Shown here piece after piece: positions 1 through 64,000 of a stretch of DNA of 64,000 nt; the first letter of the stretch is position 1, and each line of letters begins with the position of its first letter. The notes beneath the pieces are model-generated. The model did no database searches. It worked only from the letters and a program-made list of their open reading frames with translations, and was not told the origin of the DNA. Source of the stretch: an uncultured Actinomycetes bacterium (GTDB taxonomy: Bacteria; Actinomycetota; Acidimicrobiia; Acidimicrobiales; RAAP-2). The translations under genes were made by a program, and so were the position numbers. The stretch lies in contig CAIKAC010000011.1 of the NCBI GenBank assembly GCA_903825305.1, forward strand, positions 62,001 to 126,000, read 5' to 3'.

Positions 1-74
1 TTGCCAGATTCTGGCAGCGGAGTTGCTCGCTCCACAATCGTTAGGGTTCCGTCATCGATGCTGAGCGCTCTCAT
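1..74 (-). CDS. N-terminus of a zinc-type MDR oxidoreductase (truncated by window edge)
   Basis: Reading leftward from an ATG at 74 gives 24 codons with no stop up to the edge. The peptide begins MRALSIDDGTLTIVERAT, followed by a Pro-rich turn. This resembles the first beta strands of medium-chain alcohol dehydrogenase/quinone reductase proteins, where M-R-A-L and an E-x-P stretch precede the GroES-like fold. A TAGCCT hexamer lies 8 nt before the ATG, the leaderless promoter layout seen throughout this window. The gene is divergent from the peroxidase. With so few residues the family call is tentative and the substrate cannot be given. Confidence 0.5.
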   Translation of the reverse strand, partial: MRALSIDDGTLTIVERATPLPESG

Positions 75-82
75 TACCTGTG

Positions 83-88
83 AGGCTA
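83..88 (-). promoter_or_regulatory. Leaderless -10 box of the MDR gene
   Basis: The minus-strand hexamer TAGCCT sits 8 nt before the ATG at 74. This predicts a transcript starting at or next to the start codon. No convincing -35 was seen. Confidence 0.4.
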
Positions 89-114
89 GCGATGCTTGGC
101 CTCCGTGGCGCCGC

Positions 115-120
115 TAGGGT
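115..120 (+). promoter_or_regulatory. Leaderless -10 box of the thiol peroxidase gene
   Basis: TAGGGT is followed by exactly 6 nt and then the ATG at 127. There is no Shine-Dalgarno sequence between them, so the mRNA probably starts at the A of the start codon. Confidence 0.5.
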
Positions 121-126
121 GCGAGT

Positions 127-615
127 ATGAGCCTCTTTGACATCCCCGTACACACCCTTGACGGCGCTGAGTCGTCGCTTGCCCCCCATGAAGGCAAGGC
201 CCTGCTCCTGGTGAATGTGGCCTCGAAATGTGGCCTCACCCCTCAATATGAAGGCCTAGAAGCGCTGCAGAAGCGTTATGAAGACCGGGGATTCAGCGTG
301 ATTGGCTTTCCCTGTAATCAATTCGCGGGCCAAGAGCCAGGAAGTGCTGAGGAAATCCAGACCTTCTGCTCGACGACCTACGGCGTGAGTTTCCCGCTGT
401 ACGAAAAGATTGACGTGAACGGCGAGCATCGTCACCCCATCTACGCCGAGTTGGTGCAAACGCCAACCGCCGAAGGCGAAGCCGGTGACATCACGTGGAA
501 CTTCGAAAAGTTTTTGATCTCGCCCATTGGTCAAATTGTGGGACGCTTCTCGCCCCGAACTGAGCCCGATGACCCGGCACTCGTTGCCGCCATCGAGGCC
601 TATCTCCCGATCTAG
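127..615 (+). CDS. Glutathione-peroxidase-fold thiol peroxidase
   Basis: This is a 162-aa cytosolic hydroperoxide reductase of the GPx family. The catalytic tetrad is complete: Cys35 (in ASKCGLT), Gln69 (in the NQFAGQEPG loop), Trp124 and Asn125 (WNFEKF). The catalytic residue is Cys, not selenocysteine. A second cysteine, Cys81 (FCSTTYG), lies where thioredoxin-dependent GPx enzymes keep their resolving cysteine. Reduction by thioredoxin rather than glutathione is therefore likely; this is inference from family knowledge, and actinobacteria generally lack glutathione. The start is supported by the TAGGGT box 6 nt upstream. The HAD gene begins 3 nt after the stop, so the two are probably co-transcribed. 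Confidence 0.9.
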   Translation: MSLFDIPVHTLDGAESSLAPHEGKALLLVNVASKCGLTPQYEGLEALQKRYEDRGFSVIGFPCNQFAGQEPGSAEEIQTFCSTTYGVSFPLYEKIDVNGEHRHPIYAELVQTPTAEGEAGDITWNFEKFLISPIGQIVGRFSPRTEPDDPALVAAIEAYLPI

Positions 616-618
616 TTC

Positions 619-1284
619 GTGGCGGCACCACTGGGCGCCATCTTTGATATGGATGGCGTCCTCATTGATTCCGAACCGCTGTGGCATATCGCCGAGGTTG
701 AAATTTTTGGCGAACTCGGTGTGCCTTTAGATCGAGCGCAAACTCGTTCCACCAAGGGAATGCCTATCCCTGAGGTGACGACGTATTGGCACGAGCGCTT
801 CCCTTGGAAGGGGAGCACTCCAGCCGAAGTCGCTGATCAGGTGGTTGATCGCGTCACGCAGCTCATTTTGGAGCAAGCCGAACCAATGCCCGGTGCGCGC
901 GAGTTGGTCTTAGGCCTCGCCGAGGTGGGACCGGTAGCGCTCGCGTCATCGTCGCCAAAGCGGCTCATTGATGCGGTACTTGGCTCACTTGATTTGATGG
1001 ATGTGTTGGCACTGCGCTGTTCGGCAGAAGACGAAGCGTTTGGTAAGCCTCATCCGGCGGTGTTCATTACTGCGGCACAACGCATGGGCATCCAGCCCGA
1101 TCGCTGTGTGGTCATCGAAGATGCCCCAGCGGGAGTTCTCGCAGCCAAAGCCGCTCGCATGGCGTGTGTGGCCATCCCCGAAGCGTCAGAACGCACCCAC
1201 CCTCAGATCCTGATTGCAGACCTCGTTGTCGAAAGTCTTCGCGAGGTTGATGCGGCTCGAGCCTTGGCTTTGATTGAGCCTTAG
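619..1284 (+). CDS. HAD-superfamily sugar-phosphate phosphatase (HxpB/beta-PGM-like)
   Basis: A 221-aa haloacid-dehalogenase hydrolase starting at GTG 619. Motif I is FDMDGVLIDSE, with nucleophile Asp10 and acid/base Asp12. Motif II is the Ser run in ALASSSPKRL, motif III is the Lys of FGKPHP, and motif IV is VIEDAPAG. The small helical cap between motifs I and II places it with the 2-deoxyglucose-6-phosphate/hexitol phosphatase and beta-phosphoglucomutase branch. It probably dephosphorylates a small sugar phosphate, but the substrate is not readable from sequence. It follows the peroxidase by 3 nt and converges with the acetyltransferase, overlapping it by 4 nt. Confidence 0.85.
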   Translation: MAAPLGAIFDMDGVLIDSEPLWHIAEVEIFGELGVPLDRAQTRSTKGMPIPEVTTYWHERFPWKGSTPAEVADQVVDRVTQLILEQAEPMPGARELVLGLAEVGPVALASSSPKRLIDAVLGSLDLMDVLALRCSAEDEAFGKPHPAVFITAAQRMGIQPDRCVVIEDAPAGVLAAKAARMACVAIPEASERTHPQILIADLVVESLREVDAARALALIEP

Positions 1285-1754
1285 GGCTTGGGCTTGAGAA
1301 AGCGCTTGGCCAGCGGATAATCAGAAACCTTGACCGGGAGCTCGTCGACGCGGGTCCAGCCTTGCTTTTCGTAAAAAGCAACGGCCTCTGGTTGCTTGGT
1401 GCCGGTTTCAAGTTCGAGTAACTCATGGCCGAGTTCAAAGCCTCGCCGTTCTGCTTCATCCATTAAGAGTTTGGCCAGACCGATTCGGCGAAGATCCGGC
1501 CGCACCCACAGTCGCTTGATCTCTGCGACTCGAGGCGCCACTTCTCTCAATCCCACGCAGCCAGCAAGGTGCCCATCGGCGCGCGCCACCAAGAACACAC
1601 CACGGGGAGGCTCGAAAGCGCTTTCGTCAAAGGGGTGTCGATCCGTGTCGACGCCATAGCGACGATCGAGTTCATCCTCGGCACAGGCCATCATGGCCCG
1701 AGCCGGGGTCGAGGCCAAGGGGACTTCGTGGAGGGTAATAGTGGGCGCTTGCAT
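1281..1754 (-). CDS. GNAT-family N-acetyltransferase
   Basis: A 157-aa single-domain acetyltransferase. The acetyl-CoA-binding motif A is visible as the strand IKRLWVRPDLRRIGLAKLL around residues 80-98, with the R-x-x-G-x-A/G phosphate loop. It is followed by motif B with the C-terminal pattern A-V-A-F-Y-E-K-Q-G-W near residue 125. The acceptor substrate is unknown. The start at 1754 is supported by a GATTAT hexamer 6 nt upstream. The gene is convergent with the HAD phosphatase (4-nt overlap) and divergent from ileS. Confidence 0.85.
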   Translation of the reverse strand: MQAPTITLHEVPLASTPARAMMACAEDELDRRYGVDTDRHPFDESAFEPPRGVFLVARADGHLAGCVGLREVAPRVAEIKRLWVRPDLRRIGLAKLLMDEAERRGFELGHELLELETGTKQPEAVAFYEKQGWTRVDELPVKVSDYPLAKRFLKPKP

Positions 1755-1760
1755 GCTCGG

Positions 1761-1766
1761 ATAATC
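1761..1766 (-). promoter_or_regulatory. Leaderless -10 box of the GNAT gene
   Basis: Minus-strand GATTAT followed by 6 nt and then the ATG at 1754. The same hexamer and spacing precede the gene at 59525. Confidence 0.4.
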
Positions 1767-1846
1767 GTAGAGGGAGAGCGCTACGGCCGAGTCGCGAGCG
1801 CCTTATCGGTAGGATTGCAGTTTCACCTTCCATGCAAGGAGCACCC

Positions 1847-4800
1847 GTGTTTCGCCCAGTGAGTCCCAAGATCGACTTTGTGGCCCTTGAGGTCGCCCAG
1901 CTCGACCGCTGGCGCCGTCACGAAGTATTTGAACGCTCCATGAGCAACCGCGAAGGTGCCGAGCCGTGGGTCTTTTATGAGGGCCCTCCGACGGCCAATG
2001 GCAAGCCAGGTCTGCACCACGTGTGGGCCCGGGCCTACAAGGACTTGTTCTGCCGCTTTCACACCATGAGGGGAAACTTCGTAAGTCGCCGGGCGGGCTG
2101 GGACACCCACGGCCTCCCCGTCGAAGTGGAGGTTGAGAAGCGCCTCGGCATCTCGGGAAAGAAGCAAATCGAAGATGAAGTAGGCATCGCTGAATTCACG
2201 CGGCTGTGTAAAGAATCGGTCTTGGGTTACGTCGAAGACTGGAAGGCACTCACGGAGCGCATCGGGTATTGGACTGACCTCGATGACGCGTACTGGACGT
2301 TTGACCCGGCCTACGTCGATTCGGTGTGGTGGCAGCTCGCTGAGATCTTTAACAAGGGCTTGCTCTATGAAGACTTGAAGGTGATTCCTTATTGCACCCG
2401 CTGTGGGACGTCACTGTCGAGTCACGAACTCGCGCAACCCGGTGTTTATGAAGATGAGTCTGATGAGTCGGCATACGTTCGATTCGAACTCGTAGAACCA
2501 AAACCAGAGCTCGGTGATGCAACCCATCTCATGGTGTGGACGACGACGCCCTGGACCTTGTTGTCTAATACTGCCGTGGCGGCGAACCCAAGCGTCACCT
2601 ATGGCGTGGTGGATGGCACCATCGTGGCGGTAGATCTCATTGAATCTATTTTTGGAGAAGGGGCAACGCCGTCAACGACGTTTGCGGGCTCCGTGCTCGT
2701 AGGCCAGCGCTACCGTCGGCCCTTCGATGACGTGGAGATTCCTGAAGGCTCCAAGAGCCAAGAAGTGGTTGATGCAGATTATGTAACGACCGAAGACGGT
2801 ACGGGTCTCGTGCACATCTCGCCTGCATTCGGTGAAATCGACCGTCAAGTTGCTCGTGATCACGGCATTGTGACCTTGAACCCCGTGGACGCACAAGGCA
2901 AGTTCACTGACGCGATTACGTGGTTGGCCGGCATGCATGTGCGCGAGGCCAACACGACCATCAACGATGAACTCGAGCGTCGTGGCACCTTGTTCAAGCG
3001 GATGGATTACTTGCATGCCCTGCCGCACTGTTGGCGCTGTAAGTCGATTCTGATCTACTGGGGCAAGCCGAGTTGGTACATCGCCACTTCCAAGGTTGCC
3101 GATGTCATGGTGCGCGAAAACCAAGGCATTGATTGGCATCCGGGTCACATTCGTGACGGTCGCTTCGGCGAATGGCTGGCCAACAACGTTGACTGGGCCC
3201 TCTCTCGAGACCGATTCTGGGGCACGCCCTTGCCGGTGTGGCGTTGTGGCGAAGGCCACCTCGTGTGCGTGAGTTCTCGCGCCGATCTTTCTCAGCGTGC
3301 TGGCGTGGATGTGTCAGGTATCGATCCTCACCGCCCCGCCATTGATGAGGTCACCTTCGCCTGCGCACAGTGCACTGAACAGGGCAAGACCTCTACCATG
3401 CAACGCGTCGAGCCAGTAATCGATGCGTGGTTCGACTCAGGTTCCATGCCAGCAGCCCAAGTTGGCTATCCGGCTACACCTGGATCAAGCGATCGATTCC
3501 GCTTCCCGGCAGACTTCATTACCGAAGCCATCGATCAAACGCGTGGCTGGTTCTATTCCTTGCTCGCGGTCAACACGCTGGTGTTTGGGGCATCGCCCTA
3601 TAAGCACGTGATGTGCCTTGGGCACATTGTCGATGCTGATGGCAAGAAGATGTCGAAGTCTCAGGGCAACATCATTGAGCCCAACCAGATTCTCGACTCA
3701 CTTGGGGCCGATGCCTTGCGTTGGTGGATGTACTCACAAGGTTCGCCCTGGACGCCAACGCGTGTTTCTATCCCCGCGATTGAATCAGCCATGAGCGAGA
3801 CCATCTCTACGCTGTGGAATACCTACAGCTTCTTCGTGACCTATGCCTCGCTCAATGAATTCGATCCAGCAGACCCAGGAATTCCTTTGGCGCAAGATCG
3901 CAGTGATTTGGATCGATGGATTCTTTCGCGACTCAATGCCACCTTGGTGGAAGTAACCGAACAGCTTGAGGGCTATGAGCCTCTCCAGGCAGCGTCACCC
4001 ATTGCCAAGTTGGTGGACGATCTGTCGAACTGGTACGTCCGACGGTCACGTCGTCGTTTTTGGAGAACCGACCCCTCACTGCCCGCCAGTGATGCCCTGG
4101 CTGCACAGGCCACCTTGCATGAGGTGTTGGTGCGCGTGGCCGAGATGCTGGCACCCATGTGTCCCTTCATCTCCGATGAAATCTGGTGCAACCTGACGTC
4201 TGCTTCACCTGAAGATTCCATTCACTTGGCTGACTGGCCTGTTGCGAATCCAGAACGTATCGACACTGGCCTTGAGGCTTCCATGGATGTAGCGCGCCGC
4301 TTGACCTCAATTGGTCGGTCTGCGCGCGCAGATGCTGGCGTCAAGGTGCGCCAGCCCCTGCGGCGAGCATTGGCCTTCTTGCCACCAGGATCTGCGGTGC
4401 CTCCTGCGGGCATCGTTGAAGATGAACTCAACGTCGACGCCTTGGAGTTCATTGAAGAAACCAGTGGCGTGCTTCGTTTCGAACTTGTTCCCAACTTCAA
4501 GACGCTGGGTCCTCGCCTTGGCGAAGACGTCAAGCACGTTCGTGGCGCACTCATTGCCGGCGATAGTGCAGCTTTTGCTCGCTCGCTCGAAGCTGGCGAG
4601 GCCATCACGGTGGAGATCGAAGGTCGGAGTGTGCAGCTTGACGCCCACGATGTCGAATTGCGCGTCAAGGCAGCCGATGGCTTTGCGGTAAGTCGAGAGG
4701 GTGGGGAAGTCGTGGCCTTGGATCTGAGCCTTGACGAAGCCTTGCTTCGTCGTGGCGTGGTCCGTGACGTCATTCGCCAAATTCAAGATCTAAGAAAGTC

Positions 4801-4993
4801 CACGGGACTCGAACTCCAAGATCGAATCTCCATCACGTTGGAGGGACTTGAGAACTTGGCGGATGAAGACCTCGTCGCCATCAGTGCCGAGGTACTCGGT
4901 GTGAGCATGGTTCGCGGCCAAGGCAGCGGCGAAGGTCACGCGCTTGAACTCGACGAGGGTTCGGCGACGGTGTGGATCGCCATGGCTCGTTAG
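1847..4993 (+). CDS. ileS: Isoleucyl-tRNA synthetase
   Basis: A class I aminoacyl-tRNA synthetase of about 1048 aa that charges tRNA-Ile and edits Val. The HIGH-equivalent is a degenerate HHVW in the GKPGLHHVWAR segment near residue 57; the KMSKS loop is exact (GKKMSKSQGN, Lys601 onward). Cys pairs (CTRCG, CWRCK, WRCGEGH with CAQC) are seen in the insert regions. The C-terminal tRNA-binding domain lacks the terminal zinc finger of the E. coli type, suggesting the eukaryote-like type II group. I chose GTG 1847 because AAGGAG lies 5 nt before it and FRPVSPKIDF is a typical N-terminus. ATG 1832 in the same frame is the alternative. No T-box fits in the short upstream region. Confidence 0.95.
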   Translation: MFRPVSPKIDFVALEVAQLDRWRRHEVFERSMSNREGAEPWVFYEGPPTANGKPGLHHVWARAYKDLFCRFHTMRGNFVSRRAGWDTHGLPVEVEVEKRLGISGKKQIEDEVGIAEFTRLCKESVLGYVEDWKALTERIGYWTDLDDAYWTFDPAYVDSVWWQLAEIFNKGLLYEDLKVIPYCTRCGTSLSSHELAQPGVYEDESDESAYVRFELVEPKPELGDATHLMVWTTTPWTLLSNTAVAANPSVTYGVVDGTIVAVDLIESIFGEGATPSTTFAGSVLVGQRYRRPFDDVEIPEGSKSQEVVDADYVTTEDGTGLVHISPAFGEIDRQVARDHGIVTLNPVDAQGKFTDAITWLAGMHVREANTTINDELERRGTLFKRMDYLHALPHCWRCKSILIYWGKPSWYIATSKVADVMVRENQGIDWHPGHIRDGRFGEWLANNVDWALSRDRFWGTPLPVWRCGEGHLVCVSSRADLSQRAGVDVSGIDPHRPAIDEVTFACAQCTEQGKTSTMQRVEPVIDAWFDSGSMPAAQVGYPATPGSSDRFRFPADFITEAIDQTRGWFYSLLAVNTLVFGASPYKHVMCLGHIVDADGKKMSKSQGNIIEPNQILDSLGADALRWWMYSQGSPWTPTRVSIPAIESAMSETISTLWNTYSFFVTYASLNEFDPADPGIPLAQDRSDLDRWILSRLNATLVEVTEQLEGYEPLQAASPIAKLVDDLSNWYVRRSRRRFWRTDPSLPASDALAAQATLHEVLVRVAEMLAPMCPFISDEIWCNLTSASPEDSIHLADWPVANPERIDTGLEASMDVARRLTSIGRSARADAGVKVRQPLRRALAFLPPGSAVPPAGIVEDELNVDALEFIEETSGVLRFELVPNFKTLGPRLGEDVKHVRGALIAGDSAAFARSLEAGEAITVEIEGRSVQLDAHDVELRVKAADGFAVSREGGEVVALDLSLDEALLRRGVVRDVIRQIQDLRKSTGLELQDRISITLEGLENLADEDLVAISAEVLGVSMVRGQGSGEGHALELDEGSATVWIAMAR

Positions 4994-5466
4994 GCCAACG
5001 CGTCTGCTTCAGCAGTTAATTTCACCAACATGTCGCGCAGTTGGGTGCGCTCGTCGCAACTGAGGCGACTCGACAGCAAACGATCGAGTTGGTCGAGGTG
5101 CACCTCGGTTGCCTGCTCGAGCTGGGCAATGCCGGCGTCAGTCAGTGCAACGAATACGGTGCGGCGATCGGTAGGGCAGTCGACGCGCTCCACGAAACCG
5201 GCATCAACCATGCGATCAATGAGTCGCGTCATGCCCCCTGAGCTATAGACCGTTTCGTTGGCGACCTCACTCATGGTGAGGCGACCCGCCTCACTACGCC
5301 GAATGCGCACCATGACTTCATAGAAGGCCAGGGGAATACCCGATTGCTCTTCCATGGCTTCACCAGCTGAGCGCTGAAGGCGTGCTGCTGACTCGGCCAA
5401 GAGACCCAACAAGACAATGCGCTCGTCATTAATGACGCTGTCACAAGAGTTTGGTTGCTCGGCCAT
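4990..5466 (-). CDS. MarR-family transcriptional regulator
   Basis: A 158-aa winged-helix DNA-binding protein with the typical MarR order: N-terminal dimerisation helix, HTH (LTMSEVANETVYSSGGMTRL), the wing D-C-P-T-D-R-R-T near residue 101, and a C-terminal helix. A longer frame runs to 5529, but ATG 5466 is preferred because TAAACT lies 7 nt before it. It is divergent from yceI; the palindrome in the yceI promoter is the obvious operator candidate, so it probably represses yceI and perhaps itself. The inducing ligand is unknown. A Cys lies in the wing and another near residue 8, but an OhrR-type redox sensor is not clearly indicated. It overlaps ileS convergently by 4 nt. Confidence 0.88.
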   Translation of the reverse strand: MAEQPNSCDSVINDERIVLLGLLAESAARLQRSAGEAMEEQSGIPLAFYEVMVRIRRSEAGRLTMSEVANETVYSSGGMTRLIDRMVDAGFVERVDCPTDRRTVFVALTDAGIAQLEQATEVHLDQLDRLLSSRLSCDERTQLRDMLVKLTAEADALA

Positions 5467-5473
5467 GGGGAAA

Positions 5474-5479
5474 AGTTTA
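5474..5479 (-). promoter_or_regulatory. Leaderless -10 box of marR
   Basis: Minus-strand TAAACT followed by 7 nt and then ATG 5466. A weak TTCTTG -35 lies 16 nt further upstream. The divergent yceI promoter is about 30 bp away. Confidence 0.45.
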
Positions 5480-5506
5480 CCATTTCGTTGCCAAGCAAGA
5501 ATCTTC

Positions 5507-5536
5507 TTGACAAATAGTTGCAGAAGCAACTAATAT
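5507..5536 (+). promoter_or_regulatory. Sigma-70-type promoter of yceI
   Basis: TTGACA (5507-5512) and TAATAT (5531-5536) are separated by 18 nt. This is the closest match to the housekeeping consensus in the window. Transcription would start near 5543, giving a short 5' UTR with the RBS AAGGAGA at 5564-5570. Confidence 0.75.
5515..5532. promoter_or_regulatory. Palindromic operator in the yceI promoter, probable MarR site
   Basis: A perfect inverted repeat TAGTTGC-AGAA-GCAACTA (7-bp arms, 4-bp centre) lies between the -35 and -10 boxes and touches the -10. A dimeric repressor here would block RNA polymerase. The divergent MarR gene 50 bp away is the natural candidate; the size and symmetry fit MarR-family sites. 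Binding itself is inferred. Confidence 0.65.
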
Positions 5537-5576
5537 GATCTTCAGTAAGTAATCAACCTCAATAAGGAGAAATCAC

Positions 5577-6122
5577 ATGAGCCAGCTCCCCGCCCCGGGT
5601 ACCTACACCATCGACGCAGTCCACTCAAGCGTTGGATTCGTTGCTCGCCACCTCGTCGCTTCGAAGGTCCGCGGTAACTTCACCGACTTCGAAGGCACCA
5701 TCGAAATTGGCGAATCAGCCGCTACCTCAAAGGTCAGCGCCACCATCCAGGCAGCATCCATCACCACGCACAACGAAATGCGCGATGGCCACCTTCAGTC
5801 ACCTGACTTCCTTGACCTCGAGAACCACCCCACGCTGACCTTTGTGTCAACGTCGGTGACCGACAAGGGCAACGACAAGTACGACCTCGCTGGTGACCTC
5901 ACCATCCGCGGCACCACCAAGCCCGTCGTATGGGAGCTTGAGTACCTCGGCACCAGCCCTGGCATGGCTCCTGGCGTGACCATCGCAGGTTTCGAAGCTC
6001 ACCTCGAGATCGACCGTCGTGACTACGGCGTCAACTTCGAAGGCACCTTGGAGAACGGCAGCCTCGTGGTTTCCAACAAGGTCAACCTCGTCCTCGAGAT
6101 TGAAGCCGCCAAGCAGGACTAA
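5577..6122 (+). CDS. YceI-family lipocalin-like protein, cytosolic
   Basis: A 181-aa protein of the YceI family, a lipocalin-like beta barrel that binds amphiphilic or polyisoprenoid molecules. Typical features are the start TYTIDAVHSSVGFVARHL, a KVRGNFTDFEGTI strand, a DGHLQSPDFLDLENHPT turn, and the TIRGTTKPVVWE strand. There is no signal peptide, so unlike E. coli YceI it should stay in the cytosol. It has a good RBS (AAGGAGA, 6 nt before ATG), a strong promoter with the palindrome, and its own terminator. It is thus a one-gene regulated unit with the divergent marR. Confidence 0.9.
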   Translation: MSQLPAPGTYTIDAVHSSVGFVARHLVASKVRGNFTDFEGTIEIGESAATSKVSATIQAASITTHNEMRDGHLQSPDFLDLENHPTLTFVSTSVTDKGNDKYDLAGDLTIRGTTKPVVWELEYLGTSPGMAPGVTIAGFEAHLEIDRRDYGVNFEGTLENGSLVVSNKVNLVLEIEAAKQD

Positions 6123-6142
6123 CGCATCTGCCTCAGAAATTG

Positions 6143-6175
6143 AAAGAGGCCCGGCCATGTGGCCGGGCCTCTTTT
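6143..6175. terminator. Bidirectional intrinsic terminator between yceI and the GS-like gene
   Basis: A perfect 12-bp stem, AGAGGCCCGGCC / GGCCGGGCCTCT, with an ATGT loop. It is followed by a T run on the plus strand and preceded by an A run that serves the minus strand. It sits between two convergent genes and can stop both. Confidence 0.9.
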
Positions 6176-6193
6176 CATGAGCAAGCTTGTTAA

Positions 6194-7576
6194 TTAAATG
6201 CGCTCAAAGTTTCGAGCGAGCTCCCAGTCGGTGACGTGCAAGTTGGCCTTGGCCCACTCTTGACGTGCAGTGTTGGTCAGGTGGTAGTGGACATCGCGAC
6301 CGAAAATCTCATCGGCCATCTTGGAGCTCTCGAAGTAGCGAAGCGCCTCGGCCAGGTCGGTTGGCAGACGGTCCACATCCTTGGCGATGTAGGCATTGCC
6401 GTTGAAGGGCTCGGGAAGTTCGAGTTGGTGCTCGATCCCATAGAGGCCAGCGCCAATTGCTGCTGCCAGAGAAATGTAAGGGTTTACGTCAGCACCAGGC
6501 ACGCGCATTTCAATGCGTCGCCCAGCCCCGTGGCCCACGATGCGGTATCCACAGGTGCGGTTGTCGAGTCCCCAAGCAATGGCCGTAGGCGCCCAAGAGT
6601 CGGGCACATAGCGGCGGTATGAGTTCACGTAGGGGGCATGGCACCACGCGAGTTCTTTGCCGCCCGCCATTTGGCCAGCCAAGAACTGCTGACCGATGGT
6701 GGAGAGGCCACTGATCTCAGACGGCCCATCCATGAGAGGGGCACCAGTCTTAGCGTCCCAGAGGCTCGCGTGGATGTGGCAGCTCGAACCAGAGTCGTTC
6801 ATGTTCCACTTGGCCATGAAGGTGGCAGCGCGACCTTCTTGATCGGCGATTTCCTTCACGCCGTTTTTGAACACGAGGTGACGATCAGCCGTGTCGAGTG
6901 GCTCGGCGTATCGCAAGATCACTTCGTGTTGTCCGTGGCCGGCTTCACCCTTCGATGATTCGACGGGGAGTCCAGCGGCAACCATTTCGTTTCGAATACG
7001 ACCAAGGACGTATTCGTCGCGAGAGGTCTGGAGCAACTGATAGTCCTCAATGGTGGTCGCATGCGGGGTGAGGTTCTGCCAGCCCTTGGCCGCAGCCTCT
7101 TCAAAGGATTCTTTGAATAGGTAGAACTCAAGTTCGGTCGCACAGTTCACCGTAAAGCCCATGTCGGCAGCGCGCTGAATCTGGCGACGCAAGATTTGAC
7201 GAGGGGAGACCGCAATGGGCTCTCCGTGGCCGTCGAAGACGTCACAAATCACGAACGCGGTTCCGGGCTGCCAGGGCAGTACGCGCAAGGTGCTCAAGTC
7301 CACCTTGGCGACCATGTCTCCGTATCCGAGTTCCCAGTTGGCAAATTCGTAGCCCGGAAGTGGGCTCATGTCGATGTCGATACCGAAAAGGTAGTCACAA
7401 GCCTCCATGCCCCCACTGGCTACATGATCCAAAAAGAACTGCGCCGTATTGCGCTTTCCTACGGGTCGGCCCTGAAGGTCGGGGAAGGCGGTGATCACAG
7501 TGTGGATCTCACCGGCGTCGATGGCGGTACTGAGTTGGTCCAAGTTCATTCGTTCATTGTTGCCTGTCTGGGCCAC
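6194..7576 (-). CDS. Glutamine synthetase-family gamma-glutamyl-amine ligase
   Basis: A 460-aa type I GS-fold enzyme that ligates ammonia or an amine to glutamate using ATP. It has the metal- and glutamate-binding blocks ATELEFYLF, EAGHGQHEV, CHIHASLW and the C-terminal RRIEMRVPGADVNPY. The beta-Asp box near the N-terminus reads DLQGRPVGKR, and the tyrosine adenylylation loop of housekeeping GlnA is absent. This favours the GlnA3/GlnA4/PuuA-like group acting on polyamines or ethanolamine rather than ammonia. A nearby semialdehyde dehydrogenase fits amine catabolism, but this is inference. The start is uncertain: GTG 7576 is used, ATG 7549 is possible. Confidence 0.8.
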   Translation of the reverse strand: MAQTGNNERMNLDQLSTAIDAGEIHTVITAFPDLQGRPVGKRNTAQFFLDHVASGGMEACDYLFGIDIDMSPLPGYEFANWELGYGDMVAKVDLSTLRVLPWQPGTAFVICDVFDGHGEPIAVSPRQILRRQIQRAADMGFTVNCATELEFYLFKESFEEAAAKGWQNLTPHATTIEDYQLLQTSRDEYVLGRIRNEMVAAGLPVESSKGEAGHGQHEVILRYAEPLDTADRHLVFKNGVKEIADQEGRAATFMAKWNMNDSGSSCHIHASLWDAKTGAPLMDGPSEISGLSTIGQQFLAGQMAGGKELAWCHAPYVNSYRRYVPDSWAPTAIAWGLDNRTCGYRIVGHGAGRRIEMRVPGADVNPYISLAAAIGAGLYGIEHQLELPEPFNGNAYIAKDVDRLPTDLAEALRYFESSKMADEIFGRDVHYHLTNTARQEWAKANLHVTDWELARNFERI

Positions 7577-7622
7577 TCGTGCGAACCAAAAGCTCCGACA
7601 TGTCTAAGACCGCGGAATTGGC

Positions 7623-7628
7623 TAGGGT
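7623..7628 (+). promoter_or_regulatory. Leaderless -10 box of the 43-aa membrane protein
   Basis: TAGGGT followed by 6 nt and then GTG 7635. Hexamer and spacing are identical to those of the peroxidase gene at 127. Confidence 0.45.
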
Positions 7629-7634
7629 TGCATC

Positions 7635-7766
7635 GTGACCGAAAAGCGCTCTGGAGTGAGAAAAGCAGCAAAGCCAGCGGTGGGCATCGTTGGCCTCGTG
7701 GCGACCATGGCCAGTGTCTGGTGGTTCGCCCTTCGCCCACGCATGAAGGGCAAGCAAGACCAGTAA
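7635..7766 (+). CDS. Small single-pass membrane protein, 43 aa
   Basis: A short GTG-initiated frame with three visible parts: a basic N-terminus (MTEKRSGVRKAAKP), one hydrophobic segment of about 19 residues (AVGIVGLVATMASVWWFAL), and a basic tail RPRMKGKQDQ. The composition is that of a bitopic membrane miniprotein, not random frame translation. The leaderless box 6 nt before the GTG supports expression. It lies alone between the divergent GS-like gene and the convergent sirtuin gene. I recognise no family; its function is unknown. Confidence 0.55.
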   Translation: MTEKRSGVRKAAKPAVGIVGLVATMASVWWFALRPRMKGKQDQ

Positions 7767-7782
7767 CGATTCGCTGTCGAGG

Positions 7783-7798
7783 CTGGACGCGGGTCCAG
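7783..7798. terminator. Weak hairpin after the 43-aa gene
   Basis: CTGGAC-GCGG-GTCCAG forms a 6-bp stem 17 nt after the small gene's stop codon. There is no T run, so termination is uncertain. It lies in the otherwise featureless 100 nt before the sirtuin stop codon. Confidence 0.25.
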
Positions 7799-7868
7799 GC
7801 ACTCGTGACGATGAACGAACTGGTGGATAACGCGCGGGATCACCCTCTTCTTCGCTCGAAACTTAGGT

Positions 7869-8630
7869 TCAGAGGAGTGCTGACAGGGTCTCGGTGATGT
7901 CGGCGTGAAAGACCGCGTCGGCGAGGTTGTCAAAAGCAGTGGGCTCGCCGTTGACAATGATCAGATATGCCCCGTTGCTCGCTGCAATGGGCACGAGGCC
8001 TGCAGCCGGGTACACCCCCAAGGTAGTGCCGACGCATAACAGTACGTCGCACGTCTGGGCTGCCTCACTGGCGCGCTGCAAGTCTGCTTCGATGAGTGAC
8101 TGACCGAAAGAAATCGTGGCGGATTTTAGAATCCCTCCGCACTCCACGCCGTTGATGACCATGAGGCAGTGAGGGTCGTGATCGCCAGCACGGACCCGGT
8201 CAAGCTCCGCGGCGATGTCATGGCGTTCACCGCATCGTAAGCAAATGGATTCGTAGAGATTCCCGTGAATTTCAATAATTTTGTCGGGAGGAGTTCCGGC
8301 ATCGTGATGGAGCCGATCAATATTTTGCGTCACCACGGCTTCGAGGCTTCCTCGTTCCGCGAGTTCGTTGATGGCATAGTGCCCCGCATTGGGTTTGGCA
8401 TCCCACAGCGGTTTTTCAACTCGGCCTCGCCAGGCCGCTTTTCGTACCTCTTTATCGCTTAGCCACACGCTGAATTGGCTGAGCATTTCTGCTTCTGGGT
8501 TTTTGGTCCACAAGCCGTCGGGCCCTCGAAAGTCGGGAATGCCTGAATCGGTTGAGATTCCGGCTCCGGAGAGAACCACTACCCGTTGGGCATTGAGTAG
8601 GTGCTCTTTGGCAGTGGCGAGAGAATCCAT
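7869..8630 (-). CDS. cobB: Sir2-family NAD-dependent protein deacylase
   Basis: A 253-aa sirtuin that removes acyl groups from lysines using NAD+. The NAD-binding motif is GAGISTDSGIPDFRG (residues 22-36), followed by TQNIDRLH (101-108). The catalytic base is His122 in EIHGNLYES. The zinc module has Cys130, Cys133, Cys155 and Cys164, and the SATISFGQSL strand follows. It stands alone on the minus strand, 95 nt upstream of the divergent aldehyde dehydrogenase start. It probably reverses acetylation of metabolic enzymes such as acetyl-CoA synthetase; this is a family expectation, not shown here. Confidence 0.9.
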   Translation of the reverse strand: MDSLATAKEHLLNAQRVVVLSGAGISTDSGIPDFRGPDGLWTKNPEAEMLSQFSVWLSDKEVRKAAWRGRVEKPLWDAKPNAGHYAINELAERGSLEAVVTQNIDRLHHDAGTPPDKIIEIHGNLYESICLRCGERHDIAAELDRVRAGDHDPHCLMVINGVECGGILKSATISFGQSLIEADLQRASEAAQTCDVLLCVGTTLGVYPAAGLVPIAASNGAYLIIVNGEPTAFDNLADAVFHADITETLSALL

Positions 8631-8725
8631 AATCAGTGCGAATGGTAAGGGGAAAAAGTTATTTCAGAACGTTTGGGTACAAAAGACGACCAACAGCACC
8701 AGACGTAACCTGCCAAGATGGGGGG

Positions 8726-10090
8726 ATGGCTTATGTATCTGTGAACCCAGCAACCGGTGAAACCTACGCAACCTTTGAGGAGCATGACGCAGCGGAAGTA
8801 GACCGCCGTCTTGGCCTCGCCAAGAGCGCTTTTGACCAATGGAAGCACGTTAATCTCGAACAGCGTCGTCGGTTCATGATTACAGCCGCTGAATTGCTCG
8901 AAGGCGAACTCCCTGTTCAAGCGGAAGCATTGACCCGCGAAATGGGTAAGACCTTCGCGGCTGCCAAGGGCGAAGTTGCCAAGTGTGCGATGACCATGCG
9001 CTACTACGCAGATAACGCCGCGAGCATGTTGGCCGATCAAGAAATCGCATCCCCTGCATCGCGCTCGGGGGTTCGCTATGAGCCACTCGGTCCGGTTTTG
9101 GCGGTCATGCCCTGGAACTTCCCCCTGTGGCAGGCCGTGCGATTTGCGGCACCTGCTCTGATGGCAGGAAACGTTGTGGTGCTCAAGCATGCATCGAATG
9201 TTCCAAACGCCGCCTTGGCCATGGAAGATCTCTTCCGACGCGCTGGCTTCCCTGAAGGTTGCTTCGTCAACTTGTTCATTGGTTCGGCTCGAGTGGCTGA
9301 CGTGATTCGAGACGAGCGCATCGTTGCGGTGACGCTGACGGGTTCTGAGCGTGCCGGTGAAGCCGTTGCCGCGACTGCAGGTTCTGTGCTGAAGAAGTGC
9401 GTCCTTGAACTCGGTGGCTCTGACCCCTTCGTTATCGCCGACTCTGCAGATCTTGATCTCACGGTGCCCATGGCCGTGAATGGTCGCGTGCAAAACAATG
9501 GCCAGTCGTGCATCGCCGCCAAGCGATTCATCGTGGTTGAGTCTCGGGCCGATGAGTTCATCGAGCGCTTTTCGGCAGCCATGCGTGACTTGACGGTGGG
9601 AGACCCCATGGACCCTGCCACCAACGTGGGTCCCTTGGTTTCAGCAGCGCAGCGTGAAGAGATCGCCGGCCAGGTGGCCGAATCAGTAGCCAAGGGTGCC
9701 GTTGTCACCGCGGGCGGTAAAGCAGTGGATGGTCCTGGCTTCTTCTACGAGCCCACCGTCTTGACCAATGTGACCGACGAGATGCGCGCTGGTTGTGAAG
9801 AGCTCTTTGGTCCGGTCGCTGTGGTGTACGTCGCTCGTGATCTTGAGCATGCTGCTGAGATCGCGAACTCCACCCCCTGGGGCTTGGGCGCAAGTATTTG
9901 GGCCACCGATGACGCGGAGCAGCGCTTTGGTATCGAGAATCTGTCTGCTGGCATGGTCTTCGTAAACCAAATCGTGGGTTCCACACCAGAGCTCCCCTTT
10001 GGCGGCATCGGGCGCTCAGGCTACGGCCGTGAACTTTCCGCGGTGGGTATGTACGAGTTCTGCAACCAAAAGACCTTCTACGTCGCATGA
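8726..10090 (+). CDS. NAD(P)-dependent aldehyde dehydrogenase, succinate-semialdehyde type
   Basis: A 454-aa ALDH of the short Sad/GabD branch, oxidising an aldehyde, probably succinate semialdehyde, to the acid. Key residues are Asn131 in the PWNFPLW segment, general base Glu228 in LELGGSDPF, and nucleophile Cys262 in NNGQSCIAAKRF. The NAD-binding loop TLTGSERAGE follows residue 203. The open frame extends upstream to 8636, but ATG 8726 begins the conserved SVNPATGE start of the family. The cysteine desulfurase start overlaps the stop codon (ATGA), so translation is coupled. Its pairing with the GS-like gene suggests polyamine/GABA catabolism, an inference. Confidence 0.85.
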   Translation: MAYVSVNPATGETYATFEEHDAAEVDRRLGLAKSAFDQWKHVNLEQRRRFMITAAELLEGELPVQAEALTREMGKTFAAAKGEVAKCAMTMRYYADNAASMLADQEIASPASRSGVRYEPLGPVLAVMPWNFPLWQAVRFAAPALMAGNVVVLKHASNVPNAALAMEDLFRRAGFPEGCFVNLFIGSARVADVIRDERIVAVTLTGSERAGEAVAATAGSVLKKCVLELGGSDPFVIADSADLDLTVPMAVNGRVQNNGQSCIAAKRFIVVESRADEFIERFSAAMRDLTVGDPMDPATNVGPLVSAAQREEIAGQVAESVAKGAVVTAGGKAVDGPGFFYEPTVLTNVTDEMRAGCEELFGPVAVVYVARDLEHAAEIANSTPWGLGASIWATDDAEQRFGIENLSAGMVFVNQIVGSTPELPFGGIGRSGYGRELSAVGMYEFCNQKTFYVA

Positions 10091-11232
10091 CACAACGAGT
10101 GGTCTTTGCCGACCACGCTGCGGGATCACCGCTTAAACCAGCGGTAGCAGAGGCCATGATGGCTGCCCTCACGGGTTTGCCTCCCAACCCGTCAGGTGCT
10201 CACCGTATGGCGCGCGCCACGGCCAATGTGCTCGATGGTGCTCGCGAAGAGGTTGCGTCACTCCTAGGCGTCTCACCTCGGGAGATCGTCTTTGTCGGAG
10301 GTGGAACTGAAGCCTGCAACCTCGCGCTGCGCGCCGGCGGATCCATCTCAGGCATGGTGGTCTCACCCATTGAGCACAGCGCCATCTCTATGGCGGCCCA
10401 ACGCGAAGCGCAACGCCGTGGCGTAGGTCTCGGCTCCATGAATGTGGGGACCGAGGGGGTGGTTGATGTGGACGCAACCGCCGCTCGAATTCCCGACGGT
10501 GCCTTGGTGGCCCTCATGGCGGCAAACAATGAAACTGGCGCCATTCAACCGGTTGCACAATTGCGAGCGAAATTGATTGAACTGGGTCACACGGTGACCC
10601 TGATCAGCGACGCCATTGGTGCAGCTGCCGTTATGGATCTGACTGAGGTCATCAGCGTTGCAGACATCGTCACGATTGCTGGACACAAATTGGGGGGCCC
10701 GCCCGGGGTGGCGGTCATGGTGGTGAAAGAAGGCACGCCCCTTGATCCCTTGGTCATTGGTGGAGGCCAGGAATTGTCACGCAGAGGTGGCACACAAGAC
10801 GTGGCCGGCATCGTGGGCTTTGCAACGGCACTTCGGCTTAGCCATGAGGATCTCACTTCGGGCCGTGTTGCCCATCTCGGTCAACAACGAGATGCACTGC
10901 AAGCCGCCATCGTGGGTGAACTGGGAGACGGTGTTGTGGTCTCGGCCACTCACGTGCCTCGGTTGGCTAGTCACCTTCACCTTCGCTTCCCCGGGGTTCG
11001 CAGCGATGAGTTGTTGATGCTGTTGGACCAACACGGGCTGTGTGCCTCGGCGGGATCAGCGTGTTCCTCGGGGGCATCAACCATTAGCCACGTCCTTGAA
11101 GCCATGGAGGTGTCGATGGCAGAAGCTAAAGGGGCGTTGCGTCTCAGCCTGTCGACGTCAACGGTGGATGACGACGTCGAATGGATGGCCAACACCGTGA
11201 TTGAGGCGGTCCGCCAACTGCGCAACGCCTAG
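10087..11232 (+). CDS. Cysteine desulfurase (NifS/IscS family)
   Basis: A 381-aa PLP enzyme that takes sulfur from cysteine as a protein persulfide. It has PLP-stacking His97 (IEHSAI), PLP Schiff-base Lys201 (AGHKLGGP) and sulfur-accepting Cys326 in the flexible loop AGSACSSGA. The 40-nt gap to mnmA indicates that it supplies sulfur for tRNA 2-thiouridine. It may also feed Fe-S assembly, since no sufS is present beside the suf genes in this window. The start overlaps the preceding ALDH stop by 4 nt, an unusual partner for this gene. Confidence 0.92.
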   Translation: MTQRVVFADHAAGSPLKPAVAEAMMAALTGLPPNPSGAHRMARATANVLDGAREEVASLLGVSPREIVFVGGGTEACNLALRAGGSISGMVVSPIEHSAISMAAQREAQRRGVGLGSMNVGTEGVVDVDATAARIPDGALVALMAANNETGAIQPVAQLRAKLIELGHTVTLISDAIGAAAVMDLTEVISVADIVTIAGHKLGGPPGVAVMVVKEGTPLDPLVIGGGQELSRRGGTQDVAGIVGFATALRLSHEDLTSGRVAHLGQQRDALQAAIVGELGDGVVVSATHVPRLASHLHLRFPGVRSDELLMLLDQHGLCASAGSACSSGASTISHVLEAMEVSMAEAKGALRLSLSTSTVDDDVEWMANTVIEAVRQLRNA

Positions 11233-11271
11233 CCGGTCAAAGTTCGCGGCGAAGGTGGCAAACTCAAGGTC

Positions 11272-14393
<3,122 letters not shown>

Positions 14394-14461
14394 CGCGAGC
14401 ACGCAGCTCGTTGACCCTCCACCGAATTCAACCCCCGGGTGACTAGGTTTTATATGGATCC

Positions 14462-16414
14462 ATGCGCCCTTCACCCGAATCAATTGGCAGCGTACTCAGC
14501 GGCCGGTACCGACTGGTTAGCCTCCTTGGCACCGGTGCCTCGGCCAACGTCTACCTTGCCCAAGATCTGACACTCGAGCGTCAAGTTGCAGTAAAGATCC
14601 TGCAACCCAACCTCGTTACGGATGAGAGTTTCTTGAAGCGCTTTCGAGCTGAAGCCCGAGCGGTTGCGGCACTGAATCACCCCAACGTGCTTCGCGTCTT
14701 CGACTGGGGCGAAGAAAATGACGTTCCATACCTGGTCACTGAGTACCTGCCTGGCGGTTCACTGAAAGACATCCTCGACCAAGGTTTGACGCTGAGCGTT
14801 GAGCAAGCCGCAGCGGTGGGGAGCGAAGCAGCTGCCGGATTGGCCTACGCCCACGCGCGCGGCCTCGTGCACCGTGACATCAAGCCGGCAAACCTGCTCT
14901 TCGATGAAGAGGGCCGAGCGAGAATTACTGACTTCGGCGTTGCCCGAGCGCTAGCCGAGGCCAGTTGGACTGAGCCGGTGGGAGCGATGATCGGCACCGT
15001 CCGCTATGCCAGCCCCGAACAAGCTGAGGGCGTTGCCATGGATGGCCGCGCTGACGTGTATTCGCTTGCCCTGGTGCTCTATGAAGCCATCACCGGCGAG
15101 ATCCCCTTCATCGGGGACACGCCTCTGGCCACCCTTCGTGCGAGAGTTGGCGAACCGCTGCCCTATGACGACCGTCTTATTCCCTTGGAGGTTGTCCTGG
15201 AGCGCGCGGCTGACCCAGAAGTTGAAACGCGGCTCGATGCGGCAGAAGTCGCGGCTCGACTCGAATCTTTGATCAGCATCATGCCGCCGCCCATGCCGCT
15301 GCCGATCGCAGTATCGGCTGCGCTCACGGACACCATCATTCCTGGGTTCCGTGCGCCGAGTACCGATGAATTGACGCAAATTACGCCAGCAGTGAGTGGC
15401 TCAGGCTTTGTGCCCTCAGGGGTGGTGGCTGCCGTACCCGCAGCATCGTTCGATCAACAAACGATCTTGCAGCCGCCCGAGGCCTTCCCCGGCGCTCCGG
15501 TTATTCGTACTGATCGCACCCGTCGTCGTGTGTGGCCGTGGTTGTTGCTCGCCCTCTTTGTGGCTGCGGCCATCTTCGGTCTTTTCGCCTACACGACCAA
15601 GTTGTTCACCCCGTCGGTTGCTGTTCCCTCGGTGATCGGTCAAACCCAAAACCAAGCACGGACGATTTTGGCGAACCACCACCTGCAAGCAACCTTTGGG
15701 AGTGAGCGCTACTCAGACACGGTGCCTGCTGGTTCGGTGATTAGCCAAAACCCTGGGCCGCAAGCCACCTTGAAGGAGAACTCCTCGGTTGCACTCGTGG
15801 TTTCACAGGGGCTGCCACCCGTTACCGTGCCGCCACTGGCGGGCATGACCTGCAATCAAGCCACCGCAGCCCTAGCCGCAGTCAAGCTGGTGGGCTCGTG
15901 CCCGACGAGCATTGCCGCTTATTCAGCAACCGTGCCCGCGAACAAGGTCGTGAGTTGGACGTATCAAGGCACGCAAAACCCGACGGCCGTACCTTTGCAC
16001 GCCACCGTCAACATTGTGATCTCCAAGGGCCCACCCCCGATTGCCGTTCCTGCAGTTGGAACATCGTGGGATGCGGCCAAGGCGACCTTGAGCCAAGCGG
16101 GATTCAAGCCGGTACAGGGCACGGAGTACTCCTCGACGGTTCCCATCGGACAGGTAACTCGCACCGCTCCTGCAGCGGGTTCATTGGCACAGCGCGGATC
16201 AACTGTGACGGTGTACACCAGCCTCGGGCCACCGCAAGTTCCCGTCCCTAACTTGATTGGCGACTCCGTGGCTGCGGCCACCGTGGCGCTTTCCAAAGTG
16301 GGGTTGAAGATCGGTGCTGTCTATGGTCCACCGGGCGGTGCGGTGTTCTCAACGAGCCCAAGCATTGGCAGCTCGGTGCTCATTGGCACCGTCGTGAACC
16401 TCTACGTTCGCTAA
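14462..16414 (+). CDS. PASTA-domain Ser/Thr protein kinase (PknB-like)
   Basis: A 650-aa transmembrane kinase. The cytosolic kinase domain (18-275) has the Gly loop GTGASANV, ATP-anchoring Lys45, catalytic loop HRDIKPANLL (His137 to Asp139), DFG at 157-159, and the APE-equivalent SPEQAEG. A linker leads to one TM helix near 358-378 (WPWLLLALFVAAAIFGLFAY). Four extracellular PASTA repeats follow (each opening V-P-x-L/V-x-G), the last ending at the C-terminus. Such kinases sense muropeptides or lipid II and control growth and division. A TTATAT box lies 6 nt before the ATG. It is placed between ligA and gatCAB, without FtsW or PBP neighbours. Confidence 0.93.
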   Translation: MRPSPESIGSVLSGRYRLVSLLGTGASANVYLAQDLTLERQVAVKILQPNLVTDESFLKRFRAEARAVAALNHPNVLRVFDWGEENDVPYLVTEYLPGGSLKDILDQGLTLSVEQAAAVGSEAAAGLAYAHARGLVHRDIKPANLLFDEEGRARITDFGVARALAEASWTEPVGAMIGTVRYASPEQAEGVAMDGRADVYSLALVLYEAITGEIPFIGDTPLATLRARVGEPLPYDDRLIPLEVVLERAADPEVETRLDAAEVAARLESLISIMPPPMPLPIAVSAALTDTIIPGFRAPSTDELTQITPAVSGSGFVPSGVVAAVPAASFDQQTILQPPEAFPGAPVIRTDRTRRRVWPWLLLALFVAAAIFGLFAYTTKLFTPSVAVPSVIGQTQNQARTILANHHLQATFGSERYSDTVPAGSVISQNPGPQATLKENSSVALVVSQGLPPVTVPPLAGMTCNQATAALAAVKLVGSCPTSIAAYSATVPANKVVSWTYQGTQNPTAVPLHATVNIVISKGPPPIAVPAVGTSWDAAKATLSQAGFKPVQGTEYSSTVPIGQVTRTAPAAGSLAQRGSTVTVYTSLGPPQVPVPNLIGDSVAAATVALSKVGLKIGAVYGPPGGAVFSTSPSIGSSVLIGTVVNLYVR

Positions 16415-16423
16415 CTTCGGCGC

Positions 16424-16825
16424 TTAGGCCGTAAAGGCCCGAATGCGCTGGGCAATCGCCACGGCTTCAGGCGAGGCGTTAGCGCTTTGGAGGGCAATCA
16501 ACTTTGACGCATCGCCGTCAACGCGGATCTTGCCCTCCATGAGGGCAGTCATCGCGGCAGCTGGGTTTCCCCCTACGAACAAGGTGCGGGCCGTCAGGTA
16601 ATCAATGGTGACGTGTAACTCCGCTTGTTCAAGGTGGCCCTCCTCCATCAGGGGAACCCCCGATGTGGTGTCCACGTGAGCGGTGGTGGCCGCCCCTGAG
16701 GGGGCTTGGGTCACCGTGATGTTGAGGGAAATTGAGATGGGGGCCTCGATCGTGCTCACATCCACATCATCTCGCAGGGCTCGTACCGCGTTAATCCATT
16801 CAGAACTCAAGAACTCGTAGGTCAC
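16424..16825 (-). CDS. SCP2 sterol-carrier-like domain protein
   Basis: A 133-aa single-domain protein. It shows the SCP2 pattern: a beta-rich N-terminal half followed by LHVTIDYLTARTLFVGGNPAAAMTALMEGKIRVDGD, with the G-K-I-R/K-V-x-G-D strand typical of the fold, then a C-terminal helix. Such proteins bind lipids or acyl-CoAs. It starts at GTG 16825 with a strong AGGAGG RBS 5 nt upstream, in contrast to the leaderless neighbour est. The partner and ligand are unknown. Confidence 0.75.
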   Translation of the reverse strand: MTYEFLSSEWINAVRALRDDVDVSTIEAPISISLNITVTQAPSGAATTAHVDTTSGVPLMEEGHLEQAELHVTIDYLTARTLFVGGNPAAAMTALMEGKIRVDGDASKLIALQSANASPEAVAIAQRIRAFTA

Positions 16826-16862
16826 AGGTCCTCCTCTGAACCACGAGGGTAGTTCGCCCTCG

Positions 16863-16868
16863 TAGACT
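16863..16868 (+). promoter_or_regulatory. Leaderless -10 box of the esterase gene
   Basis: TAGACT followed by 8 nt and then ATG 16877, with no Shine-Dalgarno sequence in between. Confidence 0.4.
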
Positions 16869-16876
16869 TCCCAACC

Positions 16877-17638
16877 ATGACCGCTGCGATCAAGCCAGGA
16901 TGTGAACCCCTGTCAGCCGAGGGCAACGCCACCGGCGTACTGGTGCTGCATGGATTTACTGGCAGTCCTAAGTCGATGCGCCCCCTAGCAACCCGCTTTG
17001 TGGATGCTGGCTACAGCGTGGAGATGATCTTGTTGCCAGGGCATGGCACCAGCATCGAGGACATGAAACAAACCAATTTCTCTGATTGGTCCTCAGCTGC
17101 TGAAGCTGCGCTCCTTGCCCTTGAGGCGCGCTGCGAGCGAGTTGTTGTCGTTGGCCTCTCTATGGGCGGGCTCTTGACCTGCTGGTTGGCTGAGCATCAC
17201 CCAGAGATCGCCGGCATCGTGGTGATTAACCCCGTTGTCGAATCACTCGGTGCGGAAATTGAAGAAGGGGTCGCTGCGCTCATCGAGGCCGGGATGGATG
17301 AAACTGAGGGCATTGGTTCTGACATCGCCAAAGAAGGGGTGGACGAATCAAGTTATGGAGCGACCCCCTTGGTGCCGCTTCTGTCGATGCTTCACGCAGC
17401 CGGGGACGTCGCCCAGAACTTGTCAAGCATTACCTGCCCGGTGTTGTGTTTCCGCAGTGAGCAAGATCACGTCTTGCAACAGCACCACACGGATCGCTTG
17501 ATGGCTGAAGTCGGGGGCCCAGCCGAGCGCATCATCTTGGAGAACAGTTGCCACGTAGCCACCTTGGACTACGACGCAGCCTTAATAGAAACGCAAGCGC
17601 TGGCCTTCGTCGAGCGCTTGGTAGAGGAGCAGCAGTGA
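16877..17638 (+). CDS. Alpha/beta hydrolase, carboxylesterase/monoacylglycerol lipase type
   Basis: A 253-aa serine hydrolase similar to the Est30 and monoacylglycerol lipase group. The oxyanion segment is LHGFTGSP (24-31), the nucleophile elbow is GLSMGG with Ser95, the Asp is in FRSEQDHVL, and the catalytic His is in NSCHVATLD. There is no signal peptide, so it is cytosolic. Its stop overlaps the gatC GTG start (GTGA), making it the first gene of the gatCAB operon from its own leaderless promoter. The link between an esterase and tRNA amidation is probably only positional. Confidence 0.85.
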   Translation: MTAAIKPGCEPLSAEGNATGVLVLHGFTGSPKSMRPLATRFVDAGYSVEMILLPGHGTSIEDMKQTNFSDWSSAAEAALLALEARCERVVVVGLSMGGLLTCWLAEHHPEIAGIVVINPVVESLGAEIEEGVAALIEAGMDETEGIGSDIAKEGVDESSYGATPLVPLLSMLHAAGDVAQNLSSITCPVLCFRSEQDHVLQQHHTDRLMAEVGGPAERIILENSCHVATLDYDAALIETQALAFVERLVEEQQ

Positions 17639-17943
17639 GTGAAGCCCGTCCCTTGGATGCAAGCGATGTCACCAAAGTGGCATCGCTTGCTCGATTGTCA
17701 TTAAGCGACGCCGAAGTCGAACGCTTTACCGGCCAGCTGGCTCGGATTCTCGAGAGCGCGGCCGAGATCGCTGAACTCGACCTTGGCGATGTCAGCCCAA
17801 CCGCGCACCCCTTGGCATTGGCCAATGTGCTGCGCGAAGACGACGTACGCGCATCACTGGACCGAGATGAAGTCTTGAGCCAAGCACCATCGGTCAATGA
17901 CCGACGCTTCAGTGTTCCAAAAATTGTAGGAGAGGCACCATGA
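17635..17943 (+). CDS. gatC: Asp-tRNA(Asn)/Glu-tRNA(Gln) amidotransferase subunit C
   Basis: A 102-aa wrapping subunit that stabilises GatA-GatB. It shows the family pattern with SDVTKVASLARLSLSDAEVERF near the N-terminus and the C-terminal LREDDVRASLDRDEVLSQAP, ending in F-S-V-P-K-I-V. The longer open frame to 17548 lies inside the esterase. GTG 17635 is chosen because GAGGAG lies a few nt upstream and the GTG overlaps the esterase stop. It overlaps gatA by 4 nt. Confidence 0.93.
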   Translation: MSEARPLDASDVTKVASLARLSLSDAEVERFTGQLARILESAAEIAELDLGDVSPTAHPLALANVLREDDVRASLDRDEVLSQAPSVNDRRFSVPKIVGEAP

Positions 17944-19358
17944 GCGTCTTTGACCTCGCTCAACAAGTTCGAACGAAGCAGCGGCGTGCCATTGACGTGG
18001 CCAATGACACCTTGGCTGCCATTGATGCTCGCGACAACGAGATCAATGCGTTCTTGCACCTTGATGCCGAGACTATCCGCAGCCAAGCCGAGCGTATTGA
18101 TGCCACGGTAGATGCCGGGGGAGACCCCGGTCGCCTCGCCGGCGTGCCGGTAGCTATCAAGGACAACCTGTGTCAACGGGGCGTACCAACGACCTGTGCT
18201 TCCAAGATTCTCGAAGGATGGAAGCCCCCCTATGACGCCACGGTCATTACCAAGCTGACGCAAGCTGGGGCAATTCTCGTGGGCAAGACCAACCTCGACG
18301 AATTCGCTATGGGCTCGTCAACCGAGAACTCGGCCTTTGGCGCAACGAAGAACCCCATCGATCCCTCCCGTGTGCCCGGCGGCTCTTCGGGTGGTTCGGC
18401 AGCCGCTGTTGGTGCTGACTACCTCCCGCTCTCACTGGGCTCTGACACCGGTGGCTCTATTCGCCAGCCGGCAGCTTTTTGTGGAGTCGTTGGCCTCAAG
18501 CCCACCTATGGCACGGTTTCTCGCTATGGCCTCATTGCCTTCGCGTCATCGCTTGATCAAGTCGGCCCTTTCGCTCGAAGCGTTGACGATGCGGGCATTC
18601 TCTTTGAAGTCATTGCAGGCCACGACCCCATGGACTCAACGTCGCTCAATGCTCCGGCACCCGATGTCATGACCACGATCAATGACGGCGTGGCAGGCCT
18701 ACGAGTAGGGATTGTGCCTGAGCTCATTGATGGCACGAGTGACGAAGTTCGCGACCGTGTGGTTGCCGCCCAAGAGGCGCTGGTGGCCCAAGGGGCCACC
18801 TTGGTCGAGCTCTCCGCACCCGAGCTTCGCCTGGGTCTTGCGGCTTATTACTTGATCGCACCAGCTGAGGCGTCTTCGAACTTGGCACGCTATGACGGTG
18901 TGCGCTACGGCAATCGTGTTGACGCCCCCGATGTCGCCGCAATGATGACGGCTACTCGCACGGCTGGTTTTGGTGACGAAGTGAAGCGACGGATCATGCT
19001 TGGCACCTATGCACTGTCAGCTGGTTACTACGACGCCTATTACGGCCAGGCTCAAAAGGTTCGCACCTTGATTATTGAAACCTTTGCCCGTCTCTATGCC
19101 CAATGCGACGTGCTGCTCGGGGCGACCACGCCAACAACGGCATTTGAGTTTGGGGCCAAGACCGCCGACCCCATGGCGATGTACTACTCCGACATCTTCA
19201 CCATTCCGTCCAACTTGGCAGGCCACCCGGCCATGTCGGTGCCCTTTGGCGTTGATGGTGATGGACTCCCGATTGGCGTGCAGTTGCTCGGCCCAGCGTT
19301 GTCTGAGCCGACCTTGTTTCGTGCTGCCAAAATCTTGGAAAGCGAGGCTGGACGATGA
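17940..19358 (+). CDS. gatA: Asp-tRNA(Asn)/Glu-tRNA(Gln) amidotransferase subunit A
   Basis: A 472-aa amidase-signature subunit releasing ammonia from glutamine for transamidation of Glu-tRNA(Gln) or Asp-tRNA(Asn). The Ser-cisSer-Lys triad is complete: Lys74 (VAIKDN), cis-Ser149 (GGSSGGS) and nucleophile Ser173 (GSDTGGSIR). Its size is normal. It has 4-nt overlaps with gatC upstream and gatB downstream, giving equal expression of the complex. Its presence indicates the indirect route to Gln-tRNA and/or Asn-tRNA in this organism. Confidence 0.96.
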   Translation: MSVFDLAQQVRTKQRRAIDVANDTLAAIDARDNEINAFLHLDAETIRSQAERIDATVDAGGDPGRLAGVPVAIKDNLCQRGVPTTCASKILEGWKPPYDATVITKLTQAGAILVGKTNLDEFAMGSSTENSAFGATKNPIDPSRVPGGSSGGSAAAVGADYLPLSLGSDTGGSIRQPAAFCGVVGLKPTYGTVSRYGLIAFASSLDQVGPFARSVDDAGILFEVIAGHDPMDSTSLNAPAPDVMTTINDGVAGLRVGIVPELIDGTSDEVRDRVVAAQEALVAQGATLVELSAPELRLGLAAYYLIAPAEASSNLARYDGVRYGNRVDAPDVAAMMTATRTAGFGDEVKRRIMLGTYALSAGYYDAYYGQAQKVRTLIIETFARLYAQCDVLLGATTPTTAFEFGAKTADPMAMYYSDIFTIPSNLAGHPAMSVPFGVDGDGLPIGVQLLGPALSEPTLFRAAKILESEAGR

Positions 19359-20797
19359 GTGCCCTTCCTGATGGTTGGACCATGGTGGTGGGCCTCGAGG
19401 TCCACACCGAACTACGCACCGACACCAAGTTGTTCTGTGGCTGCGCCAACAACTTTGGTGACGAGCCCAATACCAATATCTGCCCGGTGTGTTTGGGGCT
19501 GCCCGGCGCCCTGCCGGTCTTGAATCAGCGCGCGGTGGAATACGCCATTCGCATTGGTTTGGCACTGAATTGTGTGGTGCAGAACTCTTCCTTCCACCGC
19601 AAGAACTACTTCTATCCAGACATGCCCAAGGATTTCCAGATCAGCCAATACGACGTGCCGATCAATGGGCCCGGATATCTTGATCTGCCCGACGGTGTGC
19701 GCGTTGGCATTGAGCGAGCCCACCTCGAAGAAGACACGGGCAAAACCACCCACTTAGGCGGCACCGGCCGTATCCATGGCTCGGACGAATCACTCGTCGA
19801 CTACAACCGCAGCGGTGTGCCCCTGGTTGAAATTGTGTCCTGTCCTGATATTCGCTCCGCGGCCCAAGCCCGTGCCTACGCCGCTGAACTGCGGTCCATC
19901 CTGATTGCTTCAGGTGCATCAGATGGCCGCATGGAAGAAGGTTCGATGCGAGTCGATGCCAACGTGTCGGTTCGCCGGGGCGATGATCAACCCTTTGGGA
20001 CGCGCTGTGAAATTAAGAACCTGAACTCACTTCGCTCCGTGCAGCGGGCCGTCGAATACGAAGCGCTTCGCCAGATTGCCCTGCTTGAAGATGGCGGCAC
20101 CGTGACGCAAGAGACGCGGCACTGGGATGAAGACGCCGGCAAGACTCATACCTTGCGAACCAAAGAAGAGGCGTACGACTATCGCTACTTCCCCGAGCCC
20201 GACTTGGTTCCCGTAGAGCCAACGAGTGAGTTCATCGACACGGTCCGATCCGAACTCGGACCCATGCCAGCCGAGCGTCGCGCAACCTTGGTGTCGCTGC
20301 TCGGTGAACCCACCGATGCGCAGCTCGATCAGCTCTTGAGCGTGGTGGAGCAAGGGCTCGACAGTTTTGTGGTGGCAGCAGTCGCCGCAGGCGTCAATGC
20401 GCCGCTTGCGTTGACACGTACGTCCAATGAACTCGCAGCATCGGGTGACGTGGTCGCCACCGTTGATGCCCAAGCCGTGGCGGCTACCTTGCTGATGGAG
20501 CAAGCCGGCGAGTTGTCGGCGACGCAATCCAAGGCCGTGTTGCAAGAAGTGATTGTCAATGGAGGGGGAGACCCCAAAGCCATCGCCAAGGCCAAGGGCT
20601 TTGAACAGATGGCCGATGGTGCCCTTGACACCATCTTGGACGAAGTCATCGCCGCCCACCCCGATGAGTGGTCACGATTCTGCGACGGCGACGACAAGTT
20701 GCAGGGCTTTTTCACGGGCAAGATCATGGCGGCGACCAAGGGCCAGGCTGATGGCAAAGCGGTGGCTGCAGGCCTGAGAACTCGTCGATCGGCCTAG
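19355..20797 (+). CDS. gatB: Asp-tRNA(Asn)/Glu-tRNA(Gln) amidotransferase subunit B
   Basis: A 480-aa kinase/transamidase subunit that activates the mischarged tRNA. The N-terminal signature is GLEVHTELRTDTKLFCGC, followed by CPVCLGLPGALPVLN, and the cradle motif includes HRKNYFYPDMPKDFQISQYD. The C-terminal YqeY-like tail domain ends with the conserved FFTGKIMAATKGQADGK. It ends the esterase-gatC-gatA-gatB operon. A 250-nt intergenic region with the ilvB attenuator follows. Confidence 0.96.
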   Translation: MSALPDGWTMVVGLEVHTELRTDTKLFCGCANNFGDEPNTNICPVCLGLPGALPVLNQRAVEYAIRIGLALNCVVQNSSFHRKNYFYPDMPKDFQISQYDVPINGPGYLDLPDGVRVGIERAHLEEDTGKTTHLGGTGRIHGSDESLVDYNRSGVPLVEIVSCPDIRSAAQARAYAAELRSILIASGASDGRMEEGSMRVDANVSVRRGDDQPFGTRCEIKNLNSLRSVQRAVEYEALRQIALLEDGGTVTQETRHWDEDAGKTHTLRTKEEAYDYRYFPEPDLVPVEPTSEFIDTVRSELGPMPAERRATLVSLLGEPTDAQLDQLLSVVEQGLDSFVVAAVAAGVNAPLALTRTSNELAASGDVVATVDAQAVAATLLMEQAGELSATQSKAVLQEVIVNGGGDPKAIAKAKGFEQMADGALDTILDEVIAAHPDEWSRFCDGDDKLQGFFTGKIMAATKGQADGKAVAAGLRTRRSA

Positions 20798-20870
20798 GCC
20801 CTCGTGGCGGCGCCAAGAGTCGACGGAGCGCCTCCAATGTCAGAGATTTCATGGCATCACGCCGTCTCAG

Positions 20871-20899
20871 TTGTGTTGGCTTGCGCGCTGTGGCACCAT
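20871..20899 (+). promoter_or_regulatory. Promoter of the ilvB leader transcript
   Basis: TTGTGT (20871-20876), 17 nt, then CACCAT (20894-20899), followed by 6 nt and the leader-peptide ATG at 20906. The -10 is a weak match (only x-A-x-x-x-T), but spacing agrees with the leuA and leuB leaders. This predicts that transcription starts at the leader start codon. Confidence 0.45.
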
Positions 20900-20905
20900 A
20901 GATCC

Positions 20906-20953
20906 ATGCATTGTGCTCATCACATCTCAGATCTCGTAGTGGTAGTGCCCTAA
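20906..20953 (+). CDS. ilvB attenuator leader peptide, 15 aa
   Basis: A 15-codon ORF encoding MHCAHHISDLVVVVP. It has one Ile, one Leu and four consecutive Val codons (GTA GTG GTA GTG) just before Pro and the stop. Six of 15 residues are the three end products of the ilvBNC pathway, which is the hallmark of ribosome-mediated attenuation. There is no RBS; the promoter lies directly upstream, so the leader is probably leaderless. It is followed at once by a hairpin and a terminator, then ilvB. Confidence 0.8.
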   Translation: MHCAHHISDLVVVVP

Positions 20954-20981
20954 CGCGCGACCTCACATATCGTCGCGCGTT
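20952..20981 (+). promoter_or_regulatory. First hairpin of the ilvB attenuator
   Basis: A perfect 10-bp stem AACGCGCGAC / GTCGCGCGTT with a 10-nt loop. Its 5' arm begins inside the leader stop codon, so a ribosome reaching the stop would prevent it forming. It is likely a pause or antitermination structure. I found no clear pairing between it and the terminator arms. Confidence 0.7.
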
Positions 20982-20982
20982 G

Positions 20983-21009
20983 AGAACCTCCCAATCGGGA
21001 GGTTCTTTT
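20983..21009 (+). terminator. Intrinsic terminator of the ilvB attenuator
   Basis: A 10-bp perfect stem AGAACCTCCC / GGGAGGTTCT with an AATC loop, followed by TTTGTTTTG. It lies 1 nt after the first hairpin and 38 nt before the ilvB ATG, so it should cut transcription before ilvB unless leader translation stalls. Confidence 0.88.
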
Positions 21010-21047
21010 GTTTTGCAACCTGACCCAGAATCCTTGGAGAATTAGCT

Positions 21048-22765
21048 ATGAACATCACCGGAGCTCAAGCCCTGATTAAGGCCCTTGAGCAACAAGGCAC
21101 CGAAGTGATCTTTGGCTATCCAGGCGGCGCCATTTTGCCCGTCTACGACCCCATCATTGATTCGAGTATCCGTCACGTTTTGGTGCGCCACGAACAAGGG
21201 GCTGGCCACATGGCTGAAGGCTACGCCCAAGCCACCGGCCGACCAGGCGTCGCCATGGTGACCTCGGGTCCAGGTGCCACCAACATCGTGACCCCGATCG
21301 CTAACGCCTACATGGACTCGATTCCTTTGGTCGTCATCACCGGTCAGGTACCCACCGCAGCTATTGGAACCGATGCGTTCCAGGAATGCGACATCACCGG
21401 CATCACCATGGGTATCACCAAGCACAACTGGCTGATTAAAGACGCCAAAGACATACCGGACGTCATTGCCGAAGCCTTCTACGTAGCCACGACGGGACGA
21501 CCGGGTCCCGTACTCGTCGACGTACCGAAAGATGTGACGCAATCGATGGTCGAGTGGCACGATTGCCCAACGCCAGACCAACTCGATTTGCCCGGGTATC
21601 ACCCGGTGCTCGAGGGTGACCCTGAAGCCATTGCTGCTGCCGCACGATTGCTCGCCGACGCCGAGCGTCCAGTTCTCTACGTCGGTGGTGGCGTTATCAA
21701 GGCTCGCGCTATTGAGGCACTCGCTGAGTTGGTACGAGTGAGCGGCGCACCGGTCGTCACCACGCTGATGGCGCGCGGCGCCTTGCCAGACTCGCATCCT
21801 CAGAACCTCGGCATGCCGGGCATGCACGGCAACTACACCGCGGTGACGGCCATGCAGCAAGCTGACTTGTTGGTATCACTCGGTGCTCGCTTCGACGACC
21901 GCGTCACGGGCCGACTCGATGCCTTTGCACCCCGCGCCGCCATTGTCCACGTCGACATTGATGCCGCTGAAATTGGCAAAGTTCGCAAGGCCGACGTTGG
22001 CATCGTGGGCGACGCCCGCCATGTCATCGAGGCCTTAAGTGCAGCATCGGCCGGCTTGCCGCGCGCTGATCTCGCTGCCTGGTGGGCCACACTCAATGAT
22101 TGGCGCGAGCGCTATCCGATGATCTATGAACCAGCATCAGATGGTGGCATGCTTAAGCCACAGGCCATCATCGAAAAGCTCAATGAGATGAGCCCAGACG
22201 ACACCATCGTCGTTTCTGGCGTTGGTCAGCACCAGATGTGGGCTGCGCACCATTGGAACTATGAGCACCCCTATACCTGGATTAACTCAGGCGGAGCAGG
22301 CACCATGGGCTACGCCGTCCCCGCTGCTATCGGAGCCAAAGCAGGCCAGCCTGGCCGCACCGTGTGGGCCATCGACGGCGATGGCTGTTTCCAGATGACG
22401 GCCCAAGAACTCGTGACCGCGCGCTCAGAAGGCATTCCGATCAAGGTGGCCATCTTGAACAACTCCTATCTCGGCATGGTTCGCCAGTGGCAGGAAATGT
22501 TCTACGAAGAGCGCTACTCCGAGGTCTATCTCAGCCAAGATCTTCCGAACTACGTGATGTGGGCTGAAGCCATGGGTTGCGTCGGCATTCGGGTTGATCG
22601 GGCTGAAGATGTCGAAGCAGCCATTGAAAAGGCCAACGCCATCAATGACCGACCCGTCGTCATTGACTTCCGCACTGATGCGGCCGAAAAGGTATTCCCC
22701 ATGGTGGCAGCTGGTGCGTCCAATGACGACATCATGGTCCACCCGATTCAACAAGCAGGTGCCTA

Positions 22766-22766
<1 letters not shown>
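21048..22766 (+). CDS. ilvB: Acetolactate synthase, large (catalytic) subunit
   Basis: A 572-aa ThDP enzyme condensing pyruvate with pyruvate or 2-oxobutyrate, the first common step to Val, Leu and Ile. Catalytic Glu49 is in [15 protein letters not shown]. The ThDP/Mg motif is [15 protein letters not shown] with downstream NN, and the FAD region includes [21 protein letters not shown] precedes the ATG. It is the first structural gene after the attenuator. Its TAATG junction with ilvN couples synthesis of the two subunits. Confidence 0.96.
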
Positions 22767-24372
<1,606 letters not shown>

Positions 24373-24401
24373 TTGCGCCCCTTGCTCAATCGAGTTAGCT
24401 C

Positions 24402-24451
24402 GAGCACCTCGTTCCCCGTGGAGCGAGGTGTTCGTTGCTTTACGGGGAACG
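24402..24451 (+). promoter_or_regulatory. Two overlapping, mutually exclusive hairpins between ilvC and the permease
   Basis: One 10-bp stem pairs 24402-24411 (GAGCACCTCG) with 24424-24433 (one G-U). A second, perfect 10-bp stem pairs 24410-24419 (CGTTCCCCGT) with 24442-24451 (ACGGGGAACG). They share bases 24410-24411, so full formation of one prevents the other. Neither has a T run. This may be an RNA switch or a factor-dependent terminator region; the ligand and function are unknown, and I recognise no known riboswitch class. Confidence 0.4.
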
Positions 24452-24474
24452 TCAAGTAAAAAACTAGAGAAAAT

Positions 24475-24484
24475 CTCGTACGAG
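24475..24484. promoter_or_regulatory. 10-bp palindrome upstream of the permease
   Basis: CTCGTACGAG is a perfect palindrome in an A-rich stretch about 100 nt before the permease ATG. It is an operator candidate only because of its position; such short palindromes also occur by chance. Confidence 0.2.
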
Positions 24485-24585
24485 GAGCAAAAAAGTTATC
24501 AGCATTCGCTGAGTCGGTGTTATCGTCGCCTCAAGGTTAACGACGGGTCGCGACGTGTCGCGGCCCTCAAACGGGAGGGGACTAC

Positions 24586-26157
24586 ATGCCCGAGGGCATT
24601 GATTTTGACATTATGGACGAGGACGAGCGAGCGCTCGCGGCCCTCGGCTACAAGCAGGAGTTGAACCGAAGCTGGTCAGGGTTCTCGAACTTTGCCATCT
24701 CGTTCTCCATCATCTCGATTCTGGCGGGTTGCTTCACGACCTTCTACGCCGGATGGAACGGTGGTGGACCAGCCGCCATTGCATGGGGCTGGCCGATCTT
24801 CGCCGCACTGATTCTCTCGATTGGTTTGTGCATGGCTGAGTTGGTTTCTGCTTACCCAACGTCTGGCGGTATCTACTGGTGGGCTTCCAAGTTGGGTGGC
24901 GCCAAGGCCGGGTACTACACCGGTTGGCTGAACCTCATTGGTCTGCTCGCCATCGTGGCGTCGGTGGCCTATGGCTGTGCGACCTTCTTTGACCTGACCT
25001 TGAGCTTCTTGCTGCCTGGTCACTACACCGCCGGAAACCTCGACACGATTTTCATCTACTTCGTAGTGATCTTGCTCCTTGCAGCCTTGATCAACATCTT
25101 CTCGAGTCACCTGCTCGCCGTCATTAACAACATCTCAGTGTGGTGGCACGTCTTTGGTGCAGCAGCCGTCGTGTTGATTCTGATCATCCTTCCCCACCAC
25201 CACGCAAGCTTCAAGATGGTGTTCACGTCGACGATCAACAACACGGGCTTCTTCAACGGATCAACCCACGGCTGGGGCTTCTTGTTCATCATTTTGCCTA
25301 TCGGTGGATTGCTGACGCAGTACACGATCACCGGTTATGACGCTTCTGCTCACCTTTCTGAAGAAACCAAGGGTGCAGCGAACACCGCGGCCAAGGGCAT
25401 GTGGCGCTCGATCTTCTACTCCGCCATTGGTGGATGGATCCTGTTGCTGGCGTTCTTGTTCGCGGTACAAAACGAAGCTGGCGTCACCAAGGGCGGCGGT
25501 GGCGTGGCCGTGATCTTCGCCCAGGCCCTGACCTCTCGCTGGGGTGGCGCGGTGCTCTTGATTGCTACGGCTGGTCAGCTCTTCTGCACTTTCGCGTGCA
25601 TGACCTCATGCACCCGCATGCTTTATGCCTTCAGCCGTGACGGCGCGGTACCAGGTCACCGCATGTGGTCGCAGGTCAACAAGCACAAGGTGCCGTTCTA
25701 CGCGGTTATCGCAACGGCCATTGCTGGTCTTATCCTGACCGCCCCCGCGTTGATCAAGGTTGACGTTGGTGGCGTGGCCGTTCCCGTGGCCTTCAACGCG
25801 GTGGTCTCCATCGGCGTTATCGGCCTCTACTGGTGCTTCGCTATCCCGATCTACCACCGCCTCAAGCACGGCGACAAGTTCGAAGTTGGTGGTTGGAACC
25901 TTGGCAAGCACTACAAGTGGCTTGCTGTGGTCGCCTTGATTGACGTGGTGCTCTGCACCGTCATGGCCTTCATGCCCAACACCAACTTGGGCGTGCCGTG
26001 GGACTCAGGCTTCAGCATGAAGTACGTGAACTACACCATCATCGTGGTGCCGGTTGTTATGGTCCTGCTCTGGATCTACTGGCACGCTTCGGTGAAGAAG
26101 TGGTTCAAGGGCCCCATCGCTAACATCGACGAAGGTGCTGCTGCCGTCGAGGCATAA
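24586..26157 (+). CDS. APC-superfamily amino acid/choline permease
   Basis: A 523-aa inner-membrane transporter with about 12 hydrophobic segments. The N-terminal pattern FSNFAISFSIISILAGCFTT, with the following AELVSAYPTSGGIYWWA, is typical of the amino acid/choline transporter (BAT/GABA permease) branch of the APC superfamily. A strong GGGAGGGG RBS lies 4 nt before the ATG. The neighbours downstream (choline-kinase-like protein, dimethylglycine/sarcosine dehydrogenase, serine dehydratase) suggest import of a methylated amine or amino acid such as choline, sarcosine or GABA. The substrate is inferred. It is followed by a strong hairpin. Confidence 0.85.
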   Translation: MPEGIDFDIMDEDERALAALGYKQELNRSWSGFSNFAISFSIISILAGCFTTFYAGWNGGGPAAIAWGWPIFAALILSIGLCMAELVSAYPTSGGIYWWASKLGGAKAGYYTGWLNLIGLLAIVASVAYGCATFFDLTLSFLLPGHYTAGNLDTIFIYFVVILLLAALINIFSSHLLAVINNISVWWHVFGAAAVVLILIILPHHHASFKMVFTSTINNTGFFNGSTHGWGFLFIILPIGGLLTQYTITGYDASAHLSEETKGAANTAAKGMWRSIFYSAIGGWILLLAFLFAVQNEAGVTKGGGGVAVIFAQALTSRWGGAVLLIATAGQLFCTFACMTSCTRMLYAFSRDGAVPGHRMWSQVNKHKVPFYAVIATAIAGLILTAPALIKVDVGGVAVPVAFNAVVSIGVIGLYWCFAIPIYHRLKHGDKFEVGGWNLGKHYKWLAVVALIDVVLCTVMAFMPNTNLGVPWDSGFSMKYVNYTIIVVPVVMVLLWIYWHASVKKWFKGPIANIDEGAAAVEA

Positions 26158-26184
26158 GTATTCGCCCTTTGGGCACAACCTTGT

Positions 26185-26223
26185 CAATGAGCCGGCTGCG
26201 AGCAATTCGCAGCCGGCTCATTG
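26185..26223 (+). terminator. Strong hairpin after the permease gene
   Basis: A 16-bp perfect inverted repeat, CAATGAGCCGGCTGCG / CGCAGCCGGCTCATTG, with a 7-nt loop, 28 nt after the permease stop. No T run follows, so it may terminate weakly or protect the 3' end, leaving some read-through into the kinase gene. Confidence 0.65.
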
Positions 26224-26298
26224 CATGAGGCGAGAGGCATGTAGGTTTAGGAGTGGTCGCGAGGCGGCCAGATGACTCGCAATGGGGGGAGTTGACGA

Positions 26299-27234
26299 AT
26301 GGCCGGCCGGCGTAATGATGGATTCGATGACGTACTCCCCGAATCCGTATTGGATGAGCTTGATGTGCTCGCAGGTCGCAGCCGAAGCGTCAGCGAAATT
26401 AGCGGTGGGCTGACGAATCGTAATTTCAAAGTCGTTGTTCACGATGGCGCGTATGTCGTGCGCGTGAGCTCGAAAGAATCGCTCGAACTCGCCATCAATC
26501 GCGAACATGAGTACCAGAACTCAGTTCGCGCAGCTGCGGTTGGCGCTGGCGCACGAGTGGTTGGCTACCTGCCGCAGCACTGCGTGATGGCCGTGGAGTT
26601 TCTTGATGGCGAGACCTTCACCGATGCCAGCTTCCAGGTTCCGGGAAACATCGCCCGCGTGGCATCGGCGGTGCGACGCCTCCATGGCGCGCAAGCTTTC
26701 GCCAGCGAATTCAATATGTTTGAGATCCAATCGGGCTACTTGGCCAAGGTGCTCGAGCGCGGATATCGGATCCCTTCTGATTATCTCGATTTTGCCGAAT
26801 GCCTACCTCGCATCAAAGATGCGCTGGCCGTGAATGCTGAGGCCTTGGTCCCATGCAACAACGATCTCTTGGCGGGAAATTTCATCGACACCGGGGACGA
26901 GATCCGCCTGATTGATTATGAGTACGCCGGCAACAACGACCCCTGTTTCGAACTTGGCAATATCTGGAGCGAATGCCATTTAGCCGATGACCAACTCGAC
27001 GAGCTCGTGGAGGCCTACTACGGAGAGCACCTGGTGAACCGGGTGGCCAGAGCACGCCTCCAAGCCGTGATGAGCCAATATGGCTGGACCTTATGGGCAT
27101 CAATTCAAGATGCCACCAGCGACATCGATTTTGATTTTTGGGAGTGGGGAATGGAAAAGTATGACCGGGCGGTCGCACTCTTTCGAAGCCCTGCTTTTGA
27201 AGAACTTCTGCAATCTGTTCAGTTAGATCACTAA
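26299..27234 (+). CDS. Choline/ethanolamine kinase-like phosphotransferase
   Basis: A 311-aa protein of the APH/choline kinase fold. It has the N-lobe start GGLTNRNFKV (nucleotide loop) with the Lys-bearing strand replaced by VVRVSSKE. The catalytic block CNNDLLAGNF is followed by LIDYEYAGNNDPCFELG (metal-binding Asp). LicA-type enzymes usually have His before N-D-L-L; here it is Asn. The closest known role is phosphorylation of choline or ethanolamine. It sits 35 nt upstream of the dimethylglycine/sarcosine dehydrogenase, so an amine substrate from the same pathway is plausible. Confidence 0.75.
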   Translation: MAGRRNDGFDDVLPESVLDELDVLAGRSRSVSEISGGLTNRNFKVVVHDGAYVVRVSSKESLELAINREHEYQNSVRAAAVGAGARVVGYLPQHCVMAVEFLDGETFTDASFQVPGNIARVASAVRRLHGAQAFASEFNMFEIQSGYLAKVLERGYRIPSDYLDFAECLPRIKDALAVNAEALVPCNNDLLAGNFIDTGDEIRLIDYEYAGNNDPCFELGNIWSECHLADDQLDELVEAYYGEHLVNRVARARLQAVMSQYGWTLWASIQDATSDIDFDFWEWGMEKYDRAVALFRSPAFEELLQSVQLDH

Positions 27235-27269
27235 GCCCCCTACACCTGCGACTAGGAGCCCTGAAAGAC

Positions 27270-29735
27270 ATGAGCGCCGAACAAGCTTTTCCCACTCGAG
27301 CAGAAATTGTCATCATCGGAGGTGGCATTGTCGGAAGTTCGGTGGCCTATCACCTGACCAAACTTGGTAGAAGCGACGTAGTTCTGATTGAACAAGGCCA
27401 GCTCTCAAGTGGCACGACCTGGCACGCTGCTGGCCTCGTGGGTCAACTTCGAGCAACGGAGTCAGGAACTCGTTTGGTTCAGTACTCAGCCAAGCTGTAC
27501 GAAACCTTGGAAGCCGAGACTGGTCTCGCCACAGGCTTTAAGCGCTGTGGTGGTGTGACTGTTGCGCGCACTCCTGATCGATGGATTCAGTTGCAGCGAA
27601 CCTTGGCAACGGCAGAAGCCTACGACCTCGAATGTGAGTTGTTGACGCCAGAGCAGGCCAAGGAGATGTATCCCATCTTGGAGATCTCAGACCTCATTGG
27701 CGCCATCTGGCTTCCCGGGGATGGCACGGCCAACCCGGTCGATGTCACGGCATCGTTGGCGAGAGGAGCCCGTGAGGCCGGAGCCAAAATCTTCGAGAAG
27801 ACCCGAGTCACGGCGATTAGCACCGAGCGTGGAGCGGTGACCGGTGTGCAGACTGACAAGGGCTTTATCGAAGCTGACATTGTCGTGAACTGTGCCGGTC
27901 AATGGGCCAAGGCAATTGGCTCCATGTGTGGGGTCAATGTCCCACTTCACTCAGCAGAGCACTTCTATGTGGTCACCGAACAGATTGAAGGCGTCCATCG
28001 CAACCTTCCGATTCTCCGTGATCCCGATGGTTATACCTACATGAAGGAAGAGGTCGGAGGCTTGGTCGTTGGAGGCTTTGAGCCCGAGGCGAAGCCCTGG
28101 GTGGCCCCTGACCAATTGCCATATCCCTTTGAGTTCCAGCTCCTTGAAGAGGACTGGGATCACTTCAGCATCCTGATGGATTCGGCGCTCAATCGAATCC
28201 CGGCGCTTCACCACACGGGAATCAAGAAGTTCTATAACGGTCCTGAGAGTTTTACCCCGGACAACCAATTCATCTTGGGTGAAGCCCCTGAACTCAAGAA
28301 CTTCTTTGTGGGCGCGGGTTTCAACTCCGTTGGTATTGCCTCTGCTGGTGGCGCCGGCAAGGCCTTGGCCGAATGGATTGTCGAAGGCGAGCCAACTCAA
28401 GATCTGGTGTCCGTCGACATCCGACGCTTCGCTGGCTTTAACGGCAACAACCAGTGGCTCCATGATCGGGTTGGCGAAATCCTCGGTCTTCACTACGCCG
28501 TACCGTGGCCCAATCGCGAACTAGAAACAGCCCGCCCCTTCCGACGCTCGGCCATTTATGACCTGCTGGCCGAGGCCGGCGCCAACTTCGGCTCCAAGAT
28601 GGGCTGGGAGCGCGCCAACGTCTTTGCACCAGAGGGAGTCGCTCCTGAACTTGACTACACCTGGTCAAAGCCACAGTGGTTGGCTTGGAGCGATGTCGAA
28701 CAACGCGCTACTCGAGAAGCGGTAGCCATTTACGACCAGACGTCGTTTGGAAAGCTACTCATCCAAGGTCCCGATTCGGTTTCATTGCTGCAACGACTCT
28801 GCACCGCTGACTTGGACGTCGAAGTTGGCCGAGCGGTTTACACCGCGATGCTCAATAGCCGTGGTGGCTATGAGGCTGATGTGACGATCACTCGTTTGGC
28901 CTATGACCAATTCATGTTGGTCACGGGTGCCGCGACGCCACTTCGTGACGCTGCGTGGATTCTTCGCCACCGCCGTGCCGATGAGATGGTGACGGTCACT
29001 GACGTCACCGCCATGTACGCCGTGTATGGCCTCATGGGTCCGAATTCGCGAACCCTGCTTGAGCGCTTGAGCCGAGCGGATTTCTCAGATGAAGCCTTTG
29101 GATTCTCGACCAGTCAAGAAATTGATTTGGGCTATTCCACGGTGAGAGCAACACGCATCACCTATGTCGGGGAACTCGGATGGGAGCTCTATGTGCCCGT
29201 TGAGTTTGCTGTTGGTGTTTATCAAGACTTGAAGCGAGAAGGTGTAGATCTCGGTCTCGTTGATGCGGGTTATTACTCCATTAACTCGCTTCGACTCGAC
29301 AAGGGGTATCGAGCCTTTGGTTCCGATTTAACGCCGGACTACAGCCCCATCGAAGCGGGACTCAGCTTCACCTGCAAACTCAATACAGACATTGACTTCA
29401 TTGGCCGCAGTGCAGTCGAGGCGGTCAAAGCTGCGGGCCCGAAGCGTCGCTTGGTTTCGTTCAAACTCAGCGATGACGATGTGATGGTGTGGGGCGGGGA
29501 GCTCGTTGAGCGCGATGGTCAAGCGGTGGGCCAAGTCACCTCTGCGGCTTGGTCAACCACCTTTGGCACCTGTGTCGGACTCGCATACCTGTGGCGACGC
29601 GATGGAGACACCGTCACCGCGGACTGGATTCGAGAAGGTGGCTTCTCGTTGAATGTTGGCGGTCGCCACGCTCCGATTGAGGTCTCGTTGAAGGCAATGT
29701 ATGACCCAACGAACGAACGCATCCGGCCTTCCTGA
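27270..29735 (+). CDS. Dimethylglycine/sarcosine dehydrogenase: FAD oxidoreductase-GcvT fusion
   Basis: An 821-aa two-part enzyme. The N-terminal half is a DAO-type flavoprotein with GGGIVGSSVAYHL (17-29) and His52 in GTTWHAAGL, the position of covalent FAD in dimethylglycine dehydrogenases. The C-terminal half (from about 480) is a GcvT-like folate domain ending in a GCV_T_C barrel. Such proteins oxidise N-methylglycines and pass the methyl group to tetrahydrofolate as 5,10-methylene-THF. Whether the substrate is dimethylglycine or sarcosine cannot be read from the sequence. sdaA follows after 15 nt, suggesting flux to glycine, serine and pyruvate. Confidence 0.85.
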   Translation: MSAEQAFPTRAEIVIIGGGIVGSSVAYHLTKLGRSDVVLIEQGQLSSGTTWHAAGLVGQLRATESGTRLVQYSAKLYETLEAETGLATGFKRCGGVTVARTPDRWIQLQRTLATAEAYDLECELLTPEQAKEMYPILEISDLIGAIWLPGDGTANPVDVTASLARGAREAGAKIFEKTRVTAISTERGAVTGVQTDKGFIEADIVVNCAGQWAKAIGSMCGVNVPLHSAEHFYVVTEQIEGVHRNLPILRDPDGYTYMKEEVGGLVVGGFEPEAKPWVAPDQLPYPFEFQLLEEDWDHFSILMDSALNRIPALHHTGIKKFYNGPESFTPDNQFILGEAPELKNFFVGAGFNSVGIASAGGAGKALAEWIVEGEPTQDLVSVDIRRFAGFNGNNQWLHDRVGEILGLHYAVPWPNRELETARPFRRSAIYDLLAEAGANFGSKMGWERANVFAPEGVAPELDYTWSKPQWLAWSDVEQRATREAVAIYDQTSFGKLLIQGPDSVSLLQRLCTADLDVEVGRAVYTAMLNSRGGYEADVTITRLAYDQFMLVTGAATPLRDAAWILRHRRADEMVTVTDVTAMYAVYGLMGPNSRTLLERLSRADFSDEAFGFSTSQEIDLGYSTVRATRITYVGELGWELYVPVEFAVGVYQDLKREGVDLGLVDAGYYSINSLRLDKGYRAFGSDLTPDYSPIEAGLSFTCKLNTDIDFIGRSAVEAVKAAGPKRRLVSFKLSDDDVMVWGGELVERDGQAVGQVTSAAWSTTFGTCVGLAYLWRRDGDTVTADWIREGGFSLNVGGRHAPIEVSLKAMYDPTNERIRPS

Positions 29736-29750
29736 TGAGGAGCTAGCGCA

Positions 29751-31121
29751 ATGTATGTAGGCGTTTTTGATCTCTTCAAAGTAGGCATCGGCCCATCGAG
29801 TTCGCACACCACTGGCCCTATGCGCGCGGCAAAGAGTTTTGTGGATCACCTTGAGGGCGAGCAACTCTTGGACTCCGTACATCGGGTTGAAATTGACCTC
29901 TGTGGTTCTTTGGGGGCGACGGGGCGCGGCCACCTTTCCCCAGAAGCCGTCATGCTCGGACTGCTCGGAGAGGCTCCCGAGACAGTTATTCCTGATGCCG
30001 TTGCCTCGACGATGCACGAAGTGCGTTCGACCGAAGTACTCGCCTTGGGAGGCCGACGCAAGATTCAATTCCGTGAAGAAGACGATCTGCGCATGCGTCC
30101 CCTCACGAGACTTGCTTTTCACACCAACGGCATGGTGTTCCGAGCCTTCAACGCTGATGACGAGTTGCTCTCAGAGCGCACGTATTACTCGGTAGGGGGC
30201 GGATTCGTCGTTGAAGATGGGGCAAGCGGCCTCGTCGATGAGGCGAGTCCCGAAATGGTGCCACACCCCTTTTCGACGGCTGATGAACTCTTGCAAGCAT
30301 GCGAGCGTTCATCATTGAGCATCGCTGAACTCATCATTCGCAATGAGTCGATCTGGCGATCCCGCGATGAGGTCATCACTCGCGTCTTGGGGATTTGGGC
30401 CACGATGGATGCTTGCATCGCTCAAGGGTGTGCAACCTCAGGGGTACTTCCTGGAGGTCTTCGGGTGAAACGTCGAGCACCGGAGCTCATGCGACAACTC
30501 GAGAGCGAACGTGGTTCAGCTGACGGTCTTTCACAAATGGACTGGGTGACCCTGTGGGCACTCGCCGTCAACGAAGAAAATGCGTCTGGTGGTCGTGTGG
30601 TCACGGCCCCCACCAACGGGGCCGCAGGGATCGTGCCGGCTGTCTTGAAGTACTACACGACCTTTGTCGAGGGAGCCAGCGAGGAAGGAATCGTTACCTT
30701 CTTGTTGGTAGCTGCGGCCGTGGGCTCTCTGTTTAAACAAAACGCTTCCATCTCGGGTGCAGACGTTGGTTGCCAAGGCGAAGTTGGATCGGCATGTTCT
30801 ATGGCCGCCGCTGGCCTTGCTGCGGCTCTCGGTGGTACGCCAGGGCAGGTTGAGAATGCGGCCGAAATTGGCATTGAGCACAACTTGGGCCTCACCTGCG
30901 ATCCCGTCGAAGGCCTCGTGCAAATTCCCTGCATTGAACGAAACGCGGTAGCCGCCGTTCAGGCCATTACGGCCGCGCGAATGGCTTTGCGCGGGACCGG
31001 CACTCACCGAGTGTCACTCGATCAAGCCATTAAGACGATGAAAGACACGGGCGCTGACATGCAGGAGAAGTACAAAGAGACCGCCATGGGTGGCCTCGCG
31101 CTCAACGTGGTGGAGTGTTAG
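29751..31121 (+). CDS. sdaA: L-serine ammonia-lyase, single-chain iron-sulfur type
   Basis: A 456-aa enzyme converting L-serine to pyruvate and ammonia with a [4Fe-4S] cluster. The N-terminal beta domain starts with [20 protein letters not shown]; the alpha domain has [15 protein letters not shown]. The three cluster cysteines are in GCQGEV, LTCDPV and IPCIER, spaced x41 and x10, exactly the spacing known for this family. GAGGAG precedes the ATG. It is 15 nt behind the dehydrogenase gene, so both are co-transcribed. Confidence 0.95.
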
Positions 31122-31132
31122 CGCTCCACCAC
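31107..31132. terminator. Hairpin overlapping the sdaA stop codon
   Basis: GTGGTGGAG / CTCCACCAC forms a 9-bp stem with an 8-nt loop that contains the TAG stop. It lies between the convergent sdaA and serC genes and could stop both. No T run is present, so confidence is moderate. Confidence 0.4.
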
Positions 31133-31142
31133 TCATACCTGC

Positions 31143-32270
31143 TTAGCTCGCGAGCGCGCCGACCACGTAGGTGATCGCCGCGCAGAGCGATGCGATGTCC
31201 TCTGAGTCAATGGCCGGGAACATAGCGATACGAAGTTGGTTGCGGCCCAGCTTGCGATACGGCTCCGTGTCGACGATGCCGTGGGCTCTCAAGACCTTGG
31301 CTACGACGGCTGCATCAATAGAGTCGACAAAGTCGATGGTGCCAATGACGTGGCTACGCTCTTCAGGCTTGGCGACAAAGGGCGTAGCAAAATCGCTCTG
31401 TTCGGCCCAGGAGTAGAGCACCTCAGCGTTGCGATCAGATCGACCGGCCGAGAACTCCAAGCCGCCGTTTTCGTTAAACCACTCAACTTGGCTCGCCAGC
31501 AGATGCAAGGTGGCGAGCGCTGGGGTGTTGTAGGTCTGATCGAGTCGCGAGTTATCCAGCGCTGTCTTCAAATTCAAGAATTCAGGGATAAAGCGATCTG
31601 ATGCAGCAATCTTCTCGATCCGCTCAATCGCAGCTGGAGAGCACAAGGCCAACCACAGCCCACCATCAGAAGCAAAGGACTTTTGCGGCGCGAAGTAGTA
31701 GCAGTCAAATTGAGATGCATCGACTCTCAGACCGCCAGCTCCTGAGGTGGCATCAACGGCCACGAGGCCAGACGCGCCCTCGGGGCGGGTAATGGTCATG
31801 GAGACACCCGTCGAGGTCTCGTTGTGGGTGAGGCCATAGAGATCGATCTCTGGGCGAGCCACGGCTTCAGGGTGCGTGCCCGGCTCAGACTTGATCACTT
31901 CTGGATCGCCAAGGAAGGGAGCCAATGCGGCCGCAGTTGCGAACTTGGAGGAGAACTCACCAAAGTTGAGGTGCTGGCTCTTGGTTTCAATGAGACCAAA
32001 GACCGCAGCGTCCCAAAATGCCGTAGTTCCACCATTGCCCAAGAGGACTTCGTAGCCATCAGGAAGGTTGAACAGGTTGTGCAGTCCGCCGCGAACGCGA
32101 CCCACCACGTTCTTTACCGTGGCTTGGCGATGGCTGGTTCCAAGATAGGTCGGAGCCTCGGCCACGAGGGCGTCTAGTTGGGCTTGGCGGACCTTTGAGG
32201 GGCCAGCGCCGAAGCGTCCATCGGCGGGGAGAAGGCTGTCAGGAATCTTGATGTTGGAGGGGTCGCTCAT
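31143..32270 (-). CDS. serC: Phosphoserine aminotransferase
   Basis: A 375-aa PLP enzyme making 3-phosphoserine from 3-phosphohydroxypyruvate and glutamate. It has the actinobacterial-type start [22 protein letters not shown], the substrate-binding [13 protein letters not shown], and the PLP lysine in [11 protein letters not shown]. The open frame continues to 32498, but that part lies in the divergent aminotransferase; ATG 32270 begins the family-like sequence. Its start codon is only 19 bp from the divergent start codon. With serA it gives the phosphorylated serine pathway; serB is not in the window. Confidence 0.93.
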
Positions 32271-32289
32271 ATATGGAATCATTGCACCT

Positions 32290-33501
32290 ATGGAAGGCAC
32301 CAAAAACCGCGTATCAAAGAGATTGTCAGAACTCCAGCCATCGGCCACCCTCGCCGTCGATGCTCGGGCCAAAGCGCTCAAGGCAGCAGGTGAGAATGTC
32401 ATAGGTTTTGGTGCCGGAGAGCCAGATTTCCCAACTCCTGACGCCATTGTGGAATTTGCAGTGGCGGCCTGCCGAGACCCCAAAAACCACCGGTACACGC
32501 CCGCTGGCGGCCTTCCTGAGCTTCGTCAGGCCATTGTGGCTAAAACCAAGCGCGACTCCGGTCTCGAGATCACCGCTGATCAGGTCATGATCACCAACGG
32601 CGGCAAACACGCCATTGCCAATGCCTTTGCCGCATTGCTTGATCCAGGCGATGAAGTCATTATCCCGGCGCCTTTTTGGACGACGTACCCGGAGTCAGCT
32701 GCTCTGGTTGGCGGCGTTCCGGTCATTGTGGCCACCGACGAGAGCACGGGCTTCAAAGCGACGCCGGACATGCTCGAAGCTGTTCGTACCCCCAACACCA
32801 AGTTGTTGGTCTTTTGCTCGCCGTCGAACCCAACGGGCGCTGTCTACACGGCAGAAGAGATGGATGCTGTGGCTGCTTGGGCGGCCGAGCATGGCATTTG
32901 GGTCATGGCCGACGAGATTTACGAACACCTGATCTACGACGACGCTGAATTGATTTCCATGCCGGCTCGATCTGCGGCCCTTGGTGATCACTGGGTAGTC
33001 GTCAATGGTGTCGCCAAGACCTACGCCATGACCGGATGGCGAGTTGGCTGGATTATTGGGCCAAAAGACGTGATTGCTGCAGCAACAAACCTGCAGAGTC
33101 AAATCACCTCCAACGTGGCAGACGTTTCTCAGCAAGCGGCGCTCGCGGCGGTCAGCGGTGACCTCACCGCAGTTGCCGCCATGCGCGAAGCCTTCGATCG
33201 GCGGCGCAAGCTCATGACCAACATGCTGAACGAGATTGATGGTGTGACCTGCCTGTTGCCCAAGGGTGCCTTCTATTGCTTCCCTAATGTCACGGGCTTG
33301 TTGAGCAAGAACATTCGCGGTCGTGTCTGCACGAGCAGCGCCGAACTGGCTGAATTGTGCATTGACGAGGTCAAGGTGGCGGTGGTCCCAGGCGAGGCGT
33401 TTGGTGCTCCTGGATACTTGCGACTCTCATATGCGCTTGGCGACGATGATCTTGTTGAAGGCGTGACGCGTCTGCAGCAACTCTTCGCTGACGCTCAATA
33501 A
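32290..33501 (+). CDS. Class I PLP aminotransferase, aspartate aminotransferase type
   Basis: A 403-aa aminotransferase of the type Ib AspAT group. The N-terminus is [22 protein letters not shown], followed by [10 protein letters not shown] (substrate Gly loop). It has NPTGAVY, the PLP lysine in [16 protein letters not shown], and the carboxylate-binding Arg in YLRLSYAL. It likely converts aspartate/2-oxoglutarate and may also serve other acids. ATG 32290 is chosen over an in-frame ATG at 32248 that lies inside serC. serA follows 34 nt downstream. Confidence 0.88.
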
Positions 33502-33535
33502 CAGTTACTAACCCCCCACCCATTCAGGAGAACAC

Positions 33536-35107
33536 ATGGCCAGAGTCCTTGTTACCGAAAAGATTGCACAACCGGGCTTGGACCAGTTGGCCGCAGCTGG
33601 ACACGAGGTTGATATTCAGCTTGACCTCACGCCTGAGCAATTGCTCGAAGTAATTGTTGGCGCTCACGCGCTGATCATCCGTTCCGCCACCACCGTCACG
33701 GCTGAAGTGCTCGAAGCTGGTCGTGATCTCGTCGTTGTTGGTCGAGCCGGCATTGGTCTTGACAATGTTGATGTGGTTCGCGCCACGGAGCTCGGCGTCA
33801 TGGTTGTCAACGCCCCTCAATCGAACATCGTCTCAGCAGCCGAGCAGGCCATGGCATTGCTCCTCGCTCAAGCGAGAAACATCCCCCAAGCCCACTCGGC
33901 GCTGGTGGCGGGGAAGTGGGAGCGCTCGAAGTGGGAGGGTGTTGAACTCTACGAAAAGACCCTCGCCATCATTGGTTTGGGTCGCATCGGTGCCCTCGTG
34001 GCTCAGCGCGCTTTGGCCTTCGGCATGACCTTGATTGCCTATGACCCCTTTGTAAGTGCGGAGCGCGCCAAGCTCATGGGGATTGAAATGGTAAGTCTCG
34101 ATGAGGCGCTGGCCCGCGCAGATTTCATCACCATTCACCTTCCCAAGAACAAAGAAACCATTGGTTTGTTGAACGCAGAAACCTTGGCCAAGACCAAGAA
34201 GGGTGTTCGTATCATCAACGCAGCTCGAGGCGGCATCGTGGATGAAGCGGCGCTCGCCGATGCGATTCGCTCAGGTCATGTTGGTGGCGCTGGCATAGAT
34301 GTCTTCGAGAAGGAACCAACGACTGAATCTCCGCTCTTTGAATTGAGCTCAGTCGTCGTCGCTCCTCACCTTGGTGCCTCGACGGCTGAAGCTCAGGACA
34401 AAGCTGGGGCCACGATTGCCGACATGGTCGAACTGGCCTTGGCTGGTGACTTTGTGCCCTTTGCTGTCAATATTGCAGCGGGCGATGTTTCTGAAATGGT
34501 GCGCCCCTTCATGGGTCTTGCCGAGCAATTAGGTCGATTCGTTGGCGGGCTCGTCGACGAGAGCCCCTCAAAGGTCGACATTGGTTTCCACGGAGAACTT
34601 GCTGGCACGGGCACGGGCATCTTGACTCTGTCCGTACTCAAGGGCCTTTTGGGCTCACACAGCGATGAACCGGTGAGCTACGTCAATGCGCCAGCGATCG
34701 CTGAGAGCCGAGGACTCGAGATTGATGAGACCTCTAGCGTGACCAGCCACGACTTCGTGAACTTGATTACGGTCAGCGCGGGTGGTCACTCCGTTGCTGG
34801 AACCCTGACGGGCATTGGCAACCGTATTGAACCAAGAATCGTCTCGGTTGACGGACATGCGTTGGAGCTGTCGCCTGCAGCCCACATGCTGGTGGTTCGC
34901 AATGATGACCGACCTGGCATGATCGGGGTGGTGGGTACTGCGCTTGGCAACGCCGAAATTTCCGTTGACTCCATGGCCGTGAGCCCGAGCGCTGAAGCTG
35001 GTACGGCACTGATGGTGCTTTCAACCGCAGAGGCTCTGGCAGATGACGTGATTGCTGGCTTGGTCGGCTCTGCCGGCATCCAGGCCGTTCACCGAATCGA
35101 GCTCTAA
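33536..35107 (+). CDS. serA: D-3-phosphoglycerate dehydrogenase, long (ASB + ACT) form
   Basis: A 523-aa NAD enzyme starting serine synthesis. It has a 2-hydroxyacid dehydrogenase fold with GLGRIGALVAQRAL (NAD), catalytic Arg in NAARGGIVDE, and the His motif VVAPHLGASTAEA. An allosteric substrate-binding intervening domain follows (about 320-445), then a C-terminal ACT domain (MLVVRNDDRPGMIGVVG) for serine feedback. This is the same layout as the mycobacterial enzyme. RBS CAGGAGA precedes the ATG. It converges with the 56-aa membrane gene, the stops being 6 nt apart. Confidence 0.95.
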   Translation: MARVLVTEKIAQPGLDQLAAAGHEVDIQLDLTPEQLLEVIVGAHALIIRSATTVTAEVLEAGRDLVVVGRAGIGLDNVDVVRATELGVMVVNAPQSNIVSAAEQAMALLLAQARNIPQAHSALVAGKWERSKWEGVELYEKTLAIIGLGRIGALVAQRALAFGMTLIAYDPFVSAERAKLMGIEMVSLDEALARADFITIHLPKNKETIGLLNAETLAKTKKGVRIINAARGGIVDEAALADAIRSGHVGGAGIDVFEKEPTTESPLFELSSVVVAPHLGASTAEAQDKAGATIADMVELALAGDFVPFAVNIAAGDVSEMVRPFMGLAEQLGRFVGGLVDESPSKVDIGFHGELAGTGTGILTLSVLKGLLGSHSDEPVSYVNAPAIAESRGLEIDETSSVTSHDFVNLITVSAGGHSVAGTLTGIGNRIEPRIVSVDGHALELSPAAHMLVVRNDDRPGMIGVVGTALGNAEISVDSMAVSPSAEAGTALMVLSTAEALADDVIAGLVGSAGIQAVHRIEL

Positions 35108-35113
35108 GCCTTT

Positions 35114-35284
35114 CTAAGCAGTTTGCTTGCCGGGCACGTCCGGCCAGGTGTCAAAACTGCCTGGCAAGTTGCCATCAGTTTCCACCCCTGCCTTGTCTGC
35201 GCGGGACTTTCGCAGTTCCACGACCAAGTAGGCAACGGCGGCGGCCACAAGGGCAAGAAGGGCAAGTTTGATCCATCGGCTCAT
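35114..35284 (-). CDS. Small bitopic membrane protein, 56 aa
   Basis: A short frame with a clean membrane-protein design: MSRWIK, one hydrophobic helix (LALLALVAAAVAYLVV), then a charged stretch (ELRKSRADKAG) and a polar tail ending in SFDTWPDVPGK. The minus-strand box TAGAGT lies exactly 6 nt before the ATG, matching the leaderless promoter layout of neighbours. It fills the gap between serA and the leuA attenuator. I recall no named family; the function is unknown. Confidence 0.65.
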   Translation of the reverse strand: MSRWIKLALLALVAAAVAYLVVELRKSRADKAGVETDGNLPGSFDTWPDVPGKQTA

Positions 35285-35290
35285 GCTTCC

Positions 35291-35296
35291 ACTCTA
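35291..35296 (-). promoter_or_regulatory. Leaderless -10 box of the 56-aa membrane protein
   Basis: Minus-strand TAGAGT followed by 6 nt and the ATG at 35284. The same hexamer occurs 7 nt before the gene at 45817. Confidence 0.5.
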
Positions 35297-35328
35297 GGCA
35301 CCTGCGAAGCCATCTGGCGCAGCTCATG

Positions 35329-35356
35329 TTGGATTCTGGCCTGATTCCGATATACT
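35329..35356 (+). promoter_or_regulatory. Promoter of the leuA leader transcript
   Basis: TTGGAT (35329-35334), 16 nt, then TATACT (35351-35356). The leader GTG at 35364 follows after 7 nt, so the RNA should start at the start codon. Confidence 0.7.
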
Positions 35357-35363
35357 GACAGAC

Positions 35364-35396
35364 GTGACGAACACCACGTCCCTGCTGCTTATCTAG
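35364..35396 (+). CDS. leuA attenuator leader peptide, 10 aa
   Basis: GTG-started ORF encoding MTNTTSLLLI. Three consecutive leucine codons (CTG CTG CTT) and an Ile codon come directly before the stop. This is the arrangement expected for leucine-sensing attenuation of leuA. No RBS is present; the -10 box lies 7 nt upstream, so the peptide is probably translated from a leaderless RNA. A GC-rich hairpin and a T-tailed terminator follow. Confidence 0.82.
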   Translation: MTNTTSLLLI

Positions 35397-35397
35397 C

Positions 35398-35421
35398 GGC
35401 GAGCGCCACACTGCGCTCGCC
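35398..35421 (+). promoter_or_regulatory. First hairpin of the leuA attenuator
   Basis: A perfect 9-bp stem GGCGAGCGC / GCGCTCGCC with a 6-nt loop, starting 2 nt after the leader stop codon. A ribosome at the stop would mask its 5' arm. Confidence 0.7.
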
Positions 35422-35424
35422 TTG

Positions 35425-35456
35425 AAACCTCCTGTGCCGTTGGCCAGGGGGTTTTT
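35425..35456 (+). terminator. Intrinsic terminator of the leuA attenuator
   Basis: A 10-bp stem AAACCTCCTG / CAGGGGGTTT (one G-U), with a small GCC/GGC extension in the loop, followed by a T5 run. It lies 3 nt after the first hairpin and 65 nt before the leuA ATG. Confidence 0.85.
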
Positions 35457-35521
35457 CATTGGGCAAGCGCAGGTGGGGCCGCCAAGATACGTAACGGGGC
35501 TGTCAGCCAAGGAGATCAGTG

Positions 35522-37201
35522 ATGCCAGCATCGACGAAGCAGAACGAAGGGGTTATGCCCCATGCGCGCTATGCCGAGACGCTGCCCCTCGTGCTTGATG
35601 ACCGCACGTGGCCCAATGCTCGCCTTAGCGCTGCCCCTCGGTGGTGCAGCGTGGATCTGCGGGATGGAAACCAGGCGCTCGTCGAACCCATGGATCCAGA
35701 GCGCAAGCTCGCCATGTTCACGCTTTTGGTGGAACTCGGCTTCAAGGAAATTGAAGTTGGTTTCCCCTCGGCATCGCAAACAGATTTTGATTTCATCCGA
35801 AAGATCATTGATGAGGGCCGTGTCCCCGATGACGTGACCATTCAGGTCTTGGTGCAGTGCCGTGAAGATCTGATTCGCCGCACCTTCGAAGCAGTGAAGG
35901 GCGCCAAGAAGGTCATCGTGCACTTCTACAACTCAACTTCAACCCTGCAGCGCCGCGTGGTCTTTGGTCTCGAGCGTGAAGGCATCATCGAGATCGCCCG
36001 CAACGCTGCTGCGCTGTGCAAGGACTTTGAATTTGGACTGCCTGGAACCGAGGTCCAATTCGAATACTCACCAGAGTCATTCACCGGCACTGAGCCAGAT
36101 TTCGCGGTGGAAATTTGCGAGGCCGTCATGGACATCATTCAGCCCACGGCGGAAAAGCCCTTGATTCTGAACTTGCCTGCCACGGTTGAGCATTACACGC
36201 CCAATGTGTACGCCGACGTCATTGAGTGGTTTGGCAGGACCATCAAGAACCGTGACACCGTTGTGATCAGCCTTCACCCGCACAACGACCGTGGAACTGG
36301 GGTCGCCGCCGCAGAGCTGGGCTTAATGGCTGGAGCGGATCGAGTGGAAGGAACGCTTTTCGGTAATGGTGAGCGCACTGGCAATGTCGATATCGTTACC
36401 TTGGCCCTGAATTTGTTCAGCCAGGGTGTCGATCCAGAACTCGACTTTTCTGACATCGAAAAAGTTCGCCTCATTGCCGAGCGAACGACTCGCATGACGG
36501 TACATCCTCGCCACCCGTACGCCGGGGACTTGGTCTACACCGCCTTCTCGGGCTCACACCAAGACGCCATCAAGAAGGGCATGGCCCTGATCGGTCAAGA
36601 CTACGAACGCTGGGAAGTGCCCTATCTCCCCATTGACCCTAAGCACACGGGCCGAACCTATGAAGAAATCATCCGCGTGAACTCCCAGTCGGGCAAGGGT
36701 GGCGTGAGTTACCTCATGGACCAAGAGTATGGATTGAACTTGCCGAGACAGCTTCAAGTGGAGTTCTCGCGTCACGTCCAAAAAGTTGCGGATGCAACGG
36801 GTGCCGAGATCAAGCCCGATGAACTCTGGGACCTCTTCGAAGAGACCTATTTCTCTGCTGATGCTCAACTGCAGTTGATCTCCACCGAAGTAGTGACCGG
36901 TTCAGGACACACAACGGTTGTGGCGCAACTCAAAGTTGACGATAGCCATGTCACAGTAAAGGGCGAAGGCAACGGACCCATTGCCGCACTCGTGGCGGGC
37001 CTCCACGAAGCGCTGGGGATCACCATTGAGGTCAAGGACTACTCGGAGCACGCCTTGGCCGGTGGTTCAGGCGCTGCTGCCGTTGCCTATGTGCAAGTTG
37101 CCGGAACCGATGGTGCGCTGTGGTGGGGCGTGGGAATGGACTCCTCCATTCTTGATGCGTCACTGCGAGCCGTCATTTCTGCTGCTAACCGTATTGGCTG
37201 A
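35522..37201 (+). CDS. leuA: 2-isopropylmalate synthase
   Basis: A 559-aa enzyme condensing acetyl-CoA with 2-oxoisovalerate, the first committed leucine step. The DRE-TIM barrel shows CSVDLRDGNQALVEPMD (metal-binding Asp, catalytic Arg), HFYNSTSTLQRRVVF, and the metal HxH in SLHPHNDRG. The C-terminal regulatory domain (from about 430) ends the protein and gives leucine feedback. This is the long LeuA2 type of actinobacteria. AAGGAG fits ATG 35522 better than the GTG 3 nt earlier. It is preceded by the Leu-codon attenuator. Confidence 0.95.
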   Translation: MPASTKQNEGVMPHARYAETLPLVLDDRTWPNARLSAAPRWCSVDLRDGNQALVEPMDPERKLAMFTLLVELGFKEIEVGFPSASQTDFDFIRKIIDEGRVPDDVTIQVLVQCREDLIRRTFEAVKGAKKVIVHFYNSTSTLQRRVVFGLEREGIIEIARNAAALCKDFEFGLPGTEVQFEYSPESFTGTEPDFAVEICEAVMDIIQPTAEKPLILNLPATVEHYTPNVYADVIEWFGRTIKNRDTVVISLHPHNDRGTGVAAAELGLMAGADRVEGTLFGNGERTGNVDIVTLALNLFSQGVDPELDFSDIEKVRLIAERTTRMTVHPRHPYAGDLVYTAFSGSHQDAIKKGMALIGQDYERWEVPYLPIDPKHTGRTYEEIIRVNSQSGKGGVSYLMDQEYGLNLPRQLQVEFSRHVQKVADATGAEIKPDELWDLFEETYFSADAQLQLISTEVVTGSGHTTVVAQLKVDDSHVTVKGEGNGPIAALVAGLHEALGITIEVKDYSEHALAGGSGAAAVAYVQVAGTDGALWWGVGMDSSILDASLRAVISAANRIG

Positions 37202-37204
37202 GCA

Positions 37205-37669
37205 GTGACACTCACGATTCGAGATGCGCGTCTCGACGAAGCCGCCGTCGTCTGGGATCTCTCCCGCCAGCTCGCGATCTTCGAAGAGATGGAATCCATC
37301 TTCGTAGCCACCGTCGAGGACTTTCGTCGAGAAATGGGACGCCCCGACGCTGTCATGAACTGCCTCCTGGCAGAGGTCGATGGCGAGGTAGTGGCCTCAG
37401 CGGTGTATTTCCGGACCTTCTCCACCTTTCTGTGTCGGCCCGGCATCTGGCTCGAGGAATTGTTTGTCACGCCCGCCTATCGCCGCCGCGGCATTGCCCA
37501 AGCCCTGCTTGATGAATTGAGGAATCGATCAGAAGGCCGCGTCGAATGGGAAGTGTTGACCTGGAATCACGATGCGATTGCGCTCTATGAGGCCTATGGG
37601 GCGAGCCAAGAATCGGGTTGGATGAAGTACCGAATTTCACCTACCGACTCGCCGCCTCGGGCTGTCTAA
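37205..37669 (+). CDS. GNAT-family acetyltransferase (SAT-like)
   Basis: A 154-aa acetyltransferase starting at GTG 37205, 3 nt after the leuA stop. Motif A is LEELFVTPAYRRRGIAQALL; motif B is WNHDAIALYEAYGA. The N-terminal ILDARLDEAAVVW-like helix and the F-R-T-F-S-T-F block resemble spermidine/diamine acetyltransferases. An amine acceptor is thus possible but unproven. It may ride on leuA transcription without a metabolic link. Confidence 0.82.
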   Translation: MTLTIRDARLDEAAVVWDLSRQLAIFEEMESIFVATVEDFRREMGRPDAVMNCLLAEVDGEVVASAVYFRTFSTFLCRPGIWLEELFVTPAYRRRGIAQALLDELRNRSEGRVEWEVLTWNHDAIALYEAYGASQESGWMKYRISPTDSPPRAV

Positions 37670-37677
37670 AGTGAAGC

Positions 37678-39399
37678 ATGGCTCGACCTTCTGTTTCCGC
37701 CCGCGCTCAAGCCGTTGCTCGGGGAGATGAACCCGCAGACTTGTTGATCCGTGGTGGCCGGGTGTTATCTCCGGCTGCTCGTTCGTGGATCACCACTGAT
37801 CTCGCCATAGCTGACGGCGTGGTGTGTGGCTGGGGACCGCGAGATGCGCTCGAGGAACTTGACGTTGCTGGTGCCGCTGTGGTCGCTGGCTTTGTCGATG
37901 CACACATGCACTTGGAATCCACCAAATTGTGGGTCGATGAATTTGTCCGCACCGTGTTGCCACTTGGAACTACAGCAGTCGCTGCCGACCCTCATGAAAT
38001 TGCGAATGTCTTAGGGGTGGCTGGAGTGGCTGGCCTCAAGCAAGCGGCCGAGCGCTTGCCCTTTACCTTTGGCATCACGGCATCGAGTTGTGTTCCGGCC
38101 TCGCCTTTTGAATCGTCAGGCGCTCATCTCGACCACCGAGATGTCGCCGAACTGATGAACACCTATGGCGCTCTCGGGGTGGCGGAAGTGATGAATTTCC
38201 CCGGCGTCATCGCAGGAGACGCTGAAATGCTGGCTCGTATTGGCGCCGCCAATGGGCGCAGGGTGGATGGTCACGCACCGTTAGTCCGAGGCCGCGACCT
38301 CGATGCCTATCTCGCTGCTGGGGTTGAATCAGACCACGAGTGCACGATGCTCGCCGAGGCCGAAGAGAAGCGGGCTAAGGGCATGTGGGTGTTCATTCGC
38401 CAAGGCTCAGCGTCCCAAAACTTGCGTGATCTGATTCCCATGGTGCTGCGAGACGGTATCGGACACGTGGCCCTGTGTTCCGATGATCGCGAACCCGACA
38501 CCTTGCTGAGTGTGGGTCACTTGAACGATTGCATCAACTTGGCGATTCAAGAAGGCGTGAGTGAGATTGACGCCTTCATTATGGCCACCATGAACCCAGC
38601 CGAATATCACGGGTTCCATCACCTCGGCTCGCTCGGCCCTGGCTATCAAGCGGATCTGTGTATCTTCGACACCATCGAGGGGGTGCGTCCCGCGCGGGTC
38701 TACCAGCGCGGCCAACTCGTGGCCGAACAAGGTCACATGGTCCCGGGAATCGTAGAGTCTGCTCCTGCACCTGCATGGATGCGCGAAAGTATCCACCTCG
38801 CCTCAGCCCCCACCGCTTCGTCGCTCGAGTTGAATCTTCCGGAATCTGGCAATGCAAGAATCATCGGCATTGAAGACGGATCGTTGACGACGAAGTCGCT
38901 GGAAGGCGATCCAGCCGATGGTTCACTCAATGCGGCGAGGTTGGCGGTGCTCGAGCGCCATCACGCTACGGGCCGAATTGGCTTGGGCTGGGTGAGTGGA
39001 TTTGGTCTCGAGCGCGGAGCCTTCGCTTCGACGGTTGGCCACGATGCCCACAATGTGATGGCGGTGGGGTCTCGCCATGATCATGGAACTACAGCTATGG
39101 CTGCAGCAATTGAGGCCGTAGGCGCAATGGGTGGCGGGCAGGTGGTGGTCGATGAGACAGGCGCCGTTTTAGCGTCTCTGCCTCTCCCCATCGCGGGTTT
39201 GATGAGCGATCAACCGGCCGCCGTTGTCGGCGAGGGTCTTGAGCGTTTGCTTGAAGCTGCGCGCAGTCTTGGCGTCACCATCGGAGCGCCATTCATGCAT
39301 TTGAGCTTTCTTGGGCTCTCCGTGATTCCCGAACTTCGACTCACCGACCAGGGCCTCATTGACGTCAACGCCTTCGAGATTGTGGATGTGAATCTCTAA
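37678..39399 (+). CDS. ade: Adenine deaminase
   Basis: A 573-aa amidohydrolase converting adenine to hypoxanthine. It has metal-binding HMHLEST in VDAHMHLESTKLW, the PHEIANVLG segment, the VDGHAPLV loop, SDHECT, and CSDDREPDTLL near the metal site. The C-terminal adenine-deaminase domain (about 400-573) ends with PFMHLSFLGLSVIPELRLTDQG. TAAAGT lies 5 nt before the ATG, so it may have its own leaderless promoter. It belongs to purine salvage, with no pathway partner nearby. Confidence 0.92.
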   Translation: MARPSVSARAQAVARGDEPADLLIRGGRVLSPAARSWITTDLAIADGVVCGWGPRDALEELDVAGAAVVAGFVDAHMHLESTKLWVDEFVRTVLPLGTTAVAADPHEIANVLGVAGVAGLKQAAERLPFTFGITASSCVPASPFESSGAHLDHRDVAELMNTYGALGVAEVMNFPGVIAGDAEMLARIGAANGRRVDGHAPLVRGRDLDAYLAAGVESDHECTMLAEAEEKRAKGMWVFIRQGSASQNLRDLIPMVLRDGIGHVALCSDDREPDTLLSVGHLNDCINLAIQEGVSEIDAFIMATMNPAEYHGFHHLGSLGPGYQADLCIFDTIEGVRPARVYQRGQLVAEQGHMVPGIVESAPAPAWMRESIHLASAPTASSLELNLPESGNARIIGIEDGSLTTKSLEGDPADGSLNAARLAVLERHHATGRIGLGWVSGFGLERGAFASTVGHDAHNVMAVGSRHDHGTTAMAAAIEAVGAMGGGQVVVDETGAVLASLPLPIAGLMSDQPAAVVGEGLERLLEAARSLGVTIGAPFMHLSFLGLSVIPELRLTDQGLIDVNAFEIVDVNL

Positions 39400-39472
39400 T
39401 CGAGAAGCACTGACGGAGGTTGCGTTACTGGAACAGAGCACCCGGGAGCGATCCCTCGGCTCAAGGCGTGGA

Positions 39473-40066
39473 TTATCGAGTGGTGGGCAAGAAGCCGGGT
39501 CGAGAGGCCTCGTAGGACTCAATCTCGTCTTCGTAGCGAAGTGACAAGCCAATGTCATCCCAGCCATTCAAGAACCGTGCACGAGTGAACTCATCAAGGG
39601 GGAAGCTGACCGTGAGTCCAAGTTCTGGCACCTCAAGGGTTCCCTGCGCGACATCAATCGTGATCTCGAGACTGGGGTTATTAGCAATTTCTTCGAGCAG
39701 TCGAGCGCCAATTTCTGGTTCCACGGTGACGGGGAGCAGACCTTGTTTGGTCGAGTTGTTACGGAAAATGTCCGCGAAGCGAGGGCTGACTACTGCTTCG
39801 AAGCCATAGTCAGTGAGGGCCCAGACTGCGTGTTCGCGAGAAGAACCGGTGCCAAAGTTTTCGCCGGCAACCAAGATGGTGGCGCCTTGATATTCGGCCT
39901 TGTTTAGCACGAAGTCGCGGTCGTCTCGCCATTCCGAGAACAGACCGGCCCCAAAGCCGGTGCGCTCGACGCGCTTGAGCCAATCCGAGGGGATGATTTG
40001 GTCGGTGTCGACGTCTGACCGATCCAGGGGAACGGCACGGCCAGTGATGATGGTGACGGGCTTCAT
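39473..40066 (-). CDS. leuD: 3-isopropylmalate dehydratase, small subunit
   Basis: A 197-aa swivelling-domain subunit of isopropylmalate isomerase. It shows PLDRSDVDTDQIIPSDWLKR and the active-site block AGENFGTGSSREHAVWAL, both classic for LeuD. It starts 3 nt after the leuC stop on the same strand, so greA-leuC-leuD is one minus-strand operon. The 73-nt convergent gap to ade holds no recognisable element. Confidence 0.95.
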   Translation of the reverse strand: MKPVTIITGRAVPLDRSDVDTDQIIPSDWLKRVERTGFGAGLFSEWRDDRDFVLNKAEYQGATILVAGENFGTGSSREHAVWALTDYGFEAVVSPRFADIFRNNSTKQGLLPVTVEPEIGARLLEEIANNPSLEITIDVAQGTLEVPELGLTVSFPLDEFTRARFLNGWDDIGLSLRYEDEIESYEASRPGFLPTTR

Positions 40067-40069
40067 GAT

Positions 40070-41470
40070 TTAGAGGTCCTCCGGAGCGGCAAAGGAGCCC
40101 TTAACCGCAGTGGCTGCGGCAACGGCTGGGGAGACGAGGTGGGTGCGACCGCCACGGCCTTGGCGACCTTCGAAGTTGCGGTTCGAGGTTGACGCTGAAC
40201 GCTCGCCGACGGTGAGCTTGTCAGGGTTCATGGCCAAGCACATGGAGCAGCCAGGCTCACGCCATTCAAAGCCCGCGGCCGTGAAGATCTTGTCGAGGCC
40301 TTCTTTCTCGGCTTGTTCCTTCACGCGGTGCGATCCGGGAACGACCAGGGCTCGCATGCCAGAGGCAACCGTGTGCCCCTCGAGGACGGCAGCTGCCGCT
40401 CGCAAGTCTTCGATGCGACCATTGGTGCAGGATCCAATAAAGACCGTGTCGACCTTGATGTCGCGAATGGGCGTGCCTGCGGTGAGGCCCATGTATTCAA
40501 GGGCACGAAGCGCAGCATCTTTTTCCGAAGGTGTTTCAAAGTCATCGGGACCAGGCACGGTGCTGTCGATGAACGCGACCTGCCCAGGGTTGGTGCCCCA
40601 GGTGACGGCGGGAAACAAGCTGCTGGCATCGAGCGTTACGACTGTGTCGAAGGTGGCTCCTTCGTCGGTCTTGAGGCTCTTCCAGTAGGCAACGGCCTCG
40701 TCCCACTCAGCGCCCTTGGGGGCGTGGTCACGACCCTCGAGATAGGCAAAGGTGGTTTCGTCGGGGGCAATGAGGCCAGCGCGAGCACCTGCTTCGATGG
40801 ACATGTTGCATACCGTCATGCGGCCTTCCATCGACAGATTGCGAATGGCTTCACCGCGGTATTCAATGATGTGGCCGATGCCGCCGCCAGTACCGAGTTT
40901 GCCAATGATGGCGAGCACCAAGTCCTTGGCTGTAACACCTTCTGGCAGGGCGCCCTCAACCTCGACCGCCATGGTCTTGACGGGGAGTTGGGGGAGTGTC
41001 TGGGTGGCGAGGACATGTTCGACTTCCGAGGTGCCAATACCAAAGGCCAGGGCGCCGAAGGCACCATGGGTTGAGGTGTGACTGTCGCCACACACGATGG
41101 TCATGCCAGGTTGGGTCAAGCCTTGCTCGGGGCCAATGATGTGAACGATGCCCTGGTTCTTGTTGCCCATGGGGTAACAGGTAATGCCGAACTCCGCCGT
41201 GTTGACGTTGAGTACCTCGAGTTGCTTGGCTGACACCGGGTCGGCAACTGGCTTGTCAATGTCGGTGGTGGGGACATTGTGGTCAGCGGTTGCAATCGTC
41301 AGTTCGGGGTGCCGCACGGTCCGACCAGCGAGGCGCAGGCCATCGAAAGCTTGGGGTGAGGTGACCTCGTGAATGAGGTGGAGATCAATAAAGAGAAGGT
41401 CGGGCTCTTCGACACCCTTGTGAACCACGTGGGCATCCCATATCTTCTCGGCCAACGTACGTGGGCTCAT
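40070..41470 (-). CDS. leuC: 3-isopropylmalate dehydratase, large subunit
   Basis: A 466-aa aconitase-family subunit carrying a [4Fe-4S] cluster. Cluster cysteines lie in [13 protein letters not shown] and [32 protein letters not shown] is the family hallmark. It isomerises 2- to 3-isopropylmalate and, in organisms with CimA, also citramalate to methylmalate. Its ATG overlaps the greA stop by 4 nt, coupling it to the elongation factor gene. No attenuator precedes it, unlike leuA and leuB. Confidence 0.96.
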
Positions 41471-41946
41471 GAACCTATCCTCACAATCTCAACTTGAAGC
41501 GATCCGCCAGGTGCTTGGTATTCGACAATGTCGCCCACCGCCTGTCCCAAGAGTGCCGCGCCCAAGGGGGCAGAGGGAGAAGCGACGGGAAGATCTCCTT
41601 GACGCTCTTCAATGGAGCCAACGAAGTAGTCCTGGGTGTCATCTTCATCGTCGCCCACGTAGCGCAGGGTCACGACGGATCCCTCGATCACGGTGGAGCC
41701 GTCGTGGTCTGATTCGGTGATGATGGCCGTCTTCAAGAGGGCTTGGAGCTGGCGAATACGAGCTTCCATCTTGCCTTGGGCGTCTTTGGCAGCGTGGTAG
41801 TCGCCGTTTTCTGACAAGTCCCCAAGAGCCCGAGCGGCCTCAATGTGGTTGGCGATCTCAATCCGGCCCCGGGTGGTGAGGTCCTCGACCTCCGCGCTGA
41901 GGCGGTCATAGGTCTCTTGGGTCAGTTTGGTAGGTGTGTCACTCAT
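41467..41946 (-). CDS. greA: Transcription elongation factor GreA
   Basis: A 159-aa secondary-channel factor that stimulates cleavage of backtracked RNA by RNA polymerase. The N-terminal coiled coil (about 1-75) has acidic tip residues in [17 protein letters not shown]. The C-terminal FKBP-like domain has the [12 protein letters not shown] strand and ends [26 protein letters not shown]-like. RBS GGAG lies 9 nt upstream, with a TAGCCT box further up. It is first in an operon with leuC-leuD, an unusual partner. Confidence 0.93.
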
Positions 41947-41983
41947 GGCAAAATCTCCAAAAACGCTGGAAGTGCAGGATCCA

Positions 41984-41989
41984 AGGCTA
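41984..41989 (-). promoter_or_regulatory. -10 candidate for greA-leuC-leuD
   Basis: Minus-strand TAGCCT lies about 37 nt before the greA ATG. This transcript would have a normal 5' UTR with GGAG, in contrast to the leaderless genes. The call is weak. Confidence 0.3.
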
Positions 41990-42026
41990 CTCGCTGGCCG
42001 ATCGCTTTCTTCCGAGATCTCTGGAA

Positions 42027-42055
42027 TTGACCAGTGGCGCTGGCTTTGGGAGACT
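42027..42055 (+). promoter_or_regulatory. Promoter of the leuB leader transcript
   Basis: TTGACC (42027-42032), 17 nt, then GAGACT (42050-42055), with 7 nt to the leader ATG at 42063. The spacing is ideal and again predicts a leaderless leader ORF. Confidence 0.6.
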
Positions 42056-42062
42056 TAAGTCC

Positions 42063-42098
42063 ATGGCCCGGTCTGAGTACGGAGTAATTATTCGCTAG
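42063..42098 (+). CDS. leuB-ilvE-cimA attenuator leader peptide, 11 aa
   Basis: ORF encoding MARSEYGVIIR with Val-Ile-Ile codons (GTA ATT ATT) close to the stop. It has no leucine codon although the first structural gene is leuB. The operon also carries ilvE and cimA, so isoleucine/valine sensing makes sense. A hairpin starts in the stop codon and a T6 terminator follows, the same plan as at ilvB and leuA. Confidence 0.75.
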   Translation: MARSEYGVIIR

Positions 42099-42119
42099 GC
42101 GCGCGGATTCCCGCGTGCC
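42098..42119 (+). promoter_or_regulatory. First hairpin of the leuB attenuator
   Basis: A 9-bp stem GGCGCGCGG / CCGCGTGCC (one G-U) with an ATTC loop. The 5' arm begins at the last base of the leader stop codon. Confidence 0.68.
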
Positions 42120-42124
42120 GTTCG

Positions 42125-42150
42125 CCGTCCACTTTGGTGGACGGTTTTTT
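42125..42150 (+). terminator. Intrinsic terminator of the leuB attenuator
   Basis: A perfect 8-bp stem CCGTCCAC / GTGGACGG with a TTTG loop and a T6 tail. It lies 39 nt before the leuB GTG, inside a longer open frame that is therefore not the real N-terminus of LeuB. Confidence 0.9.
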
Positions 42151-42189
42151 AACATTCAGACCACGATTCAATCCAAGGAGAGCAGCAAC

Positions 42190-43212
42190 GTGAGTGGCAC
42201 CCACAACATCGCCGTTATTGGTGGCGACGGCATCGGCCCGGAAGTAACGGCTGAAACCATCAAGGTCATCCGCGCTGCTGGCGTTCAGCTCAATACCAAG
42301 GAATTTGATCTTGGCGCAGCGCGCTACCAGCGCGATGGCGAAGTGCTCAGCGATGACACCTTGGCAGAGCTGCGTGGTTTCGACGCCATCTTGCTTGGCG
42401 CCATTGGACCAGCCATTGGTGACACCAGCATTCCGCCTGGCACCCTTGAGCGCGGACTGTTGCTTCGCATGCGCTTCGACCTCGACACCTACATCAACCT
42501 GCGTCCCTTCTTTGGGGTTCCCGGATCCATTGCCGAGGGTTGTGACTTCGTGGTGATTCGCGAGAACACTGAAGGCACCTATGCCGGTGAAGGTGGTTTC
42601 TTGCGCAAGGGAACTCCTCATGAAGTTGCGACCCAGGGCTCAGTGAATACGCGCTTTGGAGTTGAGCGCTGCGTTCGTTTTGCCTTCGAGTTGGCTAACA
42701 GCCGCCCCGCAAAGAAGCTCACCTTGGTCCACAAGACCAATGTGCTCACCTTCTCGGGAGATCTCTGGCAACGCACCGTCAACGAAGTGGCTGCCGAGTA
42801 CCCGTCGGTTGCCATCGACTACAACCACATTGATGCTGCGTGCATCTACATGGTTGAACAGCCCGGTCGCTACGACGTCATCGTCACCGACAATCTCTTT
42901 GGCGATATCTTGACTGACCTTGCAGGTGCTGTGTCTGGTGGCATTGGCTTTGCCTCATCGGCCAACTTGAATCCTGATCGCACAGGACCCTCAGTTTTCG
43001 AGCCGGTCCATGGTGCTGCTCACGACATTGCCGGTCAAAACAAGGCCAACCCCTTGGCCGCGATTAGCTCCGGGGCGCTAATGCTTCGCCACCTCGGCGA
43101 AGACGACGCCGCGAGCCGCATCGAAGCGGTCATCCGTGAATTCGCTCAAGATCCTGCTGCTCAAACTGCTTCAACGATTGAGATTGGCGATGCCATCTCA
43201 GGGAGGTTGTAA
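42190..43212 (+). CDS. leuB: 3-isopropylmalate dehydrogenase
   Basis: A 340-aa NAD-dependent decarboxylating dehydrogenase. It has the start IAVIGGDGIGPEVT, the Arg-rich site LLLRMRFDLDTYINLRPF, IRENTEGTYAGEGG, and the metal motif VTDNLFGDILTDLAGA. It acts in leucine synthesis and, with CimA, on methylmalate to 2-oxobutyrate for isoleucine. GTG 42190 is used because AAGGAG lies 9 nt upstream and because the terminator blocks an earlier start. ilvE follows after 2 nt. Confidence 0.95.
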   Translation: MSGTHNIAVIGGDGIGPEVTAETIKVIRAAGVQLNTKEFDLGAARYQRDGEVLSDDTLAELRGFDAILLGAIGPAIGDTSIPPGTLERGLLLRMRFDLDTYINLRPFFGVPGSIAEGCDFVVIRENTEGTYAGEGGFLRKGTPHEVATQGSVNTRFGVERCVRFAFELANSRPAKKLTLVHKTNVLTFSGDLWQRTVNEVAAEYPSVAIDYNHIDAACIYMVEQPGRYDVIVTDNLFGDILTDLAGAVSGGIGFASSANLNPDRTGPSVFEPVHGAAHDIAGQNKANPLAAISSGALMLRHLGEDDAASRIEAVIREFAQDPAAQTASTIEIGDAISGRL

Positions 43213-43214
43213 TC

Positions 43215-44141
43215 ATGCCCATTACCCCTACGCAATACATCTGGATGGATGGCGAAATGGTCCCGTGGGACCAAGCTCGGGTCCACGTGCTGACCCACAG
43301 CCTTCACTACGGTTCCGGCGTCTTTGAAGGTGTCCGCGCGTATAAGACCCCTCAGGGCGTAGCAATTTTCCGTCTTCGTGAGCACACCGAGCGTCTCATG
43401 GCCTCAGCCAAGGTGCTCATGATGGACGTGCCCTACTCAGTTGAAGAGCTCATGGAAGCGCAACTCGAAATTGTTCGTGCGAATGGACTGGTCGATGGTT
43501 GCTACCTGCGTCCACTCGTCTACCTCGGCTACGGAGAGATGGGCCTTAACCCGCTTCCCTGCACGGTGAATGTTTCGGTGGCTGCTTGGCCTTGGGGTGC
43601 CTACCTCGGCGACGATGGTCTCAACAACGGCGTCCGCATGAAGATCAGCTCCTGGCACCGCCACGACCCCAACGCGGTGCCCACTGCCGCCAAGATCACT
43701 GGCGCCTACGTCAACTCTTCCTTGGCCAAGGTTGAAGCGCTCAAGGCGGGCTATGACGAAGCCATCATGCTCGGGGGAGATGGTCGTATCTCCGAATGCA
43801 CGGGTGAGAATCTGTTCATTGTTCGCGACGGTGTCATCATCACGCCCCCCTCGTCAGAGGCGGGAGCCCTTAAGGGCATCACCCAGGACTCCGTGATCAC
43901 GATTGCCCGCGATCTTGGATACGAGATTCGTCACGAAGCGCTGATTCGCACAGACCTGTACTTGGCGGATGAAGCGTTCTTGACCGGGACGGCCGCAGAA
44001 GTGGTTCCGATTTCATCCGTGGACGACCGCCTCGTTGGCGATGGCAAGCCAGGGCCGGTGACGAAGGAAATTCAGAAGCAGTACTTTGCAACCGTTCGCG
44101 GCGAAGTGGTGAGATACCACGACTGGCTGAGTCATGCCTAA
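43215..44141 (+). CDS. ilvE: Branched-chain amino acid aminotransferase
   Basis: A 308-aa fold-type IV PLP enzyme making Val, Leu and Ile from their 2-oxo acids. It has VHVLTHSLHYGSGVFEGVRAY at the N-terminus and LRPLVYLGYGEMG. The PLP lysine is in AKITGAYVNSSLAK, with ISECTGENLFIV and the FLTGTAAEVVPI phosphate loop. Its size is normal. It overlaps cimA by 8 nt, so the two are co-translated. Confidence 0.95.
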   Translation: MPITPTQYIWMDGEMVPWDQARVHVLTHSLHYGSGVFEGVRAYKTPQGVAIFRLREHTERLMASAKVLMMDVPYSVEELMEAQLEIVRANGLVDGCYLRPLVYLGYGEMGLNPLPCTVNVSVAAWPWGAYLGDDGLNNGVRMKISSWHRHDPNAVPTAAKITGAYVNSSLAKVEALKAGYDEAIMLGGDGRISECTGENLFIVRDGVIITPPSSEAGALKGITQDSVITIARDLGYEIRHEALIRTDLYLADEAFLTGTAAEVVPISSVDDRLVGDGKPGPVTKEIQKQYFATVRGEVVRYHDWLSHA

Positions 44142-45780
44142 GCATGTCCACGCTGACGGGGTCGTTCACGACCACCCGATGTCGTCGCACCACGTCGACT
44201 TGCCGGGCTTGCCCGCACACGTCGATATCTTTGACACGATTCTGCGCGACGGCTCTCAGCAAGAAGGCCTCTCTCTCACCGTTGAAGACAAGATCCGGGT
44301 GGCCGAGCAGCTCGACCACCTAGGTGTTGCCTACATCGAAGGTGGATGGCCTGGGGCTAACCCTAAGGACACAGAATTCTTTGAGCGCTTTAGCCACGAG
44401 CTCAAACTCTCTACGGCGACCTTGGTCGCTTTTGGTTCCACGCGTCGAGCAGGAACCAAAGCTGAGGATGATGCGACGCTGCGGAACCTGATTGAAGCAG
44501 ACACCGAGGTGGTGTGCATTGTCGCGAAATCATGGGACCGTCACGTCGAAGAAGCCTTGCGGACGTCGCTCGATGAAGCCGTCGCCATGGTGGAAGATTC
44601 CATTGCCTTTCTCACCAATCACGGCAAGCGCGTCTTCCTTGACGCAGAACACTTCTTCGACGGATTCCGTCGCGGTGAAGCCTTTGCACTGCGCGTCCTT
44701 CACGCTGCGGAACAAGCTGGCGCCGAATCACTGGTGCTCTGTGACACCAATGGTGGCTCCATGCCTCACGACATCACCGATGCCGTGCTCAAAGTTCGCT
44801 CCGAAGGCATTGAAACAGCGCTCGGTATCCACTGCCACAATGACACAGGTCTCGCGGTTGCTAACTCTTTGGCCGCGGTGCAAGTAGGCATCACGCAGCT
44901 CCAAGGCTGCATCAACGGTTATGGCGAGCGAGCGGGAAACACTGACCTCTCTGCTGTGATTCCTGATCTCTCGCTCAAAATGAATGTCGACACCATCCCG
45001 CGCGAACGCATTGCGCTACTCACCCCGGTCGCCCACCACATTGCCGAGCTCGTCAACGTGGCCCCCAATCCTCAGCAGCCCTACGTAGGAAGTTCGGTAT
45101 TTGCTCACAAAGCCGGTCTTCACGCTTCAGCTATCGCCAAGGCTAAAGACCTCTACGAACATCTCGATCCAGCCTTAGTGGGAAATGGAACGCGCGTCGT
45201 AGTCTCAGACAAAGCCGGCAGGGCCACCTTGGCCATGAAAGCGGCTGAGTTAGGCATTGAACTCGACGATCAGGCTGTTGCCGCCATCCTCGAGCAACTC
45301 AAAACCTTGGAGAACGAGGGATACCACTTTGAGGTGGCAGACGGATCGCTCGAACTGCTCTTGCGTCGAGCGACCGGTTGGGAGCAGTCCTTCTTTGAAG
45401 TCGAGAGTTACCGAGTCATTACCGATCACAGTGGGGACGAAATTGGCACGACCACGACGGAGGCGACCGTCAAGGTCCACGCTGGCGGCGAGCGCTTGGT
45501 CGCCACTGCCGAAGGCAACGGACCCGTGAACGCACTCGATGCTGCCCTTCGGCTCTGCATCGGGCCCATGTTCCCCGAACTCGATGGCGTCCACCTCACC
45601 GACTATCGCGTTCGTGTACTCAATGCAGGTCTCGGCACTCAAGCCGTTACCCGGGTCTTGATTGACTCTGCGACCCAGGGGCGCACCTGGACCACTATTG
45701 GGGTATCTGAGAACATCATTGAGGCGAGTTGGCACGCTCTCTACGACTCGATCATTTACGGCTTGCTCCACACGTCATGA
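44134..45780 (+). CDS. cimA: (R)-citramalate synthase
   Basis: A 548-aa DRE-TIM barrel enzyme condensing pyruvate with acetyl-CoA, giving the threonine-independent route to 2-oxobutyrate and isoleucine. It has IFDTILRDGSQQEGLSL, VAFGSTRRAG (typical of CimA rather than LeuA), SLVLCDTNGG, metal HxH in IHCHNDTGL, and a LeuA-like C-terminal allosteric domain. The N-terminus carries a His-rich stretch (MPKHVHADGVVHDHPMSSHH) that may bind metal or be disordered. Its place behind leuB-ilvE and under a Val-Ile leader fits isoleucine synthesis. Confidence 0.93.
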   Translation: MPKHVHADGVVHDHPMSSHHVDLPGLPAHVDIFDTILRDGSQQEGLSLTVEDKIRVAEQLDHLGVAYIEGGWPGANPKDTEFFERFSHELKLSTATLVAFGSTRRAGTKAEDDATLRNLIEADTEVVCIVAKSWDRHVEEALRTSLDEAVAMVEDSIAFLTNHGKRVFLDAEHFFDGFRRGEAFALRVLHAAEQAGAESLVLCDTNGGSMPHDITDAVLKVRSEGIETALGIHCHNDTGLAVANSLAAVQVGITQLQGCINGYGERAGNTDLSAVIPDLSLKMNVDTIPRERIALLTPVAHHIAELVNVAPNPQQPYVGSSVFAHKAGLHASAIAKAKDLYEHLDPALVGNGTRVVVSDKAGRATLAMKAAELGIELDDQAVAAILEQLKTLENEGYHFEVADGSLELLLRRATGWEQSFFEVESYRVITDHSGDEIGTTTTEATVKVHAGGERLVATAEGNGPVNALDAALRLCIGPMFPELDGVHLTDYRVRVLNAGLGTQAVTRVLIDSATQGRTWTTIGVSENIIEASWHALYDSIIYGLLHTS

Positions 45781-45803
45781 GTTTCGAACCCTCACGGCTT
45801 CGC

Positions 45804-45809
45804 TAGAGT
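45804..45809 (+). promoter_or_regulatory. Leaderless -10 box of the gene at 45817
   Basis: TAGAGT followed by 7 nt and GTG 45817. Confidence 0.45.
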
Positions 45810-45816
45810 TTCACTC

Positions 45817-46317
45817 GTGACCCAACCGCAGTTTGTCCCCATCGCGCCGAGTGCTCAAGTTCGCCCCAGCGTGGCGACACCCCACACCACCCATGTCGAG
45901 GATCGTCCCGTAGAGACCCGTCGACCGGTGGGGCCATTCACCCAAGGTTTCGGAGCGCCAGGGCCCGACCAAGGCTTTGCCATCAAACTGGCCAAGCGAC
46001 TTAGCGCTTCGCTGCAGTTGCAAGCAGGAGAAGACGCCCATGACATTGAAATTGGCGTGGCATTGCTCGCCGCCCGCCGTGCGGCACTCTTTGGTCGCGC
46101 ACCATCGATCTACGACGTGCAGGCCATCATCGCACTCTTTGGCTTCAACGACGCTGCCGCAGAGGCACCCTTGGTCGCCCATCGTCGGGGATTGTTCCAA
46201 GCGGTGGGACACAGCTGGGAAGTCCAGCGCGCCCTCACCGACTCGGTGCCCCAAGATCTGCTCCGCCTGAAAGCAGACGAGATCGACTCAGGCGTCCGTC
46301 GCCGTCTCTTCGCTTAA
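45817..46317 (+). CDS. Hypothetical protein, 166 aa
   Basis: I do not recognise this protein. The first 50 residues are Pro/Thr-rich and probably disordered. The rest is helical (LAKRLSASLQLQ, IGVALLAARRAALFGRAPSIYDVQAIIALFGF, and a basic C-terminus). There is no signal peptide or TM segment and no Cys. The leaderless promoter supports the GTG start. It overlaps the convergent lgt gene by 30 nt at the 3' ends. A DNA-binding or scaffold role would be guesswork. Confidence 0.6.
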   Translation: MTQPQFVPIAPSAQVRPSVATPHTTHVEDRPVETRRPVGPFTQGFGAPGPDQGFAIKLAKRLSASLQLQAGEDAHDIEIGVALLAARRAALFGRAPSIYDVQAIIALFGFNDAAAEAPLVAHRRGLFQAVGHSWEVQRALTDSVPQDLLRLKADEIDSGVRRRLFA

Positions 46318-47136
46318 TTCGGTTATCGGGGCTGGGCTGCCAGCTTCGCGCCATGCAAGCCAGCGTCGGCGGGTATTCATCAAGAGCACCCCACCACCAA
46401 CAACGAGGCAGACCCCTGCGATCTGAACGAGGGCGCTTCCCAAGGCTCCGTCTTGGCCGAGCAAGAAGTGTTCGTCAAGACTGCGCTCAATGCCCCAGAG
46501 AATCATGGCTACGCCGGCGATGGTTCCAGCGGGATAGATCGGTCGCACCGGAGAATTGGTGATCCGTCTGAGATGGCGCTCGATGAGCAACAAGACCACG
46601 AGGACAGTGGCATCTTCCATGGATTGGATGATGGGCACGGGAACCCGCTTGCCAATTTGGCCGGCGTAATACATCCCAAACCATTGGTTCGTCTCATGGC
46701 CTCCGCCCGCCACCATGAGTTGGGGACCGAGTAAGCGCCCGAGTGCCCACGCCGCCATAAGTACGGGGGCAACGATGTCAATGGCGCTCGCGACGCTCAT
46801 AGCGGGGCCGCGTCGCTTCAAAATCATGAGCCCAACGGGGACGGCCAAGATGAGGCCACCAAAACTCGAGAGACCACCGTGCCAGATCGCGAAGATCTGA
46901 AGGGGATTGGCGCTGTAATAACCCAAGTTGGAGAGCACGTGCATGGCACGTGCACCCACAATGGCCGAGACGATGACCCAGAAGAAAAGACTCGGAACCC
47001 AGTCAATGGGGTAGTCGCGAGCCTTGAGGCGACGCTCAAAATAGCGAAAGGCAAACCAGAAGGTCAGGGCGAGGCCAAGGCCATAGGTATGGATTTGGAG
47101 GGGTCCGAGATGGAAAACGGTGGGGATTGGCCTCAT
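46288..47136 (-). CDS. lgt: Prolipoprotein diacylglyceryl transferase
   Basis: A 282-aa polytopic membrane enzyme attaching diacylglycerol to the lipobox cysteine of prolipoproteins. Seven hydrophobic segments are visible. Family blocks include IHTYGLGLALTFWFAF, the IWHGGLSSFGGLI region with the catalytic-side His/Gly, GRLLGPQLM where E. coli has G-R-x-G-N, and IERSLDEHFLLGQ near the C-terminus. The GRxGN block is degenerate, but the overall order is right. The NlpC/P60 gene ends 27 nt beyond the lgt start region on the same strand, a possible envelope operon. Confidence 0.85.
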   Translation of the reverse strand: MRPIPTVFHLGPLQIHTYGLGLALTFWFAFRYFERRLKARDYPIDWVPSLFFWVIVSAIVGARAMHVLSNLGYYSANPLQIFAIWHGGLSSFGGLILAVPVGLMILKRRGPAMSVASAIDIVAPVLMAAWALGRLLGPQLMVAGGGHETNQWFGMYYAGQIGKRVPVPIIQSMEDATVLVVLLLIERHLRRITNSPVRPIYPAGTIAGVAMILWGIERSLDEHFLLGQDGALGSALVQIAGVCLVVGGGVLLMNTRRRWLAWREAGSPAPITELSEETATDA

Positions 47137-47163
47137 GACATCACCACCTCAGGGGTGGAGAAC

Positions 47164-48273
47164 TTACGGGCGCCCAGCGCCAACGAAATTGGAACCGGCC
47201 CATGCGAGCTCACCGGCCAACGAGGTGAGGCCAATGACCGCTCCGGTATACGGGGCTTGAATCACCATGCCGCCACCGACGTACATGGCAACGTGCTCAG
47301 ATCCACCCGGACCGAAGAAGAGCAAGTCACCGGGCTCAAGGTTATTGACCGACACCGGCGTGGACTCTTGCATCTGCGCACCTGAGTAGTGCGAGAGGGT
47401 GACCCCAGCCATGCCCCACGCCCACATGGTCAGTCCTGAGCAGTCAAAACCTTGGTGCGGGGTTGCATCGGCGTACACGTAGGGCACACCGATTTGGCTT
47501 TCTGCGTATTGAACGGCGCGCTCACCAGCTGCAAGGTTCGACGGTGGGTTCGGGATGTTTTGACCCGCCGTTGAACTCGCGGCCTGGGCTACAGCAGTCT
47601 TGGCAGCCGCTGCTTGTTGGGCGGCGATTTCTGCGGCGAGTTGCCCCTTGACGGAGCTCAAGGTCGCTTCAAGGTGGGCTTGGCCGGCCTTGGCTTGGTT
47701 CAAACTCGATGCAGCAGCGTTGGTTGTTGCCTGTGCATCTGCTTGTTCGTGAGCCAGCTTGGTTTGTTGCGATGCCAAGTGGTCCTGAGAGTTGGTGAGT
47801 TGCGAGAGTGCGGTCGACAGTGAGCCTTGGACGACGCCGGAATATTCCTGCGTGGCCGCAAAGGTTTGCTGGTTGCTGGCAAAGAGCGGGTTGGAAGAAG
47901 CGGCCTCGCCGTTGGTGATGTACGCGTTCACGGCCGCTTGGCGAAGTGACACGGTGTCGGCGCCAACGAGCACACGGTCCCGCGATACTGCCTTTTTGGT
48001 GGCGGTAATCGCCGCATTGACCTGACCGAGATGAATGAGGTCTTGGTCGTATTGCTGGCCCAGCGCCGCGACGGTGTTCTCTTGGCTCTTGAGTTGAGCC
48101 GTTAAAGCAGCGGCTTGTTCTTGCAGTGTTGCGGCCGAAGCGGGAGCGATGCTGATCGCAACAGCGGAGAGACTGAGTACCGAGCAGGCGGCGCCAATAC
48201 TGGCGGCGACCTTCAGGCGAGAAATTCGCGAGGAGCGGGTACGGCGGAAGGTTGCTTCGACGTCGTTCATCAT
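47164..48273 (-). CDS. Secreted NlpC/P60 peptidoglycan endopeptidase (RipA-like)
   Basis: A 369-aa exported cell-wall hydrolase. A basic N-terminus and hydrophobic helix end in a signal-peptidase-like APASAAT near residue 48. A long coiled coil (about 50-240, Gln/Ala rich) follows, as in FtsX-activated PcsB/RipC hydrolases. The C-terminal NlpC/P60 domain has catalytic Cys in GFDCSGLTMWAW, His in SEHVAMYVG, and a third polar residue (Gln) in VIQAPY. It likely cleaves D-Glu-mDAP stem peptides during division. An AAGACT box lies 6 nt before the first ATG. Confidence 0.9.
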   Translation of the reverse strand: MMNDVEATFRRTRSSRISRLKVAASIGAACSVLSLSAVAISIAPASAATLQEQAAALTAQLKSQENTVAALGQQYDQDLIHLGQVNAAITATKKAVSRDRVLVGADTVSLRQAAVNAYITNGEAASSNPLFASNQQTFAATQEYSGVVQGSLSTALSQLTNSQDHLASQQTKLAHEQADAQATTNAAASSLNQAKAGQAHLEATLSSVKGQLAAEIAAQQAAAAKTAVAQAASSTAGQNIPNPPSNLAAGERAVQYAESQIGVPYVYADATPHQGFDCSGLTMWAWGMAGVTLSHYSGAQMQESTPVSVNNLEPGDLLFFGPGGSEHVAMYVGGGMVIQAPYTGAVIGLTSLAGELAWAGSNFVGAGRP

Positions 48274-48279
48274 TCATAC

Positions 48280-48285
48280 AGTCTT
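48280..48285 (-). promoter_or_regulatory. Leaderless -10 box of the NlpC/P60 gene
   Basis: Minus-strand AAGACT followed by 6 nt and the ATG at 48273. Confidence 0.35.
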
Positions 48286-48423
48286 ACAGGCCGGAGCCAT
48301 CGCGCGACGTAGCCAAACGTGGGTGGCTCCAAGAGTTGGCTGTGAATAGGTAAACCAACAGGTCAACTGCCATAAATTGAGACATTAACTTTGTAAGATC
48401 CGCATAAGAAGCACGAGAAAGGC

Positions 48424-48429
48424 TAGGTT
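48424..48429 (+). promoter_or_regulatory. Leaderless -10 box of the dienelactone hydrolase gene
   Basis: TAGGTT followed by 7 nt and ATG 48437; no RBS in between. Confidence 0.45.
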
Positions 48430-48436
48430 TTCGCCC

Positions 48437-49120
48437 ATGGGAGAGAACATTGCATTCACAGCCAGTGACGGGCGTTCCGTTGGTGGCTACCTCGCCCGGG
48501 GCCCACAAGGCGCCCCAGGCGTCGTCGTCATCCAAGAGTGGTGGGGTGTCATTGACCAGATCGAGCGTGTCTGCGATCGCCTGAGTGGGGCCGGTTTTAC
48601 GGCGCTCGCTCCCGATCTCTACGACGGAACCAAGGTCCCCCTCGAAGAACCCGATGGCGCCGCCAAAGAGATGATGGCACTGCAACTCAATGAAGCTGCG
48701 GCCGATCTCTCAGGAGCTGTTGATTTCCTGACCCAAGCGACGGGCGTCGACCACGTCGGCGTTATTGGCTTTTGCATGGGCGGAGGTTTGGCGCTGGTCC
48801 TCGGTGATGTGCGACCAGATGCCGTCAAAGCGGTCGTGCCCTGTTATGGCGTTCACCCGTGGCCAGAAGCTCATCCGAACTATGAGCGATACCAAGCCGC
48901 CACGCAGATTCACTGTGCTGGTCGTGACGACTTCTTCACTCGAGACGCAGCCCAAGCACTGGTAGGGACTCTCGAATCTCGGCACCTCGACGTTGAACTC
49001 TTTGTCTATCCAGAGAGCAGTCACGCCTTTTTCAATGAGGATCGCCCTGAGGTCTATGACGAAGCTGCGGCCCACTTGCTCTGGGAGCGCGCCACCGATT
49101 TTCTGGCTTCTCGACTTTAG
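48437..49120 (+). CDS. Dienelactone hydrolase family protein
   Basis: A 227-aa alpha/beta hydrolase with a cysteine nucleophile. It has Glu34 in the VIQEWWGV segment that activates the thiol, Cys113 in GFCMGGGLAL, Asp in GRDDFF, and His in SSHAFFN. These are the four classic DLH residues. Known members open dienelactones from chloro-aromatic breakdown, but many act on other lactones or esters. No aromatic-degradation genes are nearby, so the substrate is open. It is convergent with the acyl-CoA dehydrogenase. Confidence 0.88.
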   Translation: MGENIAFTASDGRSVGGYLARGPQGAPGVVVIQEWWGVIDQIERVCDRLSGAGFTALAPDLYDGTKVPLEEPDGAAKEMMALQLNEAAADLSGAVDFLTQATGVDHVGVIGFCMGGGLALVLGDVRPDAVKAVVPCYGVHPWPEAHPNYERYQAATQIHCAGRDDFFTRDAAQALVGTLESRHLDVELFVYPESSHAFFNEDRPEVYDEAAAHLLWERATDFLASRL

Positions 49121-49136
49121 GTAACGAGAAGGCGAA

Positions 49137-50729
49137 TCAGCCTTCGATAAGCCGGCGACCGATGAGCTTGAGACACAAGGTCTCGTCCGCACCCTCGAAG
49201 ATTGAGAGTACTCGGGCATCAACGAAGTAGCGACTCACCGCGTATTCCTCGGCGTAGCCCATGCCACCGTGAATCTGCATGGCTTCACGCGTTACCCACT
49301 CAGCAGCTCGACACACATAGGCCTTGGCCATCGAGGCCTCGAGGCTTCCTTCGCCACGGCCCATCATGCGAGTGACTTCAAGCATGTACTGGCGACAGGC
49401 CGCAATGATGAAGGCCATGCGACCCAATTTCGCTTGGGTGAGTTGGTACTCGAAAATCATCTCGCCAAAGACGCGACGGTTTTTTGCGTACTCAAGAGCC
49501 GCTTCGTAGGCGGCCTGCATCACGCCAACTGCGCGAGCGGCGGTCTGGATGCGACCGTTTTCGAAACCAGCCATCTGGAGGTAGAAGCCCTTGCCGATTC
49601 CTTCTTCGCCACCGACCAAGTTCTCGTCGGGGACGAACCAGTTGTCGAAGGAAATTTCATAGGAGTGCATGCCGCGATAGCCCAAGGTGTCGATGGGGCG
49701 ACCTTCCATTTTCCCGGTGCCGTGCGCGCCGTCTTGGCTGCCAGCAAAGCCGTGACCGTCACCACGGTCTTTTTCAATCACGAAGATCGACAAGCCACGG
49801 TGACCTTTAGAGCGATCAGGATCGGTGCGAGCCAACAACATGAGTACGCCAGCGCGAGCCGCAAAGGTGCACCAGGTCTTGGTACCGTTGATGACCCATC
49901 CACCTTCGACTTTTGAAGCCATGGTCGACACGTTGGCGACGTCTGACCCGAAGTCAGGTTCAGTAACAGCAACTGCGTTGAGGAGCTCACCAGAAGCCAA
50001 GCGAGGCAAGAAGCGCTCCTTTTGCTCTTGGGTGCCGCCAGCTACGAGTGCGCGAGCAAGAATTTCAGGACGCGTGATCAGCGAGCCTCCGAGGCCGAGT
50101 GAACCCCAGGTCAGCGCTTCGGTGGCCAAGATCATGGCCAGGTACTCATCTTCGCCACCGGTAGCGAAGCCACCAAATTCCTCGGGAATGGAAAGGCCAA
50201 AGACGCCGAGTTCGCCCAATCCGGCAATGATCTCTTCCGGGACGTCACCGTTGGTGCGGTGCACGTGCTCAGCGCGAGGACGAATTTGTTCCTCGGCGAA
50301 GCGGTGGAAGGTGTCAGCCACCATTTCGAATTCTTCTTCGAGGTGAAGCGGCACGGAGATCTCGGCGAGCGAAGCAACGAAGGCTGGGTCGCAATAGGTC
50401 GTAACGAATTCAGCGGCTGGTGCCATCCATGCGGCGTCAACACCGAAGTGAGCTTCGCGGCCAAGAATGCGCTGGCCAAGATCACGAAGGGCATCAGCGA
50501 TAAAGGCACACGCCACCTTGGCTTCGAGTTCGCCATGGTTCGCAAACTCAAGGCAACTCTTGGCGGTGGCCACGGCAGAGGCGCCATGAGCCACGTCATA
50601 GGTCACGACCTGATTGGCGTCGATGCCACCGGCGTCGCGAATGGCTTGAATGGCAGCGTCAATGACGCCTTGAGCAACTTCAACCGCGTTGGCCGCGGCC
50701 TTGAGATCAGGGGAGGGGAGGCTGGTCAT
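49137..50729 (-). CDS. Acyl-CoA dehydrogenase, (2S)-methylsuccinyl-CoA dehydrogenase-like
   Basis: A 530-aa flavoprotein with an N-terminal helical extension of about 140 residues before the normal ACAD fold. That layout is typical of methylsuccinyl-CoA dehydrogenase of the ethylmalonyl-CoA pathway. ACAD blocks are FGLSIPEEFGGF, AVTEPDFGSDVANV, WVINGTKTWCTFAA, the catalytic-Glu region, and MQIHGGMGYAEEY. Malyl-CoA lyase and a MaoC hydratase, the following pathway steps, occur at 58 kb, which supports the call. A medium-chain ACAD of unknown role is the alternative. TAAGTT lies 7 nt before the ATG. Confidence 0.72.
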   Translation of the reverse strand: MTSLPSPDLKAAANAVEVAQGVIDAAIQAIRDAGGIDANQVVTYDVAHGASAVATAKSCLEFANHGELEAKVACAFIADALRDLGQRILGREAHFGVDAAWMAPAAEFVTTYCDPAFVASLAEISVPLHLEEEFEMVADTFHRFAEEQIRPRAEHVHRTNGDVPEEIIAGLGELGVFGLSIPEEFGGFATGGEDEYLAMILATEALTWGSLGLGGSLITRPEILARALVAGGTQEQKERFLPRLASGELLNAVAVTEPDFGSDVANVSTMASKVEGGWVINGTKTWCTFAARAGVLMLLARTDPDRSKGHRGLSIFVIEKDRGDGHGFAGSQDGAHGTGKMEGRPIDTLGYRGMHSYEISFDNWFVPDENLVGGEEGIGKGFYLQMAGFENGRIQTAARAVGVMQAAYEAALEYAKNRRVFGEMIFEYQLTQAKLGRMAFIIAACRQYMLEVTRMMGRGEGSLEASMAKAYVCRAAEWVTREAMQIHGGMGYAEEYAVSRYFVDARVLSIFEGADETLCLKLIGRRLIEG

Positions 50730-50730
50730 G

Positions 50731-50773
50731 AAAAAAAACTTAGTCGCCCCGAACCACCTTCCTACCGGGGCGA
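50731..50773 (-). terminator. Terminator of the methyltransferase gene, fused to the next promoter
   Basis: On the minus strand the last coding bases TCGCCCCG pair with CGGGGCGA (8-bp stem, 14-nt loop containing the stop), followed by CTAAG and eight Ts. The CTAAGTT part is also the -10 region of the acyl-CoA dehydrogenase gene, so one gene's U tract overlaps the next gene's start signal. Confidence 0.75.
50737..50742 (-). promoter_or_regulatory. Leaderless -10 box of the acyl-CoA dehydrogenase gene
   Basis: Minus-strand TAAGTT, 7 nt (all but one T), then ATG 50729. It overlaps the terminator of the upstream gene. Confidence 0.45.
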
Positions 50774-51463
50774 TTCTGGCTTCTTGGCCACCACCGTGAC
50801 GAGCGGTGACAACACGATGGATGAGTCCGACATTTCAACGCCGGTCAGGGCCTCCAAGGTGTCGGCAACGGGCCCTGGGCCAGCCCCTACAGGAGCAAAG
50901 GCCCAGGCTGCTTCAATATGGCAGCCCTGCGCGCGAACCATGGCGGCAATGTCGGCACCCACATCGGGGTGGCGAGCTTCGGGCATGGAAAGTGCCTCGC
51001 CATCGATGCGTCCAGCCGAGATGATGGGCTCCTCAATCACCAACCAGCCTCCGGGCTTGACCGATTTGACCATGGCCGCGATTGCCGTGATGGGGTCCCA
51101 CACGTGAAGAAGTAAGAAGCGACACCAAGCCAAGTCCACTGCTTCGGGCAAGGTGAGGTCCTCCACGCTCTGCGTCAAGGTGACGACTTGGGTGTGGCCA
51201 AGGGCAATGTCAGCGATGGCGTCACGCGACGCAGGGTCTTGGTCGACGGCATAAATACGACCGGTTTTGGTGACGCGCTTGGCTAAGAGTTCCGTGATCA
51301 CGCCCGTGCCTGCTCCGATGTCAGCGCAGTGCCAGCCAGGAGCCACCCCCGCTATGTCCATGGCGCGTAGTGCTGGCTCTCCCCAGAGGTCAGTTTCATG
51401 ATCCATGGGAACCAGCATTCCATAGGCCGACTTGGAGTTCGCCAGCGCATCTTCTAAGGTCAC
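50762..51463 (-). CDS. Class I SAM-dependent methyltransferase
   Basis: A protein of about 233 aa with a Rossmann methyltransferase core. Motif I is CADIGAGTGVITELLAKRV, the acidic SAM-ribose residue is in IYAVDQDP, and motif IV/post-I blocks include LAWCRFLLLHVWDP and VKPGGWLVIEEP. It resembles UbiE/Methyltransf_25 proteins; the acceptor is unknown. The open frame continues to 51583 across the divergent DUF6941 gene, so the start must be near GTG 51463 or ATG 51418. The start codon is only 4 nt from the divergent GTG. Confidence 0.8.
   Translation of the reverse strand: MTLEDALANSKSAYGMLVPMDHETDLWGEPALRAMDIAGVAPGWHCADIGAGTGVITELLAKRVTKTGRIYAVDQDPASRDAIADIALGHTQVVTLTQSVEDLTLPEAVDLAWCRFLLLHVWDPITAIAAMVKSVKPGGWLVIEEPIISAGRIDGEALSMPEARHPDVGADIAAMVRAQGCHIEAAWAFAPVGAGPGPVADTLEALTGVEMSDSSIVLSPLVTVVAKKPESPR
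51455..51460 (+). promoter_or_regulatory. Leaderless -10 box of the DUF6941 gene
   Basis: TAAGGT followed by 7 nt and GTG 51468. It lies inside the N-terminal coding region of the divergent methyltransferase. Confidence 0.45.
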
Positions 51464-51467
51464 GGCC

Positions 51468-51896
51468 GTGAACGTTGTGATGTTGCTTGCAGATTCAGCC
51501 CAGGTGGCTGATGGGAAATTATTCATTCTCGGCGGTGGCTGGTCCATCATTGGTCCAGACCCTTCTCCTTTTGCGGTGGCCATGAAGCTCGAAGTGGCAT
51601 GGCACGAGGCAAACGCCGAGCATCACTGGGAATTGTTCTTGGAAAACGAGGATGGTCAGCCGGTCATCTTTGACACCCCACAAGGTCCATCTCCGGTGGA
51701 GCTTCGAGGTGACTTGAGTGTGGGGCCCGTTGAGGGACTCTTGCCGGGCATCACGTTGGACGTACCGATGGCAATCAACTTTGGTCCCATGCCTTTTGAA
51801 CCGGGCGCTCGCTACACTTGGCGATTCATGGTCGATGGTGAAGCCATCACTGGGGGCATTCTGACCTTCTCGGTTCGCGACATCAACCTCGGCTAG
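51468..51896 (+). CDS. DUF6941-type small beta protein
   Basis: A 142-aa cytosolic protein with VNVVMLLADSAQVADGKLFILGGGWS at its start, a sequence I know from the uncharacterised DUF6941 group of actinobacteria. The rest is beta-rich with alternating hydrophobics (LEVAWHEANAEHHWELFLEN, YTWRFMVDGE). It has no catalytic motif. GTG 51468 is chosen over the in-frame ATG at 51432 because of the TAAGGT box 7 nt upstream. mutY follows after 5 nt, so the two are likely co-transcribed. The role is unknown. Confidence 0.75.
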   Translation: MNVVMLLADSAQVADGKLFILGGGWSIIGPDPSPFAVAMKLEVAWHEANAEHHWELFLENEDGQPVIFDTPQGPSPVELRGDLSVGPVEGLLPGITLDVPMAINFGPMPFEPGARYTWRFMVDGEAITGGILTFSVRDINLG

Positions 51897-51901
51897 GACT
51901 C

Positions 51902-52786
51902 ATGGCGGCGCTGAGCTTGACGCCAGCGCAGCTAACGCGCTGGCGCAAGAAATTAGATGAGGCGCTGAAGGTCACTCGTGACTTGCCGTGGCGAAACACC
52001 CGAGATCCGTGGTTCATTTTGCTCGCCGAAGTCATGCTGCAACAGACCCAAGCGGCTCGCGTCATTGATCCCTATCGGGCCATGATCGCTACATTCCCCA
52101 ATCCAGAAGCGATGGCCCAAGCACCACAAGCTGACGTCGTTCGACTCTGGGCAGGGCTCGGATACAACAGCCGAGCGGTTCGGCTCCATCGCTGTGCGAA
52201 GACCATCGTGGAGCGTTTTGACGGAATCGTTCCCAGCGAAGAGTCGGCGTTGTTGAGCCTCCCAGGTATCGGTTCCTATACGGCCAGAGCCATCATGGTC
52301 TTTGCCTTTGAACAAGACCATGGCGTTCTCGATACCAATGTTTCTCGTGTCTTGTCACGACTCGTTGCAGGGCAAGCGCTCACACGCAATCAGGCTCAAT
52401 TGCTCGTCGATGCCCTGGTAATCCCGGGGCGAGCCTGGACCTTTAATCAGGCGCTGTTAGATCATGGCGCGACCATTTGTAAATCGACACCCGATTGTGA
52501 ATCGTGTGATCTACGGCGCAGGTGCACGTGGGCTCGTAGGGGTTTTGACCAACCTGATCCGGCTTCGGTATCGGCATTGGCTCCCACCAAGCAAGCAACG
52601 TTTGCGGGATCAAATCGTCAACTTCGAGGCTCGTTAGTTTCGCTAGCGAGAGACCATTCGCTTGATGCCGCATCGCTCTCGAAGCTCCACGGTGCCTTTG
52701 GTGTCGATCGGGTCGATGCGGCGCTGGCGGCGCTCGAAGCCGAAGGTGTCCTCGTCAAAGAAAAGAAAGTATGGACCCTCGCCTAA
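51902..52786 (+). CDS. mutY: Adenine DNA glycosylase
   Basis: A 294-aa base-excision enzyme removing A mispaired with 8-oxo-G. It has catalytic Glu in LAEVMLQQTQA, helix-hairpin-helix LSLPGIGSYTARAIMVFAF with the catalytic Asp in VLDTNVSRV, and the [4Fe-4S] loop C-x5-C-x2-C-x5-C. The usual first spacing is x6, so the loop is one residue short. The C-terminus has a short winged-helix-like domain instead of the NUDIX-like domain of E. coli MutY, as in other actinobacterial proteins. Confidence 0.88.
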   Translation: MAALSLTPAQLTRWRKKLDEALKVTRDLPWRNTRDPWFILLAEVMLQQTQAARVIDPYRAMIATFPNPEAMAQAPQADVVRLWAGLGYNSRAVRLHRCAKTIVERFDGIVPSEESALLSLPGIGSYTARAIMVFAFEQDHGVLDTNVSRVLSRLVAGQALTRNQAQLLVDALVIPGRAWTFNQALLDHGATICKSTPDCESCDLRRRCTWARRGFDQPDPASVSALAPTKQATFAGSNRQLRGSLVSLARDHSLDAASLSKLHGAFGVDRVDAALAALEAEGVLVKEKKVWTLA

Positions 52787-52804
52787 GTCGGGCCGTGTTC
52801 GTTG

Positions 52805-52810
52805 TACCGT
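52805..52810 (+). promoter_or_regulatory. Leaderless -10 box of the epimerase gene
   Basis: TACCGT followed by 7 nt and ATG 52818. Confidence 0.35.
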
Positions 52811-52817
52811 CGAAGCC

Positions 52818-53354
52818 ATGGCTGAGATTCAAGAACAAGTGATTCCCGGGGTGTTGTTGGTAACCCCCACCGTCCACGGCGATGATCGAGGTCGCTTTGT
52901 TGAAACGTACCGCCGGGAGTGGTTCGCTGATCTGCCTGAAATGATTCAGGGCAACCGATCGGAGAAACAAGCCGGTGCCTTGGTGGGACTGCACTTTCAC
53001 CGATTTCAAGCTGACTATTGGTACGTGCTTCGAGGGACCGCTCGCGTTGGATTAGCGGATCTTCGCGTCGGTTCGCCAACCGAAGGTAAGTCCATGACCA
53101 TTGACCTTGACGGAGATAAAGACCAAGGGCTCTACATTCCTCGGGGCGTGGCCCATGGTTTTGCAGCGCTGACCGATCTCTTGCTCACTTATCTGGTCGA
53201 TGGCTACTACAACCCCGACGACGAACTCGGAGTCGCCTATGACGATCCCACCTTCGGCATCGACTGGGGCGTGAGTGACCCCATCACCTCGGGGCGCGAC
53301 AAGCAGAATCCACCCTTTGCTGAGTTGGATGACGCAATTCGTCCTCGTTGGTAA
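52818..53354 (+). CDS. dTDP-4-dehydrorhamnose 3,5-epimerase (RmlC/RfbC family)
   Basis: A 178-aa cupin. It has VIPGVLLVTPTVHGDDRGRFVETYR at the start and the catalytic His segment ALVGLHFHRFQADYWYVLRG, where RmlC has L-R-G-L-H-x-Q. IPRGVAHGFAALTD and the Tyr of YLVDGYYNPDDELGVAYDDP also match. It would act in dTDP-rhamnose synthesis for cell-wall polysaccharide. The other rml genes are not here, and the N-K-H variations leave a related sugar epimerase possible. The longer frame to 52662 overlaps mutY. Confidence 0.85.
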   Translation: MAEIQEQVIPGVLLVTPTVHGDDRGRFVETYRREWFADLPEMIQGNRSEKQAGALVGLHFHRFQADYWYVLRGTARVGLADLRVGSPTEGKSMTIDLDGDKDQGLYIPRGVAHGFAALTDLLLTYLVDGYYNPDDELGVAYDDPTFGIDWGVSDPITSGRDKQNPPFAELDDAIRPRW

Positions 53355-53399
53355 ATTTCTTCGCTCTTCACGCCTCGCATAGGCCCGCTATCGGGTTGA

Positions 53400-54317
53400 A
53401 TGGAATCAATGCGCACCATCATTGAACTGGTTCTCGTCGCCCTCGTGGTCGTCGCGGTCATCGTGGTGCTGTTGCGCCGTCGCAAAGGTGATGAAATTCA
53501 CTCGATTGATCGCTATCGAGACGCGCTGGGAACCTTGAGCGACATGCGAGGTTCCGAGGGTCGCAGCTACGTCAAAGTATTGAGCCCCGAAGAACAGCGC
53601 ACCGCACGCCAACCTGGTGTCGGCGAAGTGCGCCAGAACCTTCGCGTTCCCTCGGTGCAGGTACCCAAGCCTCAGGGCGACATGGTTTTTGACGATGGAG
53701 CCGAGGCAATAGCCGCTTCCAAACTCGCCCATTCGCGACATCACGATGAGCCAGAATGGGCGTTGGATCGCATGGCCACGGGCCCGCGACTCCAAAATCG
53801 CCAATTGCTCGCAGCCCTCATTGCAGTGGGGATTCTCGCTCTATTGGTCATCGTTGGCGTGCTGATCGGAGAGCAACCCTCACACCATCACCCAAGTGCT
53901 TCGACCACGACGTCAACAACGTCCAAGCCCCATACGACCACAACGACTACCTTGGCCACCTTGCCTGCCGCATCTCAGACCGCGAACGGCGCGACCTATA
54001 ACGTCCCGGGAGCCACCGCGTTAACTGCCACACTGAGCGTGACGACTCAGTGTTGGACCATTGCAACATCAGGAAGCGCCAACACGCAGGTATACGCAGG
54101 CGTCGTTACTCCGGGCCAGCCAGTGTCGGTCAATGGAACCTCGACACTGTCCATCTCGGTAGCGGCCCCGAGCAATGTCATCATCGTGGTGAATGGCCTT
54201 CGCGTGGTGATGCCAAGTCACTTGACTATTCCCACGGTTTTGACCTTTAAGGCAACCACCCCGGTGTCGACGACGACATCGTCAACGTCGACCACCACCA
54301 CGACGCAAGTGCCTTAA
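53400..54317 (+). CDS. Two-TM protein with RodZ-like (DUF4115) C-terminal domain
   Basis: A 305-aa membrane protein. One TM is near the N-terminus (IIELVLVALVVVAVIVVLL), followed by about 110 polar residues. A second TM (LLAALIAVGILALLVIVGVLI, about 137-157) leads to a Thr-rich linker of TTT/TST repeats. A beta domain then follows with QCWTIATSGSANTQVYAG and VIIVVNGLRVVMP, similar to the DUF4115 tail of RodZ. A second Thr-rich run ends the protein. There is no HTH domain, so it is not a normal RodZ. A cell-shape or envelope role is a guess. ATG 53409 is an alternative start. Confidence 0.65.
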   Translation: MESMRTIIELVLVALVVVAVIVVLLRRRKGDEIHSIDRYRDALGTLSDMRGSEGRSYVKVLSPEEQRTARQPGVGEVRQNLRVPSVQVPKPQGDMVFDDGAEAIAASKLAHSRHHDEPEWALDRMATGPRLQNRQLLAALIAVGILALLVIVGVLIGEQPSHHHPSASTTTSTTSKPHTTTTTTLATLPAASQTANGATYNVPGATALTATLSVTTQCWTIATSGSANTQVYAGVVTPGQPVSVNGTSTLSISVAAPSNVIIVVNGLRVVMPSHLTIPTVLTFKATTPVSTTTSSTSTTTTTQVP

Positions 54318-56476
54318 GAAGCAGCGCCCAGTACGTCGAGCAGCCACGCCATAGTGAAGGCCTCTTCGCGCCACGAGTCGTAACGGCCTGAAGGTCCCCC
54401 GTGACCAGTGCCCATCTCCATCCTCAGCAAGACGTCATTGGCTTCGTTGGCGTCACGAAGACGAGCGGCAAACTTGGCTGGTTCCCAGTAGCCCACCCGC
54501 GTGTCATTAAGACCACCGGTAATCAACATGGCGGGGTAGCGGTGAGCAGATCCGTCGGCATCGAACTCGATGACGTTGTCATAGGGCGAGTAAGACCGAA
54601 TGGCGCGATAGGCCGCTTCGTCGTCAGTGGGATTACCCCACTCGTCATATTCACCAACGGTCAAGGGCAAGCTTGGATCCAGCATGGAATTCAAGGCATC
54701 AACGAAGGGCACCCCAGCCAAGATGCCAGCAAAGCGGTCGCCACCTTGATTGGCGACCGCCCCCATGAGTAGACCACCAGCGCTTCGGCCTTCGCCACAC
54801 AACTGTGCAGCGGTGGTGATGCCCTTGGCGATCAGGTGATCGGCACAGGCAATGAAGTCAGAGAAGCTGTGGTGCTTATTCAACAGATGGCCGTCGTCGT
54901 ACCAAGCGCGACCCATTTCGCCTCCTCCTCGAACGTGGGCAATGGCGTAGACGACGCCACGATCGAGTAGACCCAAGCGCATGGCTGAAAAGCCTGGGTC
55001 CATGGAGATCTCATAGGCGCCATAGCCATAAAGTAGACAGGGTGCTGGCTGTTTGGGACGGAGATCATCACCGTCAGGATCGGCAAGCAGCGAGCGCCGG
55101 TGAACCACCGATACCGGCACCAAGGTGTTGTCGGGAGCGCTGGCCCAAGTTCGATAGCAGACGTAGTCGTTTTGGTTGTATCCGCCAGGGACGACTTGTT
55201 GCTTGATCAACGTGGTCGCTTGAGTAGCCAGATCAAGTGACAACACGGCCGATGGCGAGATCATCGACGTCTGGCCAATGCGTAGTGACGTGACGGCACT
55301 TTCTGGATTGGCGCCTAACCACGTGCTGCCTGGTCGGTCTTGGGTGGTCACCACGAAGGATTGCTCGAGAGGGTTGGCGGGGAGCCCGTCTTCTTCGAGG
55401 GCAATGACGCGAATGAGGGTTTCGCCGGCCTCGCGTTCAGAAATCACCACGTAGCGCTCGAAGGCATCAATGCCTTCGATACGCGTGCCGGGTCGATGGG
55501 GCACCCAAGGTGACCACTGCGGGTCACCCTCGCCGACAGGGGCGATGTCAATACGAAAATCTTGGGCCTCTTCGTTGTGAACTTTGAGCCACCACCGTGC
55601 CCCCGAGGCCAAGGTTAGGTGTTCGAGGCCGTGTTCCACACCCGTAACGCGAGGGGCGACCACAACAGCTGGCTCGCTTGGTGCATTGGCGTCGAGTACA
55701 AGCGTTTCAGAGGTGACCGAGGAGGAAACACCAATGGAGATGATCGCATCATCACGGCTTCGGCCCACGCTGACCCCAAAGGCCTGGTCATCTTCTTGAA
55801 TGACGAGGACGTCTTGTTCTTGGCCGAGGTGGTGGCGCCAAATTTGGTGAGGTCGCCATGCATCATCGACTGTCGTGTACAAACACGTGGCGGAATCATT
55901 GGCCCAGCAAAAGCCATAGGAGACGTTGGCTACTGACTCAGCGGGTGCTGGTGATCCATCGAGGTGACGAAAGCTCAAGGTGTAGCGCTCGTTACCTACC
56001 GTGTCAGTCGCGATTGCCAAGGTGTTGTGGTCCGGGCTGACTGAGAGAATGCCAACTTCAAAAAAATCATGGCCTTGGGCTTCAACGTTTTCGTCGTAGA
56101 GGATTTGTTCGAGCTCATCGTGTGGAGGATCGAGCGGTGGCTGTTCATCGGCAGCACCGGCAGGGCGACGACAGTGAATGGGATACGAACTTCCCTCGAC
56201 GGTGCGGGTGTAGTACCACCACGGCCCCCGACGGACGGGAACGGACAGATCGGTCTCGACGATGTGGGACCGGAACTCTTGAAAGAGTTGTTCGCGAAGT
56301 GGGGCGAGGTGGGCAAGGCGTGCCTCGGTGTAGGCGTTTTCGGCCGTGAGATAAGCGGTGACATCGGGGTCTTCGCGGTCGCGCATCCATGCGTAGGGGT
56401 CAACGCGAGTTTCGCCATGAATGGTGCTGGTCGTCTCGATGCGCTTGGGGCGAGGGGGAGTTGGTGTCGTGTGCAT
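54314..56476 (-). CDS. ptrB: Oligopeptidase B (S9A prolyl oligopeptidase family)
   Basis: A 720-aa cytosolic serine peptidase cutting short peptides, typically after Arg/Lys. An N-terminal seven-bladed propeller (about 70-420) starts with DPYAWMRDREDPDV. The C-terminal hydrolase has YGAYEISMDPGFS, AHVRGGGEMGRAWY, nucleophile Ser in GEGRSAGGLLMGA, Asp in GLNDTRVGYWEP, and His in GTGHGGPSGRY. GRSAGG is the OpB form of the elbow. ATG 56476 is preferred to the in-frame TTG 56485. It overlaps the convergent membrane gene by 4 nt. Confidence 0.92.
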   Translation of the reverse strand: MHTTPTPPRPKRIETTSTIHGETRVDPYAWMRDREDPDVTAYLTAENAYTEARLAHLAPLREQLFQEFRSHIVETDLSVPVRRGPWWYYTRTVEGSSYPIHCRRPAGAADEQPPLDPPHDELEQILYDENVEAQGHDFFEVGILSVSPDHNTLAIATDTVGNERYTLSFRHLDGSPAPAESVANVSYGFCWANDSATCLYTTVDDAWRPHQIWRHHLGQEQDVLVIQEDDQAFGVSVGRSRDDAIISIGVSSSVTSETLVLDANAPSEPAVVVAPRVTGVEHGLEHLTLASGARWWLKVHNEEAQDFRIDIAPVGEGDPQWSPWVPHRPGTRIEGIDAFERYVVISEREAGETLIRVIALEEDGLPANPLEQSFVVTTQDRPGSTWLGANPESAVTSLRIGQTSMISPSAVLSLDLATQATTLIKQQVVPGGYNQNDYVCYRTWASAPDNTLVPVSVVHRRSLLADPDGDDLRPKQPAPCLLYGYGAYEISMDPGFSAMRLGLLDRGVVYAIAHVRGGGEMGRAWYDDGHLLNKHHSFSDFIACADHLIAKGITTAAQLCGEGRSAGGLLMGAVANQGGDRFAGILAGVPFVDALNSMLDPSLPLTVGEYDEWGNPTDDEAAYRAIRSYSPYDNVIEFDADGSAHRYPAMLITGGLNDTRVGYWEPAKFAARLRDANEANDVLLRMEMGTGHGGPSGRYDSWREEAFTMAWLLDVLGAAS

Positions 56477-56531
56477 AAGGGTCAAGCCTTGCAGGTCGAG
56501 GCCTTCGAGGGGGTTCGATTTGGCCGGTGAG

Positions 56532-56559
56532 TTGCTACTATGTGGATAGGACTAATTCT
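56532..56559 (+). promoter_or_regulatory. Promoter candidate of sufB
   Basis: TTGCTA (56532-56537), 16 nt, then AATTCT (56554-56559). Unlike the leaderless genes, a GGAGG RBS stands 4 nt before ATG 56580. No clear Fe-S regulator site was recognised. Confidence 0.3.
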
Positions 56560-56579
56560 GGTCGCGCATTGGAGGATAG

Positions 56580-57980
56580 ATGGCTATCGAAGATCTTGAC
56601 CTTGGTCGTTACCAACTTGGGTGGAGCGACGCCGAGGACTACGTCTTCAAACCCAAAAAGGGCCTGAACGAAGCCATCGTGCGCGAAATGTCCGAAATCA
56701 AGAACGAGCCGGACTGGATGAGAGATTTCCGTCTCAAGGCGCTCAAGCGATTTGAAGCGCGTCCCATGGCCCCGTGGTTCTCGATCAACATGCCAGATCT
56801 CGACTTTGATGACATTTACTACTACATCAAGCCAACGGGCGGCCAAGTCAATGACTGGAACGATCTGCCCGATGCCATCAAAGACACCTACGAAAAGCTC
56901 GGCATTCCAGAAGCCGAGCGCAAGTATCTCGCCGGCGTCACTGCGCAATACGAATCTGAAGTGGTCTTCCACCGCAACCGCGCTGACCTAGAAGCCCAAG
57001 GTGTCATCTTCACCGACATGGACACCGCCGTTCGTGAGCACCCTGAATTGGTGCGTCGCTACTTCGGCACGGTTATTCCTCCCAACGACAACAAGTTCGC
57101 AGCCTTGAACTCAGCCGTGTGGTCAGGTGGCTCGTTTATCTACGTGCCACCAGGTGTGAAGGTCGACATGCCCCTGCAGGCCTATTTCCGTATCAACGCA
57201 GAAAACATGGGTCAGTTCGAACGCACCCTCATCATCGCTGACGAAGGGGCACAGGTTCACTACGTGGAGGGCTGCTCGGCTCCGGTGTATTCAACTGACT
57301 CCCTGCACTCAGCCGTCGTGGAACTTATTGCTTTACCCGGTAGCCGCATCACGTACACGACCATTCAAAACTGGTCGAACAACGTCTACAACTTGGTGAC
57401 CAAGCGAGCTCGCGCTGAAGCCGAAGCCCACGTCGAATGGATCGACGGCAACATTGGTTCGCGCCTCACTATGAAGTATCCGGCCATTTACCTCATGGGC
57501 CCGAAGGCCTCTGGTGAAGTGTTGTCGGTGGCCTACGCCGGTGCGGGCCAGCACCAAGACACGGGCGCCAAGATGATTCACGCCGCCCCTGAGACCACGT
57601 CGACCATCGTGTCGAAGTCGATCTCGAAGGGCGGCGGCAACTCCACGTATCGCGGTCTCGTGCACGTGGACGAAGGAGCCAAGGGCGCCAAGTCATTCGT
57701 GCGCTGTGATGCCCTGATTCTCGATGACTTCTCTATCTCGGAAACCAAGCCCTACATGGAAGTTTCCGAGCGAGATGCCAGCGTTGGCCATGAGGCAACC
57801 GTCTCAAAAATCGGTGATGATCAGTTGTTCTATCTCATGAGTCGTGGCCTCTCAGAATCTCAAGCCATGGGCATGATCGTCAATGGCTTCATCGAGCCCA
57901 TCACCCGCACCCTTCCGATGGAGTATGCGGTTGAGTGGAGTCGTCTCATCGAATTGCAGATGGAAGGATCCATCGGCTAA
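56580..57980 (+). CDS. sufB: Fe-S cluster assembly scaffold SufB
   Basis: A 466-aa subunit of the SufBC2D complex that builds Fe-S clusters. It shows [19 protein letters not shown]-like (here [12 protein letters not shown]), the beta-helix core, the conserved EGCSAP segment with the sulfur-accepting Cys, [16 protein letters not shown], and the C-terminal [25 protein letters not shown] precedes the ATG. Uniquely here, sufB is separated from sufD-Rieske-sufC by four unrelated genes (about 2.9 kb), while most actinobacteria keep sufBDC together. Confidence 0.95.
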
Positions 57981-58012
57981 AGCGCTTGAGACTGAGGGGT
58001 AACTGAGCGGTC

Positions 58013-58018
58013 TAATAT
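58013..58018 (+). promoter_or_regulatory. Leaderless -10 box of the CoA lyase gene
   Basis: TAATAT followed by 7 nt and ATG 58026. It gives the lyase-hydratase pair a promoter separate from sufB. Confidence 0.5.
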
Positions 58019-58025
58019 CGCTTCC

Positions 58026-58967
58026 ATGTCCGAACGCTCCCGTAACCTGCCCCGCCGTTCATGCCTGTCAACCCCAGGTAGCTCGGAACGCTTCCTTCAA
58101 AAGGCCCCCACCGTTGAGGCCGACATGACCTTCCTCGACCTCGAGGACTCCGTGGCCCCCTTGGAAAAGGTTGCTGCTCGCTCAAAAGTCGTCGACGCCA
58201 TCCGAGATCTTGACTGGGGCGACCGCGTCATGTGTGTTCGGGTGAACGCTTGGGACACCGAGTGGACGTACGGCGACATCATCGAGGTCGTTGGCAATGC
58301 TGGCCCCCGACTTGACGAAATCATGTTGCCCAAAGTCCAGACCGCTGCCGAAGTGGTAGCCATGGATTTGCTTCTGACTCAGGTGGAAAAGAACTGCGGC
58401 TTACCCGTTGGCCACATCGGCATCGAGGCACAAATCGAGACCACCCGCGGCTTGATCAATGTCGACGACATCTGTGCCGCTTCACCCCGCCTCGAAACCA
58501 TCATCTTTGGCCCAGCTGACTTTGCGGCCTCGATGGAAATGCCGGTCTTGACCGGTGGTGTCGCCATTGATGAGTACCCCGGCGACCACTTCAACTACGT
58601 CTTCAGTCGCATCTTGATGGCTGGTCGGGCCAATGGCTTGCAGGTCATCGACGGCCCCTTCTTGAAGGTTCGCGAGCCCGAGTTGCTGCGTGAATACGCC
58701 CAGCGCACCCGCGTGTTGGGCTACGACGGCAAGTGGGCATTGACCCCAGACCAGGCAGCTGTCTTGAACGAGGTGTACTCACCTACCCAAGAGCAGTTTG
58801 ACCGTGCCTATGACATCTTGGAGGCTTATCGCCAAGCGACCGAGACCGATCTCAAGGGCGCGGTCATGTTCGGTGAAGAGATGATCGACGAAGCCAGTCG
58901 CAAGATGGCGATCAAGTTCGTGACCCGCGGTGAGCGCGCTGGCCTGACCCGTTCGGCCAAGGCCTAG
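58026..58967 (+). CDS. L-malyl-CoA/beta-methylmalyl-CoA lyase (HpcH/CitE family)
   Basis: A 313-aa CoA-ester lyase. It has the opening RRSCLSTPGSSERFLQKA, DMTFLDLEDSVAPLEK (first acidic metal ligand), VNAWDTEWTYGD, EAQIETTRGLINVDDI (Glu ligand), and IIFGPADFAASM. Its length matches Mcl1 of the ethylmalonyl-CoA pathway (about 318 aa) rather than short CitE. It would split beta-methylmalyl-CoA into glyoxylate and propionyl-CoA and/or malyl-CoA. The MaoC hydratase starts 5 nt after its stop, the same pair as in Streptomyces. ccr and ecm are not in this window. Confidence 0.88.
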   Translation: MSERSRNLPRRSCLSTPGSSERFLQKAPTVEADMTFLDLEDSVAPLEKVAARSKVVDAIRDLDWGDRVMCVRVNAWDTEWTYGDIIEVVGNAGPRLDEIMLPKVQTAAEVVAMDLLLTQVEKNCGLPVGHIGIEAQIETTRGLINVDDICAASPRLETIIFGPADFAASMEMPVLTGGVAIDEYPGDHFNYVFSRILMAGRANGLQVIDGPFLKVREPELLREYAQRTRVLGYDGKWALTPDQAAVLNEVYSPTQEQFDRAYDILEAYRQATETDLKGAVMFGEEMIDEASRKMAIKFVTRGERAGLTRSAKA

Positions 58968-58972
58968 TAACG

Positions 58973-59485
58973 ATGAGCACCTTTGATCGCTCCTTTGGTC
59001 GTGCCTTAGAGGACTTTGAGGTTGGCGACATCTACAAGCACTGGCCGGGAAAGACCATCACCGAAGCCGATGATCACCTCTTTTGCATGATCACGATGAA
59101 CCACCACCCGCTGCACACCAATGCCTGGTTTGCTGAGCAAGATTCCGTGCAGGGCCGCAACGTTGTCGTGGGCAACCTCGTGTACTCGCTAGTACTCGGT
59201 ATGAGCGTTCCTGATGTTTCGGGTGCCGCGATTGCCAACCTTGAGATCGAAACCCTGCAGCACAAGCACCCCACCTTTCATGGCGACACCATCTACGCCG
59301 AGACCCGCGTGTTGGAAGTCGCCGAATCAAAGTCAAAGAATGACCGGGGCATCGTGACGGTGGAAACCAAGGGCTTTAACCAGCACGGCCAAGAGGTTTG
59401 TTACTTCCGGCGCCGTGTCATGGTCTGGAAGCGCGAATTCCTCCCCGCTCGTCGTCGTCCCTATGGCGACGATGTGTGGAGCTAG
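58973..59485 (+). CDS. MaoC-like hydratase, probable mesaconyl-CoA hydratase
   Basis: A 170-aa single hotdog-fold (R)-hydratase. It has FEVGDIYKHWPGKTITEADDHLFCMITMNHHPLHTN with the catalytic Asp/His (D-H ... N-H-H-P-L-H) and the turn GRNVVVGNLVYSLVLGMSV. The known partner of Mcl in Streptomyces-type ethylmalonyl-CoA clusters is a MaoC protein of this size, hydrating mesaconyl-CoA to beta-methylmalyl-CoA. Adjacent placement supports this function. Other enoyl-CoA substrates remain possible. Confidence 0.82.
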   Translation: MSTFDRSFGRALEDFEVGDIYKHWPGKTITEADDHLFCMITMNHHPLHTNAWFAEQDSVQGRNVVVGNLVYSLVLGMSVPDVSGAAIANLEIETLQHKHPTFHGDTIYAETRVLEVAESKSKNDRGIVTVETKGFNQHGQEVCYFRRRVMVWKREFLPARRRPYGDDVWS

Positions 59486-59524
59486 GACCTTTCATAAGCT
59501 CGCAACCCGTGGGATTATGTAGTT

Positions 59525-59863
59525 ATGGCGATGCGAGAAGAATGTAAGCACTTTCAATCCCGAACCTATGAGTCGGGAGAGGTTGCTCGTTTTTGCCAGC
59601 TTGATCTCGCCCCTGAAGCTCCCTGGCAGTGCCCTGAGAACTGTGCTTCTTATGTTCGCCGCCTCGCAGATGTGGGGTGGCAACACGGTTCACTCATTGA
59701 GCCTCGCCTCGAAGACAAGCCCGACGTGCCTAGCGAAGACATCATCTCAGTGCTCTCGGCCGCCGAAGAAGCGGTCAACGACATCGCTTCAGATGTCTTG
59801 GCTGAATTCACCGCGGAGCAAGAGAAGAAACAAGGCAAGCGCTGGAAGCGCAAGCGTCGTTAA
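59525..59863 (+). CDS. Small Cys-rich hypothetical protein, 112 aa
   Basis: I do not recognise this family. The first 40 residues contain four cysteines and a His in the order C-x-H ... C ... C-x3-C (CKH, FCQLDL, WQCPENC), a possible zinc or Fe-S site. The middle is acidic and helical (ISVLSAAEEAVNDIASDVLAEF) and the tail is strongly basic (KQGKRWKRKRR). ATG 59525 has GATTAT 6 nt upstream; ATG 59531 is an alternative. It lies between CoA-metabolism genes and sufD; an Fe-S link is only positional. Confidence 0.6.
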   Translation: MAMREECKHFQSRTYESGEVARFCQLDLAPEAPWQCPENCASYVRRLADVGWQHGSLIEPRLEDKPDVPSEDIISVLSAAEEAVNDIASDVLAEFTAEQEKKQGKRWKRKRR

Positions 59864-60702
59864 TTGCCTGAGAAATTTGGCGGACGCTTCTCGAAGTATG
59901 CCGTAATGGCTTCTTGAAGGTCATGGCTCTCGAGGTAGAGCGAGTTCCAAGCAGCGACAAACTCAAGACCTTCTGCCACACTTCGACCATCATTAGCTCG
60001 CAGTACTGCTTTTGTTCCCTGCACGGCAACTGGCGAATTCGCCGCTATCTCCTGGGCCAGCGACACAGCTCGCTCATAGACCGCCTCAGCATCGCCGAGA
60101 GCGTCATTGACAAGGTGAATCTCAGCCGCACGTGTGGCGTCAATGTCTTTGGCTGAGAGAGCGAGTTCGGCGAGATGCCCGGCTCCGATGATGGAGCGGA
60201 GACGTTGAAGACTTCCTAAGTCCGCCACGATGGCGATGCGCGCTTCTCGAACTGAATACATAGCGTCGGCTGATGAGAGTCGAATATCGCACGCGGCGAT
60301 GAGATCGACGCCACCGCCGATGCACGAGCCATGGACCACCGCGATCACGGGCTTATCCGTATTGGCGAGTGAACTCACCGCGGCTTGAAGCTTGAGAATG
60401 GCTTGGTATCGCTCTTGATTTCTTGTCGCCGTGCTTCGTTGATCTGAAGCCGATGCGGGACTCAAGAGTTCGGGACTCATTTCTTTCAAGTCGAGTCCGG
60501 CACAAAAGTGCTTGCCCTTGGCGGCGAGCACAATGACGCGAACTCGTGGATCAGCATTCAGAGCAGCCACGGCGAGGGGCAGGTCTTCCCAGAACGCTCG
60601 GCCCATGGCGTTGAGGGCCTCGGGCCGATCAAGCCACAGAGTGGCTACGTGGCCGTCGAGTTCAAGGCTTAACACCGATGATTCAAAGTCTTCAATCGAC
60701 AT
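59860..60702 (-). CDS. Enoyl-CoA hydratase/isomerase, dienoyl-CoA isomerase type
   Basis: A 280-aa crotonase. The CoA/oxyanion segments are GKHFCAGLDLKEM and HGSCIGGGVDLIAACDIR. The Asp in GGGVDL, Glu in VREARIAI and Asp in VADLGSLQRL correspond to the acidic triad of delta3,5-delta2,4-dienoyl-CoA isomerase (ECH1). Normal hydratases have two Glu there instead. It would handle odd-position unsaturated fatty acids in beta-oxidation. RBS AAGGAG precedes ATG 60702. It is the only minus-strand gene inside the split suf locus. Confidence 0.82.
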   Translation of the reverse strand: MSIEDFESSVLSLELDGHVATLWLDRPEALNAMGRAFWEDLPLAVAALNADPRVRVIVLAAKGKHFCAGLDLKEMSPELLSPASASDQRSTATRNQERYQAILKLQAAVSSLANTDKPVIAVVHGSCIGGGVDLIAACDIRLSSADAMYSVREARIAIVADLGSLQRLRSIIGAGHLAELALSAKDIDATRAAEIHLVNDALGDAEAVYERAVSLAQEIAANSPVAVQGTKAVLRANDGRSVAEGLEFVAAWNSLYLESHDLQEAITAYFEKRPPNFSGN

Positions 60703-60833
60703 AGCGCTCCTTGGTCAGCCTGCGTTGGTGAAGCCTAGGACGCCTCCATGGCGTCGTGCTGCGTATTCGGAGCGCGCCGATAGGCTCTCAGAGCGACTCG
60801 GAGGGACCGAGAGGCACAATCGTCGGAGGGCTT

Positions 60834-62039
60834 GTGAGCACGTCAATCTCAGCAGCACTGGTTGCGAGTGGCGGCCCTGATTGGCTTGAGCGTCGACGAC
60901 AAGCAGCGCTCGCCAAACTCGAAACGCTTGAGAGCCCAACGGCCTCCGAAGAAATTTGGCGCTATTCACCCATCGCTTCTCGGGATCTCGTCAACGCCGA
61001 GCGAGGCACCGAAGTGTCGATCACCCATGATCTCCCCATGGCCCCCACGATTACCGTTCGCGCAGACTCCATCACCATTGGTGATTTGCCAAAGGGCGTG
61101 AGTGCTGAGCGCTTTAGCGAGGCCGACGGTGCACCCGAGGTTGCCGACAGTGATGATTTCTTGGTTGCGCTCAATCAAGCCACCATTACTGATGGCCTCC
61201 GACTTCGGGTCGAACGGGCCCAATTGGTCAAGGAGCCCATCGTCATTCTCCATGAGATCCCTAGTGGATTTTCTTCAGGTCGGGTCAGCATTGATCTCGC
61301 CGAAGGTTCAGCCTGTGAGGTAATTGAAGTATTCGTGGGAGGCGACGCCTCAAGTATTTCCGTGCCGGTCACCGAAGCGGCCTTAGGGGCTGGTTCCTCG
61401 CTGAATCACAGTGCCATTCAACTCCTGGCGGAAGATGCGTGGCACTTGGGAACCATTGAGGTCGCCGTCGAACAAGACGCCAGTTTGGTGCAGTTCCTCG
61501 CCGGGATTGGGGCGGCCTATGACCGCTGCCGCAATGATGTGGCTTTGATCGGCGATGGAGCTTCGAGCACCTTGCGCGCCACCTATCACGGTGAGCAACA
61601 CCAAATCCATGACTTGAGAACGAATCAAGACCATCGGGCCCCTCGAACAATTTCCAACATGCTGTGTAAAGGTGCCGTGCGCGATGAGTCACACTCGATC
61701 TATTCGGGCATGATCAGAATGCGCAACGGCGCCGTTCGCTCCGACGCGGTGCAGACGAATCACAATCTGGTGCTTGATGAATCCGCGAGAGCCGACAGTG
61801 TTCCTAACCTCGATATTGAAGAGAACGATGTTCGCTGCGCCCACGGCTCCACCGTTGGCCCCCTTGACGAGGACCAACGTTTTTATTTGGAAGCTCGTGG
61901 CATTGACCCCGATCACGTCGAGACTCTTCTGGTGCAAGGCTTTTATGCCGATTTGCTCAGTGGCGTTTCGCCGACAGCAGCCGCGATTGTCGCGCCAAGC
62001 CTCGAACAGCGTTTGGCCAAAGTGAGCACCCATGGCTGA
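60834..62039 (+). CDS. sufD: Fe-S cluster assembly protein SufD
   Basis: A 401-aa partner of SufB in SufBC2D. The N-terminal helical part (WLERRRQAALAKLETLESPTASEEIWRYSP) is followed by the beta-helix. The C-terminal SufBD block is SDAVQTNHNLVLDESARADSVPNLDIEENDVRCAHGSTVGPLDE, with the conserved Cys and His, then FYLEARGI and LVQGFYADLL. GTG 60834 is chosen because GGAGGG precedes it; the frame is open to 60756. It overlaps the Rieske gene by 8 nt. Confidence 0.92.
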   Translation: MSTSISAALVASGGPDWLERRRQAALAKLETLESPTASEEIWRYSPIASRDLVNAERGTEVSITHDLPMAPTITVRADSITIGDLPKGVSAERFSEADGAPEVADSDDFLVALNQATITDGLRLRVERAQLVKEPIVILHEIPSGFSSGRVSIDLAEGSACEVIEVFVGGDASSISVPVTEAALGAGSSLNHSAIQLLAEDAWHLGTIEVAVEQDASLVQFLAGIGAAYDRCRNDVALIGDGASSTLRATYHGEQHQIHDLRTNQDHRAPRTISNMLCKGAVRDESHSIYSGMIRMRNGAVRSDAVQTNHNLVLDESARADSVPNLDIEENDVRCAHGSTVGPLDEDQRFYLEARGIDPDHVETLLVQGFYADLLSGVSPTAAAIVAPSLEQRLAKVSTHG

Positions 62040-62349
62040 GTCACAAGTGTTGTGTGCCTTGTCAGACTTGGAAGAAGCAACGCCCCGGCGTTTTGAGCTC
62101 AGCTCTGGTCCCGTCGTGGTGGTTCGAATCGCCGAGCAGGTCTTTGCGCTCGAAGATCGGTGCTCGCACGAAGATTTTGCCCTCTCTGAAGGCTTGGTCG
62201 ACGCCGATACCTGTGAGATCGAATGTGCACGACATGGCGCGATGTTCAGTCTGGTCAACGGTGATGCCTGCTCGCTGCCCGCAGTCAAGGCTGTCCCCAC
62301 GGTTGACGTTGCGGTGGTCGATGGCCAGGTGGAGGTAACGCTGCCATGA
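62032..62349 (+). CDS. Rieske [2Fe-2S] ferredoxin of the suf operon
   Basis: A 105-aa soluble Rieske protein with both cluster motifs: C-S-H in EDRCSHEDFALSEG and C-x2-H in IECARHGAMFSL (C-x-H ... C-x2-H). It resembles the NirD/BphF-type ferredoxins commonly found between sufD and sufC in actinobacteria. It may carry electrons to or receive a cluster from the Suf machine; the exact role is not established. It overlaps sufD by 8 nt and sufC by 4 nt, so all three are translated together. Confidence 0.9.
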   Translation: MAESQVLCALSDLEEATPRRFELSSGPVVVVRIAEQVFALEDRCSHEDFALSEGLVDADTCEIECARHGAMFSLVNGDACSLPAVKAVPTVDVAVVDGQVEVTLP

Positions 62350-63062
62350 GCGTGGTACTTGACATTAGAGATCTCTGCGCTGAGGTGGCGGGTAAATCCG
62401 TCCTCAAGGGCGTCAGCCTGCAAGTCAGCGCTGGAGAAACCCACATCATCATGGGACCGAACGGCTCGGGTAAATCCACCTTGGCCCATGCGCTGATGGG
62501 CCGACCTGGGGTCACGATTACCTCGGGCAGCATCGTCGTTGACGGCCACGACGTCACCCATGCGCCGACCTTCGAGCGCGCCCGAGCAGGCTTGTATCTC
62601 GCTATGCAGCAACCCATTGAGGTCCCCGGTGTCTCATTGGCCGCCACCTTGCAAGCAGCTGGCGTACCCGAAGAGCAGGTACGCGGTCGGCTCGAAGCCG
62701 AAGCGACGCGCATCGGCCTGCGTCCTGATTTGTTGAACCGAGCGCTCAACGAAGATCTTTCAGGTGGAGAAGCCAAGCGAACCGAGATCGTGCAGATGGC
62801 AGGCCTTCAACCCAAGGTCGCGATTCTTGACGAAATTGACTCGGGCCTCGACGTTGACGCCCTCGATGCCGTGGCAAAGCGAGTCAAGGATGCAACCCAT
62901 GAGTGGAATCTCGGCGTGCTGGCTATTACGCACTTCCGGCGCTTACTTGATGGTCTTGAGCCGACTCGCGTTCATGTCTTGGCTGATGGCCGCATTCAAA
63001 CAAGTGGGGGCATGGAACTCGCCGAGGAACTCGAATCCTCGGGCTATGCCCAATACCGCTAA
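62346..63062 (+). CDS. sufC: Fe-S cluster assembly ATPase SufC
   Basis: A 238-aa ABC-type ATPase energising SufBC2D. Walker A is GPNGSGKSTLAHAL (about 37-50), a Q-loop follows (YLAMQQPIEVPGV), the signature is LSGGEAKRTEIVQMA, and Walker B is VAILDEIDSGLDVDAL, with the H-switch His in AITHFRRLLD. Size and motifs are fully normal. It ends the sufD-Rieske-sufC unit. Neither sufS/sufU nor sufT is visible in the 940 nt remaining in the window. Confidence 0.96.
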   Translation: MSVVLDIRDLCAEVAGKSVLKGVSLQVSAGETHIIMGPNGSGKSTLAHALMGRPGVTITSGSIVVDGHDVTHAPTFERARAGLYLAMQQPIEVPGVSLAATLQAAGVPEEQVRGRLEAEATRIGLRPDLLNRALNEDLSGGEAKRTEIVQMAGLQPKVAILDEIDSGLDVDALDAVAKRVKDATHEWNLGVLAITHFRRLLDGLEPTRVHVLADGRIQTSGGMELAEELESSGYAQYR

Positions 63063-63109
63063 CTCTGTGGAGTTCAAGAGGGTGACGTTACTGAGCCAGT
63101 CCTCGCCGG

Positions 63110-63115
63110 TAACCT
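63110..63115 (+). promoter_or_regulatory. Leaderless -10 box of the LCP gene
   Basis: TAACCT followed by 8 nt and GTG 63124; a TTACTG -35 candidate lies 16 nt upstream. Confidence 0.45.
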
Positions 63116-63123
63116 AGGTAGCC

Positions 63124-64000
63124 GTGAGTTACTACAACGACGATCCCCGCGACGCACCGCGTCCTCGCCGGCCTCGAAGCCAAAGCGACAGTCAAGATGG
63201 CTTGCGCCGTCTCGGCCAGGACATGAATCGGCGTCCCGCACCGTCTCAAGGTCGCTCCGTTGAGCCAAGCAACAGAGGACGTGTAGCGAACCAAGCTGGC
63301 CTGGAAGCATTGGGAGGTCCTCCCGCTCGGCGGGCAGGCGGAGGTGGCCGCGGTGGAGAGCCGCCGCGTCGTGGTCCCGGCCCATCGGGTCGAGCTGAGC
63401 CACCCTCTCGCAGAAGCCGCCGGAGACAGGTCATTCGCCGCCGTCGCATCATCGCAGGCCTGACCGCAACCGCGGTATTACTGGTGGCAATCTTCGGCGG
63501 GGCCTACCTCTACGCGCAGTATCGATTTGGTCAAATCAAGAAACTCAACGTGGCAGCACTTGAAGCGGCGACCGGTGGCCCATTCAACGTCCTCGTTATT
63601 GGTTCTGACTCTCGGGTGGGCCTCACCCCCGCGGAGCAAAAAGCTGCAGGTAACACGACCTTGGTACAAGGCCAGCGTAGTGACGTCGACATGGTCTGGC
63701 ACGTCGACCCGGGCAAGAAGCAAATTTCCGTGCTCTCCATTCCTCGTGACACGGTGGTGAACATGGGACCCCTCGCGAGCCAAGTAGGTCAATACAACCG
63801 CATCAATGCCGCCTATGGCTATGGACCCAATGACCTGGTGCAAATCATTGAAAACAACTTTGGCATCCCGATCAATCACGTGGTCCAAGTGGGCTTTGGT
63901 GGATTCGTCGGAGCGGTGGACGCCTTGGGTGGCGTCAAGATGGACTTCCCCTTCCGTGCTCGTGACGCCTATTCAGGATTGAGCATCGCTCACCACGGAT
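63124..64000 (+). CDS. LytR-CpsA-Psr family protein (truncated by window edge)
   Basis: The frame runs from GTG 63124 to the end without a stop (292 codons seen). It has three parts: a basic, Arg/Pro/Gly-rich cytosolic tail of about 110 residues, one TM helix (IIAGLTATAVLLVAIFGGAYLY), then the extracellular LCP domain. LCP motifs are FNVLVIGSDSR, RSDVDMVWHVDP and VLSIPRDT (phosphate-binding Arg and Asp), and YNRINAAYGYG. Such enzymes transfer polyprenyl-phosphate-linked polymers such as arabinogalactan or teichoic acids onto peptidoglycan. The start is backed by the TAACCT box. Confidence 0.88.
   Translation, partial: MSYYNDDPRDAPRPRRPRSQSDSQDGLRRLGQDMNRRPAPSQGRSVEPSNRGRVANQAGLEALGGPPARRAGGGGRGGEPPRRGPGPSGRAEPPSRRSRRRQVIRRRRIIAGLTATAVLLVAIFGGAYLYAQYRFGQIKKLNVAALEAATGGPFNVLVIGSDSRVGLTPAEQKAAGNTTLVQGQRSDVDMVWHVDPGKKQISVLSIPRDTVVNMGPLASQVGQYNRINAAYGYGPNDLVQIIENNFGIPINHVVQVGFGGFVGAVDALGGVKMDFPFRARDAYSGLSIAHHG

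Follow-up and report, generated by a model that had tools for sequence, protein, structure and literature searches.

A conserved, modular and apparently antiterminator-free leucine leader cassette upstream of leuA in the class Acidimicrobiia

How might a short leader peptide govern transcription of leuA where the RNA behind it is predicted to form no antiterminator? The question is raised by a locus in the window, by which we mean the whole 64,000-nucleotide stretch of DNA analysed here, taken from a genome of 1.94 Mb in 27 contigs. On its forward strand, a weak -35 hexamer read from the sequence, TTGGAT (35329-35334; three of six consensus matches), and a -10 hexamer, TATACT (35351-35356), whose spacing to the leader start is similar in many relatives, are separated by 16 nt. 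After a further 7 nt, GTG 35364 opens a predicted leaderless ORF (35364-35396) encoding VTNTTSLLLI (M at the start codon), in which the control Leu codons CTG CTG CTT (35382-35390) are followed by the Ile codon ATC (35391-35393) and the stop codon TAG (35394-35396), a register that we write as LLLx-stop; the leader of the same-genus locus L003 reads MTNTTSLLLL as against MTNTTSLLLI in the window. Hairpin 1 (35398-35421; 9 bp, GGCGAGCGC/GCGCTCGCC, with a 6-nt loop) abuts the stop, and an intrinsic terminator hairpin follows (35424-35456; stem start at 35424/35425, T run at 35452-35456). The Shine-Dalgarno sequence AAGGAG (35509-35514) precedes leuA (35522-37201; ATG 35522, alternative start GTG 35519), whose product scores above the NCBIfam cut-off for TIGR00970 and is thus a 2-isopropylmalate synthase. 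A preliminary description of this DNA had given the promoter, the leader with three Leu codons and one Ile codon, and the T-tailed terminator 3 nt past hairpin 1 with leuA behind it, all of which are present; it also had the 9 bp of hairpin 1 right, while placing its start 2 nt after the stop, where in fact one unpaired base (C35397) intervenes.

None of 200 shuffles folded as well as the leader RNA of the window (z -3.88). A generic consensus scan of positions 33000-38000 found no sigma-70 site and did not list the leuA-leader terminator, which in our reading was overlooked because its stem carries a bulge. Further upstream, a divergent ORF of 56 aa (35114-35284, reverse strand) starts approximately 45 nt from the -35 box; it has one likely membrane helix, judged by eye, and a C-terminal GSFDTWPDVP motif, and ORFs with GSxDTWPxVP occupy the equivalent place in L003, L004, L005 and L007, none being found in L006.

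Judged by covariation, both hairpins are real. A model-fitted alignment of 97 rows (95 distinct) has 98.9 % of its cells paired and shows changes on both sides in 19 of 20 pairs, a figure reached by 0 of 500 shuffles; a free MAFFT alignment of 76 rows gave 93.8 % pairing and likewise 19 of 20 pairs, with slid versions pairing at 39-48 %. Changes on both sides were seen in all nine pairs of hairpin 1 and in 10 of the 11 pairs of the terminator. A third helix of at least five pairs, counted at 70 % of rows for each pair, was absent from the alignment; a kissing or loop interaction of hairpin 1 with the terminator, considered by eye, was dropped, and the helix listing of the alignment has no such helix. 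The 5′ arm of the terminator, CCTCCTG (35428-35434), does not vary among the 16 family sequences, its partner arm changing by wobble, and it is more variable across the 97 class sequences. We take this arm to resemble the anti-Shine-Dalgarno core; its invariance finds no explanation in the tether model set out below.

Covariance searches identify the element as a conserved RNA of the class Acidimicrobiia without an Rfam match, and this is the new part of the finding. It lies directly upstream of leuA in 29 of 30 family loci, own genome included (16 aligned, 13 found later), the thirtieth (L011 in G034) having a run of N at its place and no match. The model R1, built from the 16 family sequences with the window among them, matched 163 of 296 genomes of the class at E<=0.01, in 103 of 148 genera, and left 133 of the 296 without a match; a sample of the phylum gave matches in 63 of its 346 genomes, with 35 of the 63 belonging to the window's own class. 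The own-genome match (E 4.6e-26) carries no independent weight, the window being part of the model; a second one (E 0.198) falls inside an apparent ABC-transporter gene, read by eye, and the next best own-genome match of a further model, R2, had E 0.105. For the window and 20 other loci, Rfam returned no match at the gathering score; the two weak matches seen were to unrelated families. A plasmid search with the element region returned none. Our literature search, which covered mostly openly accessible journals, found no publication on this element. The class is known mostly from uncultured genomes, and the record titles of the 80 leuA loci nearest among named ones agree with this: many belong to metagenome-assembled genomes (MAGs) called Acidimicrobiaceae or Acidimicrobiales, the others bearing only the names Actinomycetes or Actinobacteria or, for a few, the names of other phyla, presumably by mislabelling. 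Seven MAG records that bear the labels Chloroflexi, Acidobacteria, Rokuibacteriota or Pelagibius (L185, L191, L199, L213, L214, L217 and L221) carry a leuA 61-67 % identical to the window protein and are probably mislabelled bins.

We read 124 elements, comprising the 16 family rows (window included), 28 class loci (L035-L062) and 80 that were fetched. Leaders were parsed in 118; hairpin 1 escaped the script in the six dropped, and those of the six that could be viewed have Leu runs too. The ending LLLx-stop occurs in 114 of the 118 parsed leaders, a count biased towards Leu because R1 contains Leu columns; the other four end in RLLRM, EIIIN, IVVIP and TIVIS. By tblastn, a gene of the leuA superfamily lies downstream of 119 of the 124 elements, among them L137, where it is a citramalate synthase behind a III leader. 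The other five are L116, with a cut gene that NCBIfam assigns to 2-isopropylmalate synthase; L133, with leuS; L140 and L142, whose fragments have 3-isopropylmalate dehydrogenase (leuB) as best family and fall below full-length cut-offs; and L079, where the sequence ends 27 nt on.

As far as leaders and genes can be read, the cassette is modular, its codons switching with the gene behind it (leuA, leuS, leuB, ilvB or citramalate synthase). Leaders with LLL precede two LeuA types, TIGR00970 and TIGR00973; leuS is preceded by LLRM, GLGLM and SLLLT (the genes of the last two named by eye); III precedes citramalate synthase in L273 as well as in L137 (L273 by eye); Val/Ile codon runs precede leuB, and mixed runs precede ilvB (genes by eye). 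At L277 (G250 contig C1, 1570700-1574700), an apparent operon leuB-ilvE-cimA, named by eye, follows a VIVIE leader; its cimA frame appears split in the G250 assembly. The Leu bias is avoided by the models R2 and R3, which were built only from the stop codon onward and are blind to the leader; in R2 the terminator helix is one column off (helix 2 only 46.5 % paired), and R3 is the corrected rebuild. All 14 further copies picked by eye among the R2 matches listed carry branched-chain codon runs before branched-chain genes, mostly leuB with Val/Ile, plus one citramalate synthase with Ile and one leuA with Leu; their genes are mostly named by eye, L267 is read in another frame and a single genus supplies four of the copies. 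Of 17 further R3 matches, 10 lie before branched-chain genes and have leaders of this kind (two of the genes read by eye in another frame, two of the leaders having weaker runs) and seven look like chance, so that R3 E-values are optimistic and false positives are present in its tallies of 152 of 296 class genomes at E<=0.001 and of 87 of 346 phylum genomes. Nine R1 matches were read in other classes of the phylum; they precede, by eye, ilvB (five; L284 in another frame), leuS (two), leuA (one) and a class V aminotransferase (one). The last, L280 (G461 contig C78; R3 E 1.3e-14), is a two-hairpin element whose leader, MKLTRRSNK, has no branched-chain run, and it is the one exception we read to the match between regulatory codons and the amino acid of the gene.

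The promoter recurs along with the leader. It was judged only at a score of at least 8, which left 72 of the 118 elements judged and 46 not, and the start codon was not used in the choice. An in-frame start lies 3-12 nt after the -10 box in 70 of the 72 and at 5-9 nt in 55, while the two other frames have start codons at 5-9 nt in 0/72 and 0/72, and at 3-12 nt in one and three. Many relatives probably carry a leaderless leader, and in the window we infer a transcript start at or next to GTG 35364, in keeping with the earlier proposal that the start codon sits at the predicted transcript start. The same proposal took leaderless loading to be unusual, and this is not supported, for leaderless leaders of branched-chain genes are already reported in Streptomyces and Corynebacterium and the arrangement is thus ordinary for Actinobacteria. 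The C. glutamicum ilvB leader is reportedly made without a ribosome binding site, going by the title of a paper from 2000. In the accessible text of the sources, the leaders of S. lividans leuA, leuS and ilvB (leuL1, leuL2 and ilvL) are leaderless, as is that of C. diphtheriae ilvB, while no start could be assigned to the C. diphtheriae leu leader (PMC8079986, PMC5784534, PMC4046766). As far as described there, these leaders share with ours their shortness, a regulatory codon run and the same genes; unlike the window element, the S. lividans leuA leader is described as being without a typical terminator (PMC8079986, PMC5784534, PMC4046766).

The spacing of the parts is tight. Over 117 elements, the distance between stop and hairpin 1 has a mean of -0.1 nt (sd 1.1) and the distance between hairpin 1 and the terminator one of 2.0 nt (sd 1.7); the first of these gaps is -1 to +2 in 114 of 118. 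When 32 further copies were tried, it was -2 to +1 in 26; the six others are L265 and L300 (mis-parsed), L267, L284, L285 and L298, and in L285 the stop lies inside hairpin 1 (gap -14) with the control codons still next to it. According to the available portion of the source, the edge of the ribosome lies 15-16 nt from the P-site codon (PMC6851288). With this distance, a ribosome holding Leu1 or Leu2 in the A site has its edge in or just past the stop codon and, since the stop abuts hairpin 1, a stall there is predicted to leave the hairpin intact; it is predicted to be partly opened at Leu3 and opened with the ribosome at the stop.

We searched for an antiterminator by cutting the transcript before the terminator 3′ arm and counting the bases of the 5′ arm held by upstream RNA, a test of nested pairing, outside which pseudoknots and proteins fall. 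When stalled, the E. coli controls leuL, thrL and hisL had 6, 9 and 9 arm bases held, as against 0.1, 0 and 9 at the stop, so that the test separates the states in two of three controls, hisL holding 9 in both. No antiterminator on stalling was predicted by this test across the 117 elements: with Leu1 and Leu2 in the A site the medians were 0.2 and 0.5 bases, and at least 4 were held in only 5/117 and 2/117. With the ribosome at the stop the median was 4.8 bases (at least 4 in 85/117), a weak pairing for which we have no explanation. A full-length partition-function test with the ribosome masked had been rejected and replaced by the truncated-transcript test because its E. coli controls did not discriminate, giving a terminator probability of 0.95-0.97 in every state. 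The label of attenuator given in the preliminary description thus stands for the Leu leader, the terminator and leuA, and not for the antiterminator that the label usually implies, none being predicted; the absence of a predicted antiterminator, like the class-wide, modular nature of the element, had been missed.

The leader, its register, the two hairpins, the terminator, their conservation and the match of codons to gene can all be read in the DNA itself, and we infer that the element responds to leucine. The core of our reading, to which we give a probability of roughly 0.75-0.8, takes the element for a ribosome-mediated transcription attenuator by which leuA is controlled in response to charged tRNA-Leu. 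With transcription starting at or next to GTG 35364, the ribosome would load at the RNA 5′ end. With leucine in good supply, it would reach the stop, melt hairpin 1 and leave; the terminator would then form and transcription would stop near 35456. When leucine is short, it would stall on a Leu codon, at Leu1 or Leu2 with its leading edge at about the stop codon, hairpin 1 would stay folded, and polymerase would read on into leuA past a blocked terminator.

How the terminator would be blocked is the more tentative step, and our account of it we hold to be less likely than not: the folded hairpin 1 may act as a tether shortener, leaving too little RNA between the stalled ribosome and RNA polymerase for the terminator to close, so that the stalled ribosome blocks it directly, whereas melting of the hairpin by a ribosome at the stop would provide the slack that the terminator needs. 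According to one study, 28 nt from the P-site to the RNA polymerase active site corresponds to the fully collided state without intervening mRNA, and at 37 nt or less collision affects a substantial fraction of complexes (PMC11711091). We counted the tether as RNA from the P-site to the 3′ end with both hairpins folded, taking the termination point as the T-run start + 7; the count uses E. coli dimensions and ignores partial melting of hairpin 1 at Leu3. Medians over the 117 elements were 26, 23 and 20 nt at Leu1, Leu2 and Leu3, and 39 nt at the stop with hairpin 1 melted (window: 26, 23, 20 and 38 nt). The tether is below 28 nt in 92, 111 and 115 of the 117 at the three Leu codons and in none at the stop, where it exceeds 37 nt in 85; it is 28 nt or longer at Leu1 in 25 of 117, including the same-genus L003 (32 nt; 29 at Leu2), and the 26 nt of the window at Leu1 are within error of 28 nt. 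The stalled tether is short and the stop-state tether long, and thus a stall would leave the terminator no room and completion of the leader would. That attenuators throughout the class need no antiterminator, a stop-abutting hairpin gauging the position of the ribosome within a modular cassette, is a broader and slightly more doubtful proposition.

The main rival of the tether step, which we consider rather unlikely yet worth weighing, is that hairpin 1 makes polymerase pause, as hairpins of the trp/his leader type do: polymerase would be kept waiting in the 5′ arm of the terminator for the ribosome to arrive, and read-through on starvation would come from a close or stalled ribosome, in the manner of pyrBI or tlrB, without any tether geometry. 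A pyrimidine-G step of the CCTCCTG arm lies, by eye, approximately 9-12 nt past hairpin 1, a distance at which such a step resembles a hairpin-stabilised pause site; against this, the arm varies across the 97 class sequences and the spacing varies too, and a pause by itself does not account for why a stall tens of nucleotides upstream should stop the terminator. The pyrBI attenuator of E. coli senses nucleotides. As described in the accessible text, the position of the ribosome there directly decides whether the terminator forms, a likeness with which the geometry of our element is compatible, and it does so by tight coupling over the leader peptide and not by codon stalling (PMC5021804). In the B. 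subtilis tlrB (yxjB) leader, according to the part of the source available, no overlapping antiterminator was identified and a stalled ribosome prevents the terminator, again as proposed here; the tlrB ribosome, however, is stalled by a drug and covers the terminator base, whereas in our element a hairpin intervenes and the signal would be an amino acid (PMC6851288). Both systems illustrate a ribosome blocking a terminator without an antiterminator, which also suits the pause reading.

Should the element instead be a classical attenuator, its antiterminator would have to be a pseudoknot or a weak kinetic structure missed by nested folding, which we think unlikely. Its regulatory codons, leader and terminator are those of classical attenuators; as in E. 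coli leuL, thrL and hisL, the operon is preceded by a leader that bears regulatory codons and by an intrinsic terminator. Weak 4-bp alternatives do recur, namely the hairpin 1 3′ strand with the terminator GnGC (mean 0.85) and GGCG with nGCC (mean 0.82). The three E. coli leaders differ from the Acidimicrobiia family in having an antiterminator predicted on stalling, detected by the same test, and in leuL and thrL it is the stall that frees it, whereas here a stall at Leu1 or Leu2 would leave hairpin 1 folded; moreover, the weak pairing of our elements (median 4.8 bases) arises when the ribosome is at the stop, which is not the state that read-through on starvation would call for.

A relative of the actinobacterial LEU element, in which the Leu codons would pair with the leuA Shine-Dalgarno sequence and regulation would be translational or protein-bound, is a very improbable reading. 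That element, in the accessible text of its description, is likewise a leuA leader with a Leu run; it is presented as a pseudoknot with the leuA Shine-Dalgarno in its base stem and other attenuator parts missing (PMC1262725), and leuA leader mutations in S. coelicolor are cited as not behaving like classical attenuation (cited in PMC1262725). Across our loci, the Leu run forms a median duplex of -9.5 kcal/mol with Shine-Dalgarno-like sites (-10 or lower in 44/106), a figure without a control and for the best of several sites; in the window, the only place where the pairing was computed, the probabilities of Leu codons pairing with the leuA Shine-Dalgarno sum to 0.003, and the covarying terminator and the switch of codon run with gene also argue against it. 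A constitutive terminator of the ordinary kind, preceded by an ORF that is there by chance, a reading for which one might point to a long forward-strand ORF read by eye as serA that ends upstream at 35107, can practically be dismissed on account of the fixed LLLx-stop register, the gene-linked codon switch and the promoter recurring just before the leader.

A conserved, modular and apparently antiterminator-free cassette is a stronger finding than the leaderless start. Were the core alone true, branched-chain amino acid genes would appear to be controlled by a conserved RNA family that Rfam does not contain. Should the steric reading be true as well, amino-acid attenuation would be possible without mutually exclusive RNA folds, one hairpin and a fixed codon register being enough. 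The element would then be a very simple transcriptional amino-acid sensor, retargetable by a few codon changes, and could provide a direct test of how near ribosome and RNA polymerase can come to each other.
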